Source: Tetragenococcus koreensis
Lineage (GTDB): Bacteria; Bacillota; Bacilli; Lactobacillales; Enterococcaceae
Assembly (NCBI RefSeq): GCF_003795145.1
Contig: NZ_CP027786.1
Coordinates: 2,542,001 to 2,606,000 of the forward strand
Length of the DNA: 64,000 nt
Direction of reading: 5' to 3'
This document shows, piece after piece, positions 1 through 64,000 of this stretch. Each line of letters opens with the position of its first letter. Within the stretch, counting starts at the first letter, position 1. Both the position numbers and the translations under genes were made by a program. The notes beneath the pieces are model-generated. The model saw only the letters and a list, made by a program, of their open reading frames with translations, did not search any database and had not been told where the DNA came from.

Positions 1-104
1 CCCAACAAAAGAAAGCAAAAATTGCTCCTTTTTATATCGTTCTTCTCATTTTTGCTTTGAATTTGATTATTAACTGGTTTTTAATTATAGCGACGATTGG
101 TTAA
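1..104 (+). CDS. C-terminal tail of a membrane protein (partial)
   Basis: An open frame enters from the left edge and ends at TAA 102-104, giving about 33 residues. A lysine-rich stretch (QQKKAK) is followed by a long hydrophobic run with a central LNLIINW, so this is probably the last transmembrane helix of a protein lying upstream of the window. A terminator follows at once, which supports a real gene end. The family cannot be identified from this fragment. Confidence 0.5.
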   Translation, partial: QQKKAKIAPFYIVLLIFALNLIINWFLIIATIG

Positions 105-125
105 AATAATATGCAAGATTTTTGT

Positions 126-157
126 CCCCAGATTAATTATCTGGGGGTTATTTTTTG
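126..157 (+). terminator. Rho-independent terminator
   Basis: CCCCAGAT and ATCTGGGG form an 8-bp stem around a short AT loop, followed by a T-rich run. It ends the transcript of the partial gene at the left edge and insulates adhE. Confidence 0.85.
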
Positions 158-242
158 CCTTGTAATCCTCTGATGGGTTTGTTCACTAAAATACAAATGT
201 AAACTTTTATTGAAAACAAAATAAAAAAATAAGAAAAAAGTA

Positions 243-274
243 TTGAAATTATAAGGGAAACAGTGTATTATAAT
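243..274 (+). promoter_or_regulatory. adhE promoter
   Basis: TTGAAA (243-248) and TATTAT (266-271) are 17 bp apart; an overlapping TATAAT lies at 269-274. The Rex-like dyad begins directly after the -10, as expected for a repressor that blocks RNA polymerase. Confidence 0.65.
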
Positions 275-292
275 AAGTGAATTAATTCACAA
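275..292 (+). promoter_or_regulatory. Rex-type operator upstream of adhE
   Basis: The perfect dyad GTGAATTAATTCAC (277-290) with flanking A residues fits the Rex consensus TTGTGAA-N4-TTCACAA except for the outermost left T. Rex is the NADH/NAD+-sensing repressor of fermentation genes, and adhE is a classical target. The site overlaps the expected transcription start. Regulation is inferred; the dyad is directly visible. Confidence 0.75.
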
Positions 293-348
293 AATAAAAT
301 GATCGAGACGTACGACGGAAGAAGAAATTATTTTGGAGGAGATTTTTG

Positions 349-3039
349 ATGGAAAAAACAGTGCAACGTACTGAACAAAAAGTTACGGTAGATAAGCAAA
401 CAAAAGAAGAAGCTGCTCGTAAATATACAGATACATTAGTGGAAAAAGCTTTAAAAGCAGAACAAGAATTTGCTAGCTTTACCCAAGAACAAGTAGATAA
501 AATTGTCAATGCTGCAGCGTTAGCTGGTTCAGAAGCGGCTTTAGAGTTAGCCCATGAAGCAGTCAATGAAACAGGCCGTGGGGTTGTTGAAGATAAAGAT
601 ACCAAAAATCGTTTTGCAACTGAAAATGTTTACCACTCCATTAAAGACGATAAGACAGTGGGCGTAATTGGAGAAGATAAAGTTTTAGGTAGTGTAAAAA
701 TTGCTTCCCCTTTGGGCGTTTTAGCAGGAATTGTTCCTACGACGAATCCAACGTCAACAGCGATGTTTAAATCACTGATCTCCTTGAAAACGAGAAACGC
801 CATCGTCTTTGCATTTCATCCGCAAGCTCAAAATTGTTCCGTGCATGCGGCAAAGATTATTTATGATGCAGCAGTAAAAGCGGGAGCACCGAAAGATATT
901 ATTCAATGGATAGAAACGCCGTCGCTTGAAAGTACCTCTGCTTTAATTCAAAATCCGAAAATTGCTTCGATTTTGGCCACAGGTGGACCTGGGATGGTAA
1001 ATGCCGCATTGAAATCAGGAAACCCATCGATGGGCGTAGGTCCTGGTAATGGCGCCATCTTTGTCGACCATACAGCTGATATTAGCCGAGCAGTAGAAGA
1101 CTTATTATTATCCAAGCGTTTTGATAACGGAATGATTTGTGCTACTGAAAACTCAGCCGTTATAGAAGCTCCGGTTTATGATGAATGGTTAGAAAAAATA
1201 CAAGAAAAAGGTGCTTATGTGGTACCTAAAAAAGATTACAAAAAAATTGCTGATTTTGTTTTTAATGATAATCATGGCGTTAATGGTGCAGTGGCAGGCA
1301 TGCCAGCTAGCTGGATCGCTGAACAAGCAGGCGTTAAACTATCAAAAGGAAAAGATGTTTTGTTATTTGAATTAGACGCTAAAAACATTGGGGAAAAATT
1401 GTCTTCTGAAAAATTATCACCACTGCTGTCTGTCTATAAAGCAAAAGATCGTCAAGATGGAATTAAGATTGTGGATGATTTGTTGAATTACCAAGGCGCA
1501 GGACACAATGCTGGTATTCAGATCGGTTCTCAGATTGACCCATTTGTTGAAGAGTATGGAGAAAAAACGAAGGCTTCACGTGTGATCATTAATCAACCAG
1601 ATTCAATTGGTGCAATCGGGGACGTTTATACCGATGCTTTAAAATCAAGCCTAACCTTAGGAACAGGATCATGGGGGAAAAATTCATTGTCTCATAACTT
1701 ATCAACAGAAGATTTATTGAACATCAAAACAGTTGCTAAACGTCGTAATCGTCCGCAATGGATTCGTTTACCGGAAAAAGTTTATTATGAAGAAAATTCC
1801 ATTTCGTACCTACAAGATGAATACGAAAAAATAGAACGGGCATTTATTGTGGCTGACCCGGGTATGGTGCAATTTGGCTTCGTTGATAAAGTATATGAAC
1901 AGCTAGAAATTCGTGATGATCCAGTCAAAACATCAATCTATGGATCTGTACAACCCGACCCTACTTTAGGTCAAACGATTGAAATTGCACGACAAATGCA
2001 GGCCTTTAAGCCAGATGCTATTTTAGCAGTGGGTGGAGGTTCAGCTTTAGATGCAGCTAAAATTGCTCGTTACATCTATGAGTATTCGATTGATCAAGCG
2101 CCTGGATTTTTAGATAGTTATGAAAAAGTAAGTGAAGTATTTGTGCAATTACAACAAAAATTCTTAGATATCCGTAAACGTATTGTGAAATTCCATCACT
2201 CGGAACATACAAAACTGTTTGCCATACCGACGACTTCAGGAACCGGCTCAGAAGTAACGCCGTTTGCCGTTATTACGGATGATCATACCCATGTGAAGTA
2301 TCCATTGGCTGATTATGAATTAACGCCACAAGTAGCTATTGTTGATCCTGCGTTTGTAATGACAGTGCCAAAAAGAACCGTCGCTTTGTCAGGACTGGAT
2401 TCATTGTCACATGCTTTAGAGTCATATGTTTCCGTTCTTTCGTCAAATTTCACTCGTCCTTGGGCATTAGAAGCCATTAAGTTAATCTTTGAGAACTTAG
2501 AAACGTCTTATAATTATGATCCAAAAAATCCAACCTTAGAAGGCGAAGCTGCTCGTGAAAATATGCATTATGCGGCAACGCTTGCTGGGATGTCATTTGC
2601 CAACGCATTCTTAGGAATCAATCACTCGATTGCCCACAAGATTGGCGGCGAATTCGGCTTACCACATGGGTTAGCTATCTCGATTGCGATGACTCACGTC
2701 GTTCGCTTCAACGCAGCGACTGGGAATGTTAAGCGCACGCCGTTCCCACGTTATGAAGTCTACCGGGGACAAAAAGATTATGCTGAGATTGCACGTTATC
2801 TAGGATTAAAAGGAACCACAGATGGTGAGTTGGTTGAAGCATTATGTGCGAAGATTGATGAATTAATGAAAGCAGTCGAAGTAGAACCAACGCTTTCAGC
2901 AAATGGGGTTACGAAACAACATTTCAATAAATCAATTGATCAACTTATTGACTTAATTTACAACGACCAATGTACTTCAGGTAACCCACGACAACCTTAT
3001 TTAGAAGATTTACGTCAATTATTGATGGACCAATTTTAA
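349..3039 (+). CDS. adhE: Bifunctional acetaldehyde-CoA/alcohol dehydrogenase
   Basis: AdhE reduces acetyl-CoA to acetaldehyde and then ethanol, using two NADH, in mixed-acid fermentation; it forms cytoplasmic spirosomes. The 896-residue protein has the N-terminal aldehyde dehydrogenase half with the catalytic cysteine in NGMICATENS, a linker, and an iron-dependent alcohol dehydrogenase half with the nucleotide motif GGGSALDAAK and iron-binding histidines in HSIAHKIGGEFGLPHG. Length is normal for the family. ATG 349 is chosen over the in-frame TTG at 346 because GGAGGA at 335-340 is correctly spaced. It is monocistronic, with a Rex-like operator in front and a strong terminator behind. Confidence 0.97.
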   Translation: MEKTVQRTEQKVTVDKQTKEEAARKYTDTLVEKALKAEQEFASFTQEQVDKIVNAAALAGSEAALELAHEAVNETGRGVVEDKDTKNRFATENVYHSIKDDKTVGVIGEDKVLGSVKIASPLGVLAGIVPTTNPTSTAMFKSLISLKTRNAIVFAFHPQAQNCSVHAAKIIYDAAVKAGAPKDIIQWIETPSLESTSALIQNPKIASILATGGPGMVNAALKSGNPSMGVGPGNGAIFVDHTADISRAVEDLLLSKRFDNGMICATENSAVIEAPVYDEWLEKIQEKGAYVVPKKDYKKIADFVFNDNHGVNGAVAGMPASWIAEQAGVKLSKGKDVLLFELDAKNIGEKLSSEKLSPLLSVYKAKDRQDGIKIVDDLLNYQGAGHNAGIQIGSQIDPFVEEYGEKTKASRVIINQPDSIGAIGDVYTDALKSSLTLGTGSWGKNSLSHNLSTEDLLNIKTVAKRRNRPQWIRLPEKVYYEENSISYLQDEYEKIERAFIVADPGMVQFGFVDKVYEQLEIRDDPVKTSIYGSVQPDPTLGQTIEIARQMQAFKPDAILAVGGGSALDAAKIARYIYEYSIDQAPGFLDSYEKVSEVFVQLQQKFLDIRKRIVKFHHSEHTKLFAIPTTSGTGSEVTPFAVITDDHTHVKYPLADYELTPQVAIVDPAFVMTVPKRTVALSGLDSLSHALESYVSVLSSNFTRPWALEAIKLIFENLETSYNYDPKNPTLEGEAARENMHYAATLAGMSFANAFLGINHSIAHKIGGEFGLPHGLAISIAMTHVVRFNAATGNVKRTPFPRYEVYRGQKDYAEIARYLGLKGTTDGELVEALCAKIDELMKAVEVEPTLSANGVTKQHFNKSIDQLIDLIYNDQCTSGNPRQPYLEDLRQLLMDQF

Positions 3040-3048
3040 AGAAAATGG

Positions 3049-3086
3049 AAAAGCGACTAAAATAAAAAAATTTTAGTCGCTTTTTT
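3049..3086 (+). terminator. adhE terminator
   Basis: AAGCGACTAAAAT pairs with ATTTTAGTCGCTT, a 13-bp stem with a short A loop, followed by six T residues. Confidence 0.9.
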
Positions 3087-3129
3087 GCGTATCTTAGTAT
3101 GAAGCTATATTTTGAAGGAGGCAGAAAAG

Positions 3130-4116
3130 ATGCGCAAGGAGTCACAAGATTTATCTTGGTTAGGAGCAATAAGAAAACGGGGACCTTTAAGTAATGAAGA
3201 AGAGAAAAGTTATCAACGTTCATTAAATGGTTTGCAAGGAGAGGTTGCGTTTGATCAGTTATATCGTCATTTTTTAGGAAATGAAACCGATTGTTTGGAT
3301 GACGTGACTCTCGAGTATAAGGGCGATGTTTTACAGATGGATAAAATTTTTAAAGATAAGAATACTATTCATTTAGCAGATATAAAGAACTACCAAGGGA
3401 ATTATGTCTATGAAAATAATGCCTTAAAACTAGGGAGTACAACCTTTGCGAATGATATTATCGAACAAGCAAGACGATCGCGGAGAATTTTTACTCGCTT
3501 ATTTGAAGATTATCATTTACCATTGGAAATTCAAAACGTCATTGTTTTTATTAATGATCAAGGTAGAATCACTCTTTACGATGATCTACCTGAAATTGTT
3601 TTAAACTATGAAGAAATACCTGGGTGGCTGATGAAGATACGAAATCACACGCAACAAAGTCAGGAGTTTGATTGGCAAAATTTAATACAAAAATATCAAA
3701 TTTCATCCTATGCAACTAGCAGGATCTGTTCGACAGAAAGGTTGAATCATTTAAAAAAAGGAATTCATTGCGAAAAATGTGGAAGTTTTTCGTTGAAATC
3801 CACTCGTTATACATTTCAATGTTTATGCGGACACGTTGAAATTAAGCAAATCGCTTTTTTACGAACGATCTGCGAATATGGAGTTATTATGCATCATTTG
3901 CCGTTGAAACGAAGTGAAATAATAAAATTTTTTGGAGAAAAATATTCTAGTGACTATATCAAAAAAACTTTGTCAAATTACTTTGTCCCTCTAAACGCAG
4001 ATATAAAAGATGGTAAATATCAAAATTACGGCCAACCCTTTAATTACTGGTTTGAAAATGAAGCTACTCGTTTGGAAAAACTAGAAAAGAGAAAAAATTG
4101 GCATTCCAGTTTTTAA
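3130..4116 (+). CDS. NERD-domain protein with C-terminal zinc ribbon
   Basis: This 328-residue protein is probably cytoplasmic. Residues about 30-150 look like a NERD (nuclease-related) domain: GLQGEVAFDQLY at the start, then a conserved acidic residue before VTLEYKGDVLQMD and ADIKNYQG, matching the restriction-endonuclease-like fold (D...xxK). Near residue 220 there is a CxxC...CxC cluster (CEKCG and CLCG) that looks like a zinc ribbon, so DNA binding is plausible. ATG 3130 is used because GGAGG at 3116-3120 precedes it; an in-frame upstream TTG lacks a ribosome site. It stands alone between the adhE terminator and a tandem-repeat array. The physiological role of NERD proteins is not established; nuclease activity is inference. 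Confidence 0.75.
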   Translation: MRKESQDLSWLGAIRKRGPLSNEEEKSYQRSLNGLQGEVAFDQLYRHFLGNETDCLDDVTLEYKGDVLQMDKIFKDKNTIHLADIKNYQGNYVYENNALKLGSTTFANDIIEQARRSRRIFTRLFEDYHLPLEIQNVIVFINDQGRITLYDDLPEIVLNYEEIPGWLMKIRNHTQQSQEFDWQNLIQKYQISSYATSRICSTERLNHLKKGIHCEKCGSFSLKSTRYTFQCLCGHVEIKQIAFLRTICEYGVIMHHLPLKRSEIIKFFGEKYSSDYIKKTLSNYFVPLNADIKDGKYQNYGQPFNYWFENEATRLEKLEKRKNWHSSF

Positions 4117-4127
4117 ATAATAATACT

Positions 4128-4555
4128 ATTGGTGGTATATCGAGCGATGTGGCACCGATCCATAAAATATTGTGGGGACATCAAGCAATGTGGCACCGAT
4201 CCATAAAAAATTGGAGGCATGTCAAGCGATGTGCCACCGATCTGTAGAATATTGGAGGGACATTAAGCGATGTGGCACCGATCCATAAAATATTGGAGGC
4301 ATGTCGAGCGATGTGCCACCGATCCATAAAATATTGGAGGGACATCAAGCAATGTGCCACCGATCTGCAAAAAATCGGAGGGACATCAAGCAATGTACCA
4401 CCGATCCATAAAATATTGGGGGGACATCAAGCAATGTGGCACCAATCTGTAGAATATTGGAGGGACATTAAGCAATGTGCCACCGATCTGCAAAAAATTG
4501 GAGGGACATCGAAAGAGTTGCCTCCAATAACTACAAATATTGGTGGTAAAAAAAT
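4128..4555 (+). repeat. 41-bp tandem repeat array (about 10 units)
   Basis: Unit starts fall exactly every 41 bp from 4146 to 4515 (4146, 4187, 4228, 4269, 4310, 4351, 4392, 4433, 4474 and a degenerate 4515), with a partial unit before 4146. Each unit has GTGSCACCGAT, a variable middle (CCATAAAAT, CTGTAGAAT or CTGCAAAAA), then ATTGGAGGGACAT and CAAGC. CCACCGAT and ATTGGAGG are near-complementary, so each unit can form a small hairpin. The unit length is not a multiple of three and no coherent protein or ribosome site is present, so this is non-coding. There is no repeat/unique-spacer alternation, so it is not CRISPR. Confidence 0.92.
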
Positions 4556-4582
4556 ATTTCCATACGAATCGTCACTAAGTAG

Positions 4583-4611
4583 TTGCATTTTTTCCAGATT
4601 ATTGGTAGTAT
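4583..4611 (+). promoter_or_regulatory. Promoter of the T-box/oppA/pepT transcript
   Basis: TTGCAT (4583-4588) and TAGTAT (4606-4611) with 17-bp spacing lie just upstream of the T-box leader. The predicted start near 4618 would include the full leader. Confidence 0.5.
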
Positions 4612-4624
4612 TCAGAAAAATATA

Positions 4625-4887
4625 AAAATTCTGTGAAGAGAAAAGTAGGCTTGAAAAACTTTTAGAGAGATCTTGGTGGGTGAAAAAGATTGGTTGGAAG
4701 AGTTGAAAAATGGTCTCTGAGAAAAATTGTTGATAGGTAAGCAATTTCGGATTCAGTTCATTCGTTAAAAAAGAACGCCGATAATCATAATTGTCGGAAT
4801 AAGAGAAGGAAACTTCTGAAAAAAGGTGGTACCGCGTATTATTCGTCCTTTTACTAGTTCATTACTGGTAAGAGGGCTTTTTTTTAT
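4625..4887 (+). promoter_or_regulatory. T-box leader, probable Met specifier
   Basis: The leader has the invariant T-box AAGGTGGTACCGCG (4822-4836), the AG-bulge and terminal-loop motifs AGAGAG and GGTGGGTG, and a terminator hairpin. In the stem I 3' strand, GAAAA-ATG-GTCTCTGAG aligns with the B. subtilis glyQS pattern GAAA-GGC-ATTCTTGAG, placing ATG (methionine) at the specifier position; AAT (Asn), one base earlier, is the main alternative. Uncharged tRNA would stabilise the antiterminator and switch on the downstream peptide-binding protein and peptidase genes. Confidence 0.9.
4846..4887 (+). terminator. T-box-controlled terminator
   Basis: CCTTTTACTAGT pairs with ACTGGTAAGAGG (with G-U pairs) and is followed by a run of eight T residues. 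Its 5' arm follows directly after the T-box sequence, as expected for mutually exclusive antiterminator and terminator. Confidence 0.85.
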
Positions 4888-4910
4888 AAAAAATAAGGGA
4901 GGAATGTAGA

Positions 4911-6554
4911 ATGAAAAAGGGGATAAAAGCAGCATTTATACTGGGAGCAGCATTGTTAATTTTGGGAGGTTGTAGTACAGGGCAAAGTGAAGATGCAGCG
5001 CAAGGGAATAGCTCTGCGGGGTCGCAATCGCTGGCGGTCAGTTTACCAGAACAGTTATCAACGTTAGATACGACACAAACTACTGACAAAGTGACATTTA
5101 CTGTCGCACAACACTTATTTGAAGGGTTATATCGCTTGGATGAAAATAGCGAAGAAGTTCCTGGCTTGGCAGAATCAGTTGATATTAGCGATGATGGCAA
5201 AACATACACTTTCCATTTGCGAGATGGACTTAAGTGGAGCGACGGTACCCCGATTACAGCTAACGATTTTGAGTTTTCATGGAAGCGACTAGTTAACCCA
5301 GACACAATGGGGCCGAATGCTTACTGGTTGGACAATGTCGAAAATAGTTTGGATATCCGAAATGGTGAAAAAGATATTGATACGATGGGGATCGAAGCAG
5401 TTGATGATCAAACGTTTGAAGTTCAGTTGATTGACCCACAGCCTTCATTTTTATCTGTTATTTCGATTGCTTGGTTAGCTCCGCAAAATGAGGATTATGT
5501 GAATGAAAAAGGCGACAATTATGCTGCATCAAGTGATGATATTATTTATTCTGGCCCGTTTATTTTAGAAAACTGGGATCGTAGTTCAGATACATGGGAA
5601 TTAAAACCTAATCCAGAATATTATGATAATGATGTTGTAAATTTAGATGAAGTACAGGGTTCCACTGTAAAAGAAGAAAATACAGGGATTAATTTGTTTG
5701 AATCTGGTGATTTAGATTTTACTAATATTAGCGGACAGTTCGTTCAACAATATAAAAATGATGATGCATTAGTTTCCCAACAAGAAGTCGCCAATCAATT
5801 TTTAGATTTTAATAAAAAAGCCAATGACGAACTTGCTAATGTTCATTTGCGTAAAGCTTTTGCTTTAGCCATAGATAAAGAGAATTTAGTTAAAAGTGTC
5901 TTGGATGATGGGTCAAAGCCTTTAAATGGCCTGATTCCAGCTGGTTTATATGAAAATAGTGAGACCAAAGAAGACTTCCGCGAGTATAGTGGAAATTACA
6001 ATGAATATGACCTTGACGAAGCTAAAAAGGAGTGGGCCAAAGCGCAAGAGGAAATAGGGGATTCGGTTGAATTGGATCTATTAGTAGGTGATTTGGATAA
6101 TAGTAAAAAAGTAGCTGAGTATATCCAAAGTCAGTTAGAGGAAAATTTGGATGGCGTAACGATTAATGTGACGCCGCAACCACCTAACAATGTCAATGAA
6201 TCGCGTACAAACAAAGATTATGAATTATCATTATCGGGTTGGATTGCTGGTAGCAGCGATATGAATTCTTATTTCAATTTATACCGACCAGGATCATCTT
6301 ATAACTACGGCGAGTACGAAAATAAAGAATATGGTGAACTGGCTGAAAAAGCTGTGACAGAAGATGCAAATGATGAAAATCAAATGTTTGAAGACTATAA
6401 AGAAGCTGAAAAGATACTTTTGTCCGATGATGCGGCGCAGGTACCAATCTATCAAAGTGCTGCTAACTATTTGGTTAACCCTGATGTTAAACGGATAGTT
6501 TATCATTCCTTTGGTGATTATTTTTATTTGCGAGAAGCAACGATAGAGGAGTAA
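4911..6554 (+). CDS. Oligopeptide ABC transporter substrate-binding lipoprotein (OppA family)
   Basis: This 547-residue extracellular lipoprotein captures peptides for an ABC importer. The N terminus is a lipoprotein signal peptide, MKKGIKAAFILGAALLIL, with lipobox LGGC and mature Cys near residue 21. The remainder is a family 5 solute-binding protein: it starts its fold with LPEQLSTLDTTQTTDK and contains YTFHLRDGLKWSDGTPITA and RKAFALAIDKENLV, typical of OppA/MppA. Its permease and ATPase genes are not in this window, so it must use a transporter encoded elsewhere. The T-box in front ties expression to uncharged (probably methionyl) tRNA, so it likely supplies amino acids as peptides. pepT follows after 9 bp, giving import plus hydrolysis in one operon. 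Confidence 0.92.
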   Translation: MKKGIKAAFILGAALLILGGCSTGQSEDAAQGNSSAGSQSLAVSLPEQLSTLDTTQTTDKVTFTVAQHLFEGLYRLDENSEEVPGLAESVDISDDGKTYTFHLRDGLKWSDGTPITANDFEFSWKRLVNPDTMGPNAYWLDNVENSLDIRNGEKDIDTMGIEAVDDQTFEVQLIDPQPSFLSVISIAWLAPQNEDYVNEKGDNYAASSDDIIYSGPFILENWDRSSDTWELKPNPEYYDNDVVNLDEVQGSTVKEENTGINLFESGDLDFTNISGQFVQQYKNDDALVSQQEVANQFLDFNKKANDELANVHLRKAFALAIDKENLVKSVLDDGSKPLNGLIPAGLYENSETKEDFREYSGNYNEYDLDEAKKEWAKAQEEIGDSVELDLLVGDLDNSKKVAEYIQSQLEENLDGVTINVTPQPPNNVNESRTNKDYELSLSGWIAGSSDMNSYFNLYRPGSSYNYGEYENKEYGELAEKAVTEDANDENQMFEDYKEAEKILLSDDAAQVPIYQSAANYLVNPDVKRIVYHSFGDYFYLREATIEE

Positions 6555-6563
6555 ACGAAAAAT

Positions 6564-7787
6564 ATGAGTGAATTATTAAATGATTTTTTAGCTTTTGTGC
6601 GAATCAATACGCGTTCGGATGTTACTTCAGAACAGATTCCTACGACATCAGGACAAATTGAATTAGCAAAAATATTAGAAAAGAAATTGCAAGAATTGGG
6701 TTTAGAAGAAGTTTCGTATGACACGGCTAACGGCTATTTATTGGGGAAATTGCCAGGTAATCCGGAGCAAATTGCTTTAGGTTTTATTGCCCATCTAGAC
6801 ACAGCTGACTTTAATGCTGAAAATACTCAACCACAAGTCTTTGAAAATTATGATGGCAACGATATTGCGCTGCATAAAGAATCAGATATCGTGCTAAAAG
6901 TAAAAGAATTTCCAAATTTACAAGATTACATCGGTCAAACGTTGATTACAACTAATGGATTAACCTTGCTGGGCGCCGATGACAAGGCGGGAATCGCTGA
7001 GATCCTAGCGATGTTGCGTTATTTTAAGGCACATCCTGATAGAAACCGAGGTGATATTTGGGTAGCCTTTGGTCCAGATGAGGAAATTGGTCGTGGAGCA
7101 GATCGATTTCCTGTTGAAAAATTTCCTGTTCGTTACGCTTATACTGTTGATAGTGGTCGTGTGGGCAATTTTGAATACGAAACCTTTAATGCTGCTACAA
7201 TAACCATTGAAATCGAAGGAACTAGCGTTCATCCGGGTACAGCTTATGGTCAAATGGTCAATGCACTTAAATTAGGTGAAGAGCTCGATGCAGCTTTGCC
7301 AAAAGATGAAGTCCCAGAAAAGACTCGCGGCTACGAAGGATTTTACTTACTCAATAAATTCACTGGTTCAATTGATCATGCGACATTAAATTATATTATT
7401 CGCGATCACGACGAAGAGAAATTCGAGACACGTAAACAAACCATTGTAGAAATTATTGATGAAATCAACGGGCGTTTTGCTAATCCGCGTCTTTATTATG
7501 AAATGGAGGATCAGTACTATAATATGCGCCAAATTATTGATCAATATCCTAACTCAGTCAAATTAGCGAAAGATGCGATGGAAAAAATTGGCATCACGCC
7601 AAACGTGCAACCTTTTCGTGGCGGAACGGATGGCTCAAAAATTTCATTAAAAGGATTGCCAACGCCTAATATATTTACCGGAGGTGAGAATTTTCATGGT
7701 CAATATGAGTTTATCACTTTAGAAGCTATGGAAAAAACAACGGAGACACTGATAGAAATGGTCCAGCTATCTGTGAAATACGACTGA
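6564..7787 (+). CDS. pepT: Peptidase T (tripeptide aminopeptidase)
   Basis: PepT is a cytoplasmic di-zinc M20 peptidase that removes N-terminal residues from tripeptides. The 407-residue length is standard. Metal and catalytic motifs are visible: HLDTADF (HxD), GADDKAGIAE with the bridging Asp, GPDEEIGRGA with the catalytic Glu pair, and a late His in GGENFHGQYE. The dimerisation (lid) domain lies between about residues 205 and 315. It follows the oppA-like gene by 9 bp and shares its T-box, so imported peptides would be cut to amino acids in the same response. A terminator follows. Confidence 0.95.
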   Translation: MSELLNDFLAFVRINTRSDVTSEQIPTTSGQIELAKILEKKLQELGLEEVSYDTANGYLLGKLPGNPEQIALGFIAHLDTADFNAENTQPQVFENYDGNDIALHKESDIVLKVKEFPNLQDYIGQTLITTNGLTLLGADDKAGIAEILAMLRYFKAHPDRNRGDIWVAFGPDEEIGRGADRFPVEKFPVRYAYTVDSGRVGNFEYETFNAATITIEIEGTSVHPGTAYGQMVNALKLGEELDAALPKDEVPEKTRGYEGFYLLNKFTGSIDHATLNYIIRDHDEEKFETRKQTIVEIIDEINGRFANPRLYYEMEDQYYNMRQIIDQYPNSVKLAKDAMEKIGITPNVQPFRGGTDGSKISLKGLPTPNIFTGGENFHGQYEFITLEAMEKTTETLIEMVQLSVKYD

Positions 7788-7790
7788 AAA

Positions 7791-7827
7791 AAAGCCCTTG
7801 GTTTGGATAACCAAGGGTCACTTTTTT
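7791..7827. terminator. Bidirectional terminator between convergent genes
   Basis: CCCTTGGTT and AACCAAGGG form a stem with a short loop. A-rich sequence lies on the left and T-rich on the right, so it can end pepT and also the convergent acyltransferase transcript, whose stop codon overlaps the stem edge. Confidence 0.85.
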
Positions 7828-8804
7828 GGTTGGAAAAGATGAGGAACCAACTTACTTTGTAGCATCGTTAAAATCAAAGCGATAGGAAAAGTTGTCAAAA
7901 AACGCAAAAGCCAAGGATCTTGTTCTACAAAGAGATTGAAATACATAATCGGAAACAAATGCCAATAATATAATTCTAAAGAATGCTGTGATAGCCAATC
8001 AATACCTGGTATTTTCTGCAGCATTTGTCTTACAACTTGATTACTGACAAGCCAAAAGAGTAGCAAAGATATAGCTAATCCATAACTGATAAAATAAACA
8101 GTGGGCGGATACTTGTTGCCTTCAATTGAAGGCAAATTTTGATCATTTGCTGTGAACAAAAATAAAATCAGAAAGCAACTAAACAAAAACAGATTTTCTT
8201 TTTTACTCTGCCGAATTGCCCACATACCTACTAATGCGGCCAGCGCATAACCGAATGAAATGGCGACATACTGTTCAAAAATCGTATGACTCATGCCGGA
8301 TAATCCAGAAACTAGCGCATTCAAGGCTTTTTGTAATAACAGGCACACCACAATCAGGCTCAATTTTTGCAGCGGACGCGTGGCTTTTTTGGCTAACCAA
8401 TAAAGAAGAGGAGACAAAATAGCGATTATAAAAAATACACGAATAACCCAAATATAACCAATGCCCCAAATCATAGAATAAGAGGAGAGCACCTTTCTAA
8501 AACTAAAGGGAAATGTTTGATTTGTGATTGTGATAAAAATGAATAGGGTCAGGAAAAATAATGTTAAAAAGATCCATGCTGGAATAATTAATCGCATAAA
8601 TCGTTCTTTTAAATAGGTTAGGTAAGGTTTTATTTTCGTTTTTCGTTCTGTACTTAAACGATAAGAAGCACCGAGAATAAAAGTTATCAAAATAACATCA
8701 AAATCGCGCAGCTCATAAAGCCACTGCGGTGGTCTAGTATGAGCCAACATGATTAACAAAATGGCTAATGCTCGCAATGCATCGATTCTTATATCTCTTT
8801 TCAT
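7818..8804 (-). CDS. Acyltransferase family 3 membrane protein
   Basis: This 328-residue polytopic membrane protein begins MKRDIRIDALRALAILLIMLAH, the hallmark opening of acyltransferase family 3 (OafA/YrhL/NodX type) with the conserved Arg and catalytic His near residue 22. Eight or more hydrophobic segments follow. Members transfer acetyl or other acyl groups to cell-surface polysaccharides or lipids; the acceptor here is unknown. No extracytoplasmic SGNH domain is fused. GGAGG precedes ATG 8804. It is convergent with pepT and lies just downstream of the RpiR regulator on the same strand, with no obvious functional link. Confidence 0.8.
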   Translation of the reverse strand: MKRDIRIDALRALAILLIMLAHTRPPQWLYELRDFDVILITFILGASYRLSTERKTKIKPYLTYLKERFMRLIIPAWIFLTLFFLTLFIFITITNQTFPFSFRKVLSSYSMIWGIGYIWVIRVFFIIAILSPLLYWLAKKATRPLQKLSLIVVCLLLQKALNALVSGLSGMSHTIFEQYVAISFGYALAALVGMWAIRQSKKENLFLFSCFLILFLFTANDQNLPSIEGNKYPPTVYFISYGLAISLLLFWLVSNQVVRQMLQKIPGIDWLSQHSLELYYWHLFPIMYFNLFVEQDPWLLRFLTTFPIALILTMLQSKLVPHLFQPKK

Positions 8805-8852
8805 TGGGAGCCTCCTAAATAAGATAGATTTAATGACATTTGATAAGTTTTA

Positions 8853-9611
8853 TTATTGTAAATAAAAATTGTCAAAGTAATTTCTAAATAAAGCATCTAA
8901 AACGATATGCAAAGTTGTAAATAAATTGTATTCAGCGTACGGGTCGTCAGAAACACCAGCTAGTTGAGTGGCTTGATAATATAAATTATTGGAAGACAGA
9001 GTGGACAAATGGTTTTTGGCTAAGGGAGTGATTGAAACAATTTTTACTTTCCTTAATTTTAAAAGCTGAGACAGCTCAGTCACATCTTTGCCTTCGCCAC
9101 TGTAAGAGATAATGATCATCACATCATCTTTTTGAACTTTTTCTGAAACCCAGCGTAATTCAGTAACAGAAGGGATAATAGTCATATAGATGCCAACAGC
9201 CATAAAGTTTCGTACAAAAAGTTCAGCTGTGTTACGTTCTCCCCAATCCGTACCAAAAACGAAAATATTTTTCGCTTCAGCAATCAATTGGTTGATCGGC
9301 AATAAATTGGCTTCTTCGGTCAATTTGATCGTTTTTTCAACATCTGACTGTAAAAGATGCCAGCTTTTTTTCTTATTAGTTTTGAGTTCGCTAACTTCTT
9401 GTTTTAAAAAGAATTTAAATTCATTGAAACCGCTAAACCCTAATTTTTGTGAAAGGCGCGTAACACTGGCGGGGGAAGTAAAGGTATGCTTAGCCAGCTC
9501 AGCTGCTTGCATATTGATCACTTTGCTTTTAGCAGAAATGATATATTCTAATAACACGTACTCTGTATTAGAAAAGTTATTTACTTGGTTAATTCGTTCT
9601 TCTAATCGCAT
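8853..9611 (-). CDS. RpiR/MurR-family sugar-phosphate regulator (probable MalR)
   Basis: This 252-residue regulator has an N-terminal RpiR helix-turn-helix (TFTSPASVTRLSQKLGFSGFNEFKFFLK, residues about 45-75) and a C-terminal SIS sugar-phosphate-binding domain (IFVFGTDWGERNTAELFVRNF and MIIISYSGEGKDV). ATG 9611 is chosen because AAGGA lies 7 bases upstream; an in-frame TTG two codons earlier is less well placed. It is divergent from a 6-phospho-alpha-glucosidase and PTS gene, the same partners that GlvR has in Bacillus subtilis, so it probably controls that operon in response to maltose 6-phosphate. Confidence 0.85.
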   Translation of the reverse strand: MRLEERINQVNNFSNTEYVLLEYIISAKSKVINMQAAELAKHTFTSPASVTRLSQKLGFSGFNEFKFFLKQEVSELKTNKKKSWHLLQSDVEKTIKLTEEANLLPINQLIAEAKNIFVFGTDWGERNTAELFVRNFMAVGIYMTIIPSVTELRWVSEKVQKDDVMIIISYSGEGKDVTELSQLLKLRKVKIVSITPLAKNHLSTLSSNNLYYQATQLAGVSDDPYAEYNLFTTLHIVLDALFRNYFDNFYLQ

Positions 9612-9625
9612 AGGCAAATCCTTTC

Positions 9626-9639
9626 TGAAATCACTTTCA
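9626..9639. promoter_or_regulatory. Candidate operator of the RpiR-type regulator
   Basis: TGAAA-N4-TTTCA is a short dyad in the divergent intergenic region, close to the regulator start. Further TGAAA words occur at 9676-9690. A sugar-phosphate regulator site is plausible here, but the motif is short and AT-rich. Confidence 0.3.
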
Positions 9640-9693
9640 TTTTACGAAATTAGAATCAGAAAAGCAAACGATAATTGAAATGACTGAAAATGA

Positions 9694-9722
9694 TTGGGTC
9701 ACCCTCTGTTTTGCTTTACTAT
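9694..9722 (+). promoter_or_regulatory. Promoter of the maltose-type operon
   Basis: TTGGGT (9694-9699) and TACTAT (9717-9722) with 17-bp spacing. A weak cre-like stretch around AAACGATAATT (9666-9676) lies just upstream. Confidence 0.5.
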
Positions 9723-9755
9723 AAAAGTGAAATAAAAAGAAAGGTTGGATAAATT

Positions 9756-11090
9756 ATGAAAACAAATGATTTAAACGTAGTAATTGCTGGCGGAGGAAGC
9801 ACGTATACTCCAGGTATTGTACAAGCAATGATTTCAAGCAGAGAACGATTCCCTTTTTCTTCGTTGACTCTTTATGATATTGATGAAGAACGCAATGATG
9901 ATATGTTTGAAATTATTGGTTATATGTTGGAAAAAGAAAAACTAGCAAGTGAGGTCACTCTTTTTCAAACGACTGAGCCGCAAAATGCCTTTCCTGGAGC
10001 AGACTTTATCTTTTCACAAATTCGAGTGGGTGGTATGAAAATGCGCGAAGTTGATGAAAAAATTCCAATGAAGTACGGTCTTGTTGGGCAAGAAACATGT
10101 GGATTAGGCGGCTTTTCTTATGGTTTACGTTCGATTAAAGGCTTACTAGAAATTGTGTCTTATGTGGATCAATATGCGCCAAATGCCTGGTTGTTAAATT
10201 ATACGAATCCAGAGACCTTAGTATCAGAAGCAGTAAGACGCGCGTTTCCTGATGTCAAAATGTTAAACGCTTGCGATATGACTATTTCGATTGAAGAAAC
10301 GATTGCTACTAATTATGGTTACGACCGTAAAAATTGGATTCCCACGTATTATGGACTGAATCATTTTGGCTGGTATAGCTCAATTTATGATAAATCTGTC
10401 GATCGCGATATCTTACCGGAAATTCTTGAACGCTTGAACCAAGAAAGGTTGCACGTGGCTGACTTTAATGCAGGCGATCAAACGTGGCAAGAAGCGTGGG
10501 ATATGCTGCGTTTAATGACTAAAAACTTTCCAGGTTATCTACCAAATAATTATTTGGAATATTATTTGTACCCCAATCGTACCATTGAACATACAGATCC
10601 TAGTTATACCCGTGCTAATATTGTGATGGATGGGCGTGAAAAAAATACTAAGGAAATGGCTCGCAAAGTTCGTGAACAAGAAAAGGGCGAAATTCTAGAT
10701 TTTAACTTTGGTGAACATGGGCAGTATATCATGGATATGGCTGTTTCTATTTTAAATGATAACCATGATCGTTTTATGTTGATCGTTCCCAATAAAGGCG
10801 CAATTCCCAATTTACGAGATGACGCCATGGTGGAAGTACCTTCGTATGTAGGACGTACCGGAGCTGAACCAATTTCCTTACGTTTTGCAATCAATGATTT
10901 TCATAAAGGATTGATGGAAGCGCAAAATGCTGCGGAAAAATTACTAGTGGACGCTTATTTTGAACATTCTTATCAAAAAGCGTTGCAGGCGTTCACTTTG
11001 AACCAAACGGTTTATTCAGCAGATCCTGCAAAACAAATTCTCGATGACTTTATTGAAGCTAATGGTGCGTATTGGCCAGAGTTGAATTAA
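9756..11090 (+). CDS. malA: GH4 6-phospho-alpha-glucosidase (maltose-6-phosphate hydrolase)
   Basis: This 444-residue cytoplasmic glycosidase hydrolyses phosphorylated alpha-glucosides such as maltose 6-phosphate by the NAD+ and Mn2+ dependent redox mechanism of family GH4. The sequence shows the dinucleotide motif GGGSTYTPG, NYTNPE, the metal-binding cysteine in NACDM and histidine in GLNHFGW. The CDM plus NHFGW pattern is that of GlvA/MalH alpha-glucosidases rather than the beta-glucosidase CelF. It is followed after 16 bp by an EIICB of the same system and is divergent from an RpiR regulator, the arrangement of maltose PTS operons. B. subtilis calls this gene malA/glvA. Confidence 0.88.
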   Translation: MKTNDLNVVIAGGGSTYTPGIVQAMISSRERFPFSSLTLYDIDEERNDDMFEIIGYMLEKEKLASEVTLFQTTEPQNAFPGADFIFSQIRVGGMKMREVDEKIPMKYGLVGQETCGLGGFSYGLRSIKGLLEIVSYVDQYAPNAWLLNYTNPETLVSEAVRRAFPDVKMLNACDMTISIEETIATNYGYDRKNWIPTYYGLNHFGWYSSIYDKSVDRDILPEILERLNQERLHVADFNAGDQTWQEAWDMLRLMTKNFPGYLPNNYLEYYLYPNRTIEHTDPSYTRANIVMDGREKNTKEMARKVREQEKGEILDFNFGEHGQYIMDMAVSILNDNHDRFMLIVPNKGAIPNLRDDAMVEVPSYVGRTGAEPISLRFAINDFHKGLMEAQNAAEKLLVDAYFEHSYQKALQAFTLNQTVYSADPAKQILDDFIEANGAYWPELN

Positions 11091-11106
11091 CAAGGAGGAA
11101 ATTATT

Positions 11107-12675
11107 ATGATGGCAAAGATTCAGCGTTTCGGCGGTGCAATGTTTACTCCGGTTTTGTTTTTCGTTTTTTCTGGAATTGTGATTGCGGTTGCATCTGTGG
11201 TGAATGATCCGGTAATTGTTGGTAATATCGCTCAGGAAGGAACGCTATGGAATAAATTATGGGAAATTATTGAAGAAGGCGGCTGGACTGTTTTCAATAA
11301 TATGGAAATTCTATTTGCTATCGGTTTGCCATTGGGTCTAGCCAAAAAAGCTAATGCTCGAGCAGCCTTAGAATCATTTGTCCTCTACATGACGTTTAAT
11401 ACCTTTACATCTAAAATATTAGAAAATTTTGGTTCAACTTTTGGAGTGGACTTTGACCAACAAGTTGGAGAAGGGTTGAAAATGATTGGTGGAGTAAAAA
11501 CACTAGATACTGGCGTTGTTGGTTCAATTATCATTGCAGCAATTGTAATCTACCTGCATAACCGTTTTTTCGACACGCAATTGCCTGAGTATTTGGGGAT
11601 TTTCCAAGGCTCAGCCTTAATTGGTATGATTGGTTTTTTCGTGATGTTTGTTATGGCATTTCTCTTTTCCTGGATCTGGCCGATTTTTCAACAGGGCGTT
11701 CAATCTTTACAAGATTTCATGGTTCGTTCTGGTAACTTTGGCGTATTTACTTATATTTTTTTGGAAAAAGCGTTACTACCAACTGGACTACATCATTTCA
11801 TTTATGCGCCATTTCAATTTGGCCCTGCTGTGGTTGAAGGTGGAACGACATTGTATTGGATGGAACATCTGAGAGAGTTTGCTTCGTCTTCGCAAACTTT
11901 GAAAGCGCTGTTTCCCGAGGGTGGTTTTGCTTTGCAAGGATTGTCGAATTTATTTGGTGTTCCGGGCATTGCGTTAGCCTTTTATGCCACATCTAAAAAG
12001 GAAAATAAGAAAAAAGTTTTAGCCTTAATTGTACCTGGAGTAATTACAGCTGTACTGGCTGGGATCACGGAGCCGTTTGATTATACGTTCCTATTTATTG
12101 CACCCGTACTATTTTTTGTTCATGCGGTATTAGCAGCAATTTTAGCAACGACTTCCTATGCTCTAGGTGTCGTTGGCGATATGGGTGGCGGCTTGATTGA
12201 AATTATTACTAAAAATTGGATTCCCATGGCAGCAAATCACTGGCAAACTTATGTGATCCAAGTGGGTGTCGGGTTAGCGTTTATCTTGATTTATTTTCTC
12301 GTTTTCCGTTTTTTAATTTTGAAGTTTGACTTCAAAACGCCAGGACGTGCGGACGAAGAGGTAGCATTGTTTAGCAAAGCTGACTATAAGGAGAAAAACC
12401 AAGAGAGCGGTCATGAGGATGACCTTTATCACGATCAAGCGCTTGGGTTTTTAGAAGCACTCGGTGGCGCTGAAAATATTGATAATGTTAACAATTGCGC
12501 GACGAGATTGCGTGTATCCGTCAAAGACGAAAAGAAAGTACAAGATGATGCTGCCTTTAAAGCTTGGGGCGCGCACGGCGTCGTCAGAAATAATAAATAT
12601 TTCCAAATAATTGTTGGTTTGAATGTGCCGCAAGTTAGAGAAAGCTTTGATCAGTTAGTAGATAATGATGAGTAA
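11107..12675 (+). CDS. PTS EIICB, alpha-glucoside (maltose) type
   Basis: A 522-residue membrane permease that imports and phosphorylates an alpha-glucoside. The EIIC domain of the glucose superfamily fills residues about 1-420, with many hydrophobic segments and the motif GITEPFDYTFLFIAP. The C-terminal EIIB domain carries the phosphocysteine loop NNCATRLRVSV near residue 460. No EIIA domain is attached, so a glucose-type EIIA encoded elsewhere must phosphorylate it. AAGGAGG at 11092-11098 supports ATG 11107. Best match in memory is MalP/GlvC and MalB. It forms an operon with the glucosidase and ends at a strong terminator. Confidence 0.9.
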   Translation: MMAKIQRFGGAMFTPVLFFVFSGIVIAVASVVNDPVIVGNIAQEGTLWNKLWEIIEEGGWTVFNNMEILFAIGLPLGLAKKANARAALESFVLYMTFNTFTSKILENFGSTFGVDFDQQVGEGLKMIGGVKTLDTGVVGSIIIAAIVIYLHNRFFDTQLPEYLGIFQGSALIGMIGFFVMFVMAFLFSWIWPIFQQGVQSLQDFMVRSGNFGVFTYIFLEKALLPTGLHHFIYAPFQFGPAVVEGGTTLYWMEHLREFASSSQTLKALFPEGGFALQGLSNLFGVPGIALAFYATSKKENKKKVLALIVPGVITAVLAGITEPFDYTFLFIAPVLFFVHAVLAAILATTSYALGVVGDMGGGLIEIITKNWIPMAANHWQTYVIQVGVGLAFILIYFLVFRFLILKFDFKTPGRADEEVALFSKADYKEKNQESGHEDDLYHDQALGFLEALGGAENIDNVNNCATRLRVSVKDEKKVQDDAAFKAWGAHGVVRNNKYFQIIVGLNVPQVRESFDQLVDNDE

Positions 12676-12684
12676 GAGATGTTG

Positions 12685-12733
12685 AAAAGAGCGATTTATT
12701 GTCTGTAATAAGATAATGAATCGCTCTTTTTTT
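12685..12733 (+). terminator. Terminator of the maltose-type operon
   Basis: AAAAGAGCGATTTATT pairs with AATGAATCGCTCTTTT (one mismatch region) and is followed by a T run. Confidence 0.9.
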
Positions 12734-12907
12734 CTAGAGACAGTTCTTAAGTAATCACAATTACTTTGGTTTCATTTGAAAAAATTTTAATGATTAGCTT
12801 CTCTTGCTATCTGTAATAACGTCAGAAAATAATGCTATTATTTTTTTAAAAGCGTATGCTATATTTTAGTTGTAGTCTTAATTTTATAAAACTGGAGGTT
12901 GAATAAG

Positions 12908-13600
12908 ATGGAAAGAAAAGCGTTTATTGCAGCAGTGAAAAACGGGCTGATTGTTTCCTGCCAAGCACTACCAGGCGAACCCATGTATACAGAAAAAGGC
13001 GGAGTGATGCCGCTTTTTGCTTTAGCAGCTGAACAAGCTGGTGCGGTAGCGATCCGCGCGAATTCAGTTCGAGATATTAATGAAATTAAAGAAGTGGTTC
13101 GTTTACCGGTGATTGGTATTATCAAAAAAGATTACCCACCACAAAAACCTTTTATCACTGTCACTATGAAAGAAGTAGATGAATTAGTTGCAACAGGCGT
13201 GGAAGTGATCGCACTTGATTGTACTCTACGAGAACGTTATGATGGTAAGTCTGTGACGCAATTTATTCAGGAAATTAAAAACAAGTATCCTAAACAATTA
13301 TTGATGGCCGATATATCTACTTTTGAAGAAGGAGTCAATGCGATCAAAGCGGGCGTTGATTTCGTTGGCACAACGCTAAGTGGTTATACCCAAGAAAGCG
13401 TTGGGTCGGAAAAGCCAGATATCCCTTTGATCAAAAATCTTGTTGCAGAAGGTTTTCCGGTAATTGCAGAAGGGAACATTCATACACCTGACCAAGCAAA
13501 AGAAATTAAAGAGTTGGGTGTAACAAGTATTGTAGTTGGTGGTGCGATTACTAGACCTAAAGAAATTGCAGCTCGTTTTATTACAGCTTTGCAAGCTTAA
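12908..13600 (+). CDS. nanE: N-acetylmannosamine-6-phosphate 2-epimerase
   Basis: NanE converts ManNAc-6-P to GlcNAc-6-P in sialic acid and ManNAc use. The 230-residue protein has the TIM-barrel signatures [13 protein letters not shown], the catalytic lysine region [22 protein letters not shown] and the phosphate-binding AEGNIHTP and [12 protein letters not shown] 12908 is preferred over an upstream in-frame TTG because GGAGG at 12894-12898 is spaced correctly. No other nan genes (nanA, nanK, transporter) adjoin it: it sits alone between two terminators, so it probably has a salvage role or works with genes elsewhere. Confidence 0.93.
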
Positions 13601-13614
13601 AACATAGATGAGTT

Positions 13615-13644
13615 AAACGATCGTTAGCTCGATCGTTTTTCTTT
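13615..13644 (+). terminator. nanE terminator
   Basis: AACGATCG and CGATCGTT form an 8-bp stem with a 6-base loop, followed by TTTTTCTTTT. Confidence 0.85.
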
Positions 13645-13718
13645 TGTCCAATGATTCAAAAATTAACGGATACTTTATTTAGAACTATTATAATTAAAAT
13701 GTTAGTTACGACTTACTC

Positions 13719-13737
13719 ATTAATGATTATCGTTCTC
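13719..13737. promoter_or_regulatory. Fur/PerR-like box upstream of the metal ATPase
   Basis: On the minus strand the sequence GAGAACGATAATCATTAAT matches the 19-bp Fur consensus at 15 positions, including an unbroken GATAATCATTA core. It lies about 70 bp upstream of the ATPase start codon and downstream of a possible -10 TATAAT at 13689-13694. Iron-dependent or peroxide-dependent control is inferred. Confidence 0.6.
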
Positions 13738-13809
13738 AATTAAATGTTCTTATTTTCAATTAAACCATTTAAGCAGTAAACTTTATTTGAATAAAATGGA
13801 GGGAATAAA

Positions 13810-15600
13810 ATGAGTAATTTTCAAAAATTTTCAGTCACTGTCTTAATTGGTATTATAGCGTTAATAACGGAATTCGGCTTTAATCAACCACGAATGGCTT
13901 TTTTGCTTATTGCTTTGGCAGGTGGAGTCATGACAATTTCTATGTTTATTGGTATGGTTCGCACCTTACGCTCGGGCAAGTATGGCGTTGATCTGTTAGC
14001 TATCACAGCGATTATTGCAACCTTGCTGGTGGGTGAATACTGGGCTAGTTTGGTTGTATTGATTATGTTAACCGGCGGAGATAGCTTAGAAGATTATGCT
14101 AGCCGTTCTGCAAGTCGCGAGTTGCGTTCCTTATTAGAAAATGCGCCAGAAACAGCACATCGTATAAAAAATGATCAATTGGAGGACTTGAATGTTGATG
14201 AAATAGAGGTGGGGGATTTACTTTTGATCAAACCTGGTGAAGTTGTCCCTATCGATGGTACGATCGTTAAAGGAAGTACTTTTGTAGATGAATCTTCACT
14301 GACAGGTGAATCTCAGCCAATTGAAAAAAAGACGAGTGATAGTTTAATGTCAGGTACGATCGTTAAAGATATGGCATTGCAAATGAAAGTGACAAAAAAA
14401 GCGGATGATAGTCAATATCAAACTTTAGTTAAATTGGTAAAAGAGTCGGAACAAAAGCCGGCACACTTTGTACGCTTGGCCGATCGCTATGCTGTTCCTT
14501 TTACAATTGTTGCTTATTTGATCGGCGGGGTTGCTTGGGCTGTATCGCAAGATCCAGTTCGTTTTGCTGAAGTTTTAGTTGTTGCCTCTCCTTGTCCGTT
14601 AATTTTAGCTGCACCAGTGGCTTTAGTAGCCGGTATGAGTCGCTCAAGTAGAAATGGGATTGTCGTAAAAACGGGGACTGCGATTGAAAAATTAGCCAAA
14701 GCAAAAACAATTGCTTTTGATAAGACAGGTACACTAACCAAAGGCAGGTTAGCTGTTGATGAAATTAAATTCGTTGATGATCGTTTTACAGCAGATGAAT
14801 TACTCAAACTTATCGCTAGTGCTGAACAAGAATCAACACATATTTTAGCGCGCTCACTCGTAGAAGAAGCTAAACAACGAAAATTAAAGTTGTCGTCGGT
14901 TAGCAATCTAAAAGAATTTACTGGTCAAGGAATCGAAGCACTCGTGGATAATAAAACCTTGCGGATAGGCAATGCGCCCTTTGTAGGAGCGAATTCCACT
15001 GAACTAGTACAAGGAACTGCCGTTTATTTTGCGATGGATGGAAAATATCTTGGGCGAATTACTTTTAAAGATATTTTACGCCAAGAAGCAAAAGCAACCG
15101 TCGATCAACTTCATCAGTTGGGAATAGCCAATACGGTTATGCTTACTGGTGATCACGCCAATGTTGCCAATCAAATCGCTGAAAAAACAAATATTACAAA
15201 ATCATATGCCGAATGTCTGCCAGAAGATAAAATTCAAGTATTAGAAAAATTAGAAGAAAAACAACGGCCTGTAATTATGGTGGGCGATGGCGTCAATGAC
15301 GCTCCCGCGTTAGCTGTCGCAGATATTGGAATTGCTATGGGGGCACATGGAGCAACCGCAGCCAGTGAAAGCGCAGATGCCGTTATTTTAAAAGATGATT
15401 TAAGCCGGGTATCAGAAGCCGTTCGCTTATCAAAAGACACGATGAAAATTGCTCAACAGTCAGTATTGATTGGTATTTTTATTTGTGTTGGCTTAATGTT
15501 AATTGCCGCAACGGGGGTTATTCCTGCCTTAATTGGTGCTGCTTTGCAAGAAGTCGTAGATACGGTTTCCATCCTGTCAGCTTTGCGGGCTAGGAGGTGA
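13810..15600 (+). CDS. P1B-type metal-exporting ATPase with SPC motif (PfeT/FrvA-like)
   Basis: This 596-residue inner-membrane P-type ATPase has TGES in the actuator domain, the phosphorylation motif DKTGTLTKG and GDGVNDAPALA. The membrane metal motif is SPC (ASPCPLILA) rather than CPC, and there is no N-terminal heavy-metal domain. These are features of the P1B-4 group, which includes the Fe(II) exporters PfeT and FrvA and Co(II) exporters. The usual HP motif of the N domain reads HI (STHILARSL), and the C-terminal helix has QEVVDTVS where copper/zinc pumps have HEGS. A Fur-like box upstream supports an iron role. Substrate is inferred, not proven. Confidence 0.85.
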   Translation: MSNFQKFSVTVLIGIIALITEFGFNQPRMAFLLIALAGGVMTISMFIGMVRTLRSGKYGVDLLAITAIIATLLVGEYWASLVVLIMLTGGDSLEDYASRSASRELRSLLENAPETAHRIKNDQLEDLNVDEIEVGDLLLIKPGEVVPIDGTIVKGSTFVDESSLTGESQPIEKKTSDSLMSGTIVKDMALQMKVTKKADDSQYQTLVKLVKESEQKPAHFVRLADRYAVPFTIVAYLIGGVAWAVSQDPVRFAEVLVVASPCPLILAAPVALVAGMSRSSRNGIVVKTGTAIEKLAKAKTIAFDKTGTLTKGRLAVDEIKFVDDRFTADELLKLIASAEQESTHILARSLVEEAKQRKLKLSSVSNLKEFTGQGIEALVDNKTLRIGNAPFVGANSTELVQGTAVYFAMDGKYLGRITFKDILRQEAKATVDQLHQLGIANTVMLTGDHANVANQIAEKTNITKSYAECLPEDKIQVLEKLEEKQRPVIMVGDGVNDAPALAVADIGIAMGAHGATAASESADAVILKDDLSRVSEAVRLSKDTMKIAQQSVLIGIFICVGLMLIAATGVIPALIGAALQEVVDTVSILSALRARR

Positions 15601-15790
15601 AATTTCCTAGGTCTTTCATTAATCAGACTTACTTTATTTAGCAGAATGTTTTGATTGAAGGGGCTAATCGTTTCATCAAACATTTAAGGAACCATCTTTA
15701 TCCCAAAAATAGGAAGTTTTTTTAGTATGAACTATGTTTTATGAATTGGGATAAAAATTATTTAATAAACCAAAATACAAGTAAAAAAAT

Positions 15791-15828
15791 CACCATGAAA
15801 TTAAAATGATTTCAGGTGGTTTTTTTGT
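15791..15828 (+). terminator. Terminator of the SPC-type ATPase gene
   Basis: CACCATGAAAT pairs with ATTTCAGGTG (one bulge) and is followed by a T run. An upstream, longer-range pair TTTATCCCAA / TTGGGATAAA (about 15697-15765) also exists. Confidence 0.8.
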
Positions 15829-15830
15829 TT

Positions 15831-15845
15831 ATATAGCGCTTACTT
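15831..15845. promoter_or_regulatory. Candidate cre site upstream of the ascorbate-type PTS operon
   Basis: On the minus strand AGTAAGCGCTATAT keeps the GTAAGCGCT core of the CcpA consensus TGTAAGCGCTTACA but loses the right arm. It lies about 90 bp upstream of the regulator gene. Catabolite repression would fit the context. Confidence 0.4.
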
Positions 15846-15929
15846 TTTTGCAAAGAGTTGTGGCAAAGATATCTACTAACAATAAAAGGCGTTTCCCTCT
15901 ATAATTTATTTATACAAGGAGATAGTGAT

Positions 15930-18011
15930 ATGAAAGATCGAACAGCTAGGTTATTAAGGAAGCTAGTGTCTGCGGAATTACCGGTCAGTATGAAAACGCT
16001 TAGTGAGGCGTTTCAATTAAGTGCTCGTACTATGCGAAATGAAATTAATGAATTGAATGCTTACTTATCGCAACAAGGTTTTCCGCAAGTTTATTCGCTT
16101 AGGGGAAAGGGGTTGAAACTACAGCTTAATAAAAAAGAGAAAGAAACGGTACTTGCTACTTTGGCCTCAGATAAAAAGAATGAGTTTTTAAACCGCGAGG
16201 AACGGATTTTAGATTTGATTTTAGACATTGGTTTAGCTAAAAAGAAGATTTTTTTATTTCGTAAAGAAGAAGAATATCAAGTTTCGAAAAGTACGGTTGA
16301 TGAAGACATGCGACGGCTTCGTGAGTTATTAAAAGGCTATGGCGTTAATGTTTTAAGCGTTCCTAAAGAAGGATTAATTTTAGAAGGAAAAGAAAAAAGT
16401 ATTCGTACCATGCTTTATTCTATTATTAATAAAGCGATTGGTACGGTCTCATTAACCGATCAATATAAAAATCAATCGCTGAAGCAAAAAATTATCTTCC
16501 GTTATATCCCAATAACTATGATCTCAGAAATTGATTGTATTTATGATTCGTGTATCTCCGCCAGTGAGGATAATTATTATCGTAAAAATTTAGTCACTTT
16601 TACCAGTATCTGTATCGTTCGTTTTCTTAACCAGAAAAAAATAGAAAATACCATCTGGTTAAAGAACAACGTTTATACCAGCAAATCAATTGAAATCTTT
16701 GTTGAAACGGTTTTTTATCATTTTAGTATACAAGATGCGCTAAATGAATTTAATTATTTAACGTTTATATTGGAAACCCTTAATCAACAAGATATGAGTA
16801 CCTCAATTGATTGGGTGCAAGCTCAACTATTATCCATACAGTTAATTCAGCATGTGGAAAACCAGACGCATATTCCTTTTAGTAAAAAAGAAGAAGTATT
16901 ACAAGAAGGGTTGTACCAGCATATTGCTGGCTTGCTTAATCGCGTTCGTTATGATGTACAGTTTGCTAATCCTTTGAAGGAAAACATTCAAAAAAATTAT
17001 GACGTCATTTATCGTGCGGTAAATAGTTTTGCCCCTGTTATTAACCAGTTAACGGGCAAAGAAATATCACAGGATGAACTAGCTTTTCTGGTGATTCACT
17101 TTTCTACTTCATTAAGTGAGTTAAACCAAGAAGTTACTTATTATTACCGTGCAGTAGTCATTTGTAACCATGGAACAGCTACCGGTAAGCTTTTATCGGA
17201 AAATCTTAAAGAGTTATTCAATATTGAAGTATTAGCCGTACTCAGTTCACGTGAAATTGGGCTAATTGAAAAACTAGATGCTGATTTGGTTTTTTCAACT
17301 GTACCAATTGAAGAAATGAACAAACCATTACTGGTTTTAGAACCGATTATAAAAGAAGATAGCAAAGCGCTAATCCATAACTTTTTGCAACAGAATAAAG
17401 AATATCGAAGGATCAGTAGCAACTATCAAGATATGACCCACATTTTTCATTCGCTATTACAAGTAATTGATAGTCAAGTAGGAAATGTGACCAGAGATGC
17501 GTACGAAGAATTAGCAGAAATATTTAAAGAAAACCAATTTTCAGTTAACAAGAGGGAGTTACAGCCTATGATTCAAGACATTTTGGAAGATGAACACATT
17601 ATTTTACAAACAGAAGCAAAAGATTGGCAGGAGTTAATTAAAATTGTCGCAGATCCTCTAGTTCAAGATGCGACAATCACCCAACAGTATGTACAAGCGA
17701 TGATCGACTCGGTGAATGAGTTTGGGCCTTATATTGTGATTGGTAAGCACTTAGCATTAGCCCATGCGCGTCCTGAAGATGGTGCGAATCAATTGGGATT
17801 AAGTGTAGCAACAGTCAAAGAGCCCGTTCGTTTTGGACATGATGAAAATGATCCAGTAAAAATTATTTTTTGCTTATCAGCTGTAGACTCTTTCTCACAT
17901 CTTAACATTATGAAATATCTAGTTCAGTTGATTAATGATGAAGAAAAAACGGAACAGTTAGATGAAGCAACAACGGTTGAGGACTTTAAAAAAATATTAT
18001 TTAACGATTAA
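15930..18011 (+). CDS. PRD-containing PTS-controlled activator (BglG/MtlR type) with EIIB and EIIA domains
   Basis: This 693-residue regulator contains an N-terminal HTH (LSEAFQLSARTMRNEINELNAYL), a second wHTH region near residues 95-150, two PRD domains (about 190-400), an EIIB-like domain (AVVICNHGTATGKLL, normal Cys position occupied) and a C-terminal EIIA domain of the fructose/ascorbate type with the phospho-His in KHLALAHARPEDG. It therefore reads PTS phosphorylation and activates transcription. AAGGAG at 15916-15921 supports ATG 15930; a 24-residue upstream extension has no ribosome site. It heads an operon with EIIB and EIIC of ascorbate type, whose cognate EIIA function it may even supply. 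Confidence 0.88.
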   Translation: MKDRTARLLRKLVSAELPVSMKTLSEAFQLSARTMRNEINELNAYLSQQGFPQVYSLRGKGLKLQLNKKEKETVLATLASDKKNEFLNREERILDLILDIGLAKKKIFLFRKEEEYQVSKSTVDEDMRRLRELLKGYGVNVLSVPKEGLILEGKEKSIRTMLYSIINKAIGTVSLTDQYKNQSLKQKIIFRYIPITMISEIDCIYDSCISASEDNYYRKNLVTFTSICIVRFLNQKKIENTIWLKNNVYTSKSIEIFVETVFYHFSIQDALNEFNYLTFILETLNQQDMSTSIDWVQAQLLSIQLIQHVENQTHIPFSKKEEVLQEGLYQHIAGLLNRVRYDVQFANPLKENIQKNYDVIYRAVNSFAPVINQLTGKEISQDELAFLVIHFSTSLSELNQEVTYYYRAVVICNHGTATGKLLSENLKELFNIEVLAVLSSREIGLIEKLDADLVFSTVPIEEMNKPLLVLEPIIKEDSKALIHNFLQQNKEYRRISSNYQDMTHIFHSLLQVIDSQVGNVTRDAYEELAEIFKENQFSVNKRELQPMIQDILEDEHIILQTEAKDWQELIKIVADPLVQDATITQQYVQAMIDSVNEFGPYIVIGKHLALAHARPEDGANQLGLSVATVKEPVRFGHDENDPVKIIFCLSAVDSFSHLNIMKYLVQLINDEEKTEQLDEATTVEDFKKILFND

Positions 18012-18026
18012 AGGAGAAAGAAAAAA

Positions 18027-18338
18027 ATGGCAAAAAAAGTAGAAATTTTATTTGTATGTGGCGCAGGTTTAGGGAGTAGTTTTGCAGCTCAAATGTCAGC
18101 AGAAGATGTGTTAAACAAGCATAATGTTAACGCGAAGTTAGACCATGTGGATATTTCAACAGCTGCTTCTTCCCATGCAGATGTCATTATTACAGCACAA
18201 AATTTTGAATCACAGTTTCAAAAATTTAGCATCGATGAAAAAACGTCAATTATCTATTTAAGAAATATTGTATCAAAAGCCGAAATTGAAGAAAAACTTA
18301 TACCCGTCTTACAAGAAAAAGGATTCCTAGAAAAATAA
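18027..18338 (+). CDS. PTS EIIB, ascorbate/lactose-like (UlaB type)
   Basis: This 103-residue cytoplasmic phosphotransfer protein has the phosphocysteine loop VCGAGLGSS at residue 11 and the Rossmann-like fold of UlaB/SgaB EIIB proteins. It passes phosphate from an EIIA (possibly the C-terminal domain of the preceding regulator) to a sugar in the EIIC that follows 20 bp downstream. The operon substrate is unknown; the ascorbate-degradation genes ulaD, ulaE, ulaF and ulaG are absent, so the family name should not be taken as the substrate. Confidence 0.88.
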   Translation: MAKKVEILFVCGAGLGSSFAAQMSAEDVLNKHNVNAKLDHVDISTAASSHADVIITAQNFESQFQKFSIDEKTSIIYLRNIVSKAEIEEKLIPVLQEKGFLEK

Positions 18339-18357
18339 ATGAAAGGAATGAGTACTT

Positions 18358-19641
18358 ATGAGGATAGTTAACTTTATTATTGAAAACATCTTGACGGAAG
18401 CGTCGATCACGATCGCTTTAATTGCCATGTTAGGTTTAATTTTACAAAAGAAGTCTGTTGGTTCAATTATTTCAGGCACACTGAAGACATTACTAGGATT
18501 TCAAGTATTAAGTGCAGGTTCTAGCATTATTGTTGATAGTTTAACTTATTTTGGCGAAATATTTACTGAAGGATTCAATATGCAAGGTATCGTTCCTTCA
18601 ATCGAAGCAATCAACGGCCAAGCTATGAATGAATTAGGTTTAGGTCGAGAAATTGCCTTTACTTTCTTAGCAATCTTTGTGTTTAATATTTTAATCGCAC
18701 GTTTTACCCCTTGGAAGTATATCTTTTTAACCGGACAAGCGATTTTATGGATGGCCACAATGACGACTATTTTCGGCTTCTTTGTAGGCTTGCGCGGAAT
18801 TGTTTTAGTTTTAGTAGGTGGTTTAATCGGCAGGATTTTCGCCGTTGCTATGCCAGCAATTGCGCAACCGATTATCCGAAAAGTGACGGATTCTGATGAA
18901 CTTGCTTTAGGCCACTTTTGTACCATTGGTTATATTTTTGAAGCAGGTGTTGCGAAACTTTTTGGCGAACGAGGCGAAAAGAAAAAATCGATTGAAGATA
19001 TCAACTTACCAAGTTCTTTTGAATTTTTGCAAGATACCTATCTATCAGTAATGGTGGTTATGGTTCCTTTGTATATTGTCACTGCAGCTTTTGCAGGTCC
19101 AGACATTATAGATACAGGCGGCCAAAATTATTTAATGTATGCATTCTTGCAAGCGATTGAATTTGTTGTTGGGATTTACGTTTTACTAGCAGGCGTCCGT
19201 TTATTGTTAGGCGAAATTGTCCCTGCTTTCCGGGGGATTGCTATGAAGTTGGTTCCTGATGCTGTACCTGCATTGGATGCGCCCGTATTCTTTCCATATT
19301 CCCCTAACGCCGTTATTTTAGGTTTTATTACGACCACCATTGGAACTGTACTTGCCATGTTTATACTGCCGCAATTTGGTCTAGCGATGATCCTACCTGG
19401 GATGTTAACTAATTTCTTTGCTGGTGGTACAGCGGGGATTTTTGGAAACGCTGTTGGCGGTCGTCGAGGCGCAATCATTGGTGGAATCGCCCATGGCTTT
19501 TTCATTACTTTGTTGCCGGCATTATTAGTAACTATTCTTACAGGCATGGGTTTTATCAACGCTACTGCTACTGATGTCGATACGATTGCTGCCGCGCTAT
19601 TATATGCTTGGATTTTGAGTCCGATTTTGAGAATGTTTTAG
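18358..19641 (+). CDS. PTS EIIC, ascorbate-type (UlaA/SgaT family)
   Basis: This 427-residue integral membrane permease opens with IVNFIIENILTEASITIALIAMLGLILQ..., the start of the UlaA fold, and has eleven or so hydrophobic segments with SAGSSIIVDSL, FFPYSPNAVILGF and FFAGGTAGIFGNA. These match the PTS ascorbate-family EIIC. It transports and, with the preceding EIIB, phosphorylates an unidentified sugar. Genes for a ketose-bisphosphate aldolase and a P-loop kinase downstream suggest the product is cleaved after a second phosphorylation. Confidence 0.88.
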   Translation: MRIVNFIIENILTEASITIALIAMLGLILQKKSVGSIISGTLKTLLGFQVLSAGSSIIVDSLTYFGEIFTEGFNMQGIVPSIEAINGQAMNELGLGREIAFTFLAIFVFNILIARFTPWKYIFLTGQAILWMATMTTIFGFFVGLRGIVLVLVGGLIGRIFAVAMPAIAQPIIRKVTDSDELALGHFCTIGYIFEAGVAKLFGERGEKKKSIEDINLPSSFEFLQDTYLSVMVVMVPLYIVTAAFAGPDIIDTGGQNYLMYAFLQAIEFVVGIYVLLAGVRLLLGEIVPAFRGIAMKLVPDAVPALDAPVFFPYSPNAVILGFITTTIGTVLAMFILPQFGLAMILPGMLTNFFAGGTAGIFGNAVGGRRGAIIGGIAHGFFITLLPALLVTILTGMGFINATATDVDTIAAALLYAWILSPILRMF

Positions 19642-19666
19642 GATATAGAAATTAGGTGAATGGAGA

Positions 19667-20080
19667 ATGTTTAACTTTTTTAAAAAGAAAAAAGAACCGA
19701 AAGAGCGGTCATCTGACAAGAAAGAGACCGCTCTATCAGAAGAAGAACAAACAAAAATCGATCAAACAATTGATGAGAAAAAAACAGCAATTGTTAAAGC
19801 TGAGGACACTGAGGACCAAGATAAACTGGCGAAACTATATGAAGAGTTAGGTCTTGCCTACTCCCAAAAAAATGATGAAGAAGCGATTCCTGCTTTAGAA
19901 AAAAGCTTGGAGTTGAAATTATCAATGGGTGACGGTTATAAAAAATTGATGAGTTTATACAATGAAAAGAGAAAAGAAGCAGCTAGAAAGGGCGATGATG
20001 CCGGAATTGATAAATATATGAACAAAATGGACGAAATGAGATCAGTCGCAAAAAAATTAACCATTAGTGGAGACAAATAA
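19667..20080 (+). CDS. Small TPR-like protein in the PTS operon
   Basis: This 137-residue highly charged protein is predicted cytoplasmic. A lysine-rich N terminus (FKKKKEPKER) precedes helical, TPR-like sequence: LAKLYEELGLAYSQKNDEEAIPALEKSLELK resembles one TPR with flanking helices. It sits between the EIIC and aldolase genes (25 and 12 bp gaps), so it is co-transcribed. Function is unknown; a scaffold or adaptor role would be a guess. Confidence 0.7.
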   Translation: MFNFFKKKKEPKERSSDKKETALSEEEQTKIDQTIDEKKTAIVKAEDTEDQDKLAKLYEELGLAYSQKNDEEAIPALEKSLELKLSMGDGYKKLMSLYNEKRKEAARKGDDAGIDKYMNKMDEMRSVAKKLTISGDK

Positions 20081-20092
20081 AGGAGCTTGAAT

Positions 20093-20971
20093 ATGTACAA
20101 AACTTTAAAAGAAGTAACACAGACAGCGGAAGAATTGAATATGACAATAGGTGCATTTAACGCGCATAATTTAGAAATGATGCCGGAAATGATCCGGGCA
20201 GCCAAAGAAATGGGGAGCCCTATCATTATTCAAACAAGTATAGATACGGCTAAATATATCGGCTATCCTGTGGTTGTTGCCGTGGCAAGAGCGCTTGCCG
20301 ACAATGAAATGGTCGATGTGGTGTTGCATTTAGACCATGCCAAGGACTTTGATGAAATCAAGGCTGCTATTGATGCAGGCTATTCAAGTGTGATGTTTGA
20401 TGGATCCGCGCTGCCTTTTAAAGAAAACATAGCGAAAACCAAAGCTGTAGTAAGTTATGCACACAATAGAGGAGTATCGGTAGAAGGCGAGATTGGCACA
20501 ATCGGCGGTACCGAAGAAGGTATTTCTGTCCCATTGGATGAAGAGATGTACACGCAACCAGGCGATGCTGTGCAATTTGTCAAAGAAACCGGAGTTGACG
20601 CGTTAGCCGTAGCTATAGGTACCAATCATGGGCAATTCAAATCTAAAACAGATGTCAAAATTCCATTGCTCAGATCTATCCATGAAAAAGTAGCTATACC
20701 TTTAGTCGTTCATGGAGGTACTGGGGTTAAAGAAGAAGACTACCCAGAGCTAATTAATAACGGGATCCGTAAATTTAATGTAGGGACAGAACTGTTAGTT
20801 GGCTGGACCCAAGAAGCTATAGATTGCTTTGGCGCAACAGAAGTAAACAAATCATTAAGACACAATATTATTCCAGCAAATATGAAAGTAAAAGAAACAG
20901 TTAAACATAAGATTGGATTATTTATGAACTTAGCCGAACCTATGAATGTAGGTCGAACCCCAGATGAATAA
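20093..20971 (+). CDS. Class II ketose-bisphosphate aldolase (FbaA/GatY/KbaY family)
   Basis: This 292-residue zinc-dependent aldolase cleaves a ketose 1,6-bisphosphate into dihydroxyacetone phosphate plus an aldehyde. The active-site features are seen: HLDHAKDFDEIKAAIDAGYSSVMFDGS with the catalytic Asp and zinc His, VEGEIGTIGGTEEG, AIGTNHGQF and VVHGGTGV with further zinc histidines. AGGAG at 20081-20085 supports ATG 20093. GatY (tagatose) versus FbaA (fructose) specificity cannot be read from the sequence. It overlaps the kinase gene downstream by 8 bp, implying coupled action: PTS sugar phosphate, second phosphorylation, aldol cleavage. Confidence 0.9.
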   Translation: MYKTLKEVTQTAEELNMTIGAFNAHNLEMMPEMIRAAKEMGSPIIIQTSIDTAKYIGYPVVVAVARALADNEMVDVVLHLDHAKDFDEIKAAIDAGYSSVMFDGSALPFKENIAKTKAVVSYAHNRGVSVEGEIGTIGGTEEGISVPLDEEMYTQPGDAVQFVKETGVDALAVAIGTNHGQFKSKTDVKIPLLRSIHEKVAIPLVVHGGTGVKEEDYPELINNGIRKFNVGTELLVGWTQEAIDCFGATEVNKSLRHNIIPANMKVKETVKHKIGLFMNLAEPMNVGRTPDE

Positions 20972-21575
20972 ATATTTGATTTTAATCGCGGGGAGTCCGG
21001 CAACTGGTAAAAGTTACTTAGTCCATGAGATACAAAAAGTACTGCCTTCGATTTTTATCCTCACGCCAGACGAATTGAAAGAAATCTTAGCAGATTCTGT
21101 TGGGTTTAATGATTTGGCCGAAAAAGCAAAATTAGAAGAAGAGGTTTGGGCTAATTACTATCGGATTCTAGCTATTTATATGCAGCTAGGCAAACAGTTT
21201 ATTCTTTCTGAATACCCTTTTTCTGATAAACAAAAAGGTCAGCTCAAGGAATTATCTGAAGACTATGGTTATCAGACCATTACGATTCGTTTGAGAGCAG
21301 AATTTGAAACATTGTGGGGGCGTAGAAAAATACGTGATCGACAAAATGATCGGCATCTAAGCCATATTATGTCTCATTACCATTATGGCGACGAACTAAC
21401 AGATAGAACACAAGCAGATAATTTAATCACTAAATCTGAATTTAGGAAAGTTATTAGTGATAGAGGGTATGATCGGTTTTCTTTAGGTGAAGTTTGGGAT
21501 TTTGATGTGACAAATTTTGATCAGGTAGATTATGGAGAGTTGTTGAGTTACTTGGGTCGGTTAGAGGAGAAGTAG
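20964..21575 (+). CDS. P-loop small-molecule kinase (AAA/zeta-toxin-like fold)
   Basis: This 203-residue protein starts with a Walker A motif, LIAGSPATGKSYLVHEI, followed by an acidic helix and a lid-like stretch with WGRRKIRDRQNDRH. The architecture matches the P-loop kinases (adenylate/gluconate kinase, zeta-toxin fold). Its start overlaps the aldolase stop by 8 bp, so it likely phosphorylates the sugar phosphate or a cleavage product in this pathway. No partner antitoxin gene is present, which argues against a zeta toxin. Substrate unknown. Confidence 0.7.
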   Translation: MNKYLILIAGSPATGKSYLVHEIQKVLPSIFILTPDELKEILADSVGFNDLAEKAKLEEEVWANYYRILAIYMQLGKQFILSEYPFSDKQKGQLKELSEDYGYQTITIRLRAEFETLWGRRKIRDRQNDRHLSHIMSHYHYGDELTDRTQADNLITKSEFRKVISDRGYDRFSLGEVWDFDVTNFDQVDYGELLSYLGRLEEK

Positions 21576-21640
21576 TTTTGTAGGTTAAATTGGAAGGTTG
21601 AATGTATAAAAATAGTTTTTTATTATTCCTAATAAAAGTA

Positions 21641-21669
21641 TTGACTAATGGATGTAAACATATTATGAT
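21641..21669 (+). promoter_or_regulatory. Promoter of the galactitol-type PTS operon
   Basis: TTGACT (21641-21646) and TATGAT (21664-21669), spacing 17 bp: a near-consensus sigma-A promoter. Confidence 0.8.
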
Positions 21670-21674
21670 GTCTT

Positions 21675-21688
21675 TGTAAACGATAACA
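21675..21688 (+). promoter_or_regulatory. cre site (CcpA)
   Basis: TGTAAACGATAACA agrees with the consensus TGWAANCGNTNWCA at every defined position. It lies at the expected transcription start, so CcpA should repress the operon in the presence of a preferred sugar. Confidence 0.85.
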
Positions 21689-21700
21689 AAAAAATTAAAT

Positions 21701-21730
21701 ATCAGTGTAACTGTTTGATCAGGCATGATT
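21701..21730 (+). promoter_or_regulatory. RAT antiterminator site
   Basis: TGTAACTG, a short loop, then CAGGCA fits the RNA-binding site of LicT/SacY-type antiterminators (TGTTACTG...CAGGCA). Its 3' half is also the 5' arm of the following terminator, so protein binding would prevent termination. Confidence 0.75.
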
Positions 21731-21769
21731 AAGTTAATCCCGAGGGGTTACTTAATCATGCCTTTTTTT
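21721..21769 (+). terminator. Leader terminator controlled by the antiterminator
   Basis: AGGCATGATTAAGT pairs with ACTTAATCATGCCT, 14 bp, followed by seven T residues. It lies between the promoter and the antiterminator gene and overlaps the RAT. Confidence 0.92.
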
Positions 21770-21785
21770 GTTAGGAGGGATAGCT

Positions 21786-22640
21786 TTGAAGGTTGTACAA
21801 TCATTAAACCAAAATGCCTTATTAGTAAATAATGACGGAAACGAATGTATTGTCGTTGGAAAAGGAATTGGTTTTGGTAAAAAAAGGGGAGATGTAGTTG
21901 AGAATAAGCAAGAGGTTAAGTTTTATAAAATGGTTCCAGAACAAGACGGAGTAAGAGAATTAATTGAAGATATTGATGATAAAAGCTTGCAAATCGCTGA
22001 AGAAATTGCTGTACATGCAGAAGAATTTCTTGATAAAGAATTTACTGGTAATTTCATTTTGTCGCTGGCTGGACACATTCAATTCCTTGAAGAAAAATAC
22101 AGAGATTATATTGAGATTCCAGAACCCTTTCATTACGAACTAAAATATTTATACCCTACCGAATATAGAATAGCTGAATGGGCAATTAACTATTTACAGG
22201 AAGAATTTGAATTAGCATTGCCTAGCGCAGAAGTATCTTTTTTTACATTACATTTTGTGAATGGACTGGTAGAAAATGGTTCTTTGAAAAACGTTGTAGA
22301 GCTGAGTGATATTTTAAATGAAACAATAGAAATTATAGAAAAAGAAACAAACGAGGTCATGGATAGAGAAACAATAACATTTTCTAGATTTATCATTCAC
22401 TTGAGATATTTTGTGATAAGAAATCTAGCTAGTACGTCTAAAAGAAGCGATAGTCAAAATACTGACTTTAAGAAGATTTATGATCTGACGTTTGAGATGT
22501 ATCCTCGCGAAAAACAAATTATCGATAAGATAAAAGAACAGCTTTATATAGATCATAATATAGAATTTGAAAACTTTGAAGATTTTTATCTTTTATTACA
22601 TTTGGTCAGAATAATGAATAACGGAGTTGAAAGCAGATGA
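21786..22640 (+). CDS. LicT/BglG-family RNA-binding transcriptional antiterminator
   Basis: This 284-residue protein has an N-terminal co-antiterminator RNA-binding domain (KVVQSLNQNALLVNN...VVGKGIGFGKKRGD, residues 1-55) and two PRD domains with phosphorylatable histidines. It binds the RAT just upstream and lets transcription pass the leader terminator when the sugar PTS is busy. TTG 21786 is the start: AGGAGG at 21773-21778 is 7 bases away and the CAT domain begins there as in LicT. Its stop overlaps the EIIA start (ATGA), so it is the first gene of the operon and is autoregulated. Confidence 0.9.
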   Translation: MKVVQSLNQNALLVNNDGNECIVVGKGIGFGKKRGDVVENKQEVKFYKMVPEQDGVRELIEDIDDKSLQIAEEIAVHAEEFLDKEFTGNFILSLAGHIQFLEEKYRDYIEIPEPFHYELKYLYPTEYRIAEWAINYLQEEFELALPSAEVSFFTLHFVNGLVENGSLKNVVELSDILNETIEIIEKETNEVMDRETITFSRFIIHLRYFVIRNLASTSKRSDSQNTDFKKIYDLTFEMYPREKQIIDKIKEQLYIDHNIEFENFEDFYLLLHLVRIMNNGVESR

Positions 22641-23098
22641 ATTATAAGGAAAATTTTAAAAAAGAGTTAACCAATCTTAGCCTGGCTGTAGGTAGTCAAG
22701 AACATTTTTTTCGAGTTGTTTCCAATGATTTAAAAGAAAAGGACTATGTTGAACAGTCGTTTGAAGAAGCAATTATTGAAAGAGAAAAAATTTACCCTAC
22801 AGGTTTACAGCTAGATAATTTTACTATAGCGATTCCGCATACAGACGTTATTCATATAAAAAAGCCTTTTGTTGCTATCTATCGGTTAACAACAGAAATT
22901 AATTTTTATCAGATGGGAACTGACGATGTTGTTGTTCCAGTGAAAGATGTCTTAGTTTTAGGAATTAATGAACCTAAAAAACAAGTAGGATTATTATCAA
23001 GTTTAATGCAGTGCTTTTCTAAAAATGAATTTATTAAACAGTATAAAAACACAGCAACAGCAGATTCAATTGTAGAGTTAATAAAAAATAATTTATAA
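22637..23098 (+). CDS. PTS EIIA, galactitol/fructose type
   Basis: This 153-residue cytoplasmic protein belongs to the mannitol/fructose EIIA superfamily, GatA-like. The phospho-His is in FTIAIPHTDVIHI, near residue 68. It receives phosphate from HPr and hands it to the EIIB encoded next. It overlaps the antiterminator gene by four bases. Confidence 0.88.
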   Translation: MNYKENFKKELTNLSLAVGSQEHFFRVVSNDLKEKDYVEQSFEEAIIEREKIYPTGLQLDNFTIAIPHTDVIHIKKPFVAIYRLTTEINFYQMGTDDVVVPVKDVLVLGINEPKKQVGLLSSLMQCFSKNEFIKQYKNTATADSIVELIKNNL

Positions 23099-23116
23099 AT
23101 CAGGAGGAATTTAGTT

Positions 23117-23398
23117 ATGAAAAAAATCATTGTAGCTTGTGGATCAGGTGTCGCGACTTCGCAGACGGTAGCTTCAAAACTTGCCAAATTATTAAAAGAA
23201 AGAAAAGTACCTGCAGAGGTTGAAGCAGTAGACATTAAATCATTAAAACATCATGTAAAAAGCGCTGATGCCTATGTTTCTATTGTTAAATCAAAAGAAG
23301 AATTTGGTATACCTGTGTTTAATGGAGTGGCATTTTTAACAGGAATGGGTCAAGAAGAAGAATTACAAAAAATCATTGATTTAATTGAGGAGGATTAA
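23117..23398 (+). CDS. PTS EIIB, galactitol type
   Basis: A 93-residue GatB-like phosphotransfer protein with the phosphocysteine at residue 8 in VACGSGVATSQTV. It sits between EIIA and EIIC in the usual gat order and precedes EIIC by 2 bp, so the three are translationally linked. Confidence 0.9.
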   Translation: MKKIIVACGSGVATSQTVASKLAKLLKERKVPAEVEAVDIKSLKHHVKSADAYVSIVKSKEEFGIPVFNGVAFLTGMGQEEELQKIIDLIEED

Positions 23399-23400
23399 CT

Positions 23401-24747
23401 ATGGATGCACTTCAGACTGTTGTTAGTTACGTTCTAAATGATTTAGGCGCCGCCGTTTTTGTTCCTGCCTTAATGTTGATTATAGGACTTTGTATGAAAA
23501 TGAAGTTTTCAGAAGCATTCATTTCTGCCTTAACATTAGGTATTGCTTTTACGGGTATGTCAATACTCATTGATTACATGATGGAATCAATGGGCGATGC
23601 TGCAGCTAGTCTAGCTCAGAGCACAGGGGTTAATCTACCAGCAGTCGATGGCGGATGGCCTGGAATGGCTGCAATCTCGTGGGCTTGGCCTTACGCATTT
23701 TTGATGTTTCCACTTACTATTGGTATTAATATTTTATTATTAATCGCTAATCGTACAAAAACTTTAAATGTTGATATGTGGAATGTTTGGAACAAGATTT
23801 TTACTGCTGTAATGGTTTCTTATATTACAGGAAGTACGATTTGGGGATTTGTCGCAGCGTCAATTCAAATTATTTTGGAATTAAAAGCTGGTGATATATG
23901 GGGGCCTGAGGTTGAAAGATTAACTAGTATTCCAGGAGTTACAGTGCCACATTTTATCACTTTGATATGTACCTTGTTATTTCCTATTGACGAATTATTA
24001 AAAAAGATTCCTTTTTTTAACAGACCTATGGATGCGGATGCACTAAAAGAAAAAATCGGTATCTTTGGTGAAAACTCAGTTATGGGAGGAATCATTGGCC
24101 TATTGCTAGGTTTGGCATCGGGGTATGGTGTTGCCGGATCATTACAACTAGCTGTTCAGGCAGCTACTGCACTAACTTTATTTCCAATGGTTTCAAAACT
24201 TTTTTCACAGGCATTATCACCAATTTCAGAAGCTATATCAGACTTTATGAAAAAACGATTTGAAGGAAAAGAAGTTTTTATTGGTTTAGATTGGCCTATT
24301 CTAGCTGGTCGTAATGAACTGTGGGTAGCAGTCATTATCACCATTCCAGTCTTATTAATTTTAGCTATCGTTTTACCAGGGAATATAGTATTACCATTTG
24401 CAGGAATTATTAACCTTTCTTTTGTAGTTGGGGCGTTATTACTTACTAATGCTAACTTAGGAAGGATGATTTTTCACGGAGTTATCTCTGCTCCATTATT
24501 CTTATATGGTGCCACTTATTTTGCACAGTATGTAACACGTTTAGCAAATGAAACGGGCGCAGCAAATGTACCAGAAGGGAAATTGCTATCATGGAGTACC
24601 TTTGAAGGTCCAGATATTAGGTATCTTTTTGCAACCGGATTTTCTGGCAACATTTTAAGTATTATTTTATTAGTTATCTGGCTAGGCCTGTTTTATTGGA
24701 TGTATACGAGTAAGAAAAAATATAACCAATCGCTAGAGAATGAGTAG
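23401..24747 (+). CDS. PTS EIIC, galactitol type (GatC family)
   Basis: This 448-residue membrane permease resembles GatC: it opens VVSYVLNDLGAAVFVPALMLIIGLCM and has about ten hydrophobic segments, with conserved GGWPGMAAISWAWPYAF and FALHG-like loops replaced by FHGVISAPLFLYG. Its sugar is unknown. The neighbouring aldolase is of the RhaD type, which cleaves ketose 1-phosphates, so a substrate phosphorylated at C1 (rhamnulose-, fuculose- or related deoxyketose-like) is a reasonable guess rather than galactitol. Confidence 0.88.
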   Translation: MDALQTVVSYVLNDLGAAVFVPALMLIIGLCMKMKFSEAFISALTLGIAFTGMSILIDYMMESMGDAAASLAQSTGVNLPAVDGGWPGMAAISWAWPYAFLMFPLTIGINILLLIANRTKTLNVDMWNVWNKIFTAVMVSYITGSTIWGFVAASIQIILELKAGDIWGPEVERLTSIPGVTVPHFITLICTLLFPIDELLKKIPFFNRPMDADALKEKIGIFGENSVMGGIIGLLLGLASGYGVAGSLQLAVQAATALTLFPMVSKLFSQALSPISEAISDFMKKRFEGKEVFIGLDWPILAGRNELWVAVIITIPVLLILAIVLPGNIVLPFAGIINLSFVVGALLLTNANLGRMIFHGVISAPLFLYGATYFAQYVTRLANETGAANVPEGKLLSWSTFEGPDIRYLFATGFSGNILSIILLVIWLGLFYWMYTSKKKYNQSLENE

Positions 24748-24964
24748 CATGAAAAAAAGAGCTTTTTATTGGAAAATACTTATTGTTTTGGATGTTGGGC
24801 TATTTTTATATGGTTTTATTTATAAAAATTGGGTTTTAAGTTTAGTGGCATTAGGTTTAATCCTAATGGTAAGAATATTTGCTTATGATTTATTGTTTAA
24901 AAGTTTTGACGAAAAATGGGATGAAAGACATAGGAACTATACTAAAAAGAAAGAAGGAAATTAG
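24740..24964 (+). CDS. Small two-helix membrane protein of the PTS operon
   Basis: A 74-residue protein with two hydrophobic segments (ILIVLDVGLFLYGFIY and WVLSLVALGLILMVRIF) and a basic tail rich in K, R and E. It overlaps the EIIC stop by 8 bp and lies 4 bp before the aldolase gene, so it is translationally coupled. An in-frame ATG at 24749 is an alternative start. I do not recognise the family; an accessory subunit of the transporter is possible. Confidence 0.65.
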   Translation: MSSMKKRAFYWKILIVLDVGLFLYGFIYKNWVLSLVALGLILMVRIFAYDLLFKSFDEKWDERHRNYTKKKEGN

Positions 24965-24968
24965 AAAA

Positions 24969-25772
24969 ATGACGAAATACACAGAACTGACCGCTGTCAA
25001 AGAACTAGCTGACTTAACGTACACAATGTGGCAAATGGGGTGGGATGAGAAGAATGGCGGAAATATTAGCTACCTTTTGTCAGAAAAAGAAGTTAAAGAA
25101 TTTTATCGGGATCAGGTTCCGAGATTTATCGAGTTAAAAAATATACCGAGTAATTTAATCGGTCGGTATTTGATTATTACAGCTTCAGGAAGCAATTTTC
25201 GTTTAGTAAAAGATTCTATCGAAACAACAGTCGGAGTTATCAAAATTAAACAAGAAGGTTATACGATAATAGCTGGCTTTGAGAATAATAATCAACCGAC
25301 TAGTGAAATCTATATGCATTTACTCTCTCATAGTGCTCGTTTAGAAGTGGATCCAACACATCGAGTAGTTGTTCATAATCATGCGACAGAAATTTCTGAG
25401 ATGACGTTTGTTCATGAATTAGATGATAAGGCCCTGACTCGTTCTTTATGGGGAATGGTTACTGAGTGTATTATTGTATTTCCAGATGGCGTAGGAGTGC
25501 TACCTTGGATGGTTTGCGGGAATGAAGAGATCGGAAAGGCTACAGCGAAAAAATTAACAAATTGTCGAATCGTAATCTGGTCACATCATGGTATTCTAGC
25601 AACAGGGAGTAGCTTAAATGACGCTTTTGGCTTAATTGAAACTGTCAATAAGGCCGCTAAAATATATATGAATACTTTTGACAAAAGGATAACCAAAGGG
25701 ATTACAGATAAACAATTATTAGATGTATGTGATTTTTTTGGTGTTACACCAAAGAAAGGTATTCTTAATTAA
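24969..25772 (+). CDS. Class II aldolase, rhamnulose-1-phosphate aldolase (RhaD)-like
   Basis: This 267-residue zinc aldolase is of the RhaD/FucA/AraD superfamily. It shows GWDEKNGGNISYLL, the phosphate-binding ITASGSNFR, HLLSHSARLE, the zinc site VVHNHATEI (HxH), the catalytic Glu in TSEIYMH, and a third zinc His in WSHHGILATG. Its length and sequence fit RhaD (274 residues in E. coli). No rhamnose isomerase or rhamnulokinase is nearby: the PTS would supply the phosphate instead of a kinase. Products would be DHAP and an aldehyde. ATG 24969 follows an AAGAAGGAAA ribosome site. Confidence 0.85.
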   Translation: MTKYTELTAVKELADLTYTMWQMGWDEKNGGNISYLLSEKEVKEFYRDQVPRFIELKNIPSNLIGRYLIITASGSNFRLVKDSIETTVGVIKIKQEGYTIIAGFENNNQPTSEIYMHLLSHSARLEVDPTHRVVVHNHATEISEMTFVHELDDKALTRSLWGMVTECIIVFPDGVGVLPWMVCGNEEIGKATAKKLTNCRIVIWSHHGILATGSSLNDAFGLIETVNKAAKIYMNTFDKRITKGITDKQLLDVCDFFGVTPKKGILN

Positions 25773-25831
25773 ACAAGTATAGGATGTATGTTAGATAATA
25801 AGACATATTAAATTAAAAATAACTATTAAGA

Positions 25832-25868
25832 GGCAACAGCGAGTATGATAGCTCGCTGTTGCTTTTTT
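25832..25868 (+). terminator. Terminator of the galactitol-type PTS operon
   Basis: GCAACAGCGAG pairs with CTCGCTGTTGC, an 11-bp stem, followed by six T residues. Confidence 0.93.
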
Positions 25869-25890
25869 GGAATGAAAAAGTAACAAGATT

Positions 25891-25915
25891 CAACACTATT
25901 TATTCGAAAGTGTTG
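25891..25915. promoter_or_regulatory. Candidate enhancer for a sigma-54 activator
   Basis: CAACACT-N11-AGTGTTG is a perfect dyad about 70 bp upstream of the -24/-12 promoter. LevR/ManR-type activators bind such upstream sites. A second half-site-like ACACTGTTG follows at about 25927. Confidence 0.5.
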
Positions 25916-25986
25916 GAAGATAAAAAACACTGTTGAGAATATTCAGAAAATAATAGTTTTCCCTTGATATGAGGGCATTAAATTTT

Positions 25987-26002
25987 TTGGCACGTAACTT
26001 GC
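25987..26002 (+). promoter_or_regulatory. Sigma-54 (-24/-12) promoter
   Basis: TTGGCACGTAACTTGC matches the RpoN consensus TGGCAC-N5-TTGC exactly, and the next genes are mannose-family EIIA and EIIB, the class of operon that sigma-54 and a LevR-like activator control in Firmicutes. The activator gene is not in the window. Confidence 0.93.
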
Positions 26003-26039
26003 TTTTATGTCTACAAAGGCGAAAAAGAGGAGGGGTATG

Positions 26040-26459
26040 ATGAATCAAATCTTATTAGCAAGCCACGGCGAGCTTGCTAAGGGAATGCTACAAACAGTAA
26101 GCATGTTGATCGGAGAATTAGATAATATCCATGCTTTTTCCAGTTACCGAGACGATGAAGCTGGACTTTTGTATCAGATGAACGAAAAAATCAATTCTTT
26201 CAATAAAAATGACAAGATTTACATATTAAGTGATATTTTTGGCGGCAGTGTGAATAACGAAATTCTTACGTTGCTAAATAAACCGAATATTACATTAATT
26301 ACTGGAATGAACTTGATGTTAGTTGTGGGGATCGCTACCCAAGCCGAAAGAATAAGCGATGATGAGTTAGCAAGGATTATTCAAGAAAGTCAGCAAGGAA
26401 TTATTAACTGCAATACACTTCTTGAGAAAAATACCAATACGGAAGGTGATGACCTATGA
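26040..26459 (+). CDS. PTS EIIA, mannose family
   Basis: A 139-residue mannose/fructose/sorbose EIIA with the phospho-His in ILLASHGELAKGM (residue 9) and ILSDIFGGSVNNE, the family's DxxGGSP-like loop. AGGAGG at 26028-26033 favours ATG 26040 over ATG 26037. It is the first gene behind the sigma-54 promoter and overlaps EIIB by four bases. The expected EIIC and EIID genes are missing because an IS110 element follows EIIB. Confidence 0.9.
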   Translation: MNQILLASHGELAKGMLQTVSMLIGELDNIHAFSSYRDDEAGLLYQMNEKINSFNKNDKIYILSDIFGGSVNNEILTLLNKPNITLITGMNLMLVVGIATQAERISDDELARIIQESQQGIINCNTLLEKNTNTEGDDL

Positions 26460-26926
26460 TTAAATTAGTTCGCATTGATTATCGTTTATTGCATGGACAA
26501 GTTGTTTTTGCATGGAGCAAAGCTTTGGGAATTACACGCACTATTGTGGTTAATGATGAAGCTGCAACAGATGATTTTAAAAAGATGTCTTTAAATCTTT
26601 CCAAACCATCGGGGATGAAACTAAATATTTTTACTGTAGACGAAACGATTCAAAAAATACCCAAAATTGAGCAATTAAATGACAATATTATGTTAATTTT
26701 TGGCAATACTGAAGAGACTTTAAAGGTCTGTGAAGCTTATCCAAAGATCGAAGAAATTAATTACGGTGGGATTCTCAAAAAAGAAGATGCTAAGCAATAC
26801 AGTAATGCAATTCATTTAACACCTTCTGAAGTTGAGGATTCAAGAAGGTTAAAAGATTTAGGTATCAACCTATATATGCAACAGGTACCAACTTCTAAAA
26901 AAGAAGATTTAAATAGCAAGCTATGA
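26456..26926 (+). CDS. PTS EIIB, mannose family (operon truncated downstream)
   Basis: A complete 156-residue mannose-family EIIB; the phospho-His is residue 13 in RIDYRLLHGQVVFAW. It should phosphorylate a sugar bound to EIIC/EIID, but no such genes follow: an IS110-family element begins 6 bp after the stop codon, and the DNA beyond the second IS110 copy (59.95 kb) has no EIIC or EIID either. The system is therefore probably non-functional for transport here, unless the missing subunits are elsewhere. Confidence 0.9.
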   Translation: MIKLVRIDYRLLHGQVVFAWSKALGITRTIVVNDEAATDDFKKMSLNLSKPSGMKLNIFTVDETIQKIPKIEQLNDNIMLIFGNTEETLKVCEAYPKIEEINYGGILKKEDAKQYSNAIHLTPSEVEDSRRLKDLGINLYMQQVPTSKKEDLNSKL

Positions 26927-27066
26927 CAGCAAAAAAGACAAACTATATTAAGTCAAGAGAATAAACAAAAAATGGAATAACAAAAATTTATTCTTTGGTT
27001 TGTCGAAATTTGGGCATACGAAATAAGCCTTTAAAATAGCCATTTTAAAGAAAGGTTGTTTTTTAA

Positions 27067-28262
27067 TTAGTTAACGACCACTTTGTTCTCTTGATAGGGC
27101 TCTCCTGTTTTTAAGATATGGAAAATGATGCGAACCAGTTTTTTTACTACATGCGTGATGGCGACCGTATAATGTTTGCCTTCTTCTAACTTTTTGTTCA
27201 AATACTTTTTCATTGGAGGCGCCCAAACCGTAGAGAGTCGTGCAGCTTCATGTAATGCCCAACGTAAGGAGGTGGAACCACGCTTCACCATATGACCATT
27301 CTCTTGTTGGTTTTCTCCTGAAGTACTGATTGAAGGTTCTGAACCAGCAAAAGCGAGTAATTGAGCGGGCGTTTGGAAATGATCAATGGAACGGATCTCA
27401 GCTAAAATAATGGCCCCTAGCTTAACGCCAATGCCTGGAATGGTCAGTATAGGCGAATCAATGGTCTTCATAAGTTTTTCAACTTCCTTCTCCGCGCTTT
27501 TTAGTAAGGTAGTGAAATACTCAATCAAATCAATGGTTTGGAGTAATTCAAATTCTAAAATAGCGGATGCTTGACCAATGGTCGAAGCTGCCAGTTGTTT
27601 AAAGGCAATGGCTTGTTCTTTCCCATATTTTCCCCGTGAAGATTGGGATAAAAGGTTGGTTAACCGGGTCAAATGCGCCTGAGCGATTTTCTGGGAGAAG
27701 GAAAGACTTTGAGCATCTCATAAATGGCTTGGTTATGGTGGGCATTTTGCCCTTCCAGAGAAGGCGCTAATTCGGGAAAAAGAAGGTCTAACAAGCGGGT
27801 ATAATTGGTCTTTTGTTTCGCACGCGCTTGTTGGAGGCGGCTCACATTTCGTGTGGCATACTTCAGCTCAAGTATACGCGTATCGGTCTCAAACAAGGTT
27901 TTATCAACATCTTCTCGTAATTTACGAGCAATGGTCACGGCATCTTTTTTATCCGTCTTAGTTTTACGAAGGGTCTGTTTTTTGGCAAATTCTTTAATCA
28001 AAAACGGATTATAACTGAATGTAGAATAGCTATGGGTACGGAGAAAACGAATCAAATTATAGGAATAGTGTCCCGTATCTTCTAAGGCAATTTGAATCTC
28101 TTGTTGGGTGGTCACTCGGAGATTCTCAAAGGTCATTTGAAGATGGGTGAAACCCTCCCGGTTATTTTGAATTTTTAAGTGACGGATAAACACTTCTCCT
28201 TGACTATCAATGACGGCTAAATCATGTTTGTGCTTAGCGACATCTATTCCTGCATATAACAT
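27067..28262 (-). pseudogene. IS110 transposase, frameshifted
   Basis: Reads MLYAGIDVAKHKHDLAVID... (DEDD RuvC-like N-terminal domain) to about residue 190, then shifts frame near 27690 where GGG replaces GGGG of copy 2; the C-terminal Transposase_20 part (ILTIPGIGVKLGAIILAEI and the catalytic-serine region with FAGSEPSISTSG) continues from there. Otherwise it matches the intact 398-residue copy at 58484-59680. The single-base difference in a homopolymer may be real or a sequencing error. Confidence 0.85.
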
Positions 28263-28278
28263 AAAGAACCACTCCTTG

Positions 28279-28535
28279 TGTAAAAAAATATGCGCTGTGT
28301 TCCACGCTCTCTAAGCCGATGTAACCTTGTGAACTATCAAGCGTCAGGGCGATTGCCTTGCGCTAACAAACTTATTAACAATCTGACAAAGAGTTGTGGT
28401 TAGAGCCTTTTTCAACCAGTATTCAAGTAGAATCTGTTGGAGGAAATACTAATCCACAGCGCTTATCATCAGTATAAATAACAATACGGTAAAAAGAAAA
28501 GTCATTTTAACTGACTAAATTAAATATACAAGGAG
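28279..28535 (-). ncRNA. Candidate bridge RNA region of IS110 copy 1
   Basis: The roughly 255-bp non-coding stretch upstream of the transposase start is the position where IS110-group elements encode the bridge (seek) RNA that pairs with donor and target DNA. It holds several potential hairpins, e.g. around GCGTCAGGGCGATTGCC. The assignment is by position and family knowledge; no structure calculation was done. Confidence 0.4.
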
Positions 28536-28543
28536 GGATTGTC

Positions 28544-29095
28544 ATGGGCTATAATGTTCAGCCACTACGGTTGCAACAGGAGATTAATGATTTTTTATTT
28601 TGCCTGCGACGGAATAAAAATGCGGAACGTGACGTTTTCTTGTTTCTAATTGGAATTAACAGCGGTCTGCGCATGTCCGACATCGTCAAACTCAAGAAAA
28701 AAGACGTGATTACCTCAAAAAACCCGCGCATCGTGGAGCAAAAGACAGGGAAAACACGCATTTTATACTTAAGCAGCTTACAGGACTTGATTCACGGCTA
28801 TACCGCACCCTCAGATCCGGAGGCTTACTTGTTTCCCAGTACTAAGGGCGGCCATTTAGAAGTCAATACGGTCTACCAGATGTTTCAAAAGGTCGCGAAG
28901 CTGTTAGGAAGGGACGATATCGGCACCCACACCCTACGAAAAACCTTTGGTTACCACTATTACAAGAAAACCAAAGACGTGGCCACCTTAATGGAAATCT
29001 TTGGTCACAGCAGCGAGAAGATTACCAAACGCTACATCGGAATTAATGAAGATGAAATCAGTGAAACGTTATTAAATTTTCGGTTAGGTTTTTGA
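28544..29095 (+). CDS. Small tyrosine recombinase (plasmid-type integrase/resolvase)
   Basis: This 183-residue protein is a catalytic-domain-only tyrosine recombinase. All active-site residues are seen: Arg in NSGLRMSDIV, Lys in EQKTGKTRIL, HTLRKTFGYHYY, His in IFGHSSEKIT and the nucleophile in KRYIGI. There is no N-terminal SAM-like arm-binding domain, a form common on Lactobacillales plasmids. AAGGAGG, half of which is the last bases of IS110 copy 1, is 7 bases before ATG 28544, so the IS junction is in the ribosome site. It may act on the Xer-like 28-bp sites further right; that is inference. Confidence 0.88.
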   Translation: MGYNVQPLRLQQEINDFLFCLRRNKNAERDVFLFLIGINSGLRMSDIVKLKKKDVITSKNPRIVEQKTGKTRILYLSSLQDLIHGYTAPSDPEAYLFPSTKGGHLEVNTVYQMFQKVAKLLGRDDIGTHTLRKTFGYHYYKKTKDVATLMEIFGHSSEKITKRYIGINEDEISETLLNFRLGF

Positions 29096-29147
29096 TTGTA
29101 TTATATAATAGATAAGCACAGTAAGACGGTTATAATCACCCACAGTA

Positions 29148-29177
29148 TTGGACAAATCAACCTTTTTTTGGTATATT
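29148..29177 (+). promoter_or_regulatory. Promoter of the tandem-motif RNA
   Basis: TTGGAC (29148-29153), 18-bp spacer, TATATT (29172-29177). Transcription would begin near 29184, just before the tandem repeats. Confidence 0.6.
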
Positions 29178-29183
29178 ATATAT

Positions 29184-29357
29184 ACAAATGAGAGCAGGCT
29201 CATAGTCAACTTGATATAAATCCGGAACATAAGGGTCCGGCGGGTGGCGAGCACCAAAACTAAACTCGATACAAATCCGGAACGTAAGGGTCCGGCGGGT
29301 GGCAAGCACCAAAACTAAACCTGTATAAAAGGCTGCTCTTTTGAACAGCTTTTTTTA
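29184..29357 (+). ncRNA. Structured leader/small RNA with two tandem 53-nt motifs
   Basis: Two direct repeats (29213-29265 and 29268-29320) differ at three positions: one near the 5' end and two in predicted loops. Each folds as CCGGA-loop-TCCGG followed by GGTG-GCRAG-CACC. AGAGCAG (29191-29197) can pair with CTGCTCT (29333-29339), enclosing both motifs; the same CTGCTC is the 5' arm of the terminator, so the two structures are exclusive. A short ORF follows. This may be a tandem-aptamer attenuator or a repeat antitoxin-type RNA; I do not recognise it. Confidence 0.55.
29331..29357 (+). terminator. Terminator after the tandem motifs
   Basis: GGCTGCTC and GAACAGCT form a stem with a TTTT loop and one mismatch, followed by seven T residues. 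Confidence 0.75.
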
Positions 29358-29383
29358 TTGGGAAAAAGGAGCATTCTTCGCAC

Positions 29384-29563
29384 GTGGCAAAAAAAGAATA
29401 CAAACGCATGTCTATAAAAGAGACAACCCAAATTACCAGACAGTTAAACGCGATTTATAAGGCTGCCCATCTCTTACAAGAACATTTTGTAGATAAAAAA
29501 GTATCCTTTGTCGGAGAAGTCTCAACGGTAGCGATTATTTTTTCGACAACTAATTTTATCTGA
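29384..29563 (+). pseudogene. Truncated plasmid-type ORF downstream of the tandem-motif RNA
   Basis: From GTG 29384 (AAAGGAG at 29365-29371) the frame encodes VAKKEYKRMSIKETTQITRQ and a helical stretch ending ...FVGEVSTVAIIF, then runs into unrelated ATPase-remnant DNA and stops at TGA 29561. The join at about 29545 suggests a deletion or recombination point. Only about 55 residues are original. The family is not recognised; its position behind a structured RNA and terminator would suit a gene regulated by attenuation. Confidence 0.45.
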
Positions 29564-29902
29564 TGATGTTCTTAAAGAATTAGATAAATTAGAAAGAGCC
29601 GGTAGTTCAATTGTATTAACGGCAGTTGATCGTAAGTTAATTATTTTAATGGGAATCCGTGACCAAGTTCGAGCAGGTGTTAAACAAGACCTACAAAAAT
29701 TAAAATCACTTGGTGTTAAAAATCTCACTGTATTATCAGGGGATAATCAAGGCACAGTTAATTTAGTTAAAAAGGAGCTAGGATTAACCGAGGCTCATGG
29801 CGATATGTTACCTGAGGACAAGTCAATTTGAGTACAATTGAAAGAGCTATTGAAAACCTAGGATATTCAGTTATTAGTTCAAAAGTAAAGGAAGGTGTAT
29901 AA
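29549..29902 (+). pseudogene. Remnants of a CPG-type P-type ATPase fused to a heavy-metal-domain tail
   Basis: 29549-29831 encodes LILSDDVLKELDKLERAGSS...GIRDQVRAGVKQDLQ...VLSGDNQGTV and LGLTEAHGDMLPEDKS, closely similar to about residues 405-500 of the ATPase at 47625-49478. After an internal deletion, 29828-29902 encodes STIERAIENLGYSVISSKVKEGV, similar to the C terminus of the heavy-metal protein at 47194-47427. Neither part is functional. It marks a decayed relative of the 44-49 kb metal cluster, with gene order rearranged (ATPase, metal domain, Dps, regulator). Confidence 0.85.
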
Positions 29903-29903
29903 A

Positions 29904-30455
29904 ATGACAACAGCAAATGAAAGACAAGAAAAATTAGCTGCTGAAAAAGCATATAAAGAACACATTCATCATACCAAGATTAATGCTGTAGCTGTCACAG
30001 ATCATATACTTGCTAATATCCATACCTTACATGTAAAATTACATCAATATCATTGGTATGTAAAAGGCACAAATTTCTATTCATTGCATAGTGTTTTTGA
30101 GAATTTATACAATGAGAATGAGACATGGTTTGATAAGATTGCAGAACGTTTGCTAGCTTCAGGATTTAAGCCAGCTTCAACAACTACTGAATTTCAGGAA
30201 TTTACAATAATTTCTGAAGATCCGTCTGAAAAATATTATTCTGCTGAAGAAATGGTCATACAGTTAGTAGAAGATTTTAGGACTAATCGTGAATTTACCG
30301 TTCGTGCAATGCGTTTAGCACAAGAAGAAGCAGATGATGCATTAGAAGATTTACTAATTAGTTATAAAGATTACTTAGATATAAATATTTGGCAACTTCA
30401 AGCCTTTGTTAACAAGGATGCGTTAGAAGATGATGACTATATAGATAACGATTAA
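29904..30455 (+). CDS. dps: Dps-family ferritin-like protein (copy 1)
   Basis: A 183-residue mini-ferritin that stores iron and protects DNA from peroxide. The N-terminal His-rich HIHHTKINA precedes the Dps core: ANIHTLHVKLHQYHWYVKG with ferroxidase His, then ENLYNENETWFDKIAERL with the Asp and Glu ligands. An acidic C-terminal tail follows. It is about 70 percent similar by eye to the Dps at 44177. AGGAAGG precedes ATG 29904. Its original promoter was lost with the truncated upstream genes. The FLP-type regulator gene follows after 16 bp. Confidence 0.92.
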   Translation: MTTANERQEKLAAEKAYKEHIHHTKINAVAVTDHILANIHTLHVKLHQYHWYVKGTNFYSLHSVFENLYNENETWFDKIAERLLASGFKPASTTTEFQEFTIISEDPSEKYYSAEEMVIQLVEDFRTNREFTVRAMRLAQEEADDALEDLLISYKDYLDINIWQLQAFVNKDALEDDDYIDND

Positions 30456-30471
30456 TTAGGAGGAAAGCTGT

Positions 30472-31164
30472 ATGGCACACCATCACCACCATAGTCATAT
30501 AGATTGTATACGTTTAGTTCCGATTTTTAATCACCTAAATGAAGAACAAATGAGTTTAATTGCGCAATCAGCGCAAGAAGTACATTATGCAAAGAATGCG
30601 TTGTTATTTGGAAATGGTGATAAAGATGACACACTTTATATTATAAATAATGGGCGTGTACGTGTTTATAACTTAAATGAATCTGGTCGTGAACAAACTG
30701 TACGCATATTAAATCCTGGTGATTTTATGGGAGAAGTGGCTATTTTTCAAACTGAAAGTTACCATTCTAATTATGCTGAAGCAATATCAGAAGTGAGCAT
30801 ATGTAGAATTCATAAAAAGGATATGGATGACTATTTAGGCGCTTACCCAGAAATTATGAGAAGAATACTATCAGATGTTACGAAACGTTTACAGGTATCA
30901 GAAAAGCAAACGATGCAGGTTGGTATGGAGCAAGTAGAGTCTCGTATTATTGATTTTCTATCAGAATACGTTGAAGATGAAGAAAACCATACTTATGTGA
31001 CTTTACCAATGTCGAAAAAAGATCTAGCCTCGTACTTGGGTACAACCCCAGAAACAATAAGTCGTAAGTTCTCATCATTGGAAGAGAGAGGTTTAATTAA
31101 ACAGCATACTCAAAAATATGTTGAGATATTTGATTTAGATAAGTTATTATTTGCATCAAGTTAA
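30472..31164 (+). CDS. Crp/Fnr-family regulator, FLP type (copy 1)
   Basis: A 230-residue regulator with cNMP-binding-like beta-roll (residues about 15-130), dimerisation helix and C-terminal HTH (MSKKDLASYLGTTPETISRKFSSLEERGLI). It begins MAHHHHHSHIDCIRL, a natural His cluster next to Cys12, and has a second cysteine at residue 111. The 99-residue cysteine spacing resembles the disulfide pair of Lactobacillus FLP (Cys5/Cys102), so thiol redox or metal sensing is likely. There is no iron-sulfur cysteine cluster as in true FNR. It follows dps copy 1. Whether it still controls the second cluster's boxes is untested. Confidence 0.88.
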   Translation: MAHHHHHSHIDCIRLVPIFNHLNEEQMSLIAQSAQEVHYAKNALLFGNGDKDDTLYIINNGRVRVYNLNESGREQTVRILNPGDFMGEVAIFQTESYHSNYAEAISEVSICRIHKKDMDDYLGAYPEIMRRILSDVTKRLQVSEKQTMQVGMEQVESRIIDFLSEYVEDEENHTYVTLPMSKKDLASYLGTTPETISRKFSSLEERGLIKQHTQKYVEIFDLDKLLFASS

Positions 31165-31170
31165 GTTAAA

Positions 31171-31227
31171 TGGTTCTGTGTCAAATAGTATTGGTCACCA
31201 ACACTATTTATCATAGAACCCAATTTT
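31171..31227 (+). terminator. Long hairpin terminator, resembling facing IS ends
   Basis: GGTTCTGTGTCAAATAGT and its near complement ACTATTTATCATAGAACC flank TTGGTCACCAA, followed by TTTTTT. The arms look like terminal repeats of ISL3-type elements facing each other, so it may be a collapsed element now serving as terminator. Confidence 0.65.
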
Positions 31228-31560
31228 TTAGTACAATGATCCATGGTGATATCCTTTCTTGGTGTAGTTTTGTTTTAGAAGCCTAAAATGGTAATTATGA
31301 TATTGATTTTTGGGATTCTTTTCCAGCTGGAATGGACGAGTTAGCGAAAATTTTTAGAATGGTTGTCATGGGTGAAGATACCGTAAAAGGAATTGCAGTA
31401 ACTATGGAAATATTGCGGATGCAGCGACTATAGCTAAAGAAGCCTTAGAGGCGTTCTGTGACTTACTACAAGAAGAAGGAAAAGGTTGCTTTAAAGATCC
31501 AGAAAAAATTGCAAAATCATTCAACGTGCAATTACCATAAGTTATCGGTTAGGTAGACTT
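31228..31560 (+). other. Unrecognised decayed coding sequence
   Basis: Broken frames give pieces such as DIDFWDSFPAGMDELAKIFRMVVMG and ALEAFCDLLQEEGKGC. Codon use looks protein-coding but stops and shifts break it. I do not recognise the source. Confidence 0.35.
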
Positions 31561-32066
31561 GCACAAGAATCCAGCAATGTCGTTCTAAGTGTTCTTGTAC
31601 GTGAAATTCGTGCGCTTGAAAAGAACATCAAAGACTTGGAAAAGCAATCAAGCAATTATTTGTCGGCATTCGAGAATATCAATATTTGCCCGGTGTTCCA
31701 GGTATTGGAAAGGTGTACTCCACTTAATTAATCGTTGAAATCGGTCAAATTGAACGATTGGAAAATCAAACAAAATTGGCAAAATATGCAGGCTTATATT
31801 CGAAAGTCAAACAATCTGGTAACTGTCAGTCATAAAATACACCTCTGACAAAACAAGGGAATCGCTATTTTGGATACTACTTAGTTAAAGCTACCAACTC
31901 TATAAAAAAGTATCTTCCTGAATATAAAGTTTTTTATCAAAGCAAATGTAAAGAGGTCCCAAATATAAACACAAACGAGCAATCGTCTTAAGTTACGCGT
32001 CTTGTGGATACGCTACTACGTAACCATCGACTCTACGCGTTGCCAAGGAGAGTAATAGGTAAATAA
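31560..32066 (+). pseudogene. Degenerate IS110-family transposase (different type)
   Basis: Pieces in several frames match the C-terminal half of an IS110/IS1111-type transposase: LGRLAQESSNVVLSVLVREI, ALEKNIKDLEKQ, PGVPGIGKVYST, LAKYAGLYSKVKQSGN, TPLTKQGNRYFGYYLV and LVDTLLRNHRLYAL before TAA 32064. Stops and shifts are frequent, so it is an old remnant unrelated in detail to the two intact-length IS110 copies. Confidence 0.75.
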
Positions 32067-32334
32067 CATTCTGTTATTGACGCAAACCTTTGAAATCCCC
32101 TGTAAAAAATTTGATTTTAGACGGAGCTAGTTAAGTGCGCTTCAAAACAGGTTACACAATAAAAATATTTTCAATCTTCAACTTGACTTATTACCATTAG
32201 ATTTATTGACAAGAGCCTTTAAAATATATCTATTTTCGGTTTTTTATATTCAACAAGAAAAGACAAGATTCTCGAAGTACTGGAAGATTCTCGTCTTTTC
32301 TTTCATTTCATTGTTATTTAAGAGTTAGTTTGTT

Positions 32335-33000
32335 TTATTGAATATATCCTACTTTTTGCCCTATAAATCGTGTCCGAACATATTGTTCGGGTGCAAAATG
32401 GATCTCTGTATATTCAAATATTTGACCGTCATCTAAATAAGCCCAGTTTTGAGTTAGTCCAATACAGTTTTCTTGCTTTAAGGCCAAGTAATTTTTATCT
32501 AAATCAGTCGCCAAAATTACTCTATCGACTAAACGTGAGCCAATAATCTTATGATTTGTGACAGACTGAATGTATCGGTAAATTGATTCTTGTGCAATCT
32601 TCTTTGTCAATCTTGGTACTACCTCTGATTTGAAAAAGCTATCATCTATCATTACAGGTTTACCATTAATTAGACGCAAACGAATAACGTGATAACAAGT
32701 AGTTCCTATTTGAAACATTGATTTCGCTGCAAGTGTAGCATCAACAATTATTAAATCCAACGAAAGTACCTTAGTTTCGATGGATTTTGTTTGAATTTTT
32801 GATCCACGCTCCATATTTCCAGAATCGATTAATAAATCCTCAACAGCTACCCTTTGTAAGACTACATTGGCACTACCGAGTTTACTGTAAACTAATCCTT
32901 CACTATTTAGCTGACGAATTGCCTTTCGGATTGTATTTCGAGAAACATTATACCTAAATAATTCATAGTTTTTCTGAAAGCTATCTAAAACCTTACAGTG
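32335..33000 (-). pseudogene. GntR-family regulator truncated at its 5' end
   Basis: Reading the minus strand from about 33000, SFQKNYELFRYNVSRNTIRK and AIRQLNSEGLVYSKLGSANVV form the recognition half of a GntR winged helix, followed without a stop by a UTRA ligand domain (TTCYHVIRLRLINGKPVMIDDS, ending GQKVGYIQ). The first 25 or so residues and the start codon are missing where IS1380 DNA begins. UTRA regulators bind sugar phosphates (TreR/PhnF type), but the target operon is not here. Confidence 0.75.
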
Positions 33001-33009
33001 AAGCCATTA

Positions 33010-34500
33010 TTTCACATATTTTACAACACCCTTTGGGTGTACAAAAAGAACCCCAATCTGTTATGGTTAAAGTGACTAAACTAAACCATGAAAGGGGTTC
33101 TCTCAATGGCTACATTACAGGAAAAACGGATAAATTTCAATCCTAAACTAACAGTTTCCAACACTGGTGGTAATCTTTCAACAGATGCCGGATTGATTTT
33201 AGTAAAAGAATTTATGGACTCACTTGGATTTTTAGAATTGGCCAAAAGCCTCCTTCAAATCAAAGATGACCGGACTTACTGGAGACACGACAATATCTCC
33301 TTACTAGAACAACTTCTTTTCCAACTGATCTCTGGCTACGCTGCAGATTCATCAGCTAAATTATTGAAGGAAGATCCCATCTTCCAACTTATTTTAAATA
33401 AAGAAACAGCTGCTTCACAACCTTCTCTTTCACGTTTCTGGGACCGAATAGATGAAAAAACGATCCGTCAATTCCAAGATTTGAATCAAGCTTTGATTGA
33501 TAAAGTACGATTGAAGCGAAACACAACAGAGATAATCATTGATTTGGATTCTACTCATTCGGATACTTTTGGAAATCAAGAAGGAACGAACTATAATGCC
33601 CACTATCAAACAAACGGTTACCACCCCTTAGTTGCTTTTGATGGGCTAACGGGCGACTTTTTAAAGGCAGAACTTCGTTCTGGAAATGTTTATACATCAA
33701 ACGGTGTAAGGGATTTTCTAAGGCCTTTACTCAATCATTACAGCCAGCAACTTCCTTGCACAACGATTCTTGTGCGTGGAGACAGCGGCTTTGCGACACC
33801 AGAAGTATATGAAACTTGTGAATTGAACGAAAGCTTTTATGTGATTCGTCTGAAAGCCAATGCTCAACTAGCAAAGTTAGCAGAATCATTCATTTTAATT
33901 GGCGATGATCATCATTGGGAAGAAAAAGAAGTTCACTACTATTCTACGTCTTATCGAGCAAAAAGTTGGTCACAAGAACGTCGGGTTTGCATCAAATCAA
34001 CTAGAGAAGCAGGAGAGCTGATTTTTCGTCATGAATATGTGATCACCAATTGTTCAGAAAATTTATCCGCTGAAAACATATTTTATACCTATCAAAATCG
34101 CGGTACGATGGAGAACTTTATTAAAGAAGCAAAGAATGGATTCTATTTTGATAAAACCGATAGCTCAACTTTTCTGGAAAATCATGCTCGTATGATGATA
34201 AGCCTATTGGCTTACAATATCGTTAACTTTATGCGAACACTTTGTTTATCGGCAAAAGAAGCGACACTTCAAATTGATACTCTCCGCTTGCATTTATTTA
34301 AAGTAGCAGGAAAATTGGTACGAAGTAGCCGTAGATTGCTATTAAAACTGAGCACGACTCATGTCTTTCAAGATAGTTTCTATCAGTTGTTAGAAAAAAT
34401 ACAACAACTCTGTTGGTGACCATCCAAATGAATTTTAAAAAATTCATTTCTTTCAGGGAGTTCGTGCGGCCAAAATTAAGTAATACCCTATCATTCAGCT
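33010..34500 (+). mobile_element. IS1380-family element (ends approximate)
   Basis: The element is defined by its transposase (33106-34419) and by its disruption of the GntR-family gene at about 33005. I could not identify matching terminal inverted repeats, so both ends are estimates. Confidence 0.6.
33106..34419 (+). CDS. IS1380-family transposase
   Basis: A 437-residue DDE transposase. Motifs: LTVSNTGGNLSTDAGLILVKEF near the start; IIIDLDSTHSDTFG with the first catalytic Asp; VRGDSGFATPEVYE with the second; RGTMENFIKEAKNGF with the catalytic Glu region (YREK-like). These order and sequences are those of IS1380. AAAGGGG precedes ATG 33106; an upstream in-frame ATG at 33088 is less well placed. 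The frame is intact. Confidence 0.9.
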   Translation: MATLQEKRINFNPKLTVSNTGGNLSTDAGLILVKEFMDSLGFLELAKSLLQIKDDRTYWRHDNISLLEQLLFQLISGYAADSSAKLLKEDPIFQLILNKETAASQPSLSRFWDRIDEKTIRQFQDLNQALIDKVRLKRNTTEIIIDLDSTHSDTFGNQEGTNYNAHYQTNGYHPLVAFDGLTGDFLKAELRSGNVYTSNGVRDFLRPLLNHYSQQLPCTTILVRGDSGFATPEVYETCELNESFYVIRLKANAQLAKLAESFILIGDDHHWEEKEVHYYSTSYRAKSWSQERRVCIKSTREAGELIFRHEYVITNCSENLSAENIFYTYQNRGTMENFIKEAKNGFYFDKTDSSTFLENHARMMISLLAYNIVNFMRTLCLSAKEATLQIDTLRLHLFKVAGKLVRSSRRLLLKLSTTHVFQDSFYQLLEKIQQLCW

Positions 34501-34803
34501 CATCGTTTTACCTATTTTAACTTTTTCCATCCTTTAATGAATAAAAAAGTAAGTTAATTGGGATGGACAGATGAAAAAAATAACTTTTACAGATAAATTT
34601 TAGAAGTATGAATTATTCAGGATTACTGTACCTCTAATATTTTCTATTTTATCGTTTAAAAATAGAATGTCTACTTGTGAGCCTAATAATACTTTCATTT
34701 CTAAATACCTCTTATTTCCTTTCAAGAATCACTTTTTTAGATGGCATATTACCATGTCTTATAAACTCGAATATGATTCAGAACTTCCTCTGTCGTGCTT
34801 ACT
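34420..34803. other. AT-rich intergenic stretch between IS1380 and IS3
   Basis: No gene is supported. It holds the unknown right end of IS1380 and a 14-base match, CATATTACCATGTC (34744-34757), to the DNA bordering IS3 copy B at 42781-42794. Nothing else was recognised. Confidence 0.5.
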
Positions 34804-34877
34804 GGATAGGCTACAATTAACTAGACAGAAAAATTAAGGTGTGTAGACTAGAAGAAAACATACCAGGAGGAATTTTT

Positions 34878-35168
34878 ATGTCTAAGAGAACACGAAGAAC
34901 TTTTTCACAAGAATTCAAGCAACAAATCGTCAATCTTTACTTAGCTGGAAAGCCACGTGTAGAAATCATTCGAGAATATGAACTAACGGCTTCAGCATTT
35001 GACAAATGGGTAAAGCAATCTAAAACGAGTGGTTCATTCAAAGGAAAAGATAATCTTACGCCTGAACAAAAAGAATTGTTAGAACTACGTAAAAGAAACC
35101 AGCAATTAGAAATGGAAAATGATATTTTAAAGCAAGCAGCGCTGATATTCGGACGAAGAGACAAGTAA
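34878..35168 (+). CDS. IS3 OrfA (helix-turn-helix, leucine zipper)
   Basis: A 96-residue protein: MSKRTRRTFSQEFKQQIVNLY HTH_Tnp_1 region with DKWVKQSK, then a heptad helix LRKRNQQLEMENDILKQAA. AGGAGG (34865-34870) precedes ATG 34878. In its 3' end the heptamer T-TTA-AAG at 35126-35132 is a classical -1 slippery site and the -1 frame is open from there into orfB, so the active OrfAB fusion is probably made by frameshifting. Confidence 0.9.
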   Translation: MSKRTRRTFSQEFKQQIVNLYLAGKPRVEIIREYELTASAFDKWVKQSKTSGSFKGKDNLTPEQKELLELRKRNQQLEMENDILKQAALIFGRRDK

Positions 35169-35203
35169 TCGATGCGAATAAGCATCTTTACCCTATATCA
35201 GCG

Positions 35204-36040
35204 ATGTGCAGAATATTAGGTCTATCACGTCAGTCCTATTATTATCAATCAAAACCAAAGAAAGACGAATCAGAACTTGAAGAAGTAGTCGCTGAAGAAT
35301 TTATCCGCAGCCGAAAGGCCTACGGCTCAAGAAAAATAAAAAAAGCCTTATCAAAACGAGGCATTCAGATCAGCCGACGAAAAATTAGTAGAATCATGAA
35401 AAATAGAGGATTAAAATCGAGCTATACTGTTGCTTATTTTAAAGTACATCATTCTACTTGCAATGAAGCCAAAACGACAAACGTATTGAATCGTAAATTC
35501 TTAAGAGACAACCCATTAGAAGCGATCGTAACAGACTTGACTTATGTACGAGTCGGGAAAAAATGGAATTATGTCTGTTTCATTTTGGATCTGTTCAATC
35601 GAGAAATTCTCGGCTATTCTTGTGGAGAACATAAAGATGCCGTTCTAGTAAAAAAAGCATTTAGCCGTATCAAACAACCTCTGACAGAGGTTGAGATTTT
35701 TCATACTGATCGTGGAAAAGAGTTTGATAACCAAGCTATTGATGAATTATTAACAACTTTTGACATCAATCGATCATTGAGTCATAAAGGCTGTCCTTTT
35801 GATAATGCCGTAGCTGAATCAACTTATAAGTCGTTGAAAGTAGAATTTGTCTATCAATACACATTTGAAACCTTACAACAATTGGATTTGGAGTTATTTG
35901 ACTATGTCAATTGGTGGAACCACCTTCGGTTGCACGGTACACTTGGCTACGAGACACCGGTTGGTTACCGTAACCAGAGATTGGCGCAGCGAATCCTTGA
36001 TAATGAGCTCGGATGTGCTAACGCTAGCGAGGCAGTCTAA
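35204..36040 (+). CDS. IS3 OrfB (DDE integrase-type transposase)
   Basis: A 278-residue part beginning MCRILGLSRQSYYYQ; the frame is open further upstream to 35110, consistent with production as OrfAB. It has the HTH_21 segment (KAYGSRKIKKALSKRG), then the rve catalytic core: AIVTDLTYVRVGKKW (D), FHTDRGKEFDN (D) and NAVAESTYKSLKVEF (E), the D,D(35)E triad. Intact. Confidence 0.93.
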   Translation: MCRILGLSRQSYYYQSKPKKDESELEEVVAEEFIRSRKAYGSRKIKKALSKRGIQISRRKISRIMKNRGLKSSYTVAYFKVHHSTCNEAKTTNVLNRKFLRDNPLEAIVTDLTYVRVGKKWNYVCFILDLFNREILGYSCGEHKDAVLVKKAFSRIKQPLTEVEIFHTDRGKEFDNQAIDELLTTFDINRSLSHKGCPFDNAVAESTYKSLKVEFVYQYTFETLQQLDLELFDYVNWWNHLRLHGTLGYETPVGYRNQRLAQRILDNELGCANASEAV

Positions 36041-36264
36041 CTTTAACTGTTAGCTCCTGCCGAAGATCGTCACATCCGAGGAGGCTCATTGTCAAGGACA
36101 ATCGGAATAGGAATCTTTTGCGCTGCTTCATTTTTTTCGTAAAAAAGATAAAAAAAGAAATAAAAAGAAGAAAATCCACGTTTTTTCCCATTTTAATAAG
36201 GAAAAATAAACGTTTTCTTTTTTTCTTGAACAGTCTTTCTTTAAAAAAGAGCGCACGAAAGACA

Positions 36265-36290
36265 CGGGTAAAAATACACCGTGTTTTTTT
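36265..36290 (+). terminator. Hairpin with T run near the IS1182-like element
   Basis: ACACGG and CCGTGT with a 9-base loop, followed by TTTTTTT. Confidence 0.5.
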
Positions 36291-36303
36291 ATGATGGCGA
36301 GAG

Positions 36304-37566
36304 TTACGCCGCGGGTCGTTTTTCTTGGGCTAAGGCGCGTTTTTTCTTCGCTAACATCAAGCAAAATGTGGTGGTCACATGCAATTTCATTTTCGCTAAG
36401 CCCCGTATCCGATGATCTTCAAAGAGATAATCGCGGTCGATCCGGCCGTTAACCCGTTCCACGGCGGAGCGCTCGTTATAATAACGTTGAAATTTTTTCG
36501 AATCCCGCCCGATCAAGTTAAAGACCCGTGGATCTTCGGCGCGTGGAATCGAAACCCGATGAATCCCCGCCCCATTTTTCGGATGCGTTTCATAACGAAG
36601 GGTGTCCGAAGCGGCATGATACCCCTTGTATTGCGCTCGGATAAGCTTTCCTCGATGGCTCACATAATAAACTTCACCTTTATAAGTATAAACGAAGTCG
36701 GTATCTTGATATTGTCGGGTGCTTTCTCCTTGCCAATGATTTACGATATCGATGATCGGCTTCATCCCTCGATCTTCAATGATCTCGCGTAATTTTCCTC
36801 CGTCATAGCCTTTATCTGCGGATAAATGGTCGCAACGTTCCGCCAGCCAGGAAGGCATTTGGGCCACCATTTCCTTAGCCACCGTTTTTTCCCCATTCGC
36901 CGCGGGTGTTACTCGAAATAAAAGGGGCAACTCATATCTGGCATCGGCGATTAGATGCACGCGATAACCATAAAACCAAGCGGATTTTGTTTGGATTTTC
37001 CCTTCTTTTGTCGTAGAGGTATAAGACTTTTGGGTATAATTGGCATCGTGATCTCGGCGCCCCTCGCATTTTTTCTTTTTTGGCGGTCTTTGGGCATAGG
37101 CTTCAATAATTTTGCCATCCAAAGCTAAGCTTTCGCCGAGGTCGGAGAGCGCTTCTTGTAGCTCCTCGGTCATATGGGCAAATAGGGCGTCGAGCAGGTC
37201 TTGAACATCGATCAGTCGCCTTTGAAATCGTGTGAAAGCTGAAGGACTAGGAGCTAAACTTTTGCGGCCGTTTTTTCGATTGTAGCGTGGTTCAAGATGA
37301 CAAGCATGACGTAAAAAAGGATTCCGCTCAAGTTCATTGATTAACTCCGTGGGCCCTTGATGATGGAAGACAAACATCGCAATCCAGCAGCGAAACATCG
37401 CGTCGTTCGGCCAATCATCGCGTCCGCTCGCACGTCGGTCATCTAATTCCTGGATCAAGTGCTGGTAAGGGATCTGATTTAATAGAGCTTCAAACTCTTG
37501 AAGCGGTCCGCAATCAAAATCTTCAAATAAGTTGATATTGTATGGTACAATAGTTTCAGAATTCAT
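36304..37566 (-). CDS. IS1182/IS4-like DDE transposase
   Basis: A 420-residue transposase: N-terminal DUF772-type domain (DDWPNDAMFRCWIAMFVFHHQGPTELINELERNPFLRHACHL), then DDE_Tnp_1 core with ESLALDGKIIEAYAQ (D), LSADKGYDGGKLREII (D) and YYNERSAVERVNGRIDRDYLFE (E). It is clearly more GC-rich than surrounding DNA (arginine-rich, GCG/CGC codons), suggesting recent arrival from a different host. Boundaries of the element were not resolved. Frame intact. Confidence 0.88.
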   Translation of the reverse strand: MNSETIVPYNINLFEDFDCGPLQEFEALLNQIPYQHLIQELDDRRASGRDDWPNDAMFRCWIAMFVFHHQGPTELINELERNPFLRHACHLEPRYNRKNGRKSLAPSPSAFTRFQRRLIDVQDLLDALFAHMTEELQEALSDLGESLALDGKIIEAYAQRPPKKKKCEGRRDHDANYTQKSYTSTTKEGKIQTKSAWFYGYRVHLIADARYELPLLFRVTPAANGEKTVAKEMVAQMPSWLAERCDHLSADKGYDGGKLREIIEDRGMKPIIDIVNHWQGESTRQYQDTDFVYTYKGEVYYVSHRGKLIRAQYKGYHAASDTLRYETHPKNGAGIHRVSIPRAEDPRVFNLIGRDSKKFQRYYNERSAVERVNGRIDRDYLFEDHRIRGLAKMKLHVTTTFCLMLAKKKRALAQEKRPAA

Positions 37567-37687
37567 AAGAAAAGCCTCCTATTTAGTTTTGTCGTTACTA
37601 CTATTATAGTGGAAATCGCTCGATTTGTCGGCTTTTCTTATGATTCTTTTTTCTATTTTCATTTATACCGTGAAATTCTAAAAAAAT

Positions 37688-37745
37688 AGAAATCGGAAAG
37701 GCCAAATCCTCATTTCATAGGGTTTTACCTTCCGATTTCTTTTTT
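37688..37745. terminator. Inverted repeat / terminator beside the IS1182-like element
   Basis: AGAAATCGGAAAGG and CCTTCCGATTTCT flank about 30 bases and are followed by TTTTTT on the plus strand. It may be the terminator of an element border. Confidence 0.55.
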
Positions 37746-37798
37746 ATTACAATCGTTAATCCTTGTAAGACAAGGACTTTCAACATCGCGATTTATTC

Positions 37799-37862
37799 GA
37801 ATAGCATACGGAAAGAAGTTCTGCACCTTATAAAATTTGTCAAAAAAATTGTTGCCATTCCA
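37799..37862 (+). repeat. 64-bp inverted repeat, left copy
   Basis: This segment (starting GAATAGCATACGG and ending GTTGCCATTCCA) recurs inverted at 41417-41480 with one visible mismatch. The pair encloses the cupin and FetAB-like genes. Confidence 0.85.
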
Positions 37863-37949
37863 AGTAAAAAAGGAAGCAATTTCTCGGCAAAGTTAACACT
37901 GAATGACGAAATGAAATTAGCTTTTGAATTTCCAAAAAAATAAAAACAC

Positions 37950-38200
37950 AAGATCTAGACCTTGCCCCTTTTGGAAAAAAGGGGCAAGCCCCCAAAATCG
38001 TCTCAGTCACCCAGTTGTAATAGCCTAAAACTGAATGACACTTAAATAAGTCAAGGAACGGGTAAGTATTTTTTGGCAGACCACCAAAAAATCTCCACCC
38101 TCACAGTCCTTGACTTCTTTATTTTTGGCTGTGGGCTGTCGTCGCCGACAGTCAAACCAGTTGTAAAAAATATTGGCTATCTTGCCTGTCGCTAAAATAG
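37950..38200. other. Structure-rich non-coding region, possible plasmid origin or transfer site
   Basis: Contains a perfect 12-bp hairpin CTTGCCCCTTTT / AAAAGGGGCAAG (37961-37988), nested dyads AAGTCAAGGA (38048-38057) with TCCTTGACTT (38107-38116) around ATTTTTTGG / CCAAAAAAT, and CTGTCG / CGACAG. A CCAGTTGTAA word occurs twice. No gene fits. Density of dyads resembles replication or oriT regions, but no Rep or relaxase is nearby. Confidence 0.4.
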
Positions 38201-38499
38201 TGTACCGCCAAAAAACGCTTGAAAGGAATTTTTCTTTTGCTCGCTTGTTGCTTTGTAAGAATAAGTAGCTATTCTGCAAATAACCCTAATATTTCGTATT
38301 TCTCTAAAAAACCAGTGTTTGAGAGGGAAGTTCTACGCTCATTTCAGATTGATCTATGGGTAACTATCCATGAAAATGCCTGTAAACCGCTCTTTTTTCA
38401 GTTTTTTTAAAGAGAGAGAAAATAAAAATAAAATACCAACTTTTTACGTATATTAATAACGAAGGACTTAAATATAGGATGATCAAAGGAGGCGTTCTT

Positions 38500-38688
38500 A
38501 TGTATGAAGACGAATGGAGAGAATACTATGCAACCAAAAATGAGAGCATACATATTACGAGAAACAAACTCATTTTCCAATGCAATGAAGGAATCGCTCT
38601 GTCTAATCATAAAACGGAAATTGAAAGAATCATGCATGCATTGGCACTTAAACTCTTATTACTGGAGTTAAATTCATATGATTTTTAA
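38500..38688 (+). CDS. Small hypothetical protein
   Basis: A 62-residue acidic/mixed-charge protein, MYEDEWREYYATKNESIHIT and a C-terminal helix HALALKLLLLELNSYDF. AAAGGAGG (38485-38492) lies 7 bases before ATG 38500, which is why I accept it. No family recognised; no hydrophobic membrane span. Confidence 0.5.
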   Translation: MYEDEWREYYATKNESIHITRNKLIFQCNEGIALSNHKTEIERIMHALALKLLLLELNSYDF

Positions 38689-39074
38689 TCTGCAAAAAAG
38701 TTTATAGCACCGTCGCTTATACCAGAAAATATAACAAACGCCGCATTGTTTTTTTGTGCACTTTAATGATCTATTCAACTAAGGAATTAAGCTGGCTGTC
38801 AAGAGAGTAATATCGTATTGAATCTCAGGTGGAAATTTTCTGCGGTATCTTTTTTGACTGAAATGACATTAGTGTCTTTTGGGGATTGTGTATGTAAGTA
38901 TTTTTTAAAATCATTTTAACAAGTTTTGGACAAAAATTCTCATGAAAAAACAGAATTTAAATAGCATGATAAATTAGAGAAGATAGTTTAATGTGCTTAT
39001 AGGAACACCCCACTTTTACAGTCACAATCAATAACCTTGCTACTTTCTTTCGAAATTGATAAGAGTCTAAAGGA
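38689..39074. other. Intergenic region without recognised genes
   Basis: AT-rich, no open frame of note, no recognised RNA. Between the small ORF and the orphan promoter/operator that follows. Confidence 0.5.
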
Positions 39075-39138
39075 TTGACAACGCTTGATAGTGAGCATAA
39101 ACTTAATGTACGCTAGTTAGTTTACAAGTGCAAACTAA
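39075..39138 (+). promoter_or_regulatory. Orphan promoter with dyad operator
   Basis: TTGACA (39075-39080), 17-bp spacer, TAAACT (39098-39103), then the perfect dyad TTAGTTT-N8-AAACTAA (39117-39138), which looks like a TetR/MarR-type operator. The next gene is 270 bp downstream, so the original target gene may be lost. Confidence 0.45.
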
Positions 39139-39411
39139 AAAAGTATGATGTGTCGTCTCTGAAATTCTCCCTGATTCAAGTCATAACCAGAGTACATATC
39201 GGTTATTTTTTGATTCCATATTTTTTCCTTTATGTGCTGAGGATTAAGGGGTACCAATTGTAATTGCGCGTTATATGGTCTTTGTTTAGAATCGCTCTCC
39301 AAAAAGCCAATTTTTTTGCATAGAATTTTAGATGTGGTACCATTAATTAGAATTATTATAAATAAGAAGTAGGTATCATTGTTTCAGTACAAAGACTAGG
39401 AGGAATGGAAG

Positions 39412-39834
39412 ATGGAAATAGACTACAAGGATCATGGGAAGAAGCCGTATATCATTAATATTGAAGACGCCACCACAGGAAATGATAATTACCGGACGAC
39501 CATTTGGACAGGCAGTAAACTGCAAGTCACCGTAATGTCCATTCAACCGGGCGATGACATCGGTTTGGAAGTGCACGAAGGCATTGACCAATTTATCCGT
39601 ATTGAAGAAGGAGAAGGCGTGTGTAAAATGGGGCCTTCTAAAGATAACTTACATGTTCAACAAAAAGTGATGGATGATGACGCCGTATTTGTTCCGGCGG
39701 ACATGTGGCACAACATCGAAAACACCGGTGATAAGCCGCTCAGACTGTATACCATTTATGCTGGTCCAGATCACCTTGAAGGAACGGTTCACCCTACTCA
39801 TGAAGACGCCAAAAACGATCCAAACGAACACTGA
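39412..39834 (+). CDS. Cupin-domain protein
   Basis: A 140-residue single-domain cupin. The beta-barrel motifs are visible: VTVMSIQPGDDIGLEVHEGIDQFIRIEEGEG (motif 1, with metal ligands H and E) and VFVPADMWHNIENTGDKPLRLYTIYAG (motif 2 with His). Small cupins of this kind bind a divalent metal and are found in sugar-isomerase, dioxygenase or stress roles; the substrate cannot be told. AGGAGG precedes ATG 39412. It is followed by a strong terminator, then the FetAB-like genes. Confidence 0.85.
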   Translation: MEIDYKDHGKKPYIINIEDATTGNDNYRTTIWTGSKLQVTVMSIQPGDDIGLEVHEGIDQFIRIEEGEGVCKMGPSKDNLHVQQKVMDDDAVFVPADMWHNIENTGDKPLRLYTIYAGPDHLEGTVHPTHEDAKNDPNEH

Positions 39835-39853
39835 GGTACACTAGGATGAAACA

Positions 39854-39899
39854 AAAGCCCTGCACCCGTATGGATGGTCCACTGGTGCAGGGCTTTTTT
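39854..39899 (+). terminator. Terminator of the cupin gene
   Basis: GCCCTGCACC pairs with GGTGCAGGGC around a 17-base loop, followed by TTTTTT. Confidence 0.92.
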
Positions 39900-39917
39900 A
39901 TAAAGGAGAGAAGTGGT

Positions 39918-40571
39918 ATGAGTGATTCATTGTTTCAATTAGAGAAGGTTGGTTTTCAGGCAAACGGAAACCAAATCCTTCAAGATATCTCTTTTACAGT
40001 AAACAAAGGGGAAGTGATTGTTTTTTCTGGTCCTTCTGGAAGTGGAAAAAGTACCCTTTTGAAATTAATTGGTACGCTGCTTTCCCCAACTTCCGGAAAA
40101 ATTTATTATCGAGGTACGGATCTGCAAAAAATCGATCCTGTGGAGTATAGAAAAGAAGTCTCTTATTTCTTTCAAAACGCTTCTCTATTCGATGAGACAG
40201 TTCAAGAGAACTTGTCTTTTCCTGCCCGCATAAGAGAAGAAGGATTTGATCGGGAACGTGCAAAAAAATTGTTAGAACGAGTTCAAATACCTGAAACTTA
40301 CTTATCGAAAGAGGTCAAGGAACTATCAGGAGGGGAAAAACAACGGGTTGCATTGGTCCGAAATTTGATGTATCAACCGAAAGTGTTGCTCCTGGATGAA
40401 GTTACCAGTTCATTGGACCAAGAAAACAGAGCGATTGTCCTTGATTTAGTCCGAGACATGATGAAAGACCAACAAACTAAGGTGTTGGCCGTCACTCACA
40501 ACCAGGAAGAAATCGACCAAGCTTCTCGTCTGATTACTATCAAAGGTGGAAAAATGGAGGAATCGAAATGA
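39918..40571 (+). CDS. fetA: ABC transporter ATP-binding protein, FetA (YbbL)-like
   Basis: A 217-residue ATPase: Walker A GPSGSGKSTLLK, Q-loop SYFFQNASLFDETVQENL, signature LSGGEKQRV, Walker B VLLLDEVTSSLD and switch His in VTHNQEE. Together with the downstream UPF0014 permease this is the FetAB arrangement; FetAB of E. coli exports iron and raises peroxide resistance. ATG 39918 has AAAGGAG upstream; an in-frame upstream extension would run through the cupin terminator and is rejected. Overlaps the permease gene by four bases. Confidence 0.88.
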   Translation: MSDSLFQLEKVGFQANGNQILQDISFTVNKGEVIVFSGPSGSGKSTLLKLIGTLLSPTSGKIYYRGTDLQKIDPVEYRKEVSYFFQNASLFDETVQENLSFPARIREEGFDRERAKKLLERVQIPETYLSKEVKELSGGEKQRVALVRNLMYQPKVLLLDEVTSSLDQENRAIVLDLVRDMMKDQQTKVLAVTHNQEEIDQASRLITIKGGKMEESK

Positions 40572-41332
40572 CAAACAATTTGGAAATCAGTAATCTTTCT
40601 TTGCTTTTATCCTCTGTCCTCTTGATAGTTGCCTTGTTGATTGATTACAAAGAGAAATTGGGATTAGGAAACGACATTTTTATTGCGGGAATTCGCGCTG
40701 TCGTTCAATTATTCCTTATTGGATATGTATTGAGCTACGTATTACGAGTGGATAACAACTTTCTCACTTTAGCGATGGTTTTGTTCATTGTGTTCAACGC
40801 TTCTTATAACGCCCATACACGCAGTGAGGGGATCAACCGCTCTTTTAAAATTTCAACGACGGCTATTGGAGTAGGAACAGCCTTGTCCTTACTCATTCTT
40901 GTTTTTTCAGGAGTCATTGACTGGTCCCCTTCCCAAATCGTTCCAATTACAGGCATGATTGCCAGCAACGCCATGACTGCGATTGGAGTGACCTATCGGT
41001 CTTTGAATTCAAAATTTACGGACCAACGCCAACAGGTATTGGAAAAATTGGCATTGGGAGCCAATAAAAAACAAGCGTCCATGAGTATTGTAAGAGAAAG
41101 CGTCAAAACGGGCATGGCTCCTTCAATTGACCGAACAAAAACGGTTGGACTTGTCAGCCTACCAGGTATGATGTCAGGGTTGATTTTTGCGGGAATTGAT
41201 CCTGTTCAAGCGATTCGTTACCAAATTGTTGTGATGTTTATGTTGATTTCAGTTACTGCGATTTCTTCGTTTATTGCTAGTTATATGGCTTACCGTGAGT
41301 TTTATAACAATCGCAGTCAATTAATTATATGA
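40568..41332 (+). CDS. fetB: Iron-export permease FetB (UPF0014 family)-like
   Basis: A 254-residue membrane protein with about seven hydrophobic segments. IAGIRAVVQLFLIGYVL, MVLFIVFNASYNAHTRSEGI, ITGMIASNAMTAIGVTYRSL and TVGLVSLPGMMSGLIFAGIDPVQAIRYQI are typical of YbbM/FetB. With FetA it would export iron; in this region, beside Dps and metal ATPase genes, an iron or metal stress role fits. Substrate inferred from family. Confidence 0.88.
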   Translation: MTNNLEISNLSLLLSSVLLIVALLIDYKEKLGLGNDIFIAGIRAVVQLFLIGYVLSYVLRVDNNFLTLAMVLFIVFNASYNAHTRSEGINRSFKISTTAIGVGTALSLLILVFSGVIDWSPSQIVPITGMIASNAMTAIGVTYRSLNSKFTDQRQQVLEKLALGANKKQASMSIVRESVKTGMAPSIDRTKTVGLVSLPGMMSGLIFAGIDPVQAIRYQIVVMFMLISVTAISSFIASYMAYREFYNNRSQLII

Positions 41333-41416
41333 TTTGGGATGATACACTACTCTTAAAACCAGTGGTTACAATTTTATGTAGTTAAAAGAAGACCTCACGA
41401 GAATAATTGCAAAAAG

Positions 41417-41480
41417 TGGAATGGCAACAGTTTTTTTGACAAATTTTATAAGGTGCAGAACTTCTTTCCGTATGCTATTC
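41417..41480 (-). repeat. 64-bp inverted repeat, right copy
   Basis: Reverse complement of 37799-37862. Its outer end merges with the left end of IS3 copy B (shared CTATTC, 41475-41480). Confidence 0.85.
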
Positions 41481-41544
41481 CGATTGTCCTTGACAATGAG
41501 CCTCCTCGGATGTGACGATCTTCGGCAGGAGCTAACAGTTAAAG

Positions 41545-42381
41545 TTAGACTGCCTCGCTAGCGTTAGCACATCCGAGCTCATTATCAAGGATTCGCTGCG
41601 CCAATCTCTGGTTACGGTAACCAACCGGTGTCTCGTAGCCAAGTGTACCGTGCAACCGAAGGTGGTTCCACCAATTGACATAGTCAAATAACTCCAAATC
41701 CAATTGTTGTAAGGTTTCAAATGTGTATTGATAGACAAATTCTACTTTCAACGACTTATAAGTTGATTCAGCTACGGCATTATCAAAAGGACAGCCTTTA
41801 TGACTCAATGATCGATTGATGTCAAAAGTTGTTAATAATTCATCAATAGCTTGGTTATCAAACTCTTTTCCACGATCAGTATGAAAAATCTCAACCTCTG
41901 TCAGAGGTTGTTTGATACGGCTAAATGCTTTTTTTACTAGAACGGCATCTTTATGTTCTCCACAAGAATAGCCGAGAATTTCTCGATTGAACAGATCCAA
42001 AATGAAACAGACATAATTCCATTTTTTCCCGACTCGTACATAAGTCAAGTCTGTTACGATCGCTTCTAATGGGTTGTCTCTTAAGAATTTACGATTCAAT
42101 ACGTTTGTCGTTTTGGCTTCATTGCAAGTAGAATGATGTACTTTAAAATAAGCAACAGTATAGCTCGATTTTAATCCTCTATTTTTCATGATTCTACTAA
42201 TTTTTCGTCGGCTGATCTGAATGCCTCGTTTTGATAAGGCTTTTTTTATTTTTCTTGAGCCGTAGGCCTTTCGGCTGCGGATAAATTCTTCAGCGACTAC
42301 TTCTTCAAGTTCTGATTCGTCTTTCTTTGGTTTTGATTGATAATAATAGGACTGACGTGATAGACCTAATATTCTGCACAT
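41545..42381 (-). CDS. IS3 OrfB, copy B
   Basis: Same 278-residue DDE transposase as 35204-36040 (DLTYVRVG, HTDRGKEFD and AESTYKSLKVE carry the catalytic triad). Intact. Confidence 0.93.
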   Translation of the reverse strand: MCRILGLSRQSYYYQSKPKKDESELEEVVAEEFIRSRKAYGSRKIKKALSKRGIQISRRKISRIMKNRGLKSSYTVAYFKVHHSTCNEAKTTNVLNRKFLRDNPLEAIVTDLTYVRVGKKWNYVCFILDLFNREILGYSCGEHKDAVLVKKAFSRIKQPLTEVEIFHTDRGKEFDNQAIDELLTTFDINRSLSHKGCPFDNAVAESTYKSLKVEFVYQYTFETLQQLDLELFDYVNWWNHLRLHGTLGYETPVGYRNQRLAQRILDNELGCANASEAV

Positions 42382-42416
42382 CGCTGATATAGGGTAAAGA
42401 TGCTTATTCGCATCGA

Positions 42417-42707
42417 TTACTTGTCTCTTCGTCCGAATATCAGCGCTGCTTGCTTTAAAATATCATTTTCCATTTCTAATTGCTGGTTTCTTTTACGTAG
42501 TTCTAACAATTCTTTTTGTTCAGGCGTAAGATTATCTTTTCCTTTGAATGAACCACTCGTTTTAGATTGCTTTACCCATTTGTCAAATGCTGAAGCCGTT
42601 AGTTCATATTCTCGAATGATTTCTACACGTGGCTTTCCAGCTAAGTAAAGATTGACGATTTGTTGCTTGAATTCTTGTGAAAAAGTTCTTCGTGTTCTCT
42701 TAGACAT
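42417..42707 (-). CDS. IS3 OrfA, copy B
   Basis: Same 96-residue HTH protein as copy A, start MSKRTRRTFSQ behind AGGAGG. Same T-TTA-AAG slippery heptamer near its 3' end. Confidence 0.92.
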   Translation of the reverse strand: MSKRTRRTFSQEFKQQIVNLYLAGKPRVEIIREYELTASAFDKWVKQSKTSGSFKGKDNLTPEQKELLELRKRNQQLEMENDILKQAALIFGRRDK

Positions 42708-42781
42708 AAAAATTCCTCCTGGTATGTTTTCTTCTAGTCTACACACCTTAATTTTTCTGTCTAGTTAATTGTAGCCTATCC

Positions 42782-43690
42782 ATATTACCATGTCGGAAAT
42801 CGCAGACTTGATTGAGAAAATGTATGGGCATCACTATACTCCACAAACCATGTCCAACATGACTAAAGTGCTGACTGAAGAAGTAAATGCATTTAAAGTT
42901 AGAACTCTAAATGATAAGTATGTCGCTATTTTCATGGATGCTACTTATATTCCTTTAAAACGGCAAACCGTCTCCAAAGAAGCAATCTATATTGCCATTG
43001 GTATACGAGAAGACGGCACTAAAGAAGTACTAAGTTATGCGATTGCTCGGACTGAATCGACCTACGTTTGGAATGAGTTGTTACAGGACATTTACTCCAG
43101 AGGGGTTCATGATGTCTTACTGTTTATTACCGATGGCTTAAAAGGCATGAAAGATACGATTCACCAGATTTATCCTAAAGCTAAATACCAACATTGCTGT
43201 GTTCACGTTTCCCGTAATATCAGTCATAAAGTACGTGTCAAAGATCGAAAAGAAATCTGTGATGATTTTAAGGCTGTTTATCAAGCTAGCTCAAAGGAAG
43301 AGGCAAATACCTTTTTAGGGAGTATGATTGAGAAGTGGCAGAAAACTTATCCTAAAGTGACGCAGTCACTGATAAAAAATCAAGATTTATTGACTTTTTA
43401 TGAGTTTCCGCCTGGTATCCGCCGAAGCATTTACTCAACTAATTTAATCGAATCTTTCAATAAACAAATCAAGAAATACAGCCACCGCAAGGAACAGTTC
43501 CAAAATGAAGAGTCGATGGAACGTTTCTTAGTCTCGTCTTTTGATACTTACAACCCAAAATTCCTAGGTCGCAGTCATAAAGGTTTCCAACAGGCCGAAG
43601 GCGAGCTCGAACAAATGCTGAGTCAACCGATGGAGAATTAGAAACAATCTACAGTAGGGAAGAACCATTTACACAAAATTATTGACGCTC
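42782..43690 (+). pseudogene. IS256-family transposase remnant (N terminus lost)
   Basis: From 42790 the frame encodes 283 residues matching the C-terminal two thirds of an IS256/mutator transposase: MYGHHYTPQTMSNMTK, VAIFMDATYIPLKR (D), LLFITDGLKGMKDTI (D), CCVHVSRNI and STNLIESFNKQIKK (E region). The first 100 or so residues are missing at the IS3 copy B border. After the stop, GAAGAACCATTTACACAAAATTATTGACGC resembles the IS256 right terminal repeat (about 43660-43690). Cannot transpose on its own. Confidence 0.88.
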
Positions 43691-43810
43691 CCAAGCTAAA
43701 ACTCCTATTAATCGATCTACTAAAAATAAATAAAAAAATTCTTTTCAATTTTTATTTATGGTATGACATAAATAAAGTAAAGTTATTCTTCTAGGTTAAT
43801 CTTATTAATA

Positions 43811-43852
43811 CTCTTTCTCACTAGTGTTGCATGCAACACTAGTGAGAAAGAG
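43811..43852. repeat. Perfect 42-bp palindrome
   Basis: CTCTTTCTCACTAGTGTTGCA (43811-43831) is followed directly by its exact reverse complement (43832-43852), with no spacer. It has no T run, so it is not a simple terminator. Confidence 0.97.
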
Positions 43853-43902
43853 CATTAAATATACTGCAAGGCAAGACATTTGGTAATTGAAGAATAACAA
43901 GC

Positions 43903-43955
43903 AAAAAAATAGCAGTCAGGTCTCTTGACAAAGTATAGTTGCTATTCTTTTTTTA
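43903..43955 (+). terminator. Terminator in the dps upstream region
   Basis: AATAGCA and TGCTATT with a 25-base loop, followed by seven T residues. Confidence 0.6.
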
Positions 43956-44061
43956 GGCCCTACTTTAATGAAATTTTTGTTTGGAGGGAACGACTTCATT
44001 CCTTTGATTATTTCAGTTGAATTTAATAGAGAAGCCTGGCGTCTATTAAGAAATACTTTTC

Positions 44062-44103
44062 TTGATGAGCGTCAATTTTTTTAACGGAAATCTATCCTAT
44101 ACT
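44062..44103 (+). promoter_or_regulatory. FLP-box promoter of dps
   Basis: TTGATGAGCGTCAA (44062-44075), 22 bp, TATACT (44098-44103). The dyad centre would be at about -41.5, the class II activator position of Crp/Fnr proteins. No -35 element is evident, as expected for an activated promoter. Confidence 0.85.
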
Positions 44104-44176
44104 AAATTCAGTAAAGAAAAAGGAGGAATCAAAGAAAGCTATTTTAAACAAACCAAAATTATAGGAGGAATAAATC

Positions 44177-44749
44177 ATGACTGAAAATAAAGCTACTCAA
44201 GAAAGAACACCCCAAGAAAGATTGCAAGAAGAACAAGAACACAAGGAACATGTTCATCATACGAAAATTAATGCAGCGGCCATTGCGGATCATCTTTTAG
44301 GCAACATGCATACATTACATGTGAAACTGCACCAATATCACTGGTATGTAAAAGGAGCCAATTTCTTTACGTTGCATGAAAAATTTGAAGAATTGTATAA
44401 TCAAAACGAAGAATGGTTCGACAAACTAGCAGAACGCTTGATTATTTCCGGTCATAAACCGGCTTCAACCACCGCTGAATTTGAAAAATATTCCATGCTT
44501 TCAGAAGATGCCATCAATAAATACGCTAAAGCAGAAGACATGGTTGAAAATATTATCGAAGATTTCAGAAGTACCCGTGAATTAACGATTCGTGCTATTC
44601 GTTTAGTACAAGATGAGGGTGACGATGCTTTAGAAGATACACTGATTGCTTTTAAAAATGACTTAGACAAGAACATTTGGATGCTGCAAGCGTTCATTGG
44701 CAAAGAGGCATTGGAAGACGACGATGCGTTTGATGAGGATGAAGATTAG
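44177..44749 (+). CDS. dps: Dps-family ferritin-like protein (copy 2)
   Basis: A 190-residue mini-ferritin. Core HTLHVKLHQYHWYVKGANFF supplies ferroxidase histidine; EELYNQNEEWFDKLAERL supplies Asp/Glu ligands of the neighbouring subunit. N terminus is charged with HKEHVHHTK (metal- or DNA-binding potential) and the C terminus is very acidic (ALEDDDAFDEDED). Dps oxidises Fe(II) with peroxide and stores iron. AGGAGG precedes ATG 44177. It is transcribed from its own FLP-box promoter and followed by a terminator, then the regulator gene. Confidence 0.95.
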   Translation: MTENKATQERTPQERLQEEQEHKEHVHHTKINAAAIADHLLGNMHTLHVKLHQYHWYVKGANFFTLHEKFEELYNQNEEWFDKLAERLIISGHKPASTTAEFEKYSMLSEDAINKYAKAEDMVENIIEDFRSTRELTIRAIRLVQDEGDDALEDTLIAFKNDLDKNIWMLQAFIGKEALEDDDAFDEDED

Positions 44750-44786
44750 GTTTTTCGTAAACATACATTTAAAAATTAAAGATTTT

Positions 44787-44820
44787 GGGGTTGGGACTCT
44801 TTCCAGCTCCCATTTTTTTG
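44787..44820 (+). terminator. dps terminator
   Basis: TGGGA and TCCCA around an 11-base loop, followed by seven T residues. Confidence 0.7.
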
Positions 44821-44838
44821 CCGTTAAAAAGACTTTTC

Positions 44839-44880
44839 TTGATGAGTGTCAATTTTTTTGAGGTAGGGGGCCTTTATACT
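44839..44880 (+). promoter_or_regulatory. FLP-box promoter of the regulator gene
   Basis: TTGATGAGTGTCAA (44839-44852), 22 bp, TATACT (44875-44880). The regulator is therefore probably autoactivated. Confidence 0.85.
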
Positions 44881-44933
44881 AAATATAGGAAAGTTAAAAG
44901 AAGGACAATAAACTGATAAAGGGGAAGAACGAA

Positions 44934-45641
44934 TTGACTCAATACACCCAACCACATGCAGCAGGAGACCACTCAGCTTGTATCCGCTTAGTCCCGATAT
45001 TCAATCATTTGGAGGAAAGCTCGATGGATCGCATCGCTGGAAAAGCTCACACGAAGCACTATCAAAAAGGGGAGTTTCTGTTTCGCTCGCAAGAAAAAGA
45101 TGATGCCTTGTATATTGTGAATCGCGGAAAAGTCCGCATCTATCGCTTGTCTAATTCTGGCAAAGAGCAACTAGTTCGTATTTTGAATCCGGGTGACTTT
45201 ACGGGAGAATGGACGTTGTTCAATCCTGATGCTGTGCACGAGGAATACGCAGAAGCTACTCGAGATACGTCTGTCTGCATGATTCAACAACATGATGTAC
45301 AAGAGTTTCTAAAAGAGTATCATGCAATTTCGTTAAAGCTGCTAGGAGAAATGTCGCAGCGGTTAGAAAGCTCCGGACGTCAAACTGCACAAGTAGCCGT
45401 GGAGAGTGTCATTACCCGTTTAGTTTTGTTTTTGGCAGAAAATGTGGAACCTGAAATGGGCAACTCTCCCACCATCACCCTGCCGATGGCAAAAAAGGAC
45501 ATTGCTTCCTATTTAGGAACGACACCTGAGACCATCAGTCGCAAATTTGGAGAATTGGAGGACGAGGGATTGATTCAACAGCTGTCTGGGAAAAGGATCA
45601 AGATTCAGGATTTAGATGATTTATTGCTTTACAGCGAATAA
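44934..45641 (+). CDS. Crp/Fnr-family regulator, FLP type (copy 2)
   Basis: A 235-residue activator: beta-roll sensor domain (DDALYIVNRGKVRIYRLSNSG and ILNPGDFTGEW), long dimer helix and HTH (MAKKDIASYLGTTPETISRKFGELEDEGLI). Cys16, in HSACIRLVPIFNHL, and Cys115, in TSVCMIQQ, are 99 residues apart, like the redox disulfide pair of Lactobacillus FLP; the cAMP-binding residues and FNR iron-sulfur cysteines are absent. TTG 44934 is the start (GGGGAA upstream; the next ATG would remove Cys16). It is the obvious candidate to bind the four TTGAT-N4-GTCAA boxes in this cluster, including its own. Confidence 0.92.
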   Translation: MTQYTQPHAAGDHSACIRLVPIFNHLEESSMDRIAGKAHTKHYQKGEFLFRSQEKDDALYIVNRGKVRIYRLSNSGKEQLVRILNPGDFTGEWTLFNPDAVHEEYAEATRDTSVCMIQQHDVQEFLKEYHAISLKLLGEMSQRLESSGRQTAQVAVESVITRLVLFLAENVEPEMGNSPTITLPMAKKDIASYLGTTPETISRKFGELEDEGLIQQLSGKRIKIQDLDDLLLYSE

Positions 45642-45690
45642 TCGGACACACTTTTTTCTACACGTTGGTGTTCTGTCGCTCTTCATTAAC

Positions 45691-45735
45691 AACGGGACAG
45701 ACCTCAGTGCTTTTGCTTCCATCTGTCCGTTTTTG
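45691..45735 (+). terminator. Terminator of the regulator gene
   Basis: ACGGGACAGA and TCTGTCCGT around a 19-base loop, then TTTTT. Confidence 0.8.
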
Positions 45736-45863
45736 GCTTTTTTAAGACAGAACGACCTTCATTCATTGGAAAAATAAAAGTACAAACATGATAATCCTCA
45801 AGTTTCTTTGTTTTATTTTTCTTTAAGATAGGGTTGCCGAACAAAACGTAAAAATAAGTAGAG

Positions 45864-46208
45864 GTGAATGTGCATTATTTTTGGGTGATAGTTGCCATCA
45901 CGTTGTCAGCAGCGGGTGCATTCTTTGTCGTCCCTTTCACCAAGAACACGATTGGCGGCGAAGCAAAAACGTCTAACGTTGTTGAGGCAGATAGGTTAGC
46001 TATGGAAAAAGAAGAGGAAGTTGTAAAAGGAGCCGGCGTAATCGGACACGGAAAAGTGGCGTATTACGAAGCGAGTGACCAGGGAGCTAAAAGTGAATTC
46101 ACTGTTTGGTTTCCATGGAGCTTAGCCGGAATCTTGTTCAGCATCACCATGACTAGAATGACGCGAAAAATTGAAGAAATGGAGCAAATAGAATGGGATT
46201 CGTATTAG
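45864..46208 (+). CDS. Small membrane protein preceding lgt
   Basis: A 114-residue protein with an N-terminal hydrophobic helix (FWVIVAITLSAAGAFFVVPF), a charged middle of about 60 residues, and a second hydrophobic helix (WFPWSLAGILFSITM) before a charged end. The topology suggests an exposed loop outside the membrane. Start is uncertain: GTG 45864 or GTG 45870, next to GAGGTGA. It overlaps lgt by 16 bp. No family recognised; coupling with lgt suggests a role at the cell surface. Confidence 0.65.
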   Translation: MNVHYFWVIVAITLSAAGAFFVVPFTKNTIGGEAKTSNVVEADRLAMEKEEEVVKGAGVIGHGKVAYYEASDQGAKSEFTVWFPWSLAGILFSITMTRMTRKIEEMEQIEWDSY

Positions 46209-47047
46209 GCGTTTTGAATCCCCATGTGGTGGAGATTGGTTCTGTTGTGATTCATTGGTATGGAGTCATTATTGCAGCGGGCATATTAGCGGCTCTCCAG
46301 TTGAGCACCAAGGAAGCAAAGAAAAAAGGACTGGAAGAGGATACCATTATCGATATGGCCTTATGGGCAATTCCGATTGGACTCCTCGGCGCTCGGCTTT
46401 ATTATGTGTTATTTGAACTTGGTTATTATCTGCAAAATCCAGGACAAATCCTTGCGATTTGGAATGGCGGCATTGCGATTTATGGGGGATTGATTGCAGG
46501 AGGGGGTACGCTATATTGGTATGCAAAGAAAAAAGGTACTTCTTTGGCACTCGTTCTTGATATTTTAGCGCCCAATGTATTGTTAGCCCAGTCCATTGGT
46601 CGTTGGGGCAATTTTATGAATCAGGAAGCTCATGGTGGACCGGTTACTCGTCAATTCTTGGAAAATCTTTATTTACCTGAATTTATCATTGAACAAATGA
46701 ATATCAATGGTACCTACTACCATCCGACTTTTTTATACGAGTCATTGTGGAGTTTGTTGGGCTTTGTCCTCATCGTCACTATACGGAACCGAAAACAGCT
46801 TTTGCGTCAAGGAGAAGTCGCTTTGAGTTACGTTTTGTGGTACTCAGTGGGTCGGTTCTTCATTGAAGGTATGCGAACGGACAGTTTATGGATTGGCGAG
46901 TGGATCCGCGTTTCGCAAGCCTTGTCTCTGGCCCTGTTTATTGGCGCGATTGTAGTATGGTTTATACGCAGACAAGATTATCCACCAATTTCTTATTATT
47001 CTGATGGCAATAAGGGGCAGAAAAAGACTATTAAGATGGTGAATTGA
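46193..47047 (+). CDS. lgt: Prolipoprotein diacylglyceryl transferase (extra copy)
   Basis: Lgt transfers diacylglycerol from phosphatidylglycerol to the lipobox cysteine of prolipoproteins. This 284-residue membrane protein has the start HWYGVIIAAGILAAL, the H/G-rich GARLYYVLFE, and the signature QSIGRWGNFMNQEAHGG; about seven membrane helices. Lgt is normally chromosomal and single-copy, so this one on mobile DNA beside metal genes is probably a second copy. It overlaps the preceding small membrane protein gene. Confidence 0.93.
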   Translation: MGFVLGVLNPHVVEIGSVVIHWYGVIIAAGILAALQLSTKEAKKKGLEEDTIIDMALWAIPIGLLGARLYYVLFELGYYLQNPGQILAIWNGGIAIYGGLIAGGGTLYWYAKKKGTSLALVLDILAPNVLLAQSIGRWGNFMNQEAHGGPVTRQFLENLYLPEFIIEQMNINGTYYHPTFLYESLWSLLGFVLIVTIRNRKQLLRQGEVALSYVLWYSVGRFFIEGMRTDSLWIGEWIRVSQALSLALFIGAIVVWFIRRQDYPPISYYSDGNKGQKKTIKMVN

Positions 47048-47074
47048 GCAAAAAGATAAAAAGAAGTGCAAAAC

Positions 47075-47116
47075 TTGATATGCGTCAATTTTCGTTTGCT
47101 AAAAGTGAGCTATACT
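47075..47116 (+). promoter_or_regulatory. FLP-box promoter of the heavy-metal-domain gene
   Basis: TTGATATGCGTCAA (47075-47088), 22 bp, TATACT (47111-47116). Same spacing as the other three. Confidence 0.85.
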
Positions 47117-47193
47117 ACAGTTGTAAAGAGGAAAAGGCAGTGTTCATTAATCTGCTGCCGATAAAATAAAAACACATAAAGGAGATAGGAATT

Positions 47194-47427
47194 ATGGAAA
47201 AAGCTATATTGCAATTAGAAACGTTGTCTTGTCCAAGTTGTATGCAAAAAATTGAAGGTGCCGTGAAATCAGTTAACGGTATTGATAAAGACAGCATTAA
47301 AGTATTATTCAACTCCAGCAAAGTCAAAACCAATTTTGATTCAGCTGTCACTTCGATTGAAGAGATTCAAAAAGCTATCGAAAACGTAGGCTATCCGGTC
47401 CTTAAAGCAAAAGTCAAGGCCGCTTAA
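47194..47427 (+). CDS. Heavy-metal-associated (CopZ-like) small protein
   Basis: A 77-residue single HMA domain, beta-alpha-beta-beta-alpha-beta. The metal motif is TLSCPSCMQKIE, with CxxC as CPSC instead of the usual MxCxxC with intervening variable residues, followed by GIDKDSIKVLFNSSKVKTNF and YPVLKAKVKAA. It probably delivers a soft or transition metal to the ATPase encoded next, which lacks its own N-terminal HMA domain. Own FLP-box promoter and own terminator. Confidence 0.9.
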   Translation: MEKAILQLETLSCPSCMQKIEGAVKSVNGIDKDSIKVLFNSSKVKTNFDSAVTSIEEIQKAIENVGYPVLKAKVKAA

Positions 47428-47443
47428 CAGATTAAATGAACTA

Positions 47444-47488
47444 GGCAATTCTGGAAGAAAAGCTATTTTTCCAGGATTGCTTTTTTTG
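47444..47488 (+). terminator. Terminator of the heavy-metal-domain gene
   Basis: GCAATTCTGGAA pairs with TTCCAGGATTGC (one internal mismatch) and is followed by a T run. Confidence 0.88.
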
Positions 47489-47539
47489 TTGCAATCCGAT
47501 TCGAGGTGCTTAGAAACGATAAAAGAGAACTTTCTAAAC

Positions 47540-47581
47540 TTGATGTCAGTCAATTAATTACTTAGGCAATTATCTTATACT
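47540..47581 (+). promoter_or_regulatory. FLP-box promoter of the ATPase gene
   Basis: TTGATGTCAGTCAA (47540-47553), 22 bp, TATACT (47576-47581). Confidence 0.85.
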
Positions 47582-47624
47582 GTGTTTATCAATAAAAGAG
47601 AAATTAAATTTGGAGGGAAAAAGC

Positions 47625-49478
47625 ATGCAACAATATATATTAAGCAAGAAAAATGTTATCACCGTCATCAGTGGATTGTTAATCGTACTCGGTTTCTTCA
47701 GTCACTTTGTTTTAGAAAACGTAGGACTTTCAGAGTGGTCTTTGATCATCGCCTCTGTCTTTGGGATTACGCCAATTGCCATTCAAGCGTTTCAAGCAAT
47801 GAAAGTCAAAGTCATCAGTATTGATGTCTTAGTCAGTATTGCAGCGATTGGTGCGCTTTTTATTCAAAATTATGAAGAATCGGCTATTGTCACGTTCTTA
47901 TTCTTATTCGGACACTACTTGGAACAACGAACATTGAACCAAACGCGATCTGCTATCAAAGAATTGACTGAAATGGCACCCGAAAGCGCCTTGAAACAAA
48001 TGGATAATGGCGAATTTGAAGAAGTAGAAGTGGATGATGTAGATGAAGGGGATATCTTGCTCGTTAAAACGGGTGCGAAAGTTCCAGTAGATGGTACAGT
48101 CCTTACGGGTGAAGGGCATATCAATGAAGCTAGCATTACAGGTGAAGCTGTTCCGGTCAACAAGCTAGCTGATGCAGAAGTTTTTGCAGGAACCATTTTA
48201 GAAAACGGAACGATTCAAATCAGAGCTGACCGAGTTGATGAGGACACCACATTTGGAAAAATTATTGAACTTGTGGAAGAAGCACAAGATTCTAAATCCG
48301 AAGCGGAACGGTTCATTGATCGCTTTTCTAAATACTACACACCAGCTGTCTTGGTTCTGGCAATTGTTGTATGGGCGTTCAGTCAAAATATTGAGTTAGC
48401 AATCACCATCTTGGTTCTAGGTTGCCCAGGCGCATTAGTTATCGGAGTGCCTGTCTCAAACGTTGCCGGTATTGGGAATGGTGCTCGTAACGGTGTTCTT
48501 TTAAAAGGGAGTGAAGTCATTCAAGACTTCAGCAATGTGGATACAATTGTATTTGATAAGACAGGTACTTTAACTGTCGGAAACCCAACCGTTGCAGCGA
48601 CTGAACTGTATGAAAAAGATTCTGCTGAAACGCTTGGCTATCTGGCCAGTGTGGAACGGGAATCAGATCATCCATTAGCAAAAGCGGTCTTAAATCAAAT
48701 TGGAGAAACAAATTTTTATCCTGTTGAAGGAACTGAAGTCGTGAAAGGCGGCGGAATCGTTTCAAGTGTAGCTGGACATAGAGTGGCTGTTGGGAATGTG
48801 GCCTTGATGGAAAAAGAAAATGTCACTCTCAGCAAAAAAGTGCAAAAAGATATCAAACGGTTTGAACAACAAGGGAACTCTCTCGTTTTGACAGCGGTCG
48901 ACGGTGAATTAAAAGTACTGATGGGCATTCGCGATCAAGTCCGTCCGGGTGTGAAAGCTAATTTGCAGGAATTAAAAGACTTGGGCGTGAAAAATCTAGT
49001 CGTTCTTTCAGGAGATAACCAAGGAACCGTTGATGTGGTCGCCGGCGAACTTGGTTTGACCGAAGCTCACGGCCACATGTTGCCGGAAGACAAATCGGCT
49101 TATATCGGAAAACTTCAACAACGTGGTCAAATTGTAGCCTTTGTTGGAGATGGCGTTAACGATAGTCCGTCCTTAGCTTTAGCAGACATTGGAATCGCAA
49201 TGGGAAGCGGAACGGACGTAGCGATTGAAACATCCGATGTCGTTTTAATGAACTCGAACTTCAGCAACTTGCCTCACGCATTAGGATTAGTAAAAGCTAC
49301 CGCAAATAATATGAAACAAAATATCGTGATTTCAATTGGAGTAGTGTTGGTCTTGTTGACCAGCGTCTTCTTCAGCGAATGGATGAATATGTCTATCGGA
49401 ATGTTGGTTCATGAAGGTAGTATCTTGGTGGTAATTTTCAATGGCATGAGATTAATGAAGTATAAGTTGAAAAGTTGA
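47625..49478 (+). CDS. P1B-type heavy-metal ATPase with unusual CPG motif
   Basis: This 617-residue membrane pump has TGEA in the actuator domain (SITGEAVPVNK), DKTGTLTVG, the HP motif (RESDHPLAKA), GDGVNDSPSLA and C-terminal HEGSILVVIFNGMRL. The transmembrane metal motif is CPG (LGCPGALVIGVPVS) where copper pumps have CPC, others SPC, CPH or TPC, so specificity cannot be assigned from known classes. There is no fused metal-binding domain; the separate CPSC protein just upstream may replace it. ATG 47625 follows GGAGGG; an in-frame TTG at 47610 overlaps that site and is rejected. Regulated by its own FLP-box promoter. Confidence 0.9.
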   Translation: MQQYILSKKNVITVISGLLIVLGFFSHFVLENVGLSEWSLIIASVFGITPIAIQAFQAMKVKVISIDVLVSIAAIGALFIQNYEESAIVTFLFLFGHYLEQRTLNQTRSAIKELTEMAPESALKQMDNGEFEEVEVDDVDEGDILLVKTGAKVPVDGTVLTGEGHINEASITGEAVPVNKLADAEVFAGTILENGTIQIRADRVDEDTTFGKIIELVEEAQDSKSEAERFIDRFSKYYTPAVLVLAIVVWAFSQNIELAITILVLGCPGALVIGVPVSNVAGIGNGARNGVLLKGSEVIQDFSNVDTIVFDKTGTLTVGNPTVAATELYEKDSAETLGYLASVERESDHPLAKAVLNQIGETNFYPVEGTEVVKGGGIVSSVAGHRVAVGNVALMEKENVTLSKKVQKDIKRFEQQGNSLVLTAVDGELKVLMGIRDQVRPGVKANLQELKDLGVKNLVVLSGDNQGTVDVVAGELGLTEAHGHMLPEDKSAYIGKLQQRGQIVAFVGDGVNDSPSLALADIGIAMGSGTDVAIETSDVVLMNSNFSNLPHALGLVKATANNMKQNIVISIGVVLVLLTSVFFSEWMNMSIGMLVHEGSILVVIFNGMRLMKYKLKS

Positions 49479-49540
49479 AAAGAACAAAAAGAAGTATCAG
49501 CACCTGCAGAGAAAGTAAAAATATCTTAAGAATAAATTAG

Positions 49541-49621
49541 AAGAGGCTGAGACAATAGTCCATCCTTGAAATGACAAAAGCGGAAAATCCCAGATTTAAA
49601 AATCTGAGTTTCCGCTTTTTT
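49541..49621 (+). terminator. Terminator with GAGGCTGAGACAA-type repeat
   Basis: AAGCGGAAA...CAGATTT and AATCTG..TTTCCGCTT form a long stem followed by TTTTTT (about 49578-49621). The preceding GAGGCTGAGACAATAGTCC resembles a dispersed repeat that I recall from enterococcal and related genomes. Confidence 0.8.
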
Positions 49622-49730
49622 GAGTTCTTGAAAAAAAAATAAGAGTATAGAGTATGCTCTTTATAAAATTAATTTTCGTGTAAATGATTAAAAAATCTAA
49701 TAATAAAATTTAAATTCCTATTAAGTTGTA

Positions 49731-49758
49731 ACACATGAAATTAGATAGAATCATGTAT
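49731..49758. repeat. Xer-like 28-bp site S1
   Basis: Arms ACACATGAAAT and GAATCATGTAT around the 6-bp centre TAGATA: an 11-6-11 layout as in dif/pdif sites. Related to S2 (55495) and S3 (58227). A small terminator (AACCT / AGGTT, then T run, 49763-49790) adjoins it. Confidence 0.65.
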
Positions 49759-49762
49759 TCAG

Positions 49763-49790
49763 AACCTTGATATTTTGAGGTTATTTTTTT
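49763..49790 (+). terminator. Small terminator next to S1
   Basis: AACCT and AGGTT around a 10-base loop, then seven T residues. Confidence 0.55.
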
Positions 49791-49861
49791 GCTAATCAGA
49801 GGTACTCTTAGAGATGGCGGCAGGAATTTAAGCTAGTACAATTACTCAAAATTATTTTTTA

Positions 49862-49911
49862 TTGACTATAGATAGATAAAGTTCTATATTATATATAGAT
49901 AATTGTCTATG
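49862..49911 (+). promoter_or_regulatory. ars promoter and ArsR-type operator
   Basis: TTGACT (49862-49867), 17 bp, TATATT (49885-49890). The dyad ATAGATAATTGTCTAT lies just after it, and ATAGAT words occur within the spacer. The same ATAGAT/ATCTAT half-sites occur in front of arsR (52151-52172), suggesting a common ArsR operator. Confidence 0.75.
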
Positions 49912-49954
49912 TATTAGTTTCAAAATAAATTCTATACAAAGGAGCAAAAAAATT

Positions 49955-50332
49955 ATGACAGAATTAGCATTATTTGAACCAGCAATGTGCTGTAGCACAG
50001 GTGTATGTGGACCATCTGTAAATGAAGACTTATTACAAATTACTTCAGTTATGAACGCTTTAGATACATTAGAGGGGTTTCAAGCTAAAAGATACAATTT
50101 ATCTAGTGATCCTCAAACATTTGTAGAAAACGAACAAATGAGTAAATTATTGCAAGAAAAGGGCGCTGATGCGTTGCCAGCAACATTATTAAATGGAGAA
50201 GTAGTTAAAGTGGGAGAATACCCTTCAATTGAAGAAATAACAGCTTTTACAGGAGTCAGATTTGTCCCAATGGGCTCGAATGACGGTGGCTGTTACGGTG
50301 GCTGTTGTGGATCAAATTCAGGATGTTGTTAG
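49955..50332 (+). CDS. arsD: Arsenite metallochaperone ArsD
   Basis: A 125-residue ArsD that passes As(III) to the ArsA ATPase. The binding cysteines Cys12, Cys13 and Cys18 are in MCCSTGVCGPS, and there are extra vicinal pairs near the C terminus (GGCCGSNSGCC). It is the first gene of the ars unit; arsA follows after 14 bp. Length and motifs match the plasmid R773 family. Confidence 0.95.
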   Translation: MTELALFEPAMCCSTGVCGPSVNEDLLQITSVMNALDTLEGFQAKRYNLSSDPQTFVENEQMSKLLQEKGADALPATLLNGEVVKVGEYPSIEEITAFTGVRFVPMGSNDGGCYGGCCGSNSGCC

Positions 50333-50346
50333 GAGGATTTTAAAAG

Positions 50347-52089
50347 ATGGAAAATTATCAACCAGAACAATTAAACTTTACAAAATATCTTTTCTTTACT
50401 GGTAAAGGCGGAGTAGGAAAAACATCTACAGCTTGTGCTACCGCAGTTTCTTTGGCGGATAGTGGGAAAAATGTTATGTTAGTGGGTACGGATCCTGCTA
50501 GTAATTTACAAGATGTTTTTGAGAAAGAATTAACAAACAACGGCTTAGAAATTCCAGAAGTGAAGGGATTAACCGTAGCGAACTTTGATCCAATTACTGC
50601 TGCACGTGACTATATGGAAAGTGTTGTTGGTCCGTATAGAGGGGTTTTGCCTGATTCAGCTGTAGCCAACATGGAAGAGCAATTATTAGGTTCTTGTACC
50701 GTTGAAATTGTGTCTTTTAATGAGTTTGCTGGCTTTTTAACGAATCCAGAAGTTGAAGCTCAATATGATCACATCATTTTTGATACTGCTCCAACTGGAC
50801 ACACATTAAGAATGCTGCAACTGCCTTCTGCATGGAGTAACTTCTTGGATGAAAACACTACTGGTGTTTCATGTATGGGTCAGCTATCCGGACTTGGCGA
50901 TAAGCAAGAAATGTATGAACACGCAGTAGACACACTATCAGAGGGTACAAAAACAACCTTAATGTTAGTTACACGTCCGCAAAACGGACCACTGGTAGAA
51001 GCGAATAGAGCTTCTGAAGAATTAAAAGAAATCGGTGTGTTAAATCAACAATTAATTATCAATGGATTATTAGAAAGACCGACAGATAGCGTTTCTCAAA
51101 AGATTTATGATGAACAACAATTAACGTTAAAAAATATGCCTGATAATTTGAAACAATTTTCAAAATTTATCGTTCCATTACGCTCATATAACGTAACAGG
51201 TGTTGAAAACTTACGATTACTTTTAACATCAGATCAAACAAATGCCGTTGTAGAAGCTCCAGAAGTAATGGATTACCCTAAATTACAACACATTGTAGAT
51301 GAATTAGATCGTACAAATAAAAAAGTTGTTTTCACTATGGGTAAAGGTGGCGTTGGTAAAACTACGATTGCTGCTACACTAGCAACGGGATTGGCAGCCA
51401 AAGGAAAAAAAGTTCATTTAGCAACAACAGATCCTGCTGCTCATTTGGGATTTGTAATAAAAGAATCGGATTCAATTAAAATGAGCCATATCGACGAGAA
51501 AAAAGAATTACAGGATTATAAGGAAGAAGTGTTAGCTACAGCCCGTAAAACAATGTCTTCTGAGGAATTGGATTATGTTGAAGAAGATTTACGCTCGCCT
51601 TGTACTCAAGAAATTGCCGTTTTCAGACGATTTGCAGAGATTGTCGCTACAGTTGATTGCGATGTAGTCGTCATTGATACCGCCCCAACTGGACACACTT
51701 TATTGTTATTAGATTCCTCTCAAAGCTATGCTAAAGAAGTGGAACGAACTTCTGGTGAAGTTCCTGAGTCCGTTCGTAGACTGTTGCCAGTCTTACAAGA
51801 TCCAGAACAAACCGAAGTTGTCATGGTTACTTTACCTGAAAATACACCAGTATATGAATCTATGCGCCTACAAGAAGATTTAAATCGTGCTAAGATCGCT
51901 CATACTTGGTGGGTCATAAATAATAGTATGCTAACGAGTGGTACAACAAATGAAGTGCTCAAAGCTCGTGCTAAAAGCGAAGTCACTTGGATTAATAAAG
52001 TAGTGGAACTATCTAATGATCATTTTGCAGTAGTAGAGTGGAGTCCCATCGAAGTAAAAGGTTCCGTTATTGAAAGTATTTTAAATTAA
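50347..52089 (+). CDS. arsA: Arsenite-translocating ATPase ArsA
   Basis: A 580-residue two-domain ATPase. Each half has a Walker A loop (GKGGVGKTSTACA near residue 18 and GKGGVGKTTIAAT near residue 330) and a DTAPTGHTLR/DTAPTGHTLL signal sequence. Cysteines in SCTVEIVSF, VSCMGQ and SPCTQEIAVF correspond to the As(III)-binding trio. ArsA normally energises the ArsB pump, but neither arsB nor acr3 is present in the window. A terminator carrying an AAATAGATA stem follows. Confidence 0.95.
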   Translation: MENYQPEQLNFTKYLFFTGKGGVGKTSTACATAVSLADSGKNVMLVGTDPASNLQDVFEKELTNNGLEIPEVKGLTVANFDPITAARDYMESVVGPYRGVLPDSAVANMEEQLLGSCTVEIVSFNEFAGFLTNPEVEAQYDHIIFDTAPTGHTLRMLQLPSAWSNFLDENTTGVSCMGQLSGLGDKQEMYEHAVDTLSEGTKTTLMLVTRPQNGPLVEANRASEELKEIGVLNQQLIINGLLERPTDSVSQKIYDEQQLTLKNMPDNLKQFSKFIVPLRSYNVTGVENLRLLLTSDQTNAVVEAPEVMDYPKLQHIVDELDRTNKKVVFTMGKGGVGKTTIAATLATGLAAKGKKVHLATTDPAAHLGFVIKESDSIKMSHIDEKKELQDYKEEVLATARKTMSSEELDYVEEDLRSPCTQEIAVFRRFAEIVATVDCDVVVIDTAPTGHTLLLLDSSQSYAKEVERTSGEVPESVRRLLPVLQDPEQTEVVMVTLPENTPVYESMRLQEDLNRAKIAHTWWVINNSMLTSGTTNEVLKARAKSEVTWINKVVELSNDHFAVVEWSPIEVKGSVIESILN

Positions 52090-52094
52090 AAATA

Positions 52095-52140
52095 TACCTT
52101 CCTAAATAGATAACATATGTCTATTTAGGAGGGTATTTTT
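52095..52140 (+). terminator. arsA terminator
   Basis: TACCTTCCTAAATAGA pairs with TCTATTTAGGAGGGTA, then TTTTT. Confidence 0.9.
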
Positions 52141-52144
52141 AATT

Positions 52145-52174
52145 GTTGCATATAGATAGGACATCATCTATATT
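52145..52174 (+). promoter_or_regulatory. arsR promoter with operator dyad
   Basis: TTGCAT (52145-52150), 18 bp, TATATT (52169-52174), with the dyad TATAGAT-N8-ATCTATA (52151-52172) between and over them: a self-repressed arsR promoter. Confidence 0.75.
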
Positions 52175-52207
52175 TAAATTAAGAGCACAAAAGAAAGGAG
52201 TTTGTTT

Positions 52208-52550
52208 ATGGACTATGAGTCTTATGCAGCCGTAATGAAAGCTTTATCTGATCCTAAACGAGTAAAAATATTAGATATTATTTCTTGTGGTGAGCTATGC
52301 GCTTGTGATATATTAGAGCAATTTGATTTTACCCAACCGACTTTATCCCATCATATAAAAGTTCTTGTGAATGCAGGTTTAGTAAACGTAGAAAAAAAAA
52401 GGAACATGGCACCATTATTCATTGAATGAAAAAAATATGAATCAATTGGTGATCGATACTAGTCAACTTACTTCAAAAAAAACTAGTTGTATTTGTTCTG
52501 AAACAGATCAAAAAGGAGCTGCTTTAAGTGAAAAAACTCTTTTTGTATGA
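52208..52550 (+). pseudogene. arsR: ArsR repressor, frameshifted in an A run
   Basis: MDYESYAAVMKALSDPKRVKIL begins a normal ArsR; the metal motif is ELCACDILEQF and the recognition helix TQPTLSHHIKVL. After VNVEKK a run of nine A puts the next part one base out of frame: the second frame continues GTWHHYSLNEKNMNQLVID to TGA 52548, completing a normal-length ArsR of about 113 residues. One A fewer would restore it. As written, the protein stops 70 or so residues in. Sequencing error is possible. AAAGGAG supports ATG 52208. Confidence 0.85.
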
Positions 52551-52848
52551 GCCAGCGATGTGTTGTAGTACGGGAGTATGCGGTCCTTCAGTAAATGAAG
52601 ACTTAATACGAGTTTCTTCGATCATGAACGAACTAAAAAAAGCAGAAGGTATTCAAGCTGTCCGTTATAACTTATCAGCTAACCCTAATTCTTTTGTTTG
52701 AAATAGTAAGGTTACGGAAATTTTGCAGGAAAAAGGAATGAATTCTTTGCCTATAACCGTTGTAAATGACGAAGTTATAAAAATAGGTTCGTACCTTTCT
52801 AACAAAGAAATTATGGACTATACAGGTTTACAGCTGATAACGATTTGA
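52528..52848 (+). pseudogene. arsD: Second arsD with an internal stop codon
   Basis: From GTG 52528 (AAAGGAG upstream) the frame encodes VKKLFLYEPAMCCSTGVCGPS and on to SANPNSFV, then TGA at 52699-52701, then continues in the same frame NSKVTEILQEKG...LQLITI to TGA 52846. It aligns along its length with the intact ArsD but lacks the C-terminal cysteine pairs. The nonsense codon is not in a homopolymer, so it is more likely a real mutation. The start overlaps the restored arsR frame. Confidence 0.88.
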
Positions 52849-52917
52849 GTTCTTTAATGAGCAAATCCGTTCTACTAACAAGCTTTTATTAAACAATAAG
52901 TGAGGAGAAAAAACTAT

Positions 52918-54585
52918 ATGAAAATTATTGTCATTGGATCCGTTGCAGCAGGTACTTCTGTAGCAGCTAAAGCTAGAAGAAACACAGAAGAAGCTGAAAT
53001 TATCGTTTACGATCAAGGAAAAGATATTTCTTATTCTGTTTGCGGGATTCCTTATCAAATTGGTGGCGAAGTTGAAGAATTAAGTGCCTTAACCCCGAGA
53101 AATGCAGCATGGTTCAAAAAGAGATACAATGTTTCAGTTTTCACCGAGCATAAAGTGACAAAAGTTGATCATGCCAACAAACAGTTAGAAGTGACGGATC
53201 TTGTTTCTGGAGAAAAGAAACTAGAAAATTACGATGTATTGGTTTTTGCTACAGGGGCTTCTCCATTCACTCCACCTCCATTTAATCAAAAAGAGTATGA
53301 TAATGTGTTCCAAGTTCGAAATATTCAAGACGCACGAGATATTGGAGCCTATTCAGCTAAACAACCTAAAAAAGCATTGATTATTGGTGCTGGATTTATT
53401 GGTTTAGAAATGACAGAACAATTAATCCATAAAGGATTAGAAGTAACAATCGTTCAATTAGAAGATCAAGTCATGCCTCCTATGGACGCAGATATGACTT
53501 TCCGTGTAGAAGAGCATATGCGTGCAAAAGGTGTTAATTTAATCCTTAGCGACACGGTAAAAACGATTGAAGGAGAAACGTCAGTAGAGAGAGTTATCAC
53601 GACAAACGGCATTACAATTGAACCAGATATCGTTATTTTATCAGCAGGTGTACGTCCAAATACAGAATTAGCTAAAGAAATGGGCGTAGAACTGGGAGCT
53701 TCAAGAGCAATTGCGGTCAACAAAAAAATGCAAACTAATCTTCCAGATGTTTATGCGGTTGGGGATGTGGCAGAAAGCTTCTCCGTTATTACAGGTAAGC
53801 CAATCTACCGTCCGTTAGGCTCAACGGCTAATAAAATGGGTCGAATCGCTGGAGATGTCATTACCGGTGGCGATTTAGAGCACAGAGGTGTCTTAGGAAC
53901 AGGAATATTCAGAATCTTTGATCTACATGTCGGTCAAACAGGATTAACAGAAAAAGAAGCGAAAAAAGAAGGTTATGATGTTGAAATCTTATATAATATC
54001 AAGCCAGACCACGCCGAGTATTTAGGTGGGAAAGAATTGACTATCAAAGCATTAGCAGATAAAGAAACCGGTCGCATCTTAGGTGCACAAGCTATCGGTC
54101 AAGGTGGCGTAGACAAACGAATTGACGTAATCGCAACAGCTATTACGTTTAAAGCAAAATCGGAAGATTTATTCCATTTAGATTTAGCCTATGCACCACC
54201 ATTTGCGACAACGAAAGACCCCATTCTTTATACGGGAATGGCATTGGATAATGCATTAAAACGAAATCCATTGTTAACACCAGCTGAATTAATACGTCGC
54301 CAAAATAGTGGTGAAAAATTACAAATTATCGATACACGTTCTAAAAAAGATTATGACAAATCACATGTTAAAGGAGCAATTCATGTTCCTTTGGCTGAAC
54401 TGAGAGAAAGAAATGTAGAATTAGACAAATATGTAGCAACGGTCACTTATTGTAATAAAGGTGTAACTGGTAATGCATCTCAAAATTTATTATTAAATTA
54501 TGGATTTGAAAAAGTTTATAATTTATCTGGTGGGAATAAAAATTATCAAAGTTATCTTAAAATGTTAAAATCGAAATCAAAATAA
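52918..54585 (+). CDS. CoA-disulfide reductase-like FAD oxidoreductase with rhodanese domain
   Basis: A 555-residue fusion. Residues 1-450: two-dinucleotide-binding disulfide reductase with FAD motif VIGSVAAGTSVAAKARR, active-site Cys in SYSVCGIPYQIGG, NAD motif LIIGAGFIGLEMTEQL and VYAVGDVAE. Residues about 460-555: rhodanese domain IIDTRSKKDYDKSHVKGAIHVP with the persulfide Cys in VTYCNKGVTG. This is the CoADR-RHD architecture known from Bacillus. It is the last gene of the ars group and could act on thiol persulfides or supply reductant for arsenical detoxification; that link is inferred from position. GGAG precedes ATG 52918. Confidence 0.9.
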   Translation: MKIIVIGSVAAGTSVAAKARRNTEEAEIIVYDQGKDISYSVCGIPYQIGGEVEELSALTPRNAAWFKKRYNVSVFTEHKVTKVDHANKQLEVTDLVSGEKKLENYDVLVFATGASPFTPPPFNQKEYDNVFQVRNIQDARDIGAYSAKQPKKALIIGAGFIGLEMTEQLIHKGLEVTIVQLEDQVMPPMDADMTFRVEEHMRAKGVNLILSDTVKTIEGETSVERVITTNGITIEPDIVILSAGVRPNTELAKEMGVELGASRAIAVNKKMQTNLPDVYAVGDVAESFSVITGKPIYRPLGSTANKMGRIAGDVITGGDLEHRGVLGTGIFRIFDLHVGQTGLTEKEAKKEGYDVEILYNIKPDHAEYLGGKELTIKALADKETGRILGAQAIGQGGVDKRIDVIATAITFKAKSEDLFHLDLAYAPPFATTKDPILYTGMALDNALKRNPLLTPAELIRRQNSGEKLQIIDTRSKKDYDKSHVKGAIHVPLAELRERNVELDKYVATVTYCNKGVTGNASQNLLLNYGFEKVYNLSGGNKNYQSYLKMLKSKSK

Positions 54586-54597
54586 ATAAAAAAAAGA

Positions 54598-54634
54598 ATC
54601 AGACAGCCAAAAGTTGCTGTCTGATCTTTTTTTT
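54598..54634 (+). terminator. ars group terminator
   Basis: ATCAGACAGC pairs with GCTGTCTGAT around an 8-base loop, followed by eight T residues. Confidence 0.93.
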
Positions 54635-54660
54635 ACGATTTAAATAAATGAAGCCAATAC

Positions 54661-54713
54661 GGTAGCGCCCCCCAAAAGTTTAGATTTCACTCTAACTTTT
54701 GGGGGGCGCTACC
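54661..54713. repeat. GC-rich inverted repeat with 20-bp perfect arms
   Basis: GGTAGCGCCCCCCAAAAGTT (54661-54680) and its exact complement (54694-54713) flank 13 bases. The arm resembles terminal repeats of IS3/IS150-type elements (CCCCCAAAAGTTAGA), so it may be two element ends left after loss of the interior. It has no T run. Confidence 0.8.
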
Positions 54714-54772
54714 TATTTGAGTATTGAGAGAGCTTATTTTAATTTTAGAGCGAAAGAGCTTCATCGTATAAT

Positions 54773-55048
54773 TTAATTTTTTACCAGTTTTTTAGTCGTT
54801 TTGTCTATAAATGTCAGCTCTAAGTTTAAACCGTCTGCAATTTTTGTAATGGTCTTTAGAGAAGGAGCATAAGAAAAGTTTTCTACACGAGCTATTTGAG
54901 CCTGAGAAACATGTACTTTTTCAGCTAATTCTTTTTGAGTCATATTCTTTTCTCTACGGAGACTGGCTAATAAAGCAGTCAACTCAATCAGATTTTTATC
55001 TTCTTGAGAAATGCTGCTAATGTCTTTCTTTACATCTGTCCATTTCAT
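54773..55048 (-). CDS. HigA-like antitoxin (Xre-type HTH)
   Basis: A 91-residue protein with a classical Cro/C1 HTH in LRREKNMTQKELAEKVHVSQAQIARVEN and a C-terminal beta region (LELTFIDKTTKKL). ATG 55048 is used (AAAGGA upstream). It follows a RelE/HigB-like toxin gene by a few bases, so this is a reversed-order type II toxin-antitoxin pair. It would stabilise the plasmid-like module. Confidence 0.85.
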   Translation of the reverse strand: MKWTDVKKDISSISQEDKNLIELTALLASLRREKNMTQKELAEKVHVSQAQIARVENFSYAPSLKTITKIADGLNLELTFIDKTTKKLVKN

Positions 55049-55053
55049 ACTAA

Positions 55054-55416
55054 TCATCCTTTCTTGCGTTCTAACCAATCAGCTAATTCACGTTTAGCTT
55101 GTTCAATTTCTCTTTTGGGTGTCTTTTGGGATTTTTTTCTAAACTGGTGTAATAAAATTAATTCATTATCTTCTAAGGTTGCAAAAAATACGCGATTAGG
55201 AACTGGGCGTAATTCCCAAATTTTACCCTCAATCTGTTTAACAAGAGGCTCACCTATAAAAGTGCCGTCATATTCCAGACGTTCCATTTGATAATAGAGC
55301 TTTTTTAAGGTGGATTTATTTTCTTTAGTCGGGTTACTATCCAGTTCTTTGATCCAATTCACTATTTGACTTTGGCCTTTCTTATCTTCATAGAACTCTA
55401 TTTCATATTTTTTCAT
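55054..55416 (-). CDS. HigB/Gp49-like toxin (RelE superfamily)
   Basis: A 120-residue basic protein: KYEIEFYEDKKGQSQIVNWIKEL, GKIWELRPVPNRVFFATLEDNELILLHQFRKKSQKTPKREIEQAKREL. This is the phage-derived Gp49-like/HigB family of ribosome-dependent mRNA interferases. ATAGGAG precedes ATG 55416. Toxin comes before antitoxin, as in higBA. Confidence 0.88.
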   Translation of the reverse strand: MKKYEIEFYEDKKGQSQIVNWIKELDSNPTKENKSTLKKLYYQMERLEYDGTFIGEPLVKQIEGKIWELRPVPNRVFFATLEDNELILLHQFRKKSQKTPKREIEQAKRELADWLERKKG

Positions 55417-55446
55417 AGAAACTCCTATCACTCTCTGTATACCTCT

Positions 55447-55482
55447 ATAATATATCAAAAATGATATATCATCAAGTTTTAT
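55447..55482 (-). promoter_or_regulatory. higBA promoter with dyad operator
   Basis: On the minus strand TTGATG, 17 bp, TATTAT. The palindrome ATGATATATCAT and a second GATATAT half lie between them, suitable for antitoxin autorepression. Confidence 0.7.
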
Positions 55483-55494
55483 AATTGCTTTTCA

Positions 55495-55522
55495 ATACAT
55501 GAAATTGCTTATAATAGTGTAT
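55495..55522. repeat. Xer-like 28-bp site S2
   Basis: Arms ATACATGAAAT and TAATAGTGTAT around TGCTTA. Outer bases extend the dyad to TTTCAATACA / TGTATTGAAA. Lies exactly between the ars/TA unit and the cad unit. Confidence 0.65.
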
Positions 55523-55567
55523 TGAAATTAAGGTAGATTGACAAACGAGTGATCAAATAGATATACT

Positions 55568-55591
55568 ACATTCAAACGACCGTTTGAATGT
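55568..55591. promoter_or_regulatory. CadC-type operator
   Basis: ACATTCAAACG and CGTTTGAATGT form a perfect 11-bp dyad with a 2-bp centre, like the CadC/SmtB-class operators (ATTCAAA...TTTGAAT). It is just upstream of cadC. Confidence 0.8.
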
Positions 55592-55887
55592 GAGGTGAGA
55601 TGAATGGAAAAAGTTTGCCAAGTGACTATCGTACATAAAGAAAAAGTAAATGTAATAAAAAAAAATTGGATCAAAAAGATTTTTCAAACTTACTTGTGTT
55701 AGGGAAATGTTTCAGCGATTCTTCTAGAATTAAAATTTTTTATGCTTTAGAAACCTATAAGGAAATGTGTGTCTGTGATTTAGCAGAAATACTTAATGCT
55801 AGTGTCGCTACAACGTCACACCATTTACGTTTTTTAAAAAAACATGGAATGGCAAAATCACGTCAAGATGGAAAAGTAGTTTATTAC

Positions 55888-57244
55888 TCAAGTTTCGCAC
55901 ACCAAATCTGGGAGATAAGCCTTGATATAACGGGGCAGAGTATCCACCCAGTGTTGGAGTTGACTTGTAATAAAATCTTGTAATTGGCTTCCTGATTCTT
56001 CGCTTACCGCTTGAATAATATGTACTAATTCGATAAGAGCAGCGGACCAATCGAGTTCTTTTATTTGATCGCCCAGTTCATAAAATAAGCCACCTAAGGT
56101 CCGCTCATCATTGGCACAGCGCTGCTGCCAGCTTAATAAAATATACCGTGTGAACACAATGGTGGTGTGACAAATTAAGGCTTGATAATGTCGCGTTTGT
56201 GTTTCTTTAGTCAGATGAAGCAATGATTTCGATGCCTTAAAAAATGTCTCGATGTCCCATCTCGCCGAGTATGTTTTGACCATTTCTTGGGAAGATAAAT
56301 CCAGATCATCGGTCATAATCGCCAACCAAGCACTTTTCTTATTGTGATTTTTGACAAAAACGATTTTCACGGGATTTTTGCCGGAGCTTGGTTTCACCAC
56401 AATCGAGGAAATAATCGCTTCTTGTGTATATTCTTTCGTAGATTTGGCATAAAGTTCTTCCAGCTTGTATAAACGTTGATGAAAAAGGTATTTGGTTTTT
56501 CCATTTTTCACCATCCCAATGGTGTGAATCCCATATCGTGTAATTGGTCTATCATTTTAGGGAAGTAAACCATTTATCCATCAACACATGGGTGGCGTAA
56601 ATCCCTTGGTTCAAGGCGCGTTGAACCATCTCAAGTGCCACTTCGGGCATTTTACGACTTGATTCGTTGAATCGTTTGGCTCCTACGGTTCGTTGATCTT
56701 TTTCTGCTATTGTTTGGTTCACTTTTTTCTTACCGGATAGTAACCCGAAATCAATCGGAATGAAAGAATAGCCATCGGAGAACCCTAAAGTAAGCATACG
56801 ATACCCTTTGTATCCTTGTTTGAGCGCATGATCCCAAAGACGAGCTAAGCCTGGTACCTCTTGGCTTCGATTACGATAAAACGTCGAATCATCCAAGATC
56901 AACGTCCGAATATGGGTTTTCGTATCCGTTAAAGAATGGAGCTTTTCGATGACAGACGCACTAAACCGAAGTAAAAACAGACGCCAGTTGTTATGGGGAT
57001 TGTTCATCCATCGATACACGGTATCTTTTTTCATGTATTGGTCGCTTTCCCGCCCACTGAGAACTTGGTTTAAGGATTTTCCTTTAAAGACGAGGCTAAA
57101 GAGAAAAGTGAATAGAATAGCCACCGAATACCCTTTTTGCTTTTCCATATGGGCTTGTTTTAAAAATTGCGTGACTTTTAATTCAGAAAAAAGGGCTTTT
57201 ATTTCATTCGGTAATTGATTTTTAATAGCTTTTAAGTGTACCAT
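55888..57244 (-). pseudogene. IS4-family transposase, frameshifted
   Basis: N-terminal part (57244 to 56552) contains LTFLFSLVFKGKSLNQ-like helices and LILDDSTFYRNRSQEVPGLARLWDH (first Asp), and VLMDKWFTS (second Asp region); C-terminal part (56514 to 55888) has YSARWDIETFFKASKSLLHL (Glu). Between them, at about 56517-56556, two one-base losses in CCC and GGG runs break the frame; adding one base to each yields SPKMIDQLHDMG then IHTIGMVKNG. Either decay or homopolymer error. Confidence 0.85.
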
Positions 57245-57404
57245 AAAGGCAAGAACTCCTTTGTTTTTGGTTTGTGGTTAAATCAATTATAAAACAAAAG
57301 GAGTTCTTTTTGTATAAAAAGGTAGGCAGTCAATATCAGGACTTTTTTCGACCTAAGAGTTGATAAGACCGTTGTTTAATATCATTTTACATGTGCGAAA
57401 CTTG
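55889..57404 (-). mobile_element. IS4-family element (1516 bp) with 11-bp target duplication
   Basis: Terminal inverted repeat CAAGTTTCGCACA at both ends. Target duplication AGTTTATTACT at 55878-55888 and 57405-57415. This fixes the borders exactly and shows insertion into cadC. Confidence 0.93.
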
Positions 57405-57508
57405 AGTTTATTACTCTTTAGCGAATGAAGACATCCTTTCCGCTATTCATGTTTTTTTAAAGTTATCAGAAAATCTATCTATGAAATCTTAGTTTGGAGG
57501 AAGTTATT

Positions 57509-58126
57509 TTGTTACAAAGTATTTTTTCAGCTATCGCTATTTATATTTCTACCAGCATTGATTATTTGTTTATCTTGCTAATTATCTTTTCTCAAAGTCA
57601 CACACAAAAAGGTATTCGTCACATTTTTTGGGGTCAATATCTTGGAACAGGCATTTTGGTAGCCGTAAGTTTGTTTGCTGCTTATGTGCTAAATTTTATT
57701 CCGCAAGATTGGATCATTGGATTTCTTGGATTAATTCCAATTTATTTAGGTATCCGTGTCGCTGTGATAGGCGAAGAGGAGGAAGAAGAAGAGGAAGTCG
57801 TTGAAAAGTTAGAATCTAGAGGAACCAGTCGGTTATTTTGGACTGTCACCTTAATAACCATTGCGTCAGGTGGCGATAATTTAGGGATTTATATTCCCTA
57901 CTTTACTTCGCTAGCTGTTTCCGAAATTGTTATTACTTTAATCGTATTTGCTATCTCTGTTGCGGTTCTTTGCTGTGTCAGTTATAAATTAGCCAAAATT
58001 TCCTTTGTTTCCGAAACGTTAGAAAAATATGAACGAATCATTGTTCCTATCGTGTTTATTGGTTTAGGAATTTATATATTGATCGAAAATGGTACGATTC
58101 AAACTGTATTGAGTTTATTTAATTAA
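57509..58126 (+). CDS. cadD: Cadmium resistance transporter CadD-like
   Basis: A 205-residue membrane protein, the length of Staphylococcus CadD. Five or six hydrophobic helices: SIFSAIAIYISTSIDYLFILLIIFSQ, HIFWGQYLGTGILVAVSLFAAYVLNFIP, WIIGFLGLIPIYLGIRVAV, then an acidic run (EEEEEEEVVEKLESRG), FWTVTLITIASGGDNLGIYIPYF and the C-terminal helices. The acidic insert may bind cation. It exports Cd(II), probably also Zn(II). TTG 57509 is used since GGAGG is 9 bases upstream. It follows the disrupted cadC, so repression may be lost. Confidence 0.9.
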   Translation: MLQSIFSAIAIYISTSIDYLFILLIIFSQSHTQKGIRHIFWGQYLGTGILVAVSLFAAYVLNFIPQDWIIGFLGLIPIYLGIRVAVIGEEEEEEEEVVEKLESRGTSRLFWTVTLITIASGGDNLGIYIPYFTSLAVSEIVITLIVFAISVAVLCCVSYKLAKISFVSETLEKYERIIVPIVFIGLGIYILIENGTIQTVLSLFN

Positions 58127-58146
58127 TAAATAGTTTGATTGTTAGT

Positions 58147-58190
58147 ACAAAAAAAGACAGCGATTAAAACTCGTTGTCTTTTTTTTGTAC
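58147..58190 (+). terminator. cadD terminator
   Basis: AAAAAAAGACAGCGA pairs with TCGTTGTCTTTTTTT (one G-U pair), stem plus T run. Confidence 0.9.
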
Positions 58191-58226
58191 TAACAGATTG
58201 GCGCATTATCTAAGTAATATAATTCG

Positions 58227-58254
58227 ATACATGAAATTACATAAAATCATGTAT
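58227..58254. repeat. Xer-like 28-bp site S3
   Basis: Arms ATACATGAAAT and AAATCATGTAT around TACATA; the outer dyad extends as GATACATGA / TCATGTATC. A terminator-like hairpin (CCTAT / ATAGG, T run) adjoins, as at S1. Confidence 0.65.
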
Positions 58255-58256
58255 CA

Positions 58257-58289
58257 AGAATCCTATCCCTATAGGGTTCTTTTTTTTTA
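58257..58289 (+). terminator. Small terminator next to S3
   Basis: AGAATCCTAT and ATAGGGTTCT form a short stem, followed by nine T residues. Confidence 0.6.
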
Positions 58290-58309
58290 CTCTCCCTAAA
58301 CACACGATT

Positions 58310-58337
58310 TCGTGTTATAATAACTATAATCATGTAT
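58310..58337. repeat. Weaker Xer-like site S4
   Basis: TCGTGTTATAA, TAACTA, TAATCATGTAT. The right arm matches S1-S3, the left does not. It lies 11 bp before IS110 copy 2. Confidence 0.3.
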
Positions 58338-58483
58338 TCGAACAGACTAAAAAGACAAACTATATTAAGTCAAGAGAATAAACAAAAAATGGAATAACAA
58401 AAATTTATTCTTTGGTTTGTCGAAATTTGGGCATACGAAATAAGCCTTTAAAATAGCCATTTTAAAGAAAGGTTGTTTTTTAA

Positions 58484-59680
58484 TTAGTTAACGACCACTT
58501 TGTTCTCTTGATAGGGCTCTCCTGTTTTTAAGATATGGAAAATGATGCGAACCAGTTTTTTTACTACATGCGTGATGGCGACCGTATAATGTTTGCCTTC
58601 TTCTAACTTTTTGTTCAAATACTTTTTCATTGGAGGCGCCCAAACCGTAGAGAGTCGTGCAGCTTCATGTAATGCCCAACGTAAGGAGGTGGAACCACGC
58701 TTCACCATATGACCATTCTCTTGTTGGTTTTCTCCTGAAGTACTGATTGAAGGTTCTGAACCAGCAAAAGCGAGTAATTGAGCGGGCGTTTGGAAATGAT
58801 CAATGGAACGGATCTCAGCTAAAATAATGGCCCCTAGCTTAACGCCAATGCCTGGAATGGTCAGTATAGGCGAATCAATGGTCTTCATAAGTTTTTCAAC
58901 TTCCTTCTCCGCGCTTTTTAGTAAGGTAGTGAAATACTCAATCAAATCAATGGTTTGGAGTAATTCAAATTCTAAAATAGCGGATGCTTGACCAATGGTC
59001 GAAGCTGCCAGTTGTTTAAAGGCAATGGCTTGTTCTTTCCCATATTTTCCCCGTGAAGATTGGGATAAAAGGTTGGTTAACCGGGTCAAATGCGCCTGAG
59101 CGATTTTCTGGGGAGAAGGAAAGACTTTGAGCATCTCATAAATGGCTTGGTTATGGTGGGCATTTTGCCCTTCCAGAGAAGGCGCTAATTCGGGAAAAAG
59201 AAGGTCTAACAAGCGGGTATAATTGGTCTTTTGTTTCGCACGCGCTTGTTGGAGGCGGCTCACATTTCGTGTGGCATACTTCAGCTCAAGTATACGCGTA
59301 TCGGTCTCAAACAAGGTTTTATCAACATCTTCTCGTAATTTACGAGCAATGGTCACGGCATCTTTTTTATCCGTCTTAGTTTTACGAAGGGTCTGTTTTT
59401 TGGCAAATTCTTTAATCAAAAACGGATTATAACTGAATGTAGAATAGCTATGGGTACGGAGAAAACGAATCAAATTATAGGAATAGTGTCCCGTATCTTC
59501 TAAGGCAATTTGAATCTCTTGTTGGGTGGTCACTCGGAGATTCTCAAAGGTCATTTGAAGATGGGTGAAACCCTCCCGGTTATTTTGAATTTTTAAGTGA
59601 CGGATAAACACTTCTCCTTGACTATCAATGACGGCTAAATCATGTTTGTGCTTAGCGACATCTATTCCTGCATATAACAT
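58484..59680 (-). CDS. IS110-family transposase (DEDD recombinase)
   Basis: Intact 398 residues. N-terminal RuvC-like domain: YAGIDVAKHKHDLAVID (first Asp), IQIALEDTGHYS (Glu), TDKKDAVTIARKL (Asp pair). C-terminal Transposase_20 domain: ILTIPGIGVKLGAIILAEI and LLAFAGSEPSISTSGENQ with the likely catalytic Ser. IS110 recombinases use a bridge RNA to choose target and donor. Confidence 0.93.
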   Translation of the reverse strand: MLYAGIDVAKHKHDLAVIDSQGEVFIRHLKIQNNREGFTHLQMTFENLRVTTQQEIQIALEDTGHYSYNLIRFLRTHSYSTFSYNPFLIKEFAKKQTLRKTKTDKKDAVTIARKLREDVDKTLFETDTRILELKYATRNVSRLQQARAKQKTNYTRLLDLLFPELAPSLEGQNAHHNQAIYEMLKVFPSPQKIAQAHLTRLTNLLSQSSRGKYGKEQAIAFKQLAASTIGQASAILEFELLQTIDLIEYFTTLLKSAEKEVEKLMKTIDSPILTIPGIGVKLGAIILAEIRSIDHFQTPAQLLAFAGSEPSISTSGENQQENGHMVKRGSTSLRWALHEAARLSTVWAPPMKKYLNKKLEEGKHYTVAITHVVKKLVRIIFHILKTGEPYQENKVVVN

Positions 59681-59696
59681 AAAGAACCACTCCTTG

Positions 59697-59953
59697 TGTA
59701 AAAAAATATGCGCTGTGTTCCACGCTCTCTAAGCCGATGTAACCTTGTGAACTATCAAGCGTCAGGGCGATTGCCTTGCGCTAACAAACTTATTAACAAT
59801 CTGACAAAGAGTTGTGGTTAGAGCCTTTTTCAACCAGTATTCAAGTAGAATCTGTTGGAGGAAATACTAATCCACAGCGCTTATCATCAGTATAAATAAC
59901 AATACGGTAAAAAGAAAAGTCATTTTAACTGACTAAATTAAATATACAAGGAG
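59697..59953 (-). ncRNA. Candidate bridge RNA region of IS110 copy 2
   Basis: Non-coding upstream segment of the intact element, same as in copy 1. In the IS110 group the guide RNA is encoded here. Position-based call. Confidence 0.4.
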
Positions 59954-60018
59954 TATATAAAAATAAACAGCGATATTTCATTTGCTTTTATTTGAAAATG
60001 GCTTTTATAATATTTACT

Positions 60019-60074
60019 AGAACCTCTTTTAAGCTAGGTATTAAACCACCCTAGCTTAAAAGAGGTTCTTTCTG
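60019..60074 (+). terminator. Strong terminator after IS110 copy 2
   Basis: AGAACCTCTTTTAAGCTAGG pairs perfectly with CCTAGCTTAAAAGAGGTTCT, 20 bp, then TTCT. It probably ended the operon that lay upstream before the IS110 insertion; only about 65 bp of that DNA is left. Confidence 0.9.
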
Positions 60075-60249
60075 TCAAGAATATAAACTTAATTTATGCG
60101 TAAATAATTGAGGGTGCTTGTTTGCTAATCTGAAAAGGAACAAATGCAATAGTTAAATGTAAATATGAGGACTTAAGAGTATAGGTAAAGTCATGTAATT
60201 AACTTGTTGCACTAATAAAAACTAAATTTTGGATCATTTTGTATATGGA

Positions 60250-60271
60250 ATTGCACTAAAAAAGGTGCAAT
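60250..60271. promoter_or_regulatory. Dyad upstream of the PRD regulator
   Basis: ATTGCAC-N8-GTGCAAT, a perfect 7-bp dyad. GCACTAA occurs also at about 60209 and 60293. A candidate operator for the regulator encoded next. Confidence 0.45.
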
Positions 60272-60280
60272 AATTTTGTA

Positions 60281-60309
60281 TTGTGATAGAAAGCACTAAA
60301 ATGTATATT
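60281..60309 (+). promoter_or_regulatory. Promoter of the PRD regulator operon
   Basis: TTGTGA (60281-60286), 17 bp, TATATT (60304-60309). Confidence 0.5.
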
Positions 60310-60334
60310 AAAAATATAAGGAGATAGAAGTGAT

Positions 60335-62185
60335 ATGGAACTTTCTAGGCGAAGTATTAAAATCATTTTAAAATTGTTGGAAAATGAATCGACCATAACG
60401 ACAAGAGAGTTGGGTGAGAAATTTAACGTTAGCGTTAGAACAATTAAGTATGATTTGGCGGATATCCGTGAATGGTTAAAAATAAAAAACATAAAATTAT
60501 ATAGTCAAAGAAATAAAGGCGTTTGGTTTGACTTAACCGATGTAGAAAAAATAACCCTTAAAAATGAGTTACTCGTAACTCAAAGTTTTGATGTTTATCC
60601 GGATCAAACGACCAGAGTTTCAAGAATCTTAATGCAGTTGTTGATGACAAACGATCTTCTTACTATTGATAAATTAGCAGACTTTTTATCGGTATCGAAA
60701 AATACGATAGTTACAGATTTAGAAAAAGTAGACTTACTTGCTGAAACTTTTCAAGTAAAGCTTAGCAGGAGCAGCGGATATGGACTATCCGTACAGGGAA
60801 AGGAAGAAGATCTACGTTACTTAATAGAACACTTACTTCAATCGAACTTTACAGAATATGATATTTATATCATTATGAACCAATTAGTTAATCCTAAAGA
60901 TGAAAGAACAAGTTCTATTAACTTAGGAAAAAACGACCTATTTCAATCGACGTATACTAAGATAATAAATGAGTTATCATTACTGCTTAACCCTACTTTG
61001 TTAGATCAGTTTAATTATACTGAGTTACTATCCATTTCATTACGAAGTGCCATATCTGTTTGTCGATTAAGTTTACATCAGCCTATTGGTTCATTAAAGC
61101 TTTTAAATGACCAAGAAAAACTAATTCAGAAGAAAAGTATACCGTTCTTAATTATGAAAAAAATCTTTGAACAATATGATCTACCTTTATTAGAAGAAGA
61201 GTATAAGTATATTGCAAGCAATTATACAAAAAAAGGCCCCGTCCAAGATTCACTTGATTTAACTAATCGATTGATTAAAGATGTCACGGAAGAAATTTCT
61301 ATTCCTTTCATTAAAGATCATCAATTATTGACTAATTTATTCGCACATTTATCCTTGCGGTTAAGTAAGAAGTATCAGTTTATTAACGAATATAATCCCT
61401 TTGTGGACGATATAAAGAAAAAATATCCTGATCTTTTTAATGCTGTCTTAGTAGCTTGTCGGAGAGAAATAGTTAATTTAGGAGTTCGAATAGACGAATC
61501 TTTTGTTGCCTATATAGCACTTCATTTTTTGGCCTCTCTTGAAAAACAAAAACAAGAAGTTATTCGTGTTGTATACATATGTTCTACTGGATTAGGAGTG
61601 ACTAATCTTATACAGCAGCGGATATATGAAGAAATTGGTAATGTAGAGATTATTGGATTCGCTTCAGTTTTGAACGCAGACGAAGTAATAAAAGAAAAAA
61701 AGCCAGATCTTGTGATTAGTATTTTCCCAATTGAAAGCGATACTTGTCCTGTGATTAAAGTCAATGCAATTCCCTCAAAAGATGACATTCAAAAAATTAA
61801 AAGTACCGTTGACTATTTATTAGCAAATAATGGTGGTATTTTTGAGAGTCATTTAAAACAAACCAGAGAAAAAAATGAGTTTAAAAACAGTGAAAAATTT
61901 AGTCAGGATTTGATTGTAAAAGGCTATATTATTTACGAAGGATTATTGACTATTTTTAAAGGAGTGCTAAAAGATGATTACTTAGATGCTTTTTTGTTGC
62001 ATGTATTCTTAATGGTGCATCGGATAACTTTTGATATCCAGTATGATCCAGTAGGAAACGTAGATAAAGATGTATTAATTAGTGATAAGCAACTTCTATT
62101 AAAAGTTGAACAGCTTTTTGCTGAAAACGATTTATCAGTTAATGATGCTGAACTAACCGCATTATTTCAATATATAGACATTTAG
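60335..62185 (+). CDS. PRD-containing BglG/MtlR-type activator with EIIB domain
   Basis: A 616-residue regulator: HTH_11 (ITTRELGEKFNVSVRTIKYDLADIREWL), a second Mga-type HTH (LTIDKLADFLSVSKNTIVTDLEKV), PRD1 and PRD2 (about 180-410), a gat-type EIIB-like domain (VVYICSTGLGVTNLIQQRI, Cys present) and a C-terminal region (GYIIYEGLLTIFKGVL...LHVFLMVHRITF) resembling a further PRD and not an EIIA. It is the first gene of the operon that continues with the PRD protein, SFCGS, DUF4312 and DUF4311 genes and presumably activates it. AAGGAG precedes ATG 60335. Confidence 0.85.
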   Translation: MELSRRSIKIILKLLENESTITTRELGEKFNVSVRTIKYDLADIREWLKIKNIKLYSQRNKGVWFDLTDVEKITLKNELLVTQSFDVYPDQTTRVSRILMQLLMTNDLLTIDKLADFLSVSKNTIVTDLEKVDLLAETFQVKLSRSSGYGLSVQGKEEDLRYLIEHLLQSNFTEYDIYIIMNQLVNPKDERTSSINLGKNDLFQSTYTKIINELSLLLNPTLLDQFNYTELLSISLRSAISVCRLSLHQPIGSLKLLNDQEKLIQKKSIPFLIMKKIFEQYDLPLLEEEYKYIASNYTKKGPVQDSLDLTNRLIKDVTEEISIPFIKDHQLLTNLFAHLSLRLSKKYQFINEYNPFVDDIKKKYPDLFNAVLVACRREIVNLGVRIDESFVAYIALHFLASLEKQKQEVIRVVYICSTGLGVTNLIQQRIYEEIGNVEIIGFASVLNADEVIKEKKPDLVISIFPIESDTCPVIKVNAIPSKDDIQKIKSTVDYLLANNGGIFESHLKQTREKNEFKNSEKFSQDLIVKGYIIYEGLLTIFKGVLKDDYLDAFLLHVFLMVHRITFDIQYDPVGNVDKDVLISDKQLLLKVEQLFAENDLSVNDAELTALFQYIDI

Positions 62186-62203
62186 TTAAATGAGGAGGAA
62201 AAA

Positions 62204-62539
62204 ATGGAAATAACTGAAGAAGCAAAGGAAATAATTGAGAATAGTCTTTATCAGAATGAATTAAGAAAAATAATAGAATATACGGATGATCAGCTAGTTA
62301 GTAATGATATAAGTCTTAGTGGAATTCAGTGGACTGTCCTTATTAATCACTTAAAAGAAATGATTGATAGGAAAAAAGAGGGGGCGTCTATACCTGAAGT
62401 TGATTCAGCAATGTTTTCTGAAGTTTCATCAGATTCATTATTAATTGCTGATAATATAGTTAAAAATATAGGAAATTTAAGCGAAGATGAAAAATATATT
62501 TTATCAATTCACTTTGAAGCAGCAAAAGAAAATAATTAA
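62204..62539 (+). CDS. Single PRD-domain protein (EF_0829-like)
   Basis: A 111-residue helical protein. ISLSGIQWTVLINHLKEMIDRKKEGASIPEV and LSEDEKYILSIHFEAAKENN match a stand-alone PRD fold, with His in NHL and IHF at the usual phospho-histidine places. I recall a TIGRFAM family for it in the E. faecalis EF_0829 locus. It probably relays PTS phosphorylation to the operon. Function unknown. Confidence 0.75.
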   Translation: MEITEEAKEIIENSLYQNELRKIIEYTDDQLVSNDISLSGIQWTVLINHLKEMIDRKKEGASIPEVDSAMFSEVSSDSLLIADNIVKNIGNLSEDEKYILSIHFEAAKENN

Positions 62540-62558
62540 TAAATTGGAGGAAAAAATT

Positions 62559-62918
62559 ATGGTAAAAGTAGTTATTGCAGATCGGATGGGGAAAGGACAA
62601 AATGTAGCAAAAGGTGTAGAAGCTGCAGAAGGAACGGCAGTAGTAGTCCCTGGCATGGGAGCTGATATGAGATTAGGCGATGTGATGCAAGAAGAAAACG
62701 CAGATTTAGGAATATCCTTTTGTGGAAGTGGAGGCGCAGGTGCACTAACTGCAGCAAATAAATACGGTTATCCAGAACGGCATGGAATGCGCTCGATTGA
62801 TGAAGGAGTTACCGCTATTAATGATGGAAAAATCGTTTTAGGCTTTGGCTTTTTGGACCAAGAAGAACTAGGCAAAAGAATAGTTGAAACTTATCTAAAG
62901 AAATACGGTAGTCAATAG
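62559..62918 (+). CDS. Glycine-rich SFCGS-family protein (EF_0830-like)
   Basis: A 119-residue protein with GKGQNVAKGVEAAEGTAVVVPGMGADMRLGDVM and the name-giving motif GISFCGSGGAGALTAANKYGYPERHGMRS. The Cys in a glycine-rich loop resembles a PTS EIIB phosphocysteine loop, which would make this an unusual EIIB-like subunit; that is inference. GGAGG precedes ATG 62559. Tightly spaced in the operon. Confidence 0.8.
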   Translation: MVKVVIADRMGKGQNVAKGVEAAEGTAVVVPGMGADMRLGDVMQEENADLGISFCGSGGAGALTAANKYGYPERHGMRSIDEGVTAINDGKIVLGFGFLDQEELGKRIVETYLKKYGSQ

Positions 62919-62941
62919 TTTTTTGGAAAGGAGATCATATA

Positions 62942-63301
62942 GTGAATGTTTTAGAAAAAGAAAAAAGTTCAGTTACTGTGACCGGTAGAGGAAAAAATAG
63001 AAAAGAGGTTTTTGCCGATGCTTTGAGCAGTGTGCAAAAACAAATTACTAAATATGCAGATAACGTACCTGTACGAATTGAACCAGTTACAATCACTATA
63101 CTCTCTGCAGAAGAAAAATCTTACATGGAACGATTCTTATTTTTCTTTTTTCCTAGGAAGAAAACAGAATATACATTAAAGTTGAAAATTGGTATAGAAA
63201 TATCAAGTATTGACGTAAACAAAGTGGACTTTAAAAAAATAGATGAAACAAAGCCAAAGTTGTTCAAAAAATCTATTTTGGCTAAAAGAATAAAAGAATA
63301 A
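62942..63301 (+). CDS. DUF4312-family protein (EF_0831-like)
   Basis: A 119-residue soluble protein: SVTVTGRGKNRKEVFADALSSVQKQI and a hydrophobic patch ERFLFFFFPRKKTEYTLKLKIGIEISSIDV. GTG 62942 is the start (AAAGGAG 9 bases upstream). Function unknown; always reported with the SFCGS and DUF4310/4311 proteins as far as I recall. Confidence 0.75.
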   Translation: MNVLEKEKSSVTVTGRGKNRKEVFADALSSVQKQITKYADNVPVRIEPVTITILSAEEKSYMERFLFFFFPRKKTEYTLKLKIGIEISSIDVNKVDFKKIDETKPKLFKKSILAKRIKE

Positions 63302-63313
63302 AGGAGAAAGAAA

Positions 63314-64000
63314 ATGGAGTTTGTTACGATACTAATAAAATCATTAATTATTGGTGGATTGTTGGGATTTTCTGCAGGTGTTGGGGCAGCTAGAATGTTC
63401 CATGCGCCAAATACACAAGCTCTGGGAGCATTTCGTACACTTGGAGAAATGAACGCTTGCCAGGGTGATGCAGCTTCTCACTTTTCATTTGGTTTAGGTT
63501 TTTTCTTTAACGCTTGGGCATCAGCGGTAGGAGCTGGTGCTTTTACACAAGATGTCACTCATCGGGTGGTTCCAAACTGGGCTGCTGCTGCTTTATTATA
63601 TAAAAATAAGGATGTAAGTCAGACAATCCAAGATCCCAAAAAAATGGGGATCGCTGGAACTATTATTGGAATGATCGTAGTTGCCTTTTTAAATAGTACT
63701 GCTGCTGCTATTCCTGAAGCATTACAAGTGACTGCAGTTGCGGTATTAGTCCCTGCGGCAACAATATTAATTGATACAGTTATGCCTATTATTTTCTGGC
63801 TAGCTGCAATTGATGCTGGTAGACGAACTGGTTTTTGGGGGACTTTATTTGGCGGATTCGCTCAGATGATTATGGGAAATGCTGTACCTGGAGTAGTTTT
63901 GGGCATATTGATAGGAAAAGGTGTCGATGACCAAGGCTGGTCAAGAATTACGAGAATCATCTTATTTGCCGCAATTTTACTATTTATTCTAAGTGGGTTC
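63314..64000 (+). CDS. DUF4311-family membrane protein (EF_0832-like), partial
   Basis: The frame is open from ATG 63314 to the window edge (229 codons). It is polytopic: LIKSLIIGGLLGFSAGVGAARMFHAP, SFGLGFFFNAWASAVGAGAFTQDVTHRVVPNWAAAALL, GIAGTIIGMIVVAFLNS, VAVLVPAATILIDTVMPIIFWLAAIDAG and GNAVPGVVLGILIGKG. Glycine-rich helices resemble a transport channel. Presumably a DUF4310 partner and catabolic genes follow outside the window. AAGGAG precedes the start. Confidence 0.8.
   Translation, partial: MEFVTILIKSLIIGGLLGFSAGVGAARMFHAPNTQALGAFRTLGEMNACQGDAASHFSFGLGFFFNAWASAVGAGAFTQDVTHRVVPNWAAAALLYKNKDVSQTIQDPKKMGIAGTIIGMIVVAFLNSTAAAIPEALQVTAVAVLVPAATILIDTVMPIIFWLAAIDAGRRTGFWGTLFGGFAQMIMGNAVPGVVLGILIGKGVDDQGWSRITRIILFAAILLFILSGF

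Follow-up and report, generated by a model that had tools for sequence, protein, structure and literature searches.

Introduction

At the right-hand end of the window, i.e., the whole 64,000-nucleotide stretch of the Tetragenococcus koreensis genome analysed here, a regulator gene is followed by genes for a lone PRD protein, an SFCGS protein, a DUF4312 protein, and a DUF4311 membrane protein. The locus raises the question of whether these proteins form a transporter coupled to the PTS and, if so, which of them would carry phosphate to the substrate. A preliminary description had proposed a divergent PTS in which the SFCGS protein serves as EIIB. The families are already catalogued, since seven operon genes score above the curated cut-offs as members of the NCBIfam hypothetical-equivalog cluster EF_0829/0830/0831/0832/0833/0837/0839 (TIGR03582, 03577, 03578, 03580, 03579, 03583, 03581); this cluster is mostly without function, and its model names are silent on the SFCGS fold, on fusions, and on a PTS link. 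Literature searches on DUF4310/DUF4311/DUF4312/SFCGS (titles and abstract starts), the EF loci, and related topics returned nothing on the operon's mechanism among the matches listed; one publication naming an EF locus tabulates EF0838 as a potentially critical selenium-transferase-like gene. On the basis of gene content, conservation, the predicted fold of SFCGS, gene fusions, and an HPr-EI fusion in Bartonella, we propose, with a probability of roughly 0.45, that the operon performs group translocation, in which phosphate would pass from HPr~P via the lone PRD to the Cys of SFCGS and then to a substrate at DUF4311/DUF4310.

Gene Organization of the Operon

The five genes in the window, with the codons of three conserved residues, are as follows.

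60335..62185, + strand: regulator, 616 aa (ORF and domain matches)
62204..62539, + strand: lone PRD protein of the EF_0829 type, 111 aa (PF00874/TIGR03582)
62348..62350, + strand: codon of PRD His49 (alignment; this His is also present in E. coli YhfY)
62510..62512, + strand: codon of PRD His103 (alignment)
62559..62918, + strand: SFCGS protein, 119 aa (PF14272/TIGR03577; predicted RpiB/LacAB-type fold)
62721..62723, + strand: codon of SFCGS Cys55 (alignment; directly C-terminal to strand 3)
62942..63301, + strand: DUF4312 protein, GTG start (PF14189/TIGR03578)
63314..64000, + strand: DUF4311 polytopic membrane protein, first 229 of 259 aa (PF14188/TIGR03580)

In the ORF listing, all five genes have the same orientation and are separated by 18, 19, 23, and 12 nt, in agreement with the gene set, order, and gaps of 12–23 bp described earlier. 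The listed SFCGS ORF begins at 62487, and the ATG at 62559, homologous to the start in relatives, was taken as its start. The PRD, SFCGS, DUF4312, and DUF4311 proteins all exceed the curated cut-offs of their Pfam/TIGR profiles. The DUF4311 ORF runs past the window end, and the continuation in the same genome (locus L002; window coordinate = L002 + 57999) encodes DUF4310, a TIGR03583 amidohydrolase of the EF_0837 type, a TIGR01437 DgaE-family lyase, and a TIGR03581/NF047796 DgaF, i.e., the downstream genes named in the preliminary description. The lyase scores 571 bits against the TIGR01437 subfamily (cut-off 385) and 361 bits against the DgaE equivalog, below its cut-off of 600; DgaF scores 394 bits against its equivalog (cut-off 300). 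Approximately 340 nt past DgaF, a 6-phosphogluconate-dehydrogenase-like gene is followed by a HAD phosphatase-like gene, the latter identified by eye. Promoter and terminator scans gave no signal above shuffles.

Distribution and Catabolic Partners

The operon is widespread, with at least 501 related stretches in one scan. Eighty of these loci, from both Bacillota and Proteobacteria, were retained and underlie the counts out of 80 below; the core was found again in all 80 fetched, so the arrangement is not due to chance and the gene set is conserved, as had been claimed. No relative was confirmed on viral contigs. Matches to DUF4311 below the cut-off in L010–L012 were discarded, and the L010 and L012 ORFs, those inspected by eye, looked unrelated. 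Further matches below the cut-off occurred in L115, L116, and the E. coli control.

An amidohydrolase gene is present in 75/80 loci, DgaE in 74/80, and DgaF in 66/80. This association argues against a membrane pair belonging to a sensory or cell-envelope complex without a role in transport for carbon use, an explanation that we regard as very improbable. Three loci (L020, L023, L031) that carry the core and regulator with no catabolic genes alongside would fit such a complex, as would a membrane fold without a recognised match (see below), but DgaF is encoded elsewhere in the genomes of all three (for L023 via G244, which carries the same genes). The original view of the operon as transport-like is supported.

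The Lone PRD and the Regulator

Profile searches identified HTH_11, Mga-type HTH, and PRD domains in the window regulator, and a Pfam profile search found no EIIA domain in it. C-terminal to its PRD, the regulator contains the stretch YICSTGLGVT, which resembles an EIIB-Gat loop by eye; the PRD profile gave no convincing match to the C-terminal part of the regulator (E 0.057). Across the loci, a PRD-type regulator is present in 75/80. In the lone PRD protein, His49 is conserved in 82/82 aligned sequences and His103 in 81/82, with a gap in the remaining one, and this conservation favours a phosphate-carrying role in group translocation. The PRD gene lies immediately 5′ of the SFCGS gene in 75/75 loci in which both boundaries are definable (median gap 19 nt, maximum 269), and in G274 the two form a single ORF; adjacency and fusion likewise favour group translocation.

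The principal rival explanation, which we consider rather unlikely, is a PTS-regulated, non-phosphorylating transporter, in which DUF4311/DUF4310 would be an ion-coupled permease, the lone PRD an accessory of the regulator, SFCGS and DUF4312 gating or sensor subunits, and the kinase would be encoded elsewhere. It gains from the prevalence of PRD-type regulators and from L031, where the PRD is joined to the regulator instead (no EIIA domain in a profile search), a fusion that favours a regulatory PRD role and counts against group translocation. However, the PRD adjoins SFCGS even where the regulator lies at the opposite end of the locus (e.g., L014, L015, L049). Furthermore, in three of four fetched Companilactobacillus loci a GntR-type gene was present and a search for a PRD-type regulator found none, but two of these three (L045, L046) retain an intact lone PRD, which again favours group translocation. 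The PRD-SFCGS fusion also speaks against the rival, although its own weight is reduced by its restriction to G274, where DUF4311 is interrupted by TAG: among 26 genomes searched in the class of G274, two have SFCGS and one is fused, as judged by frame length.

Link to the PTS

A plasmid of Bartonella sp. HY761 carries the whole cassette together with an HPr-EI fusion of the cassette's own (Pfam PTS-HPr at 9–86 and three EI domains) and a cassette regulator of the PRD/EIIA_2 type. HPr and EI genes also lie 3′ of the cassette on the same strand in G159 and directly 5′ of it in L026. EI is present in 7/7 operon-positive Bacillota genomes (six families) vs. 73/199 sampled Bacillota, and both HPr and EI are present in all 19 positive genomes tested. 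Coupling of the operon to the PTS is therefore supported by genetic association, and these observations favour group translocation; the Bartonella fusion also speaks against a non-phosphorylating transporter. Co-occurrence of EI would also be expected if the PTS merely regulates the operon, and the finding of HPr/EI homologues inside the fetched flanks of just 1/80 loci counts against group translocation.

A further argument comes from the enzymes and from kinase genes. The DgaE and DgaF enzymes that have been characterised use 6-phosphates as substrates, and in Salmonella a PTS makes these (PMC9529869). A homologue of the sugar kinase of the E. faecalis cluster, the single kinase family systematically counted, is present in 13/80 loci and in none of the other 67. 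Among 59 unassigned cassette-side ORFs scanned, the best 25 of 75 families included one match to EIIA_1 and one more to PfkB. The use of 6-phosphates with so few kinase homologues favours group translocation; the kinase homologues that do occur, with the PfkB match, suit the non-phosphorylating transporter, and the 67 loci lacking this one kinase, other families being less exhaustively covered, argue against it.

Structure of SFCGS

The predicted structure of SFCGS (pLDDT 92.6) matches RpiB/LacAB-type structures best in the PDB (Z 13.0, with 113 residues aligned at an rmsd of 2.4); entries of the RpiB/LacAB type fill the top 22 rows, and no EIIB chain is among the matches listed. In profile comparison, SFCGS matches RpiB (hhalign E 2.2e-5, 71 columns) and gives no match to PF02302, the only EIIB class compared (30 EIIB sequences; E 0.21). 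A profile search of the PDB with SFCGS returned chance-level matches only. We therefore assign SFCGS confidently, from its predicted model, to the RpiB/LacAB-type sugar-phosphate isomerase fold, and the EIIB fold was set aside in light of the model, the structural comparison, and the profile matches. The RpiB and EIIB profiles match each other (E 0.00035) over 19 columns, which by position span the Cys loop, so that the Cys loops of both folds can look alike. The EIIB-like Cys loop of the preliminary description accordingly holds as a resemblance of loops and finds no support as an EIIB domain; similarly, the PTS link survives in the Bartonella HPr-EI, the PRD His residues, the PRD-SFCGS fusion, and EI in all positives tested, whereas the identity of SFCGS as an EIIB is not supported by predicted fold or profile. 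Taken alone, its predicted fold is unrelated to transport, yet a PTS-coupled transporter is the reading that the genetic evidence favours.

Cys55 is present in 83/83 sequences and aligns with the RpiB Cys, which is catalytic, and the invariant residues cluster right after strands, near the Cys loop. The conserved Cys, its invariant neighbours, and the RpiB-EIIB loop match favour group translocation; the isomerase fold and the lack of an EIIB profile match count against it. Fold, profile match, and aligned Cys would equally suit a true RpiB-class isomerase or epimerase acting on an imported phosphorylated sugar acid, with the lone PRD controlling it through phosphorylation-dependent binding. 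We consider this quite unlikely. RpiB has conserved active-site His residues, and the RpiB sequences compared keep a His within an EHNN stretch, but no His is invariant among the 83 SFCGS sequences (best column 57/83). Furthermore, most of the RpiB chains listed are longer than SFCGS (119 aa), an isomerase would be superfluous for the DgaE/DgaF route, and the gene is grouped with the permease genes, apart from the enzyme genes.

DUF4312 and the Membrane Proteins

DUF4312 has no TM-like segment and no conserved His or Cys, and its comparison with EIIB, RpiB, YhfU, PRD, and SFCGS profiles gave no match (E 0.057–0.74). As the window copy of DUF4311 is incomplete, the L018 homologue was modelled (pLDDT 79); its best match among 208 aligned PDB chains has a Z of 4.8, and no EIIC or EIID is among the matches listed. 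Profile searches of the PDB with DUF4311 and DUF4310 gave chance-level matches only. Homology of DUF4311 or DUF4310 to YhfT or to each other was rejected (hhalign E 0.13–0.43, no signal). Profile searches of the core proteins yielded no match above cut-off to any EIIA, EIIB, or EIIC family, and an AgaE match (E 0.022) was far below its cut-off. The absence of EII families from the core suits the non-phosphorylating transporter and counts against group translocation, as do the DUF4311 fold without a good structural match and the lack of PDB sequence relatives for SFCGS, DUF4311, and DUF4310.

Proposed Mechanism

In the group-translocation mechanism, the products of the operon would import and degrade a 2-amino-2-deoxy-aldonic acid that is N-acylated or carries another amide or ester linkage; N-acetyl-glucosaminate from chitin oxidation was considered and set aside as a guess, since no result supports any specific substrate. 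DUF4311 and DUF4310 would form the membrane permease with DUF4312 as a small cytosolic partner, and entry would be coupled to substrate phosphorylation in a PTS-like manner. EI and HPr would pass phosphate to the lone PRD (His49/His103), which would stand in EIIA's place; the PRD would phosphorylate Cys55 of SFCGS, an RpiB-fold analogue of EIIB by recruitment; and at the permease SFCGS would transfer the phosphate to the substrate. Next, the amine would be released by the amidohydrolase, and deamination by the DgaE-family lyase would yield a 2-keto-3-deoxy acid phosphate, which DgaF would cleave into pyruvate and glyceraldehyde-3-phosphate. If phosphate does travel by way of a PRD and an RpiB-fold protein, the PRD would be a carrier beyond a switch, EIIB would gain another fold, and several hypothetical families would acquire a testable function; there would also be consequences for how the E. 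coli yhf operon is understood.

Comparison With Known Systems

The Salmonella dga operon is reported to handle D-glucosaminate through the mannose-family PTS DgaABCD with DgaE and DgaF (PMC9529869, PMC4987338). The present operon resembles it in the last two enzyme types, the PTS-responsive regulator, and the combination of transporter and enzymes in a single operon. By contrast, PRD, SFCGS, DUF4312, DUF4311, and DUF4310 occupy the place of the mannose-family EIIABCD, none of which was found by profile searches in the window operon and its continuation, and the amidohydrolase is additional.

SFCGS resembles the RpiB/LacAB isomerases in its predicted fold and the place of its Cys-Gly-rich loop and differs in being shorter, lacking a conserved His, and being conserved together with a PRD and membrane proteins. 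In E. coli, the yhf operon encodes a lone PRD (YhfY), a DUF2620 protein (YhfU), a membrane protein (YhfT), the hydrolase Php, and the PLP enzymes YhfS and YhfX. In common with the present operon, it thus contains genes for a hydrolase and PLP enzymes and for a PRD in which the first His is kept. The YhfU profile matches RpiB (E 4e-5, 65 columns) and SFCGS weakly, with the Cys aligned (E 0.013, hhalign probability 3.4%). By contrast, YhfY scores 20.3 bits, below the Pfam PRD cut-off of 23, and lacks the second His, which counts against group translocation; YhfT has no profile similarity to DUF4311/DUF4310, and the yhf annotation contains no DUF4312, DUF4311, or DUF4310 gene. To our knowledge, the PRD has so far been solely a regulatory domain. 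We tentatively suggest a PTS class unlike those known to us, in which a stand-alone PRD may act as an EIIA-like carrier, the RpiB-fold SFCGS as a Cys-phosphorylated EIIB, and DUF4311/DUF4310 as a new EIIC/EIID type, with the yhf operon (YhfY, YhfU, YhfT) possibly a second, diverged branch; sugar-isomerase and regulatory domains would then have been recruited into group translocation either early or on more than one occasion.

Operon Organization and Distribution

All five genes reported in the preliminary description, encoding a PTS-type regulator, a lone PRD protein, an SFCGS protein, a DUF4312 protein, and a DUF4311 protein, share one strand and are separated by 18, 19, 23, and 12 nt, matching the range of 12-23 nt originally described. 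The PRD, SFCGS, DUF4312, and DUF4311 proteins exceed curated cut-offs, the regulator was identified via its HTH and PRD domains, and DUF4311 runs past the end of the window. DUF4310 comes next in the same genome (L002), and after it the operon encodes amidohydrolase (EF_0837-type), lyase (DgaE-family), and aldolase (DgaF) enzymes; the gene set given in the preliminary description was accurate. Approximately 340 nt past DgaF lie two further genes, one 6-phosphogluconate-dehydrogenase-like and the other HAD-like (the latter recognized by eye). An IS110-type transposase ORF is seen by eye immediately upstream of the operon, and the following features were also assigned by eye in the window:

55666-55983 (+), ArsR-like regulator
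55888-57244 (-) and 58484-59680 (-), adjacent ORFs, a single IS4-type transposase in two pieces
57494-58126 (+), CadD-like membrane protein

The ArsR-like and CadD-like genes flanking the broken transposase are perhaps a metal-resistance pair divided by insertion.

A profile from nine DUF4311 proteins, run against the genome collection, yielded at least 501 relatives; the set studied is biased toward close relatives (best-segment identity 66-82%) because the best-scoring 80 loci were kept. Contig ends truncate some of these loci. The counts are 77 for the lone PRD, 78 each for SFCGS and DUF4312, and 80 each for DUF4311 and DUF4310, together with 75 for the amidohydrolase, 74 for DgaE, 66 for DgaF, and 75 for a PRD-type regulator. 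One locus (L079) encodes SFCGS and DUF4312 in a single ORF, another (L052) is truncated close to the operon start with DUF4312 beginning at locus base 81, and PRD, SFCGS, and DUF4312 were not found in a third (L039) by the homologue test used on the 80 loci. DUF4311 exceeds its cut-off in 7 of 398 evenly sampled Bacillota genomes and in 12 of 398 from the phylum of the Chromobacterium-locus genome (G398), and it occurs on six plasmid records, two of them from Bartonella. The operon is real and conserved across many bacteria, and its component families are already catalogued as hypothetical equivalogs. Among the papers listed in the literature searched, which covers few subscription journals, we found no description of the operon's function and did not meet an RpiB fold for SFCGS, a PRD-SFCGS fusion, a PRD retained without a PRD regulator, or the HPr-EI of the Bartonella cassette.

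Structure of the SFCGS and Membrane Proteins

The SFCGS structure was modeled from a 44-sequence alignment with the window protein as the first sequence (mean pLDDT 92.6, pTM 0.87). The top 22 Foldseek matches listed are RpiB/LacAB-type entries, the best being 3s5p_B (Z 13.0, rmsd 2.4, 113 residues), and the first match of another type has a Z of 8.2. Profile comparison with 30 RpiB/LacAB sequences gave an E of 2.2e-5 (probability 76%, 71 columns), against 0.21 with 30 PF02302 EIIB sequences; model and profile therefore favor RpiB over the EIIB originally proposed. The impression of an EIIB-like Cys loop is understandable, because the RpiB profile itself matches the EIIB profile (E 0.00035, 19 columns) across a stretch that by position includes the Cys loop; this match tempers the contrast between the RpiB and EIIB comparisons. 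The SFCGS Cys, located after strand 3 and aligned with the RpiB Cys, is invariant (83/83). Invariant residues cluster right behind each of the five strands, and this placement in the model suggests that they form one ligand pocket. No invariant His was found among the 83 SFCGS sequences, whereas the RpiB sequences displayed retain a His in an EHNN stretch. We read this as an RpiB fold put to different use.

Hydropathy indicates six TM-like segments in DUF4311 and seven in DUF4310, and clear sequence relatives of either were not found among PDB chains. The model of a DUF4311 homologue (L018) has a pLDDT of 79, and it resembles no solved structure closely (best Z 4.8). The operon likely encodes a transport system.

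The Lone PRD and Its Link to SFCGS

The first PRD His is conserved in 82 of 82 sequences and the second in 81, the remaining sequence having a gap. PRD directly precedes SFCGS in all 75 loci with both boundaries set (median gap 19 nt, maximum 269), and this adjacency is kept in Proteobacterial loci with the regulator at the opposite end. Three of the four fetched Companilactobacillus loci, in which a PRD-type regulator was not found, have a GntR-type gene adjoining the operon, assigned by a scan for GntR/UTRA domains in L043 and by near-identical starting residues in the other two; the lone PRD gene is intact in those two and broken by a stop codon in the third (L043:8919-9107, +). PRD and SFCGS form one 249-aa ORF in G274; a search of 26 genomes of its class found one further SFCGS, unfused. 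Two observations count against this link. PRD is fused to the regulator in L031, and the G274 operon may be decaying because its DUF4311 holds an internal TAG (L131 and L008, minus strand), although the TAG may also reflect an error or recoding.

Proposed Coupling to the Phosphotransferase System

Coupling to the PTS has genetic support, of which the strongest piece is the Bartonella plasmid cassette (L014), ordered PRD, SFCGS, DUF4312, DUF4311, DUF4310, amidohydrolase, DgaE, and DgaF, then a PRD/EIIA_2 regulator and its own HPr-EI fusion of 671 aa. The stretches around the operon on this plasmid (L014:121-7085 and 18137 onward) show an inverted duplication of replication/partition genes immediately adjoining it and, on the opposite side, genes for type VI secretion. 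HPr and EI genes also occur downstream of the cassette in G159 (same strand, approximately 250 nt beyond a HAD-like gene) and immediately before the regulator in L026 (approximately 190 nt away), the sole locus among the 80 whose fetched flanks hold a homologue of either protein; both pairs could be housekeeping copies. EI is present in all seven positive Bacillota genomes, from six families, against 73 of 199 sampled Bacillota, a sample containing three of the positives; assuming independent families, the chance of this pattern is approximately 0.367^6 = 0.0024. All 19 positive genomes have EI and HPr, but the 12 from Proteobacteria carry little information because nitrogen-type EI is common in that group. 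Such co-occurrence fits a PTS permease and PTS regulation of a non-phosphorylating transporter alike. PTS-type phosphoryl transfer via PRD and SFCGS is a plausible, as yet hypothetical, mechanism.

Pathway and Substrate

Characterized DgaE deaminates D-glucosaminate-6-phosphate supplied by the DgaABCD PTS, and DgaF cleaves the product (PMC9529869; PMC4987338). The operon DgaF exceeds its equivalog cut-off; the substrate may differ from glucosaminate because the lyase passes the subfamily cut-off only. The presence of an amidohydrolase hints at a precursor of N-acyl or ester/lactone type. A homologue of the sugar kinase of the E. faecalis cluster occurs in 13 of the 80 loci, 12 of these also with a MupG gene; for loci lacking it, phosphorylating uptake would be the simplest source of a 6-phosphate. 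The 6-phosphate could also come from a kinase of a different family, as one PfkB match among 59 unassigned ORFs scanned would allow, or from one encoded elsewhere in the genome. The same scan gave a single EIIA_1 match, and sorbitol-type EII genes lie downstream in one locus (L062).

In one locus (L017:11626-14358), DUF4310 and the amidohydrolase are separated by genes for a PTS EIIC, a small uncharacterized protein, and MupG, an arrangement seen at the same position in 10 of the 80 loci (L025, L029, L037, L048, L055, L057, L069, L085, L092, and L093); MupG alone is seen there in L083, and EIIC/MupG-type genes lie upstream of the regulator in Lactococcus loci L039, L040, and L047. KDGP_aldolase (PF07071) had no match in any of the five Xenorhabdus genomes searched (those of L071, L084, L087, L091, and L096), whose loci do carry the amidohydrolase and DgaE; a different aldolase may serve there. 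In five Bacillota loci (L127-L131), two of which share a genus, the gene directly after DgaF encodes a HAD hydrolase that looks Cof-type by eye, hinting at an additional phosphatase step.

Comparison With the yhf Operon

The E. coli yhf operon comprises a lone PRD (yhfY), a DUF2620 protein (yhfU), a large YhfT-family protein, and hydrolase and PLP-enzyme genes. Of the two PRD His residues, YhfY has only the first. Similarity of the YhfT profile to DUF4311 or DUF4310 was not detected. The YhfU profile matches RpiB (E 4e-5, 65 columns) and weakly matches SFCGS with the Cys aligned (E 0.013, 101 columns, probability 3.4%); seven other profile pairs under the same procedure gave E values of 0.14-0.74. 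The yhf operon is likely a parallel to the present operon, with homology short of proof.
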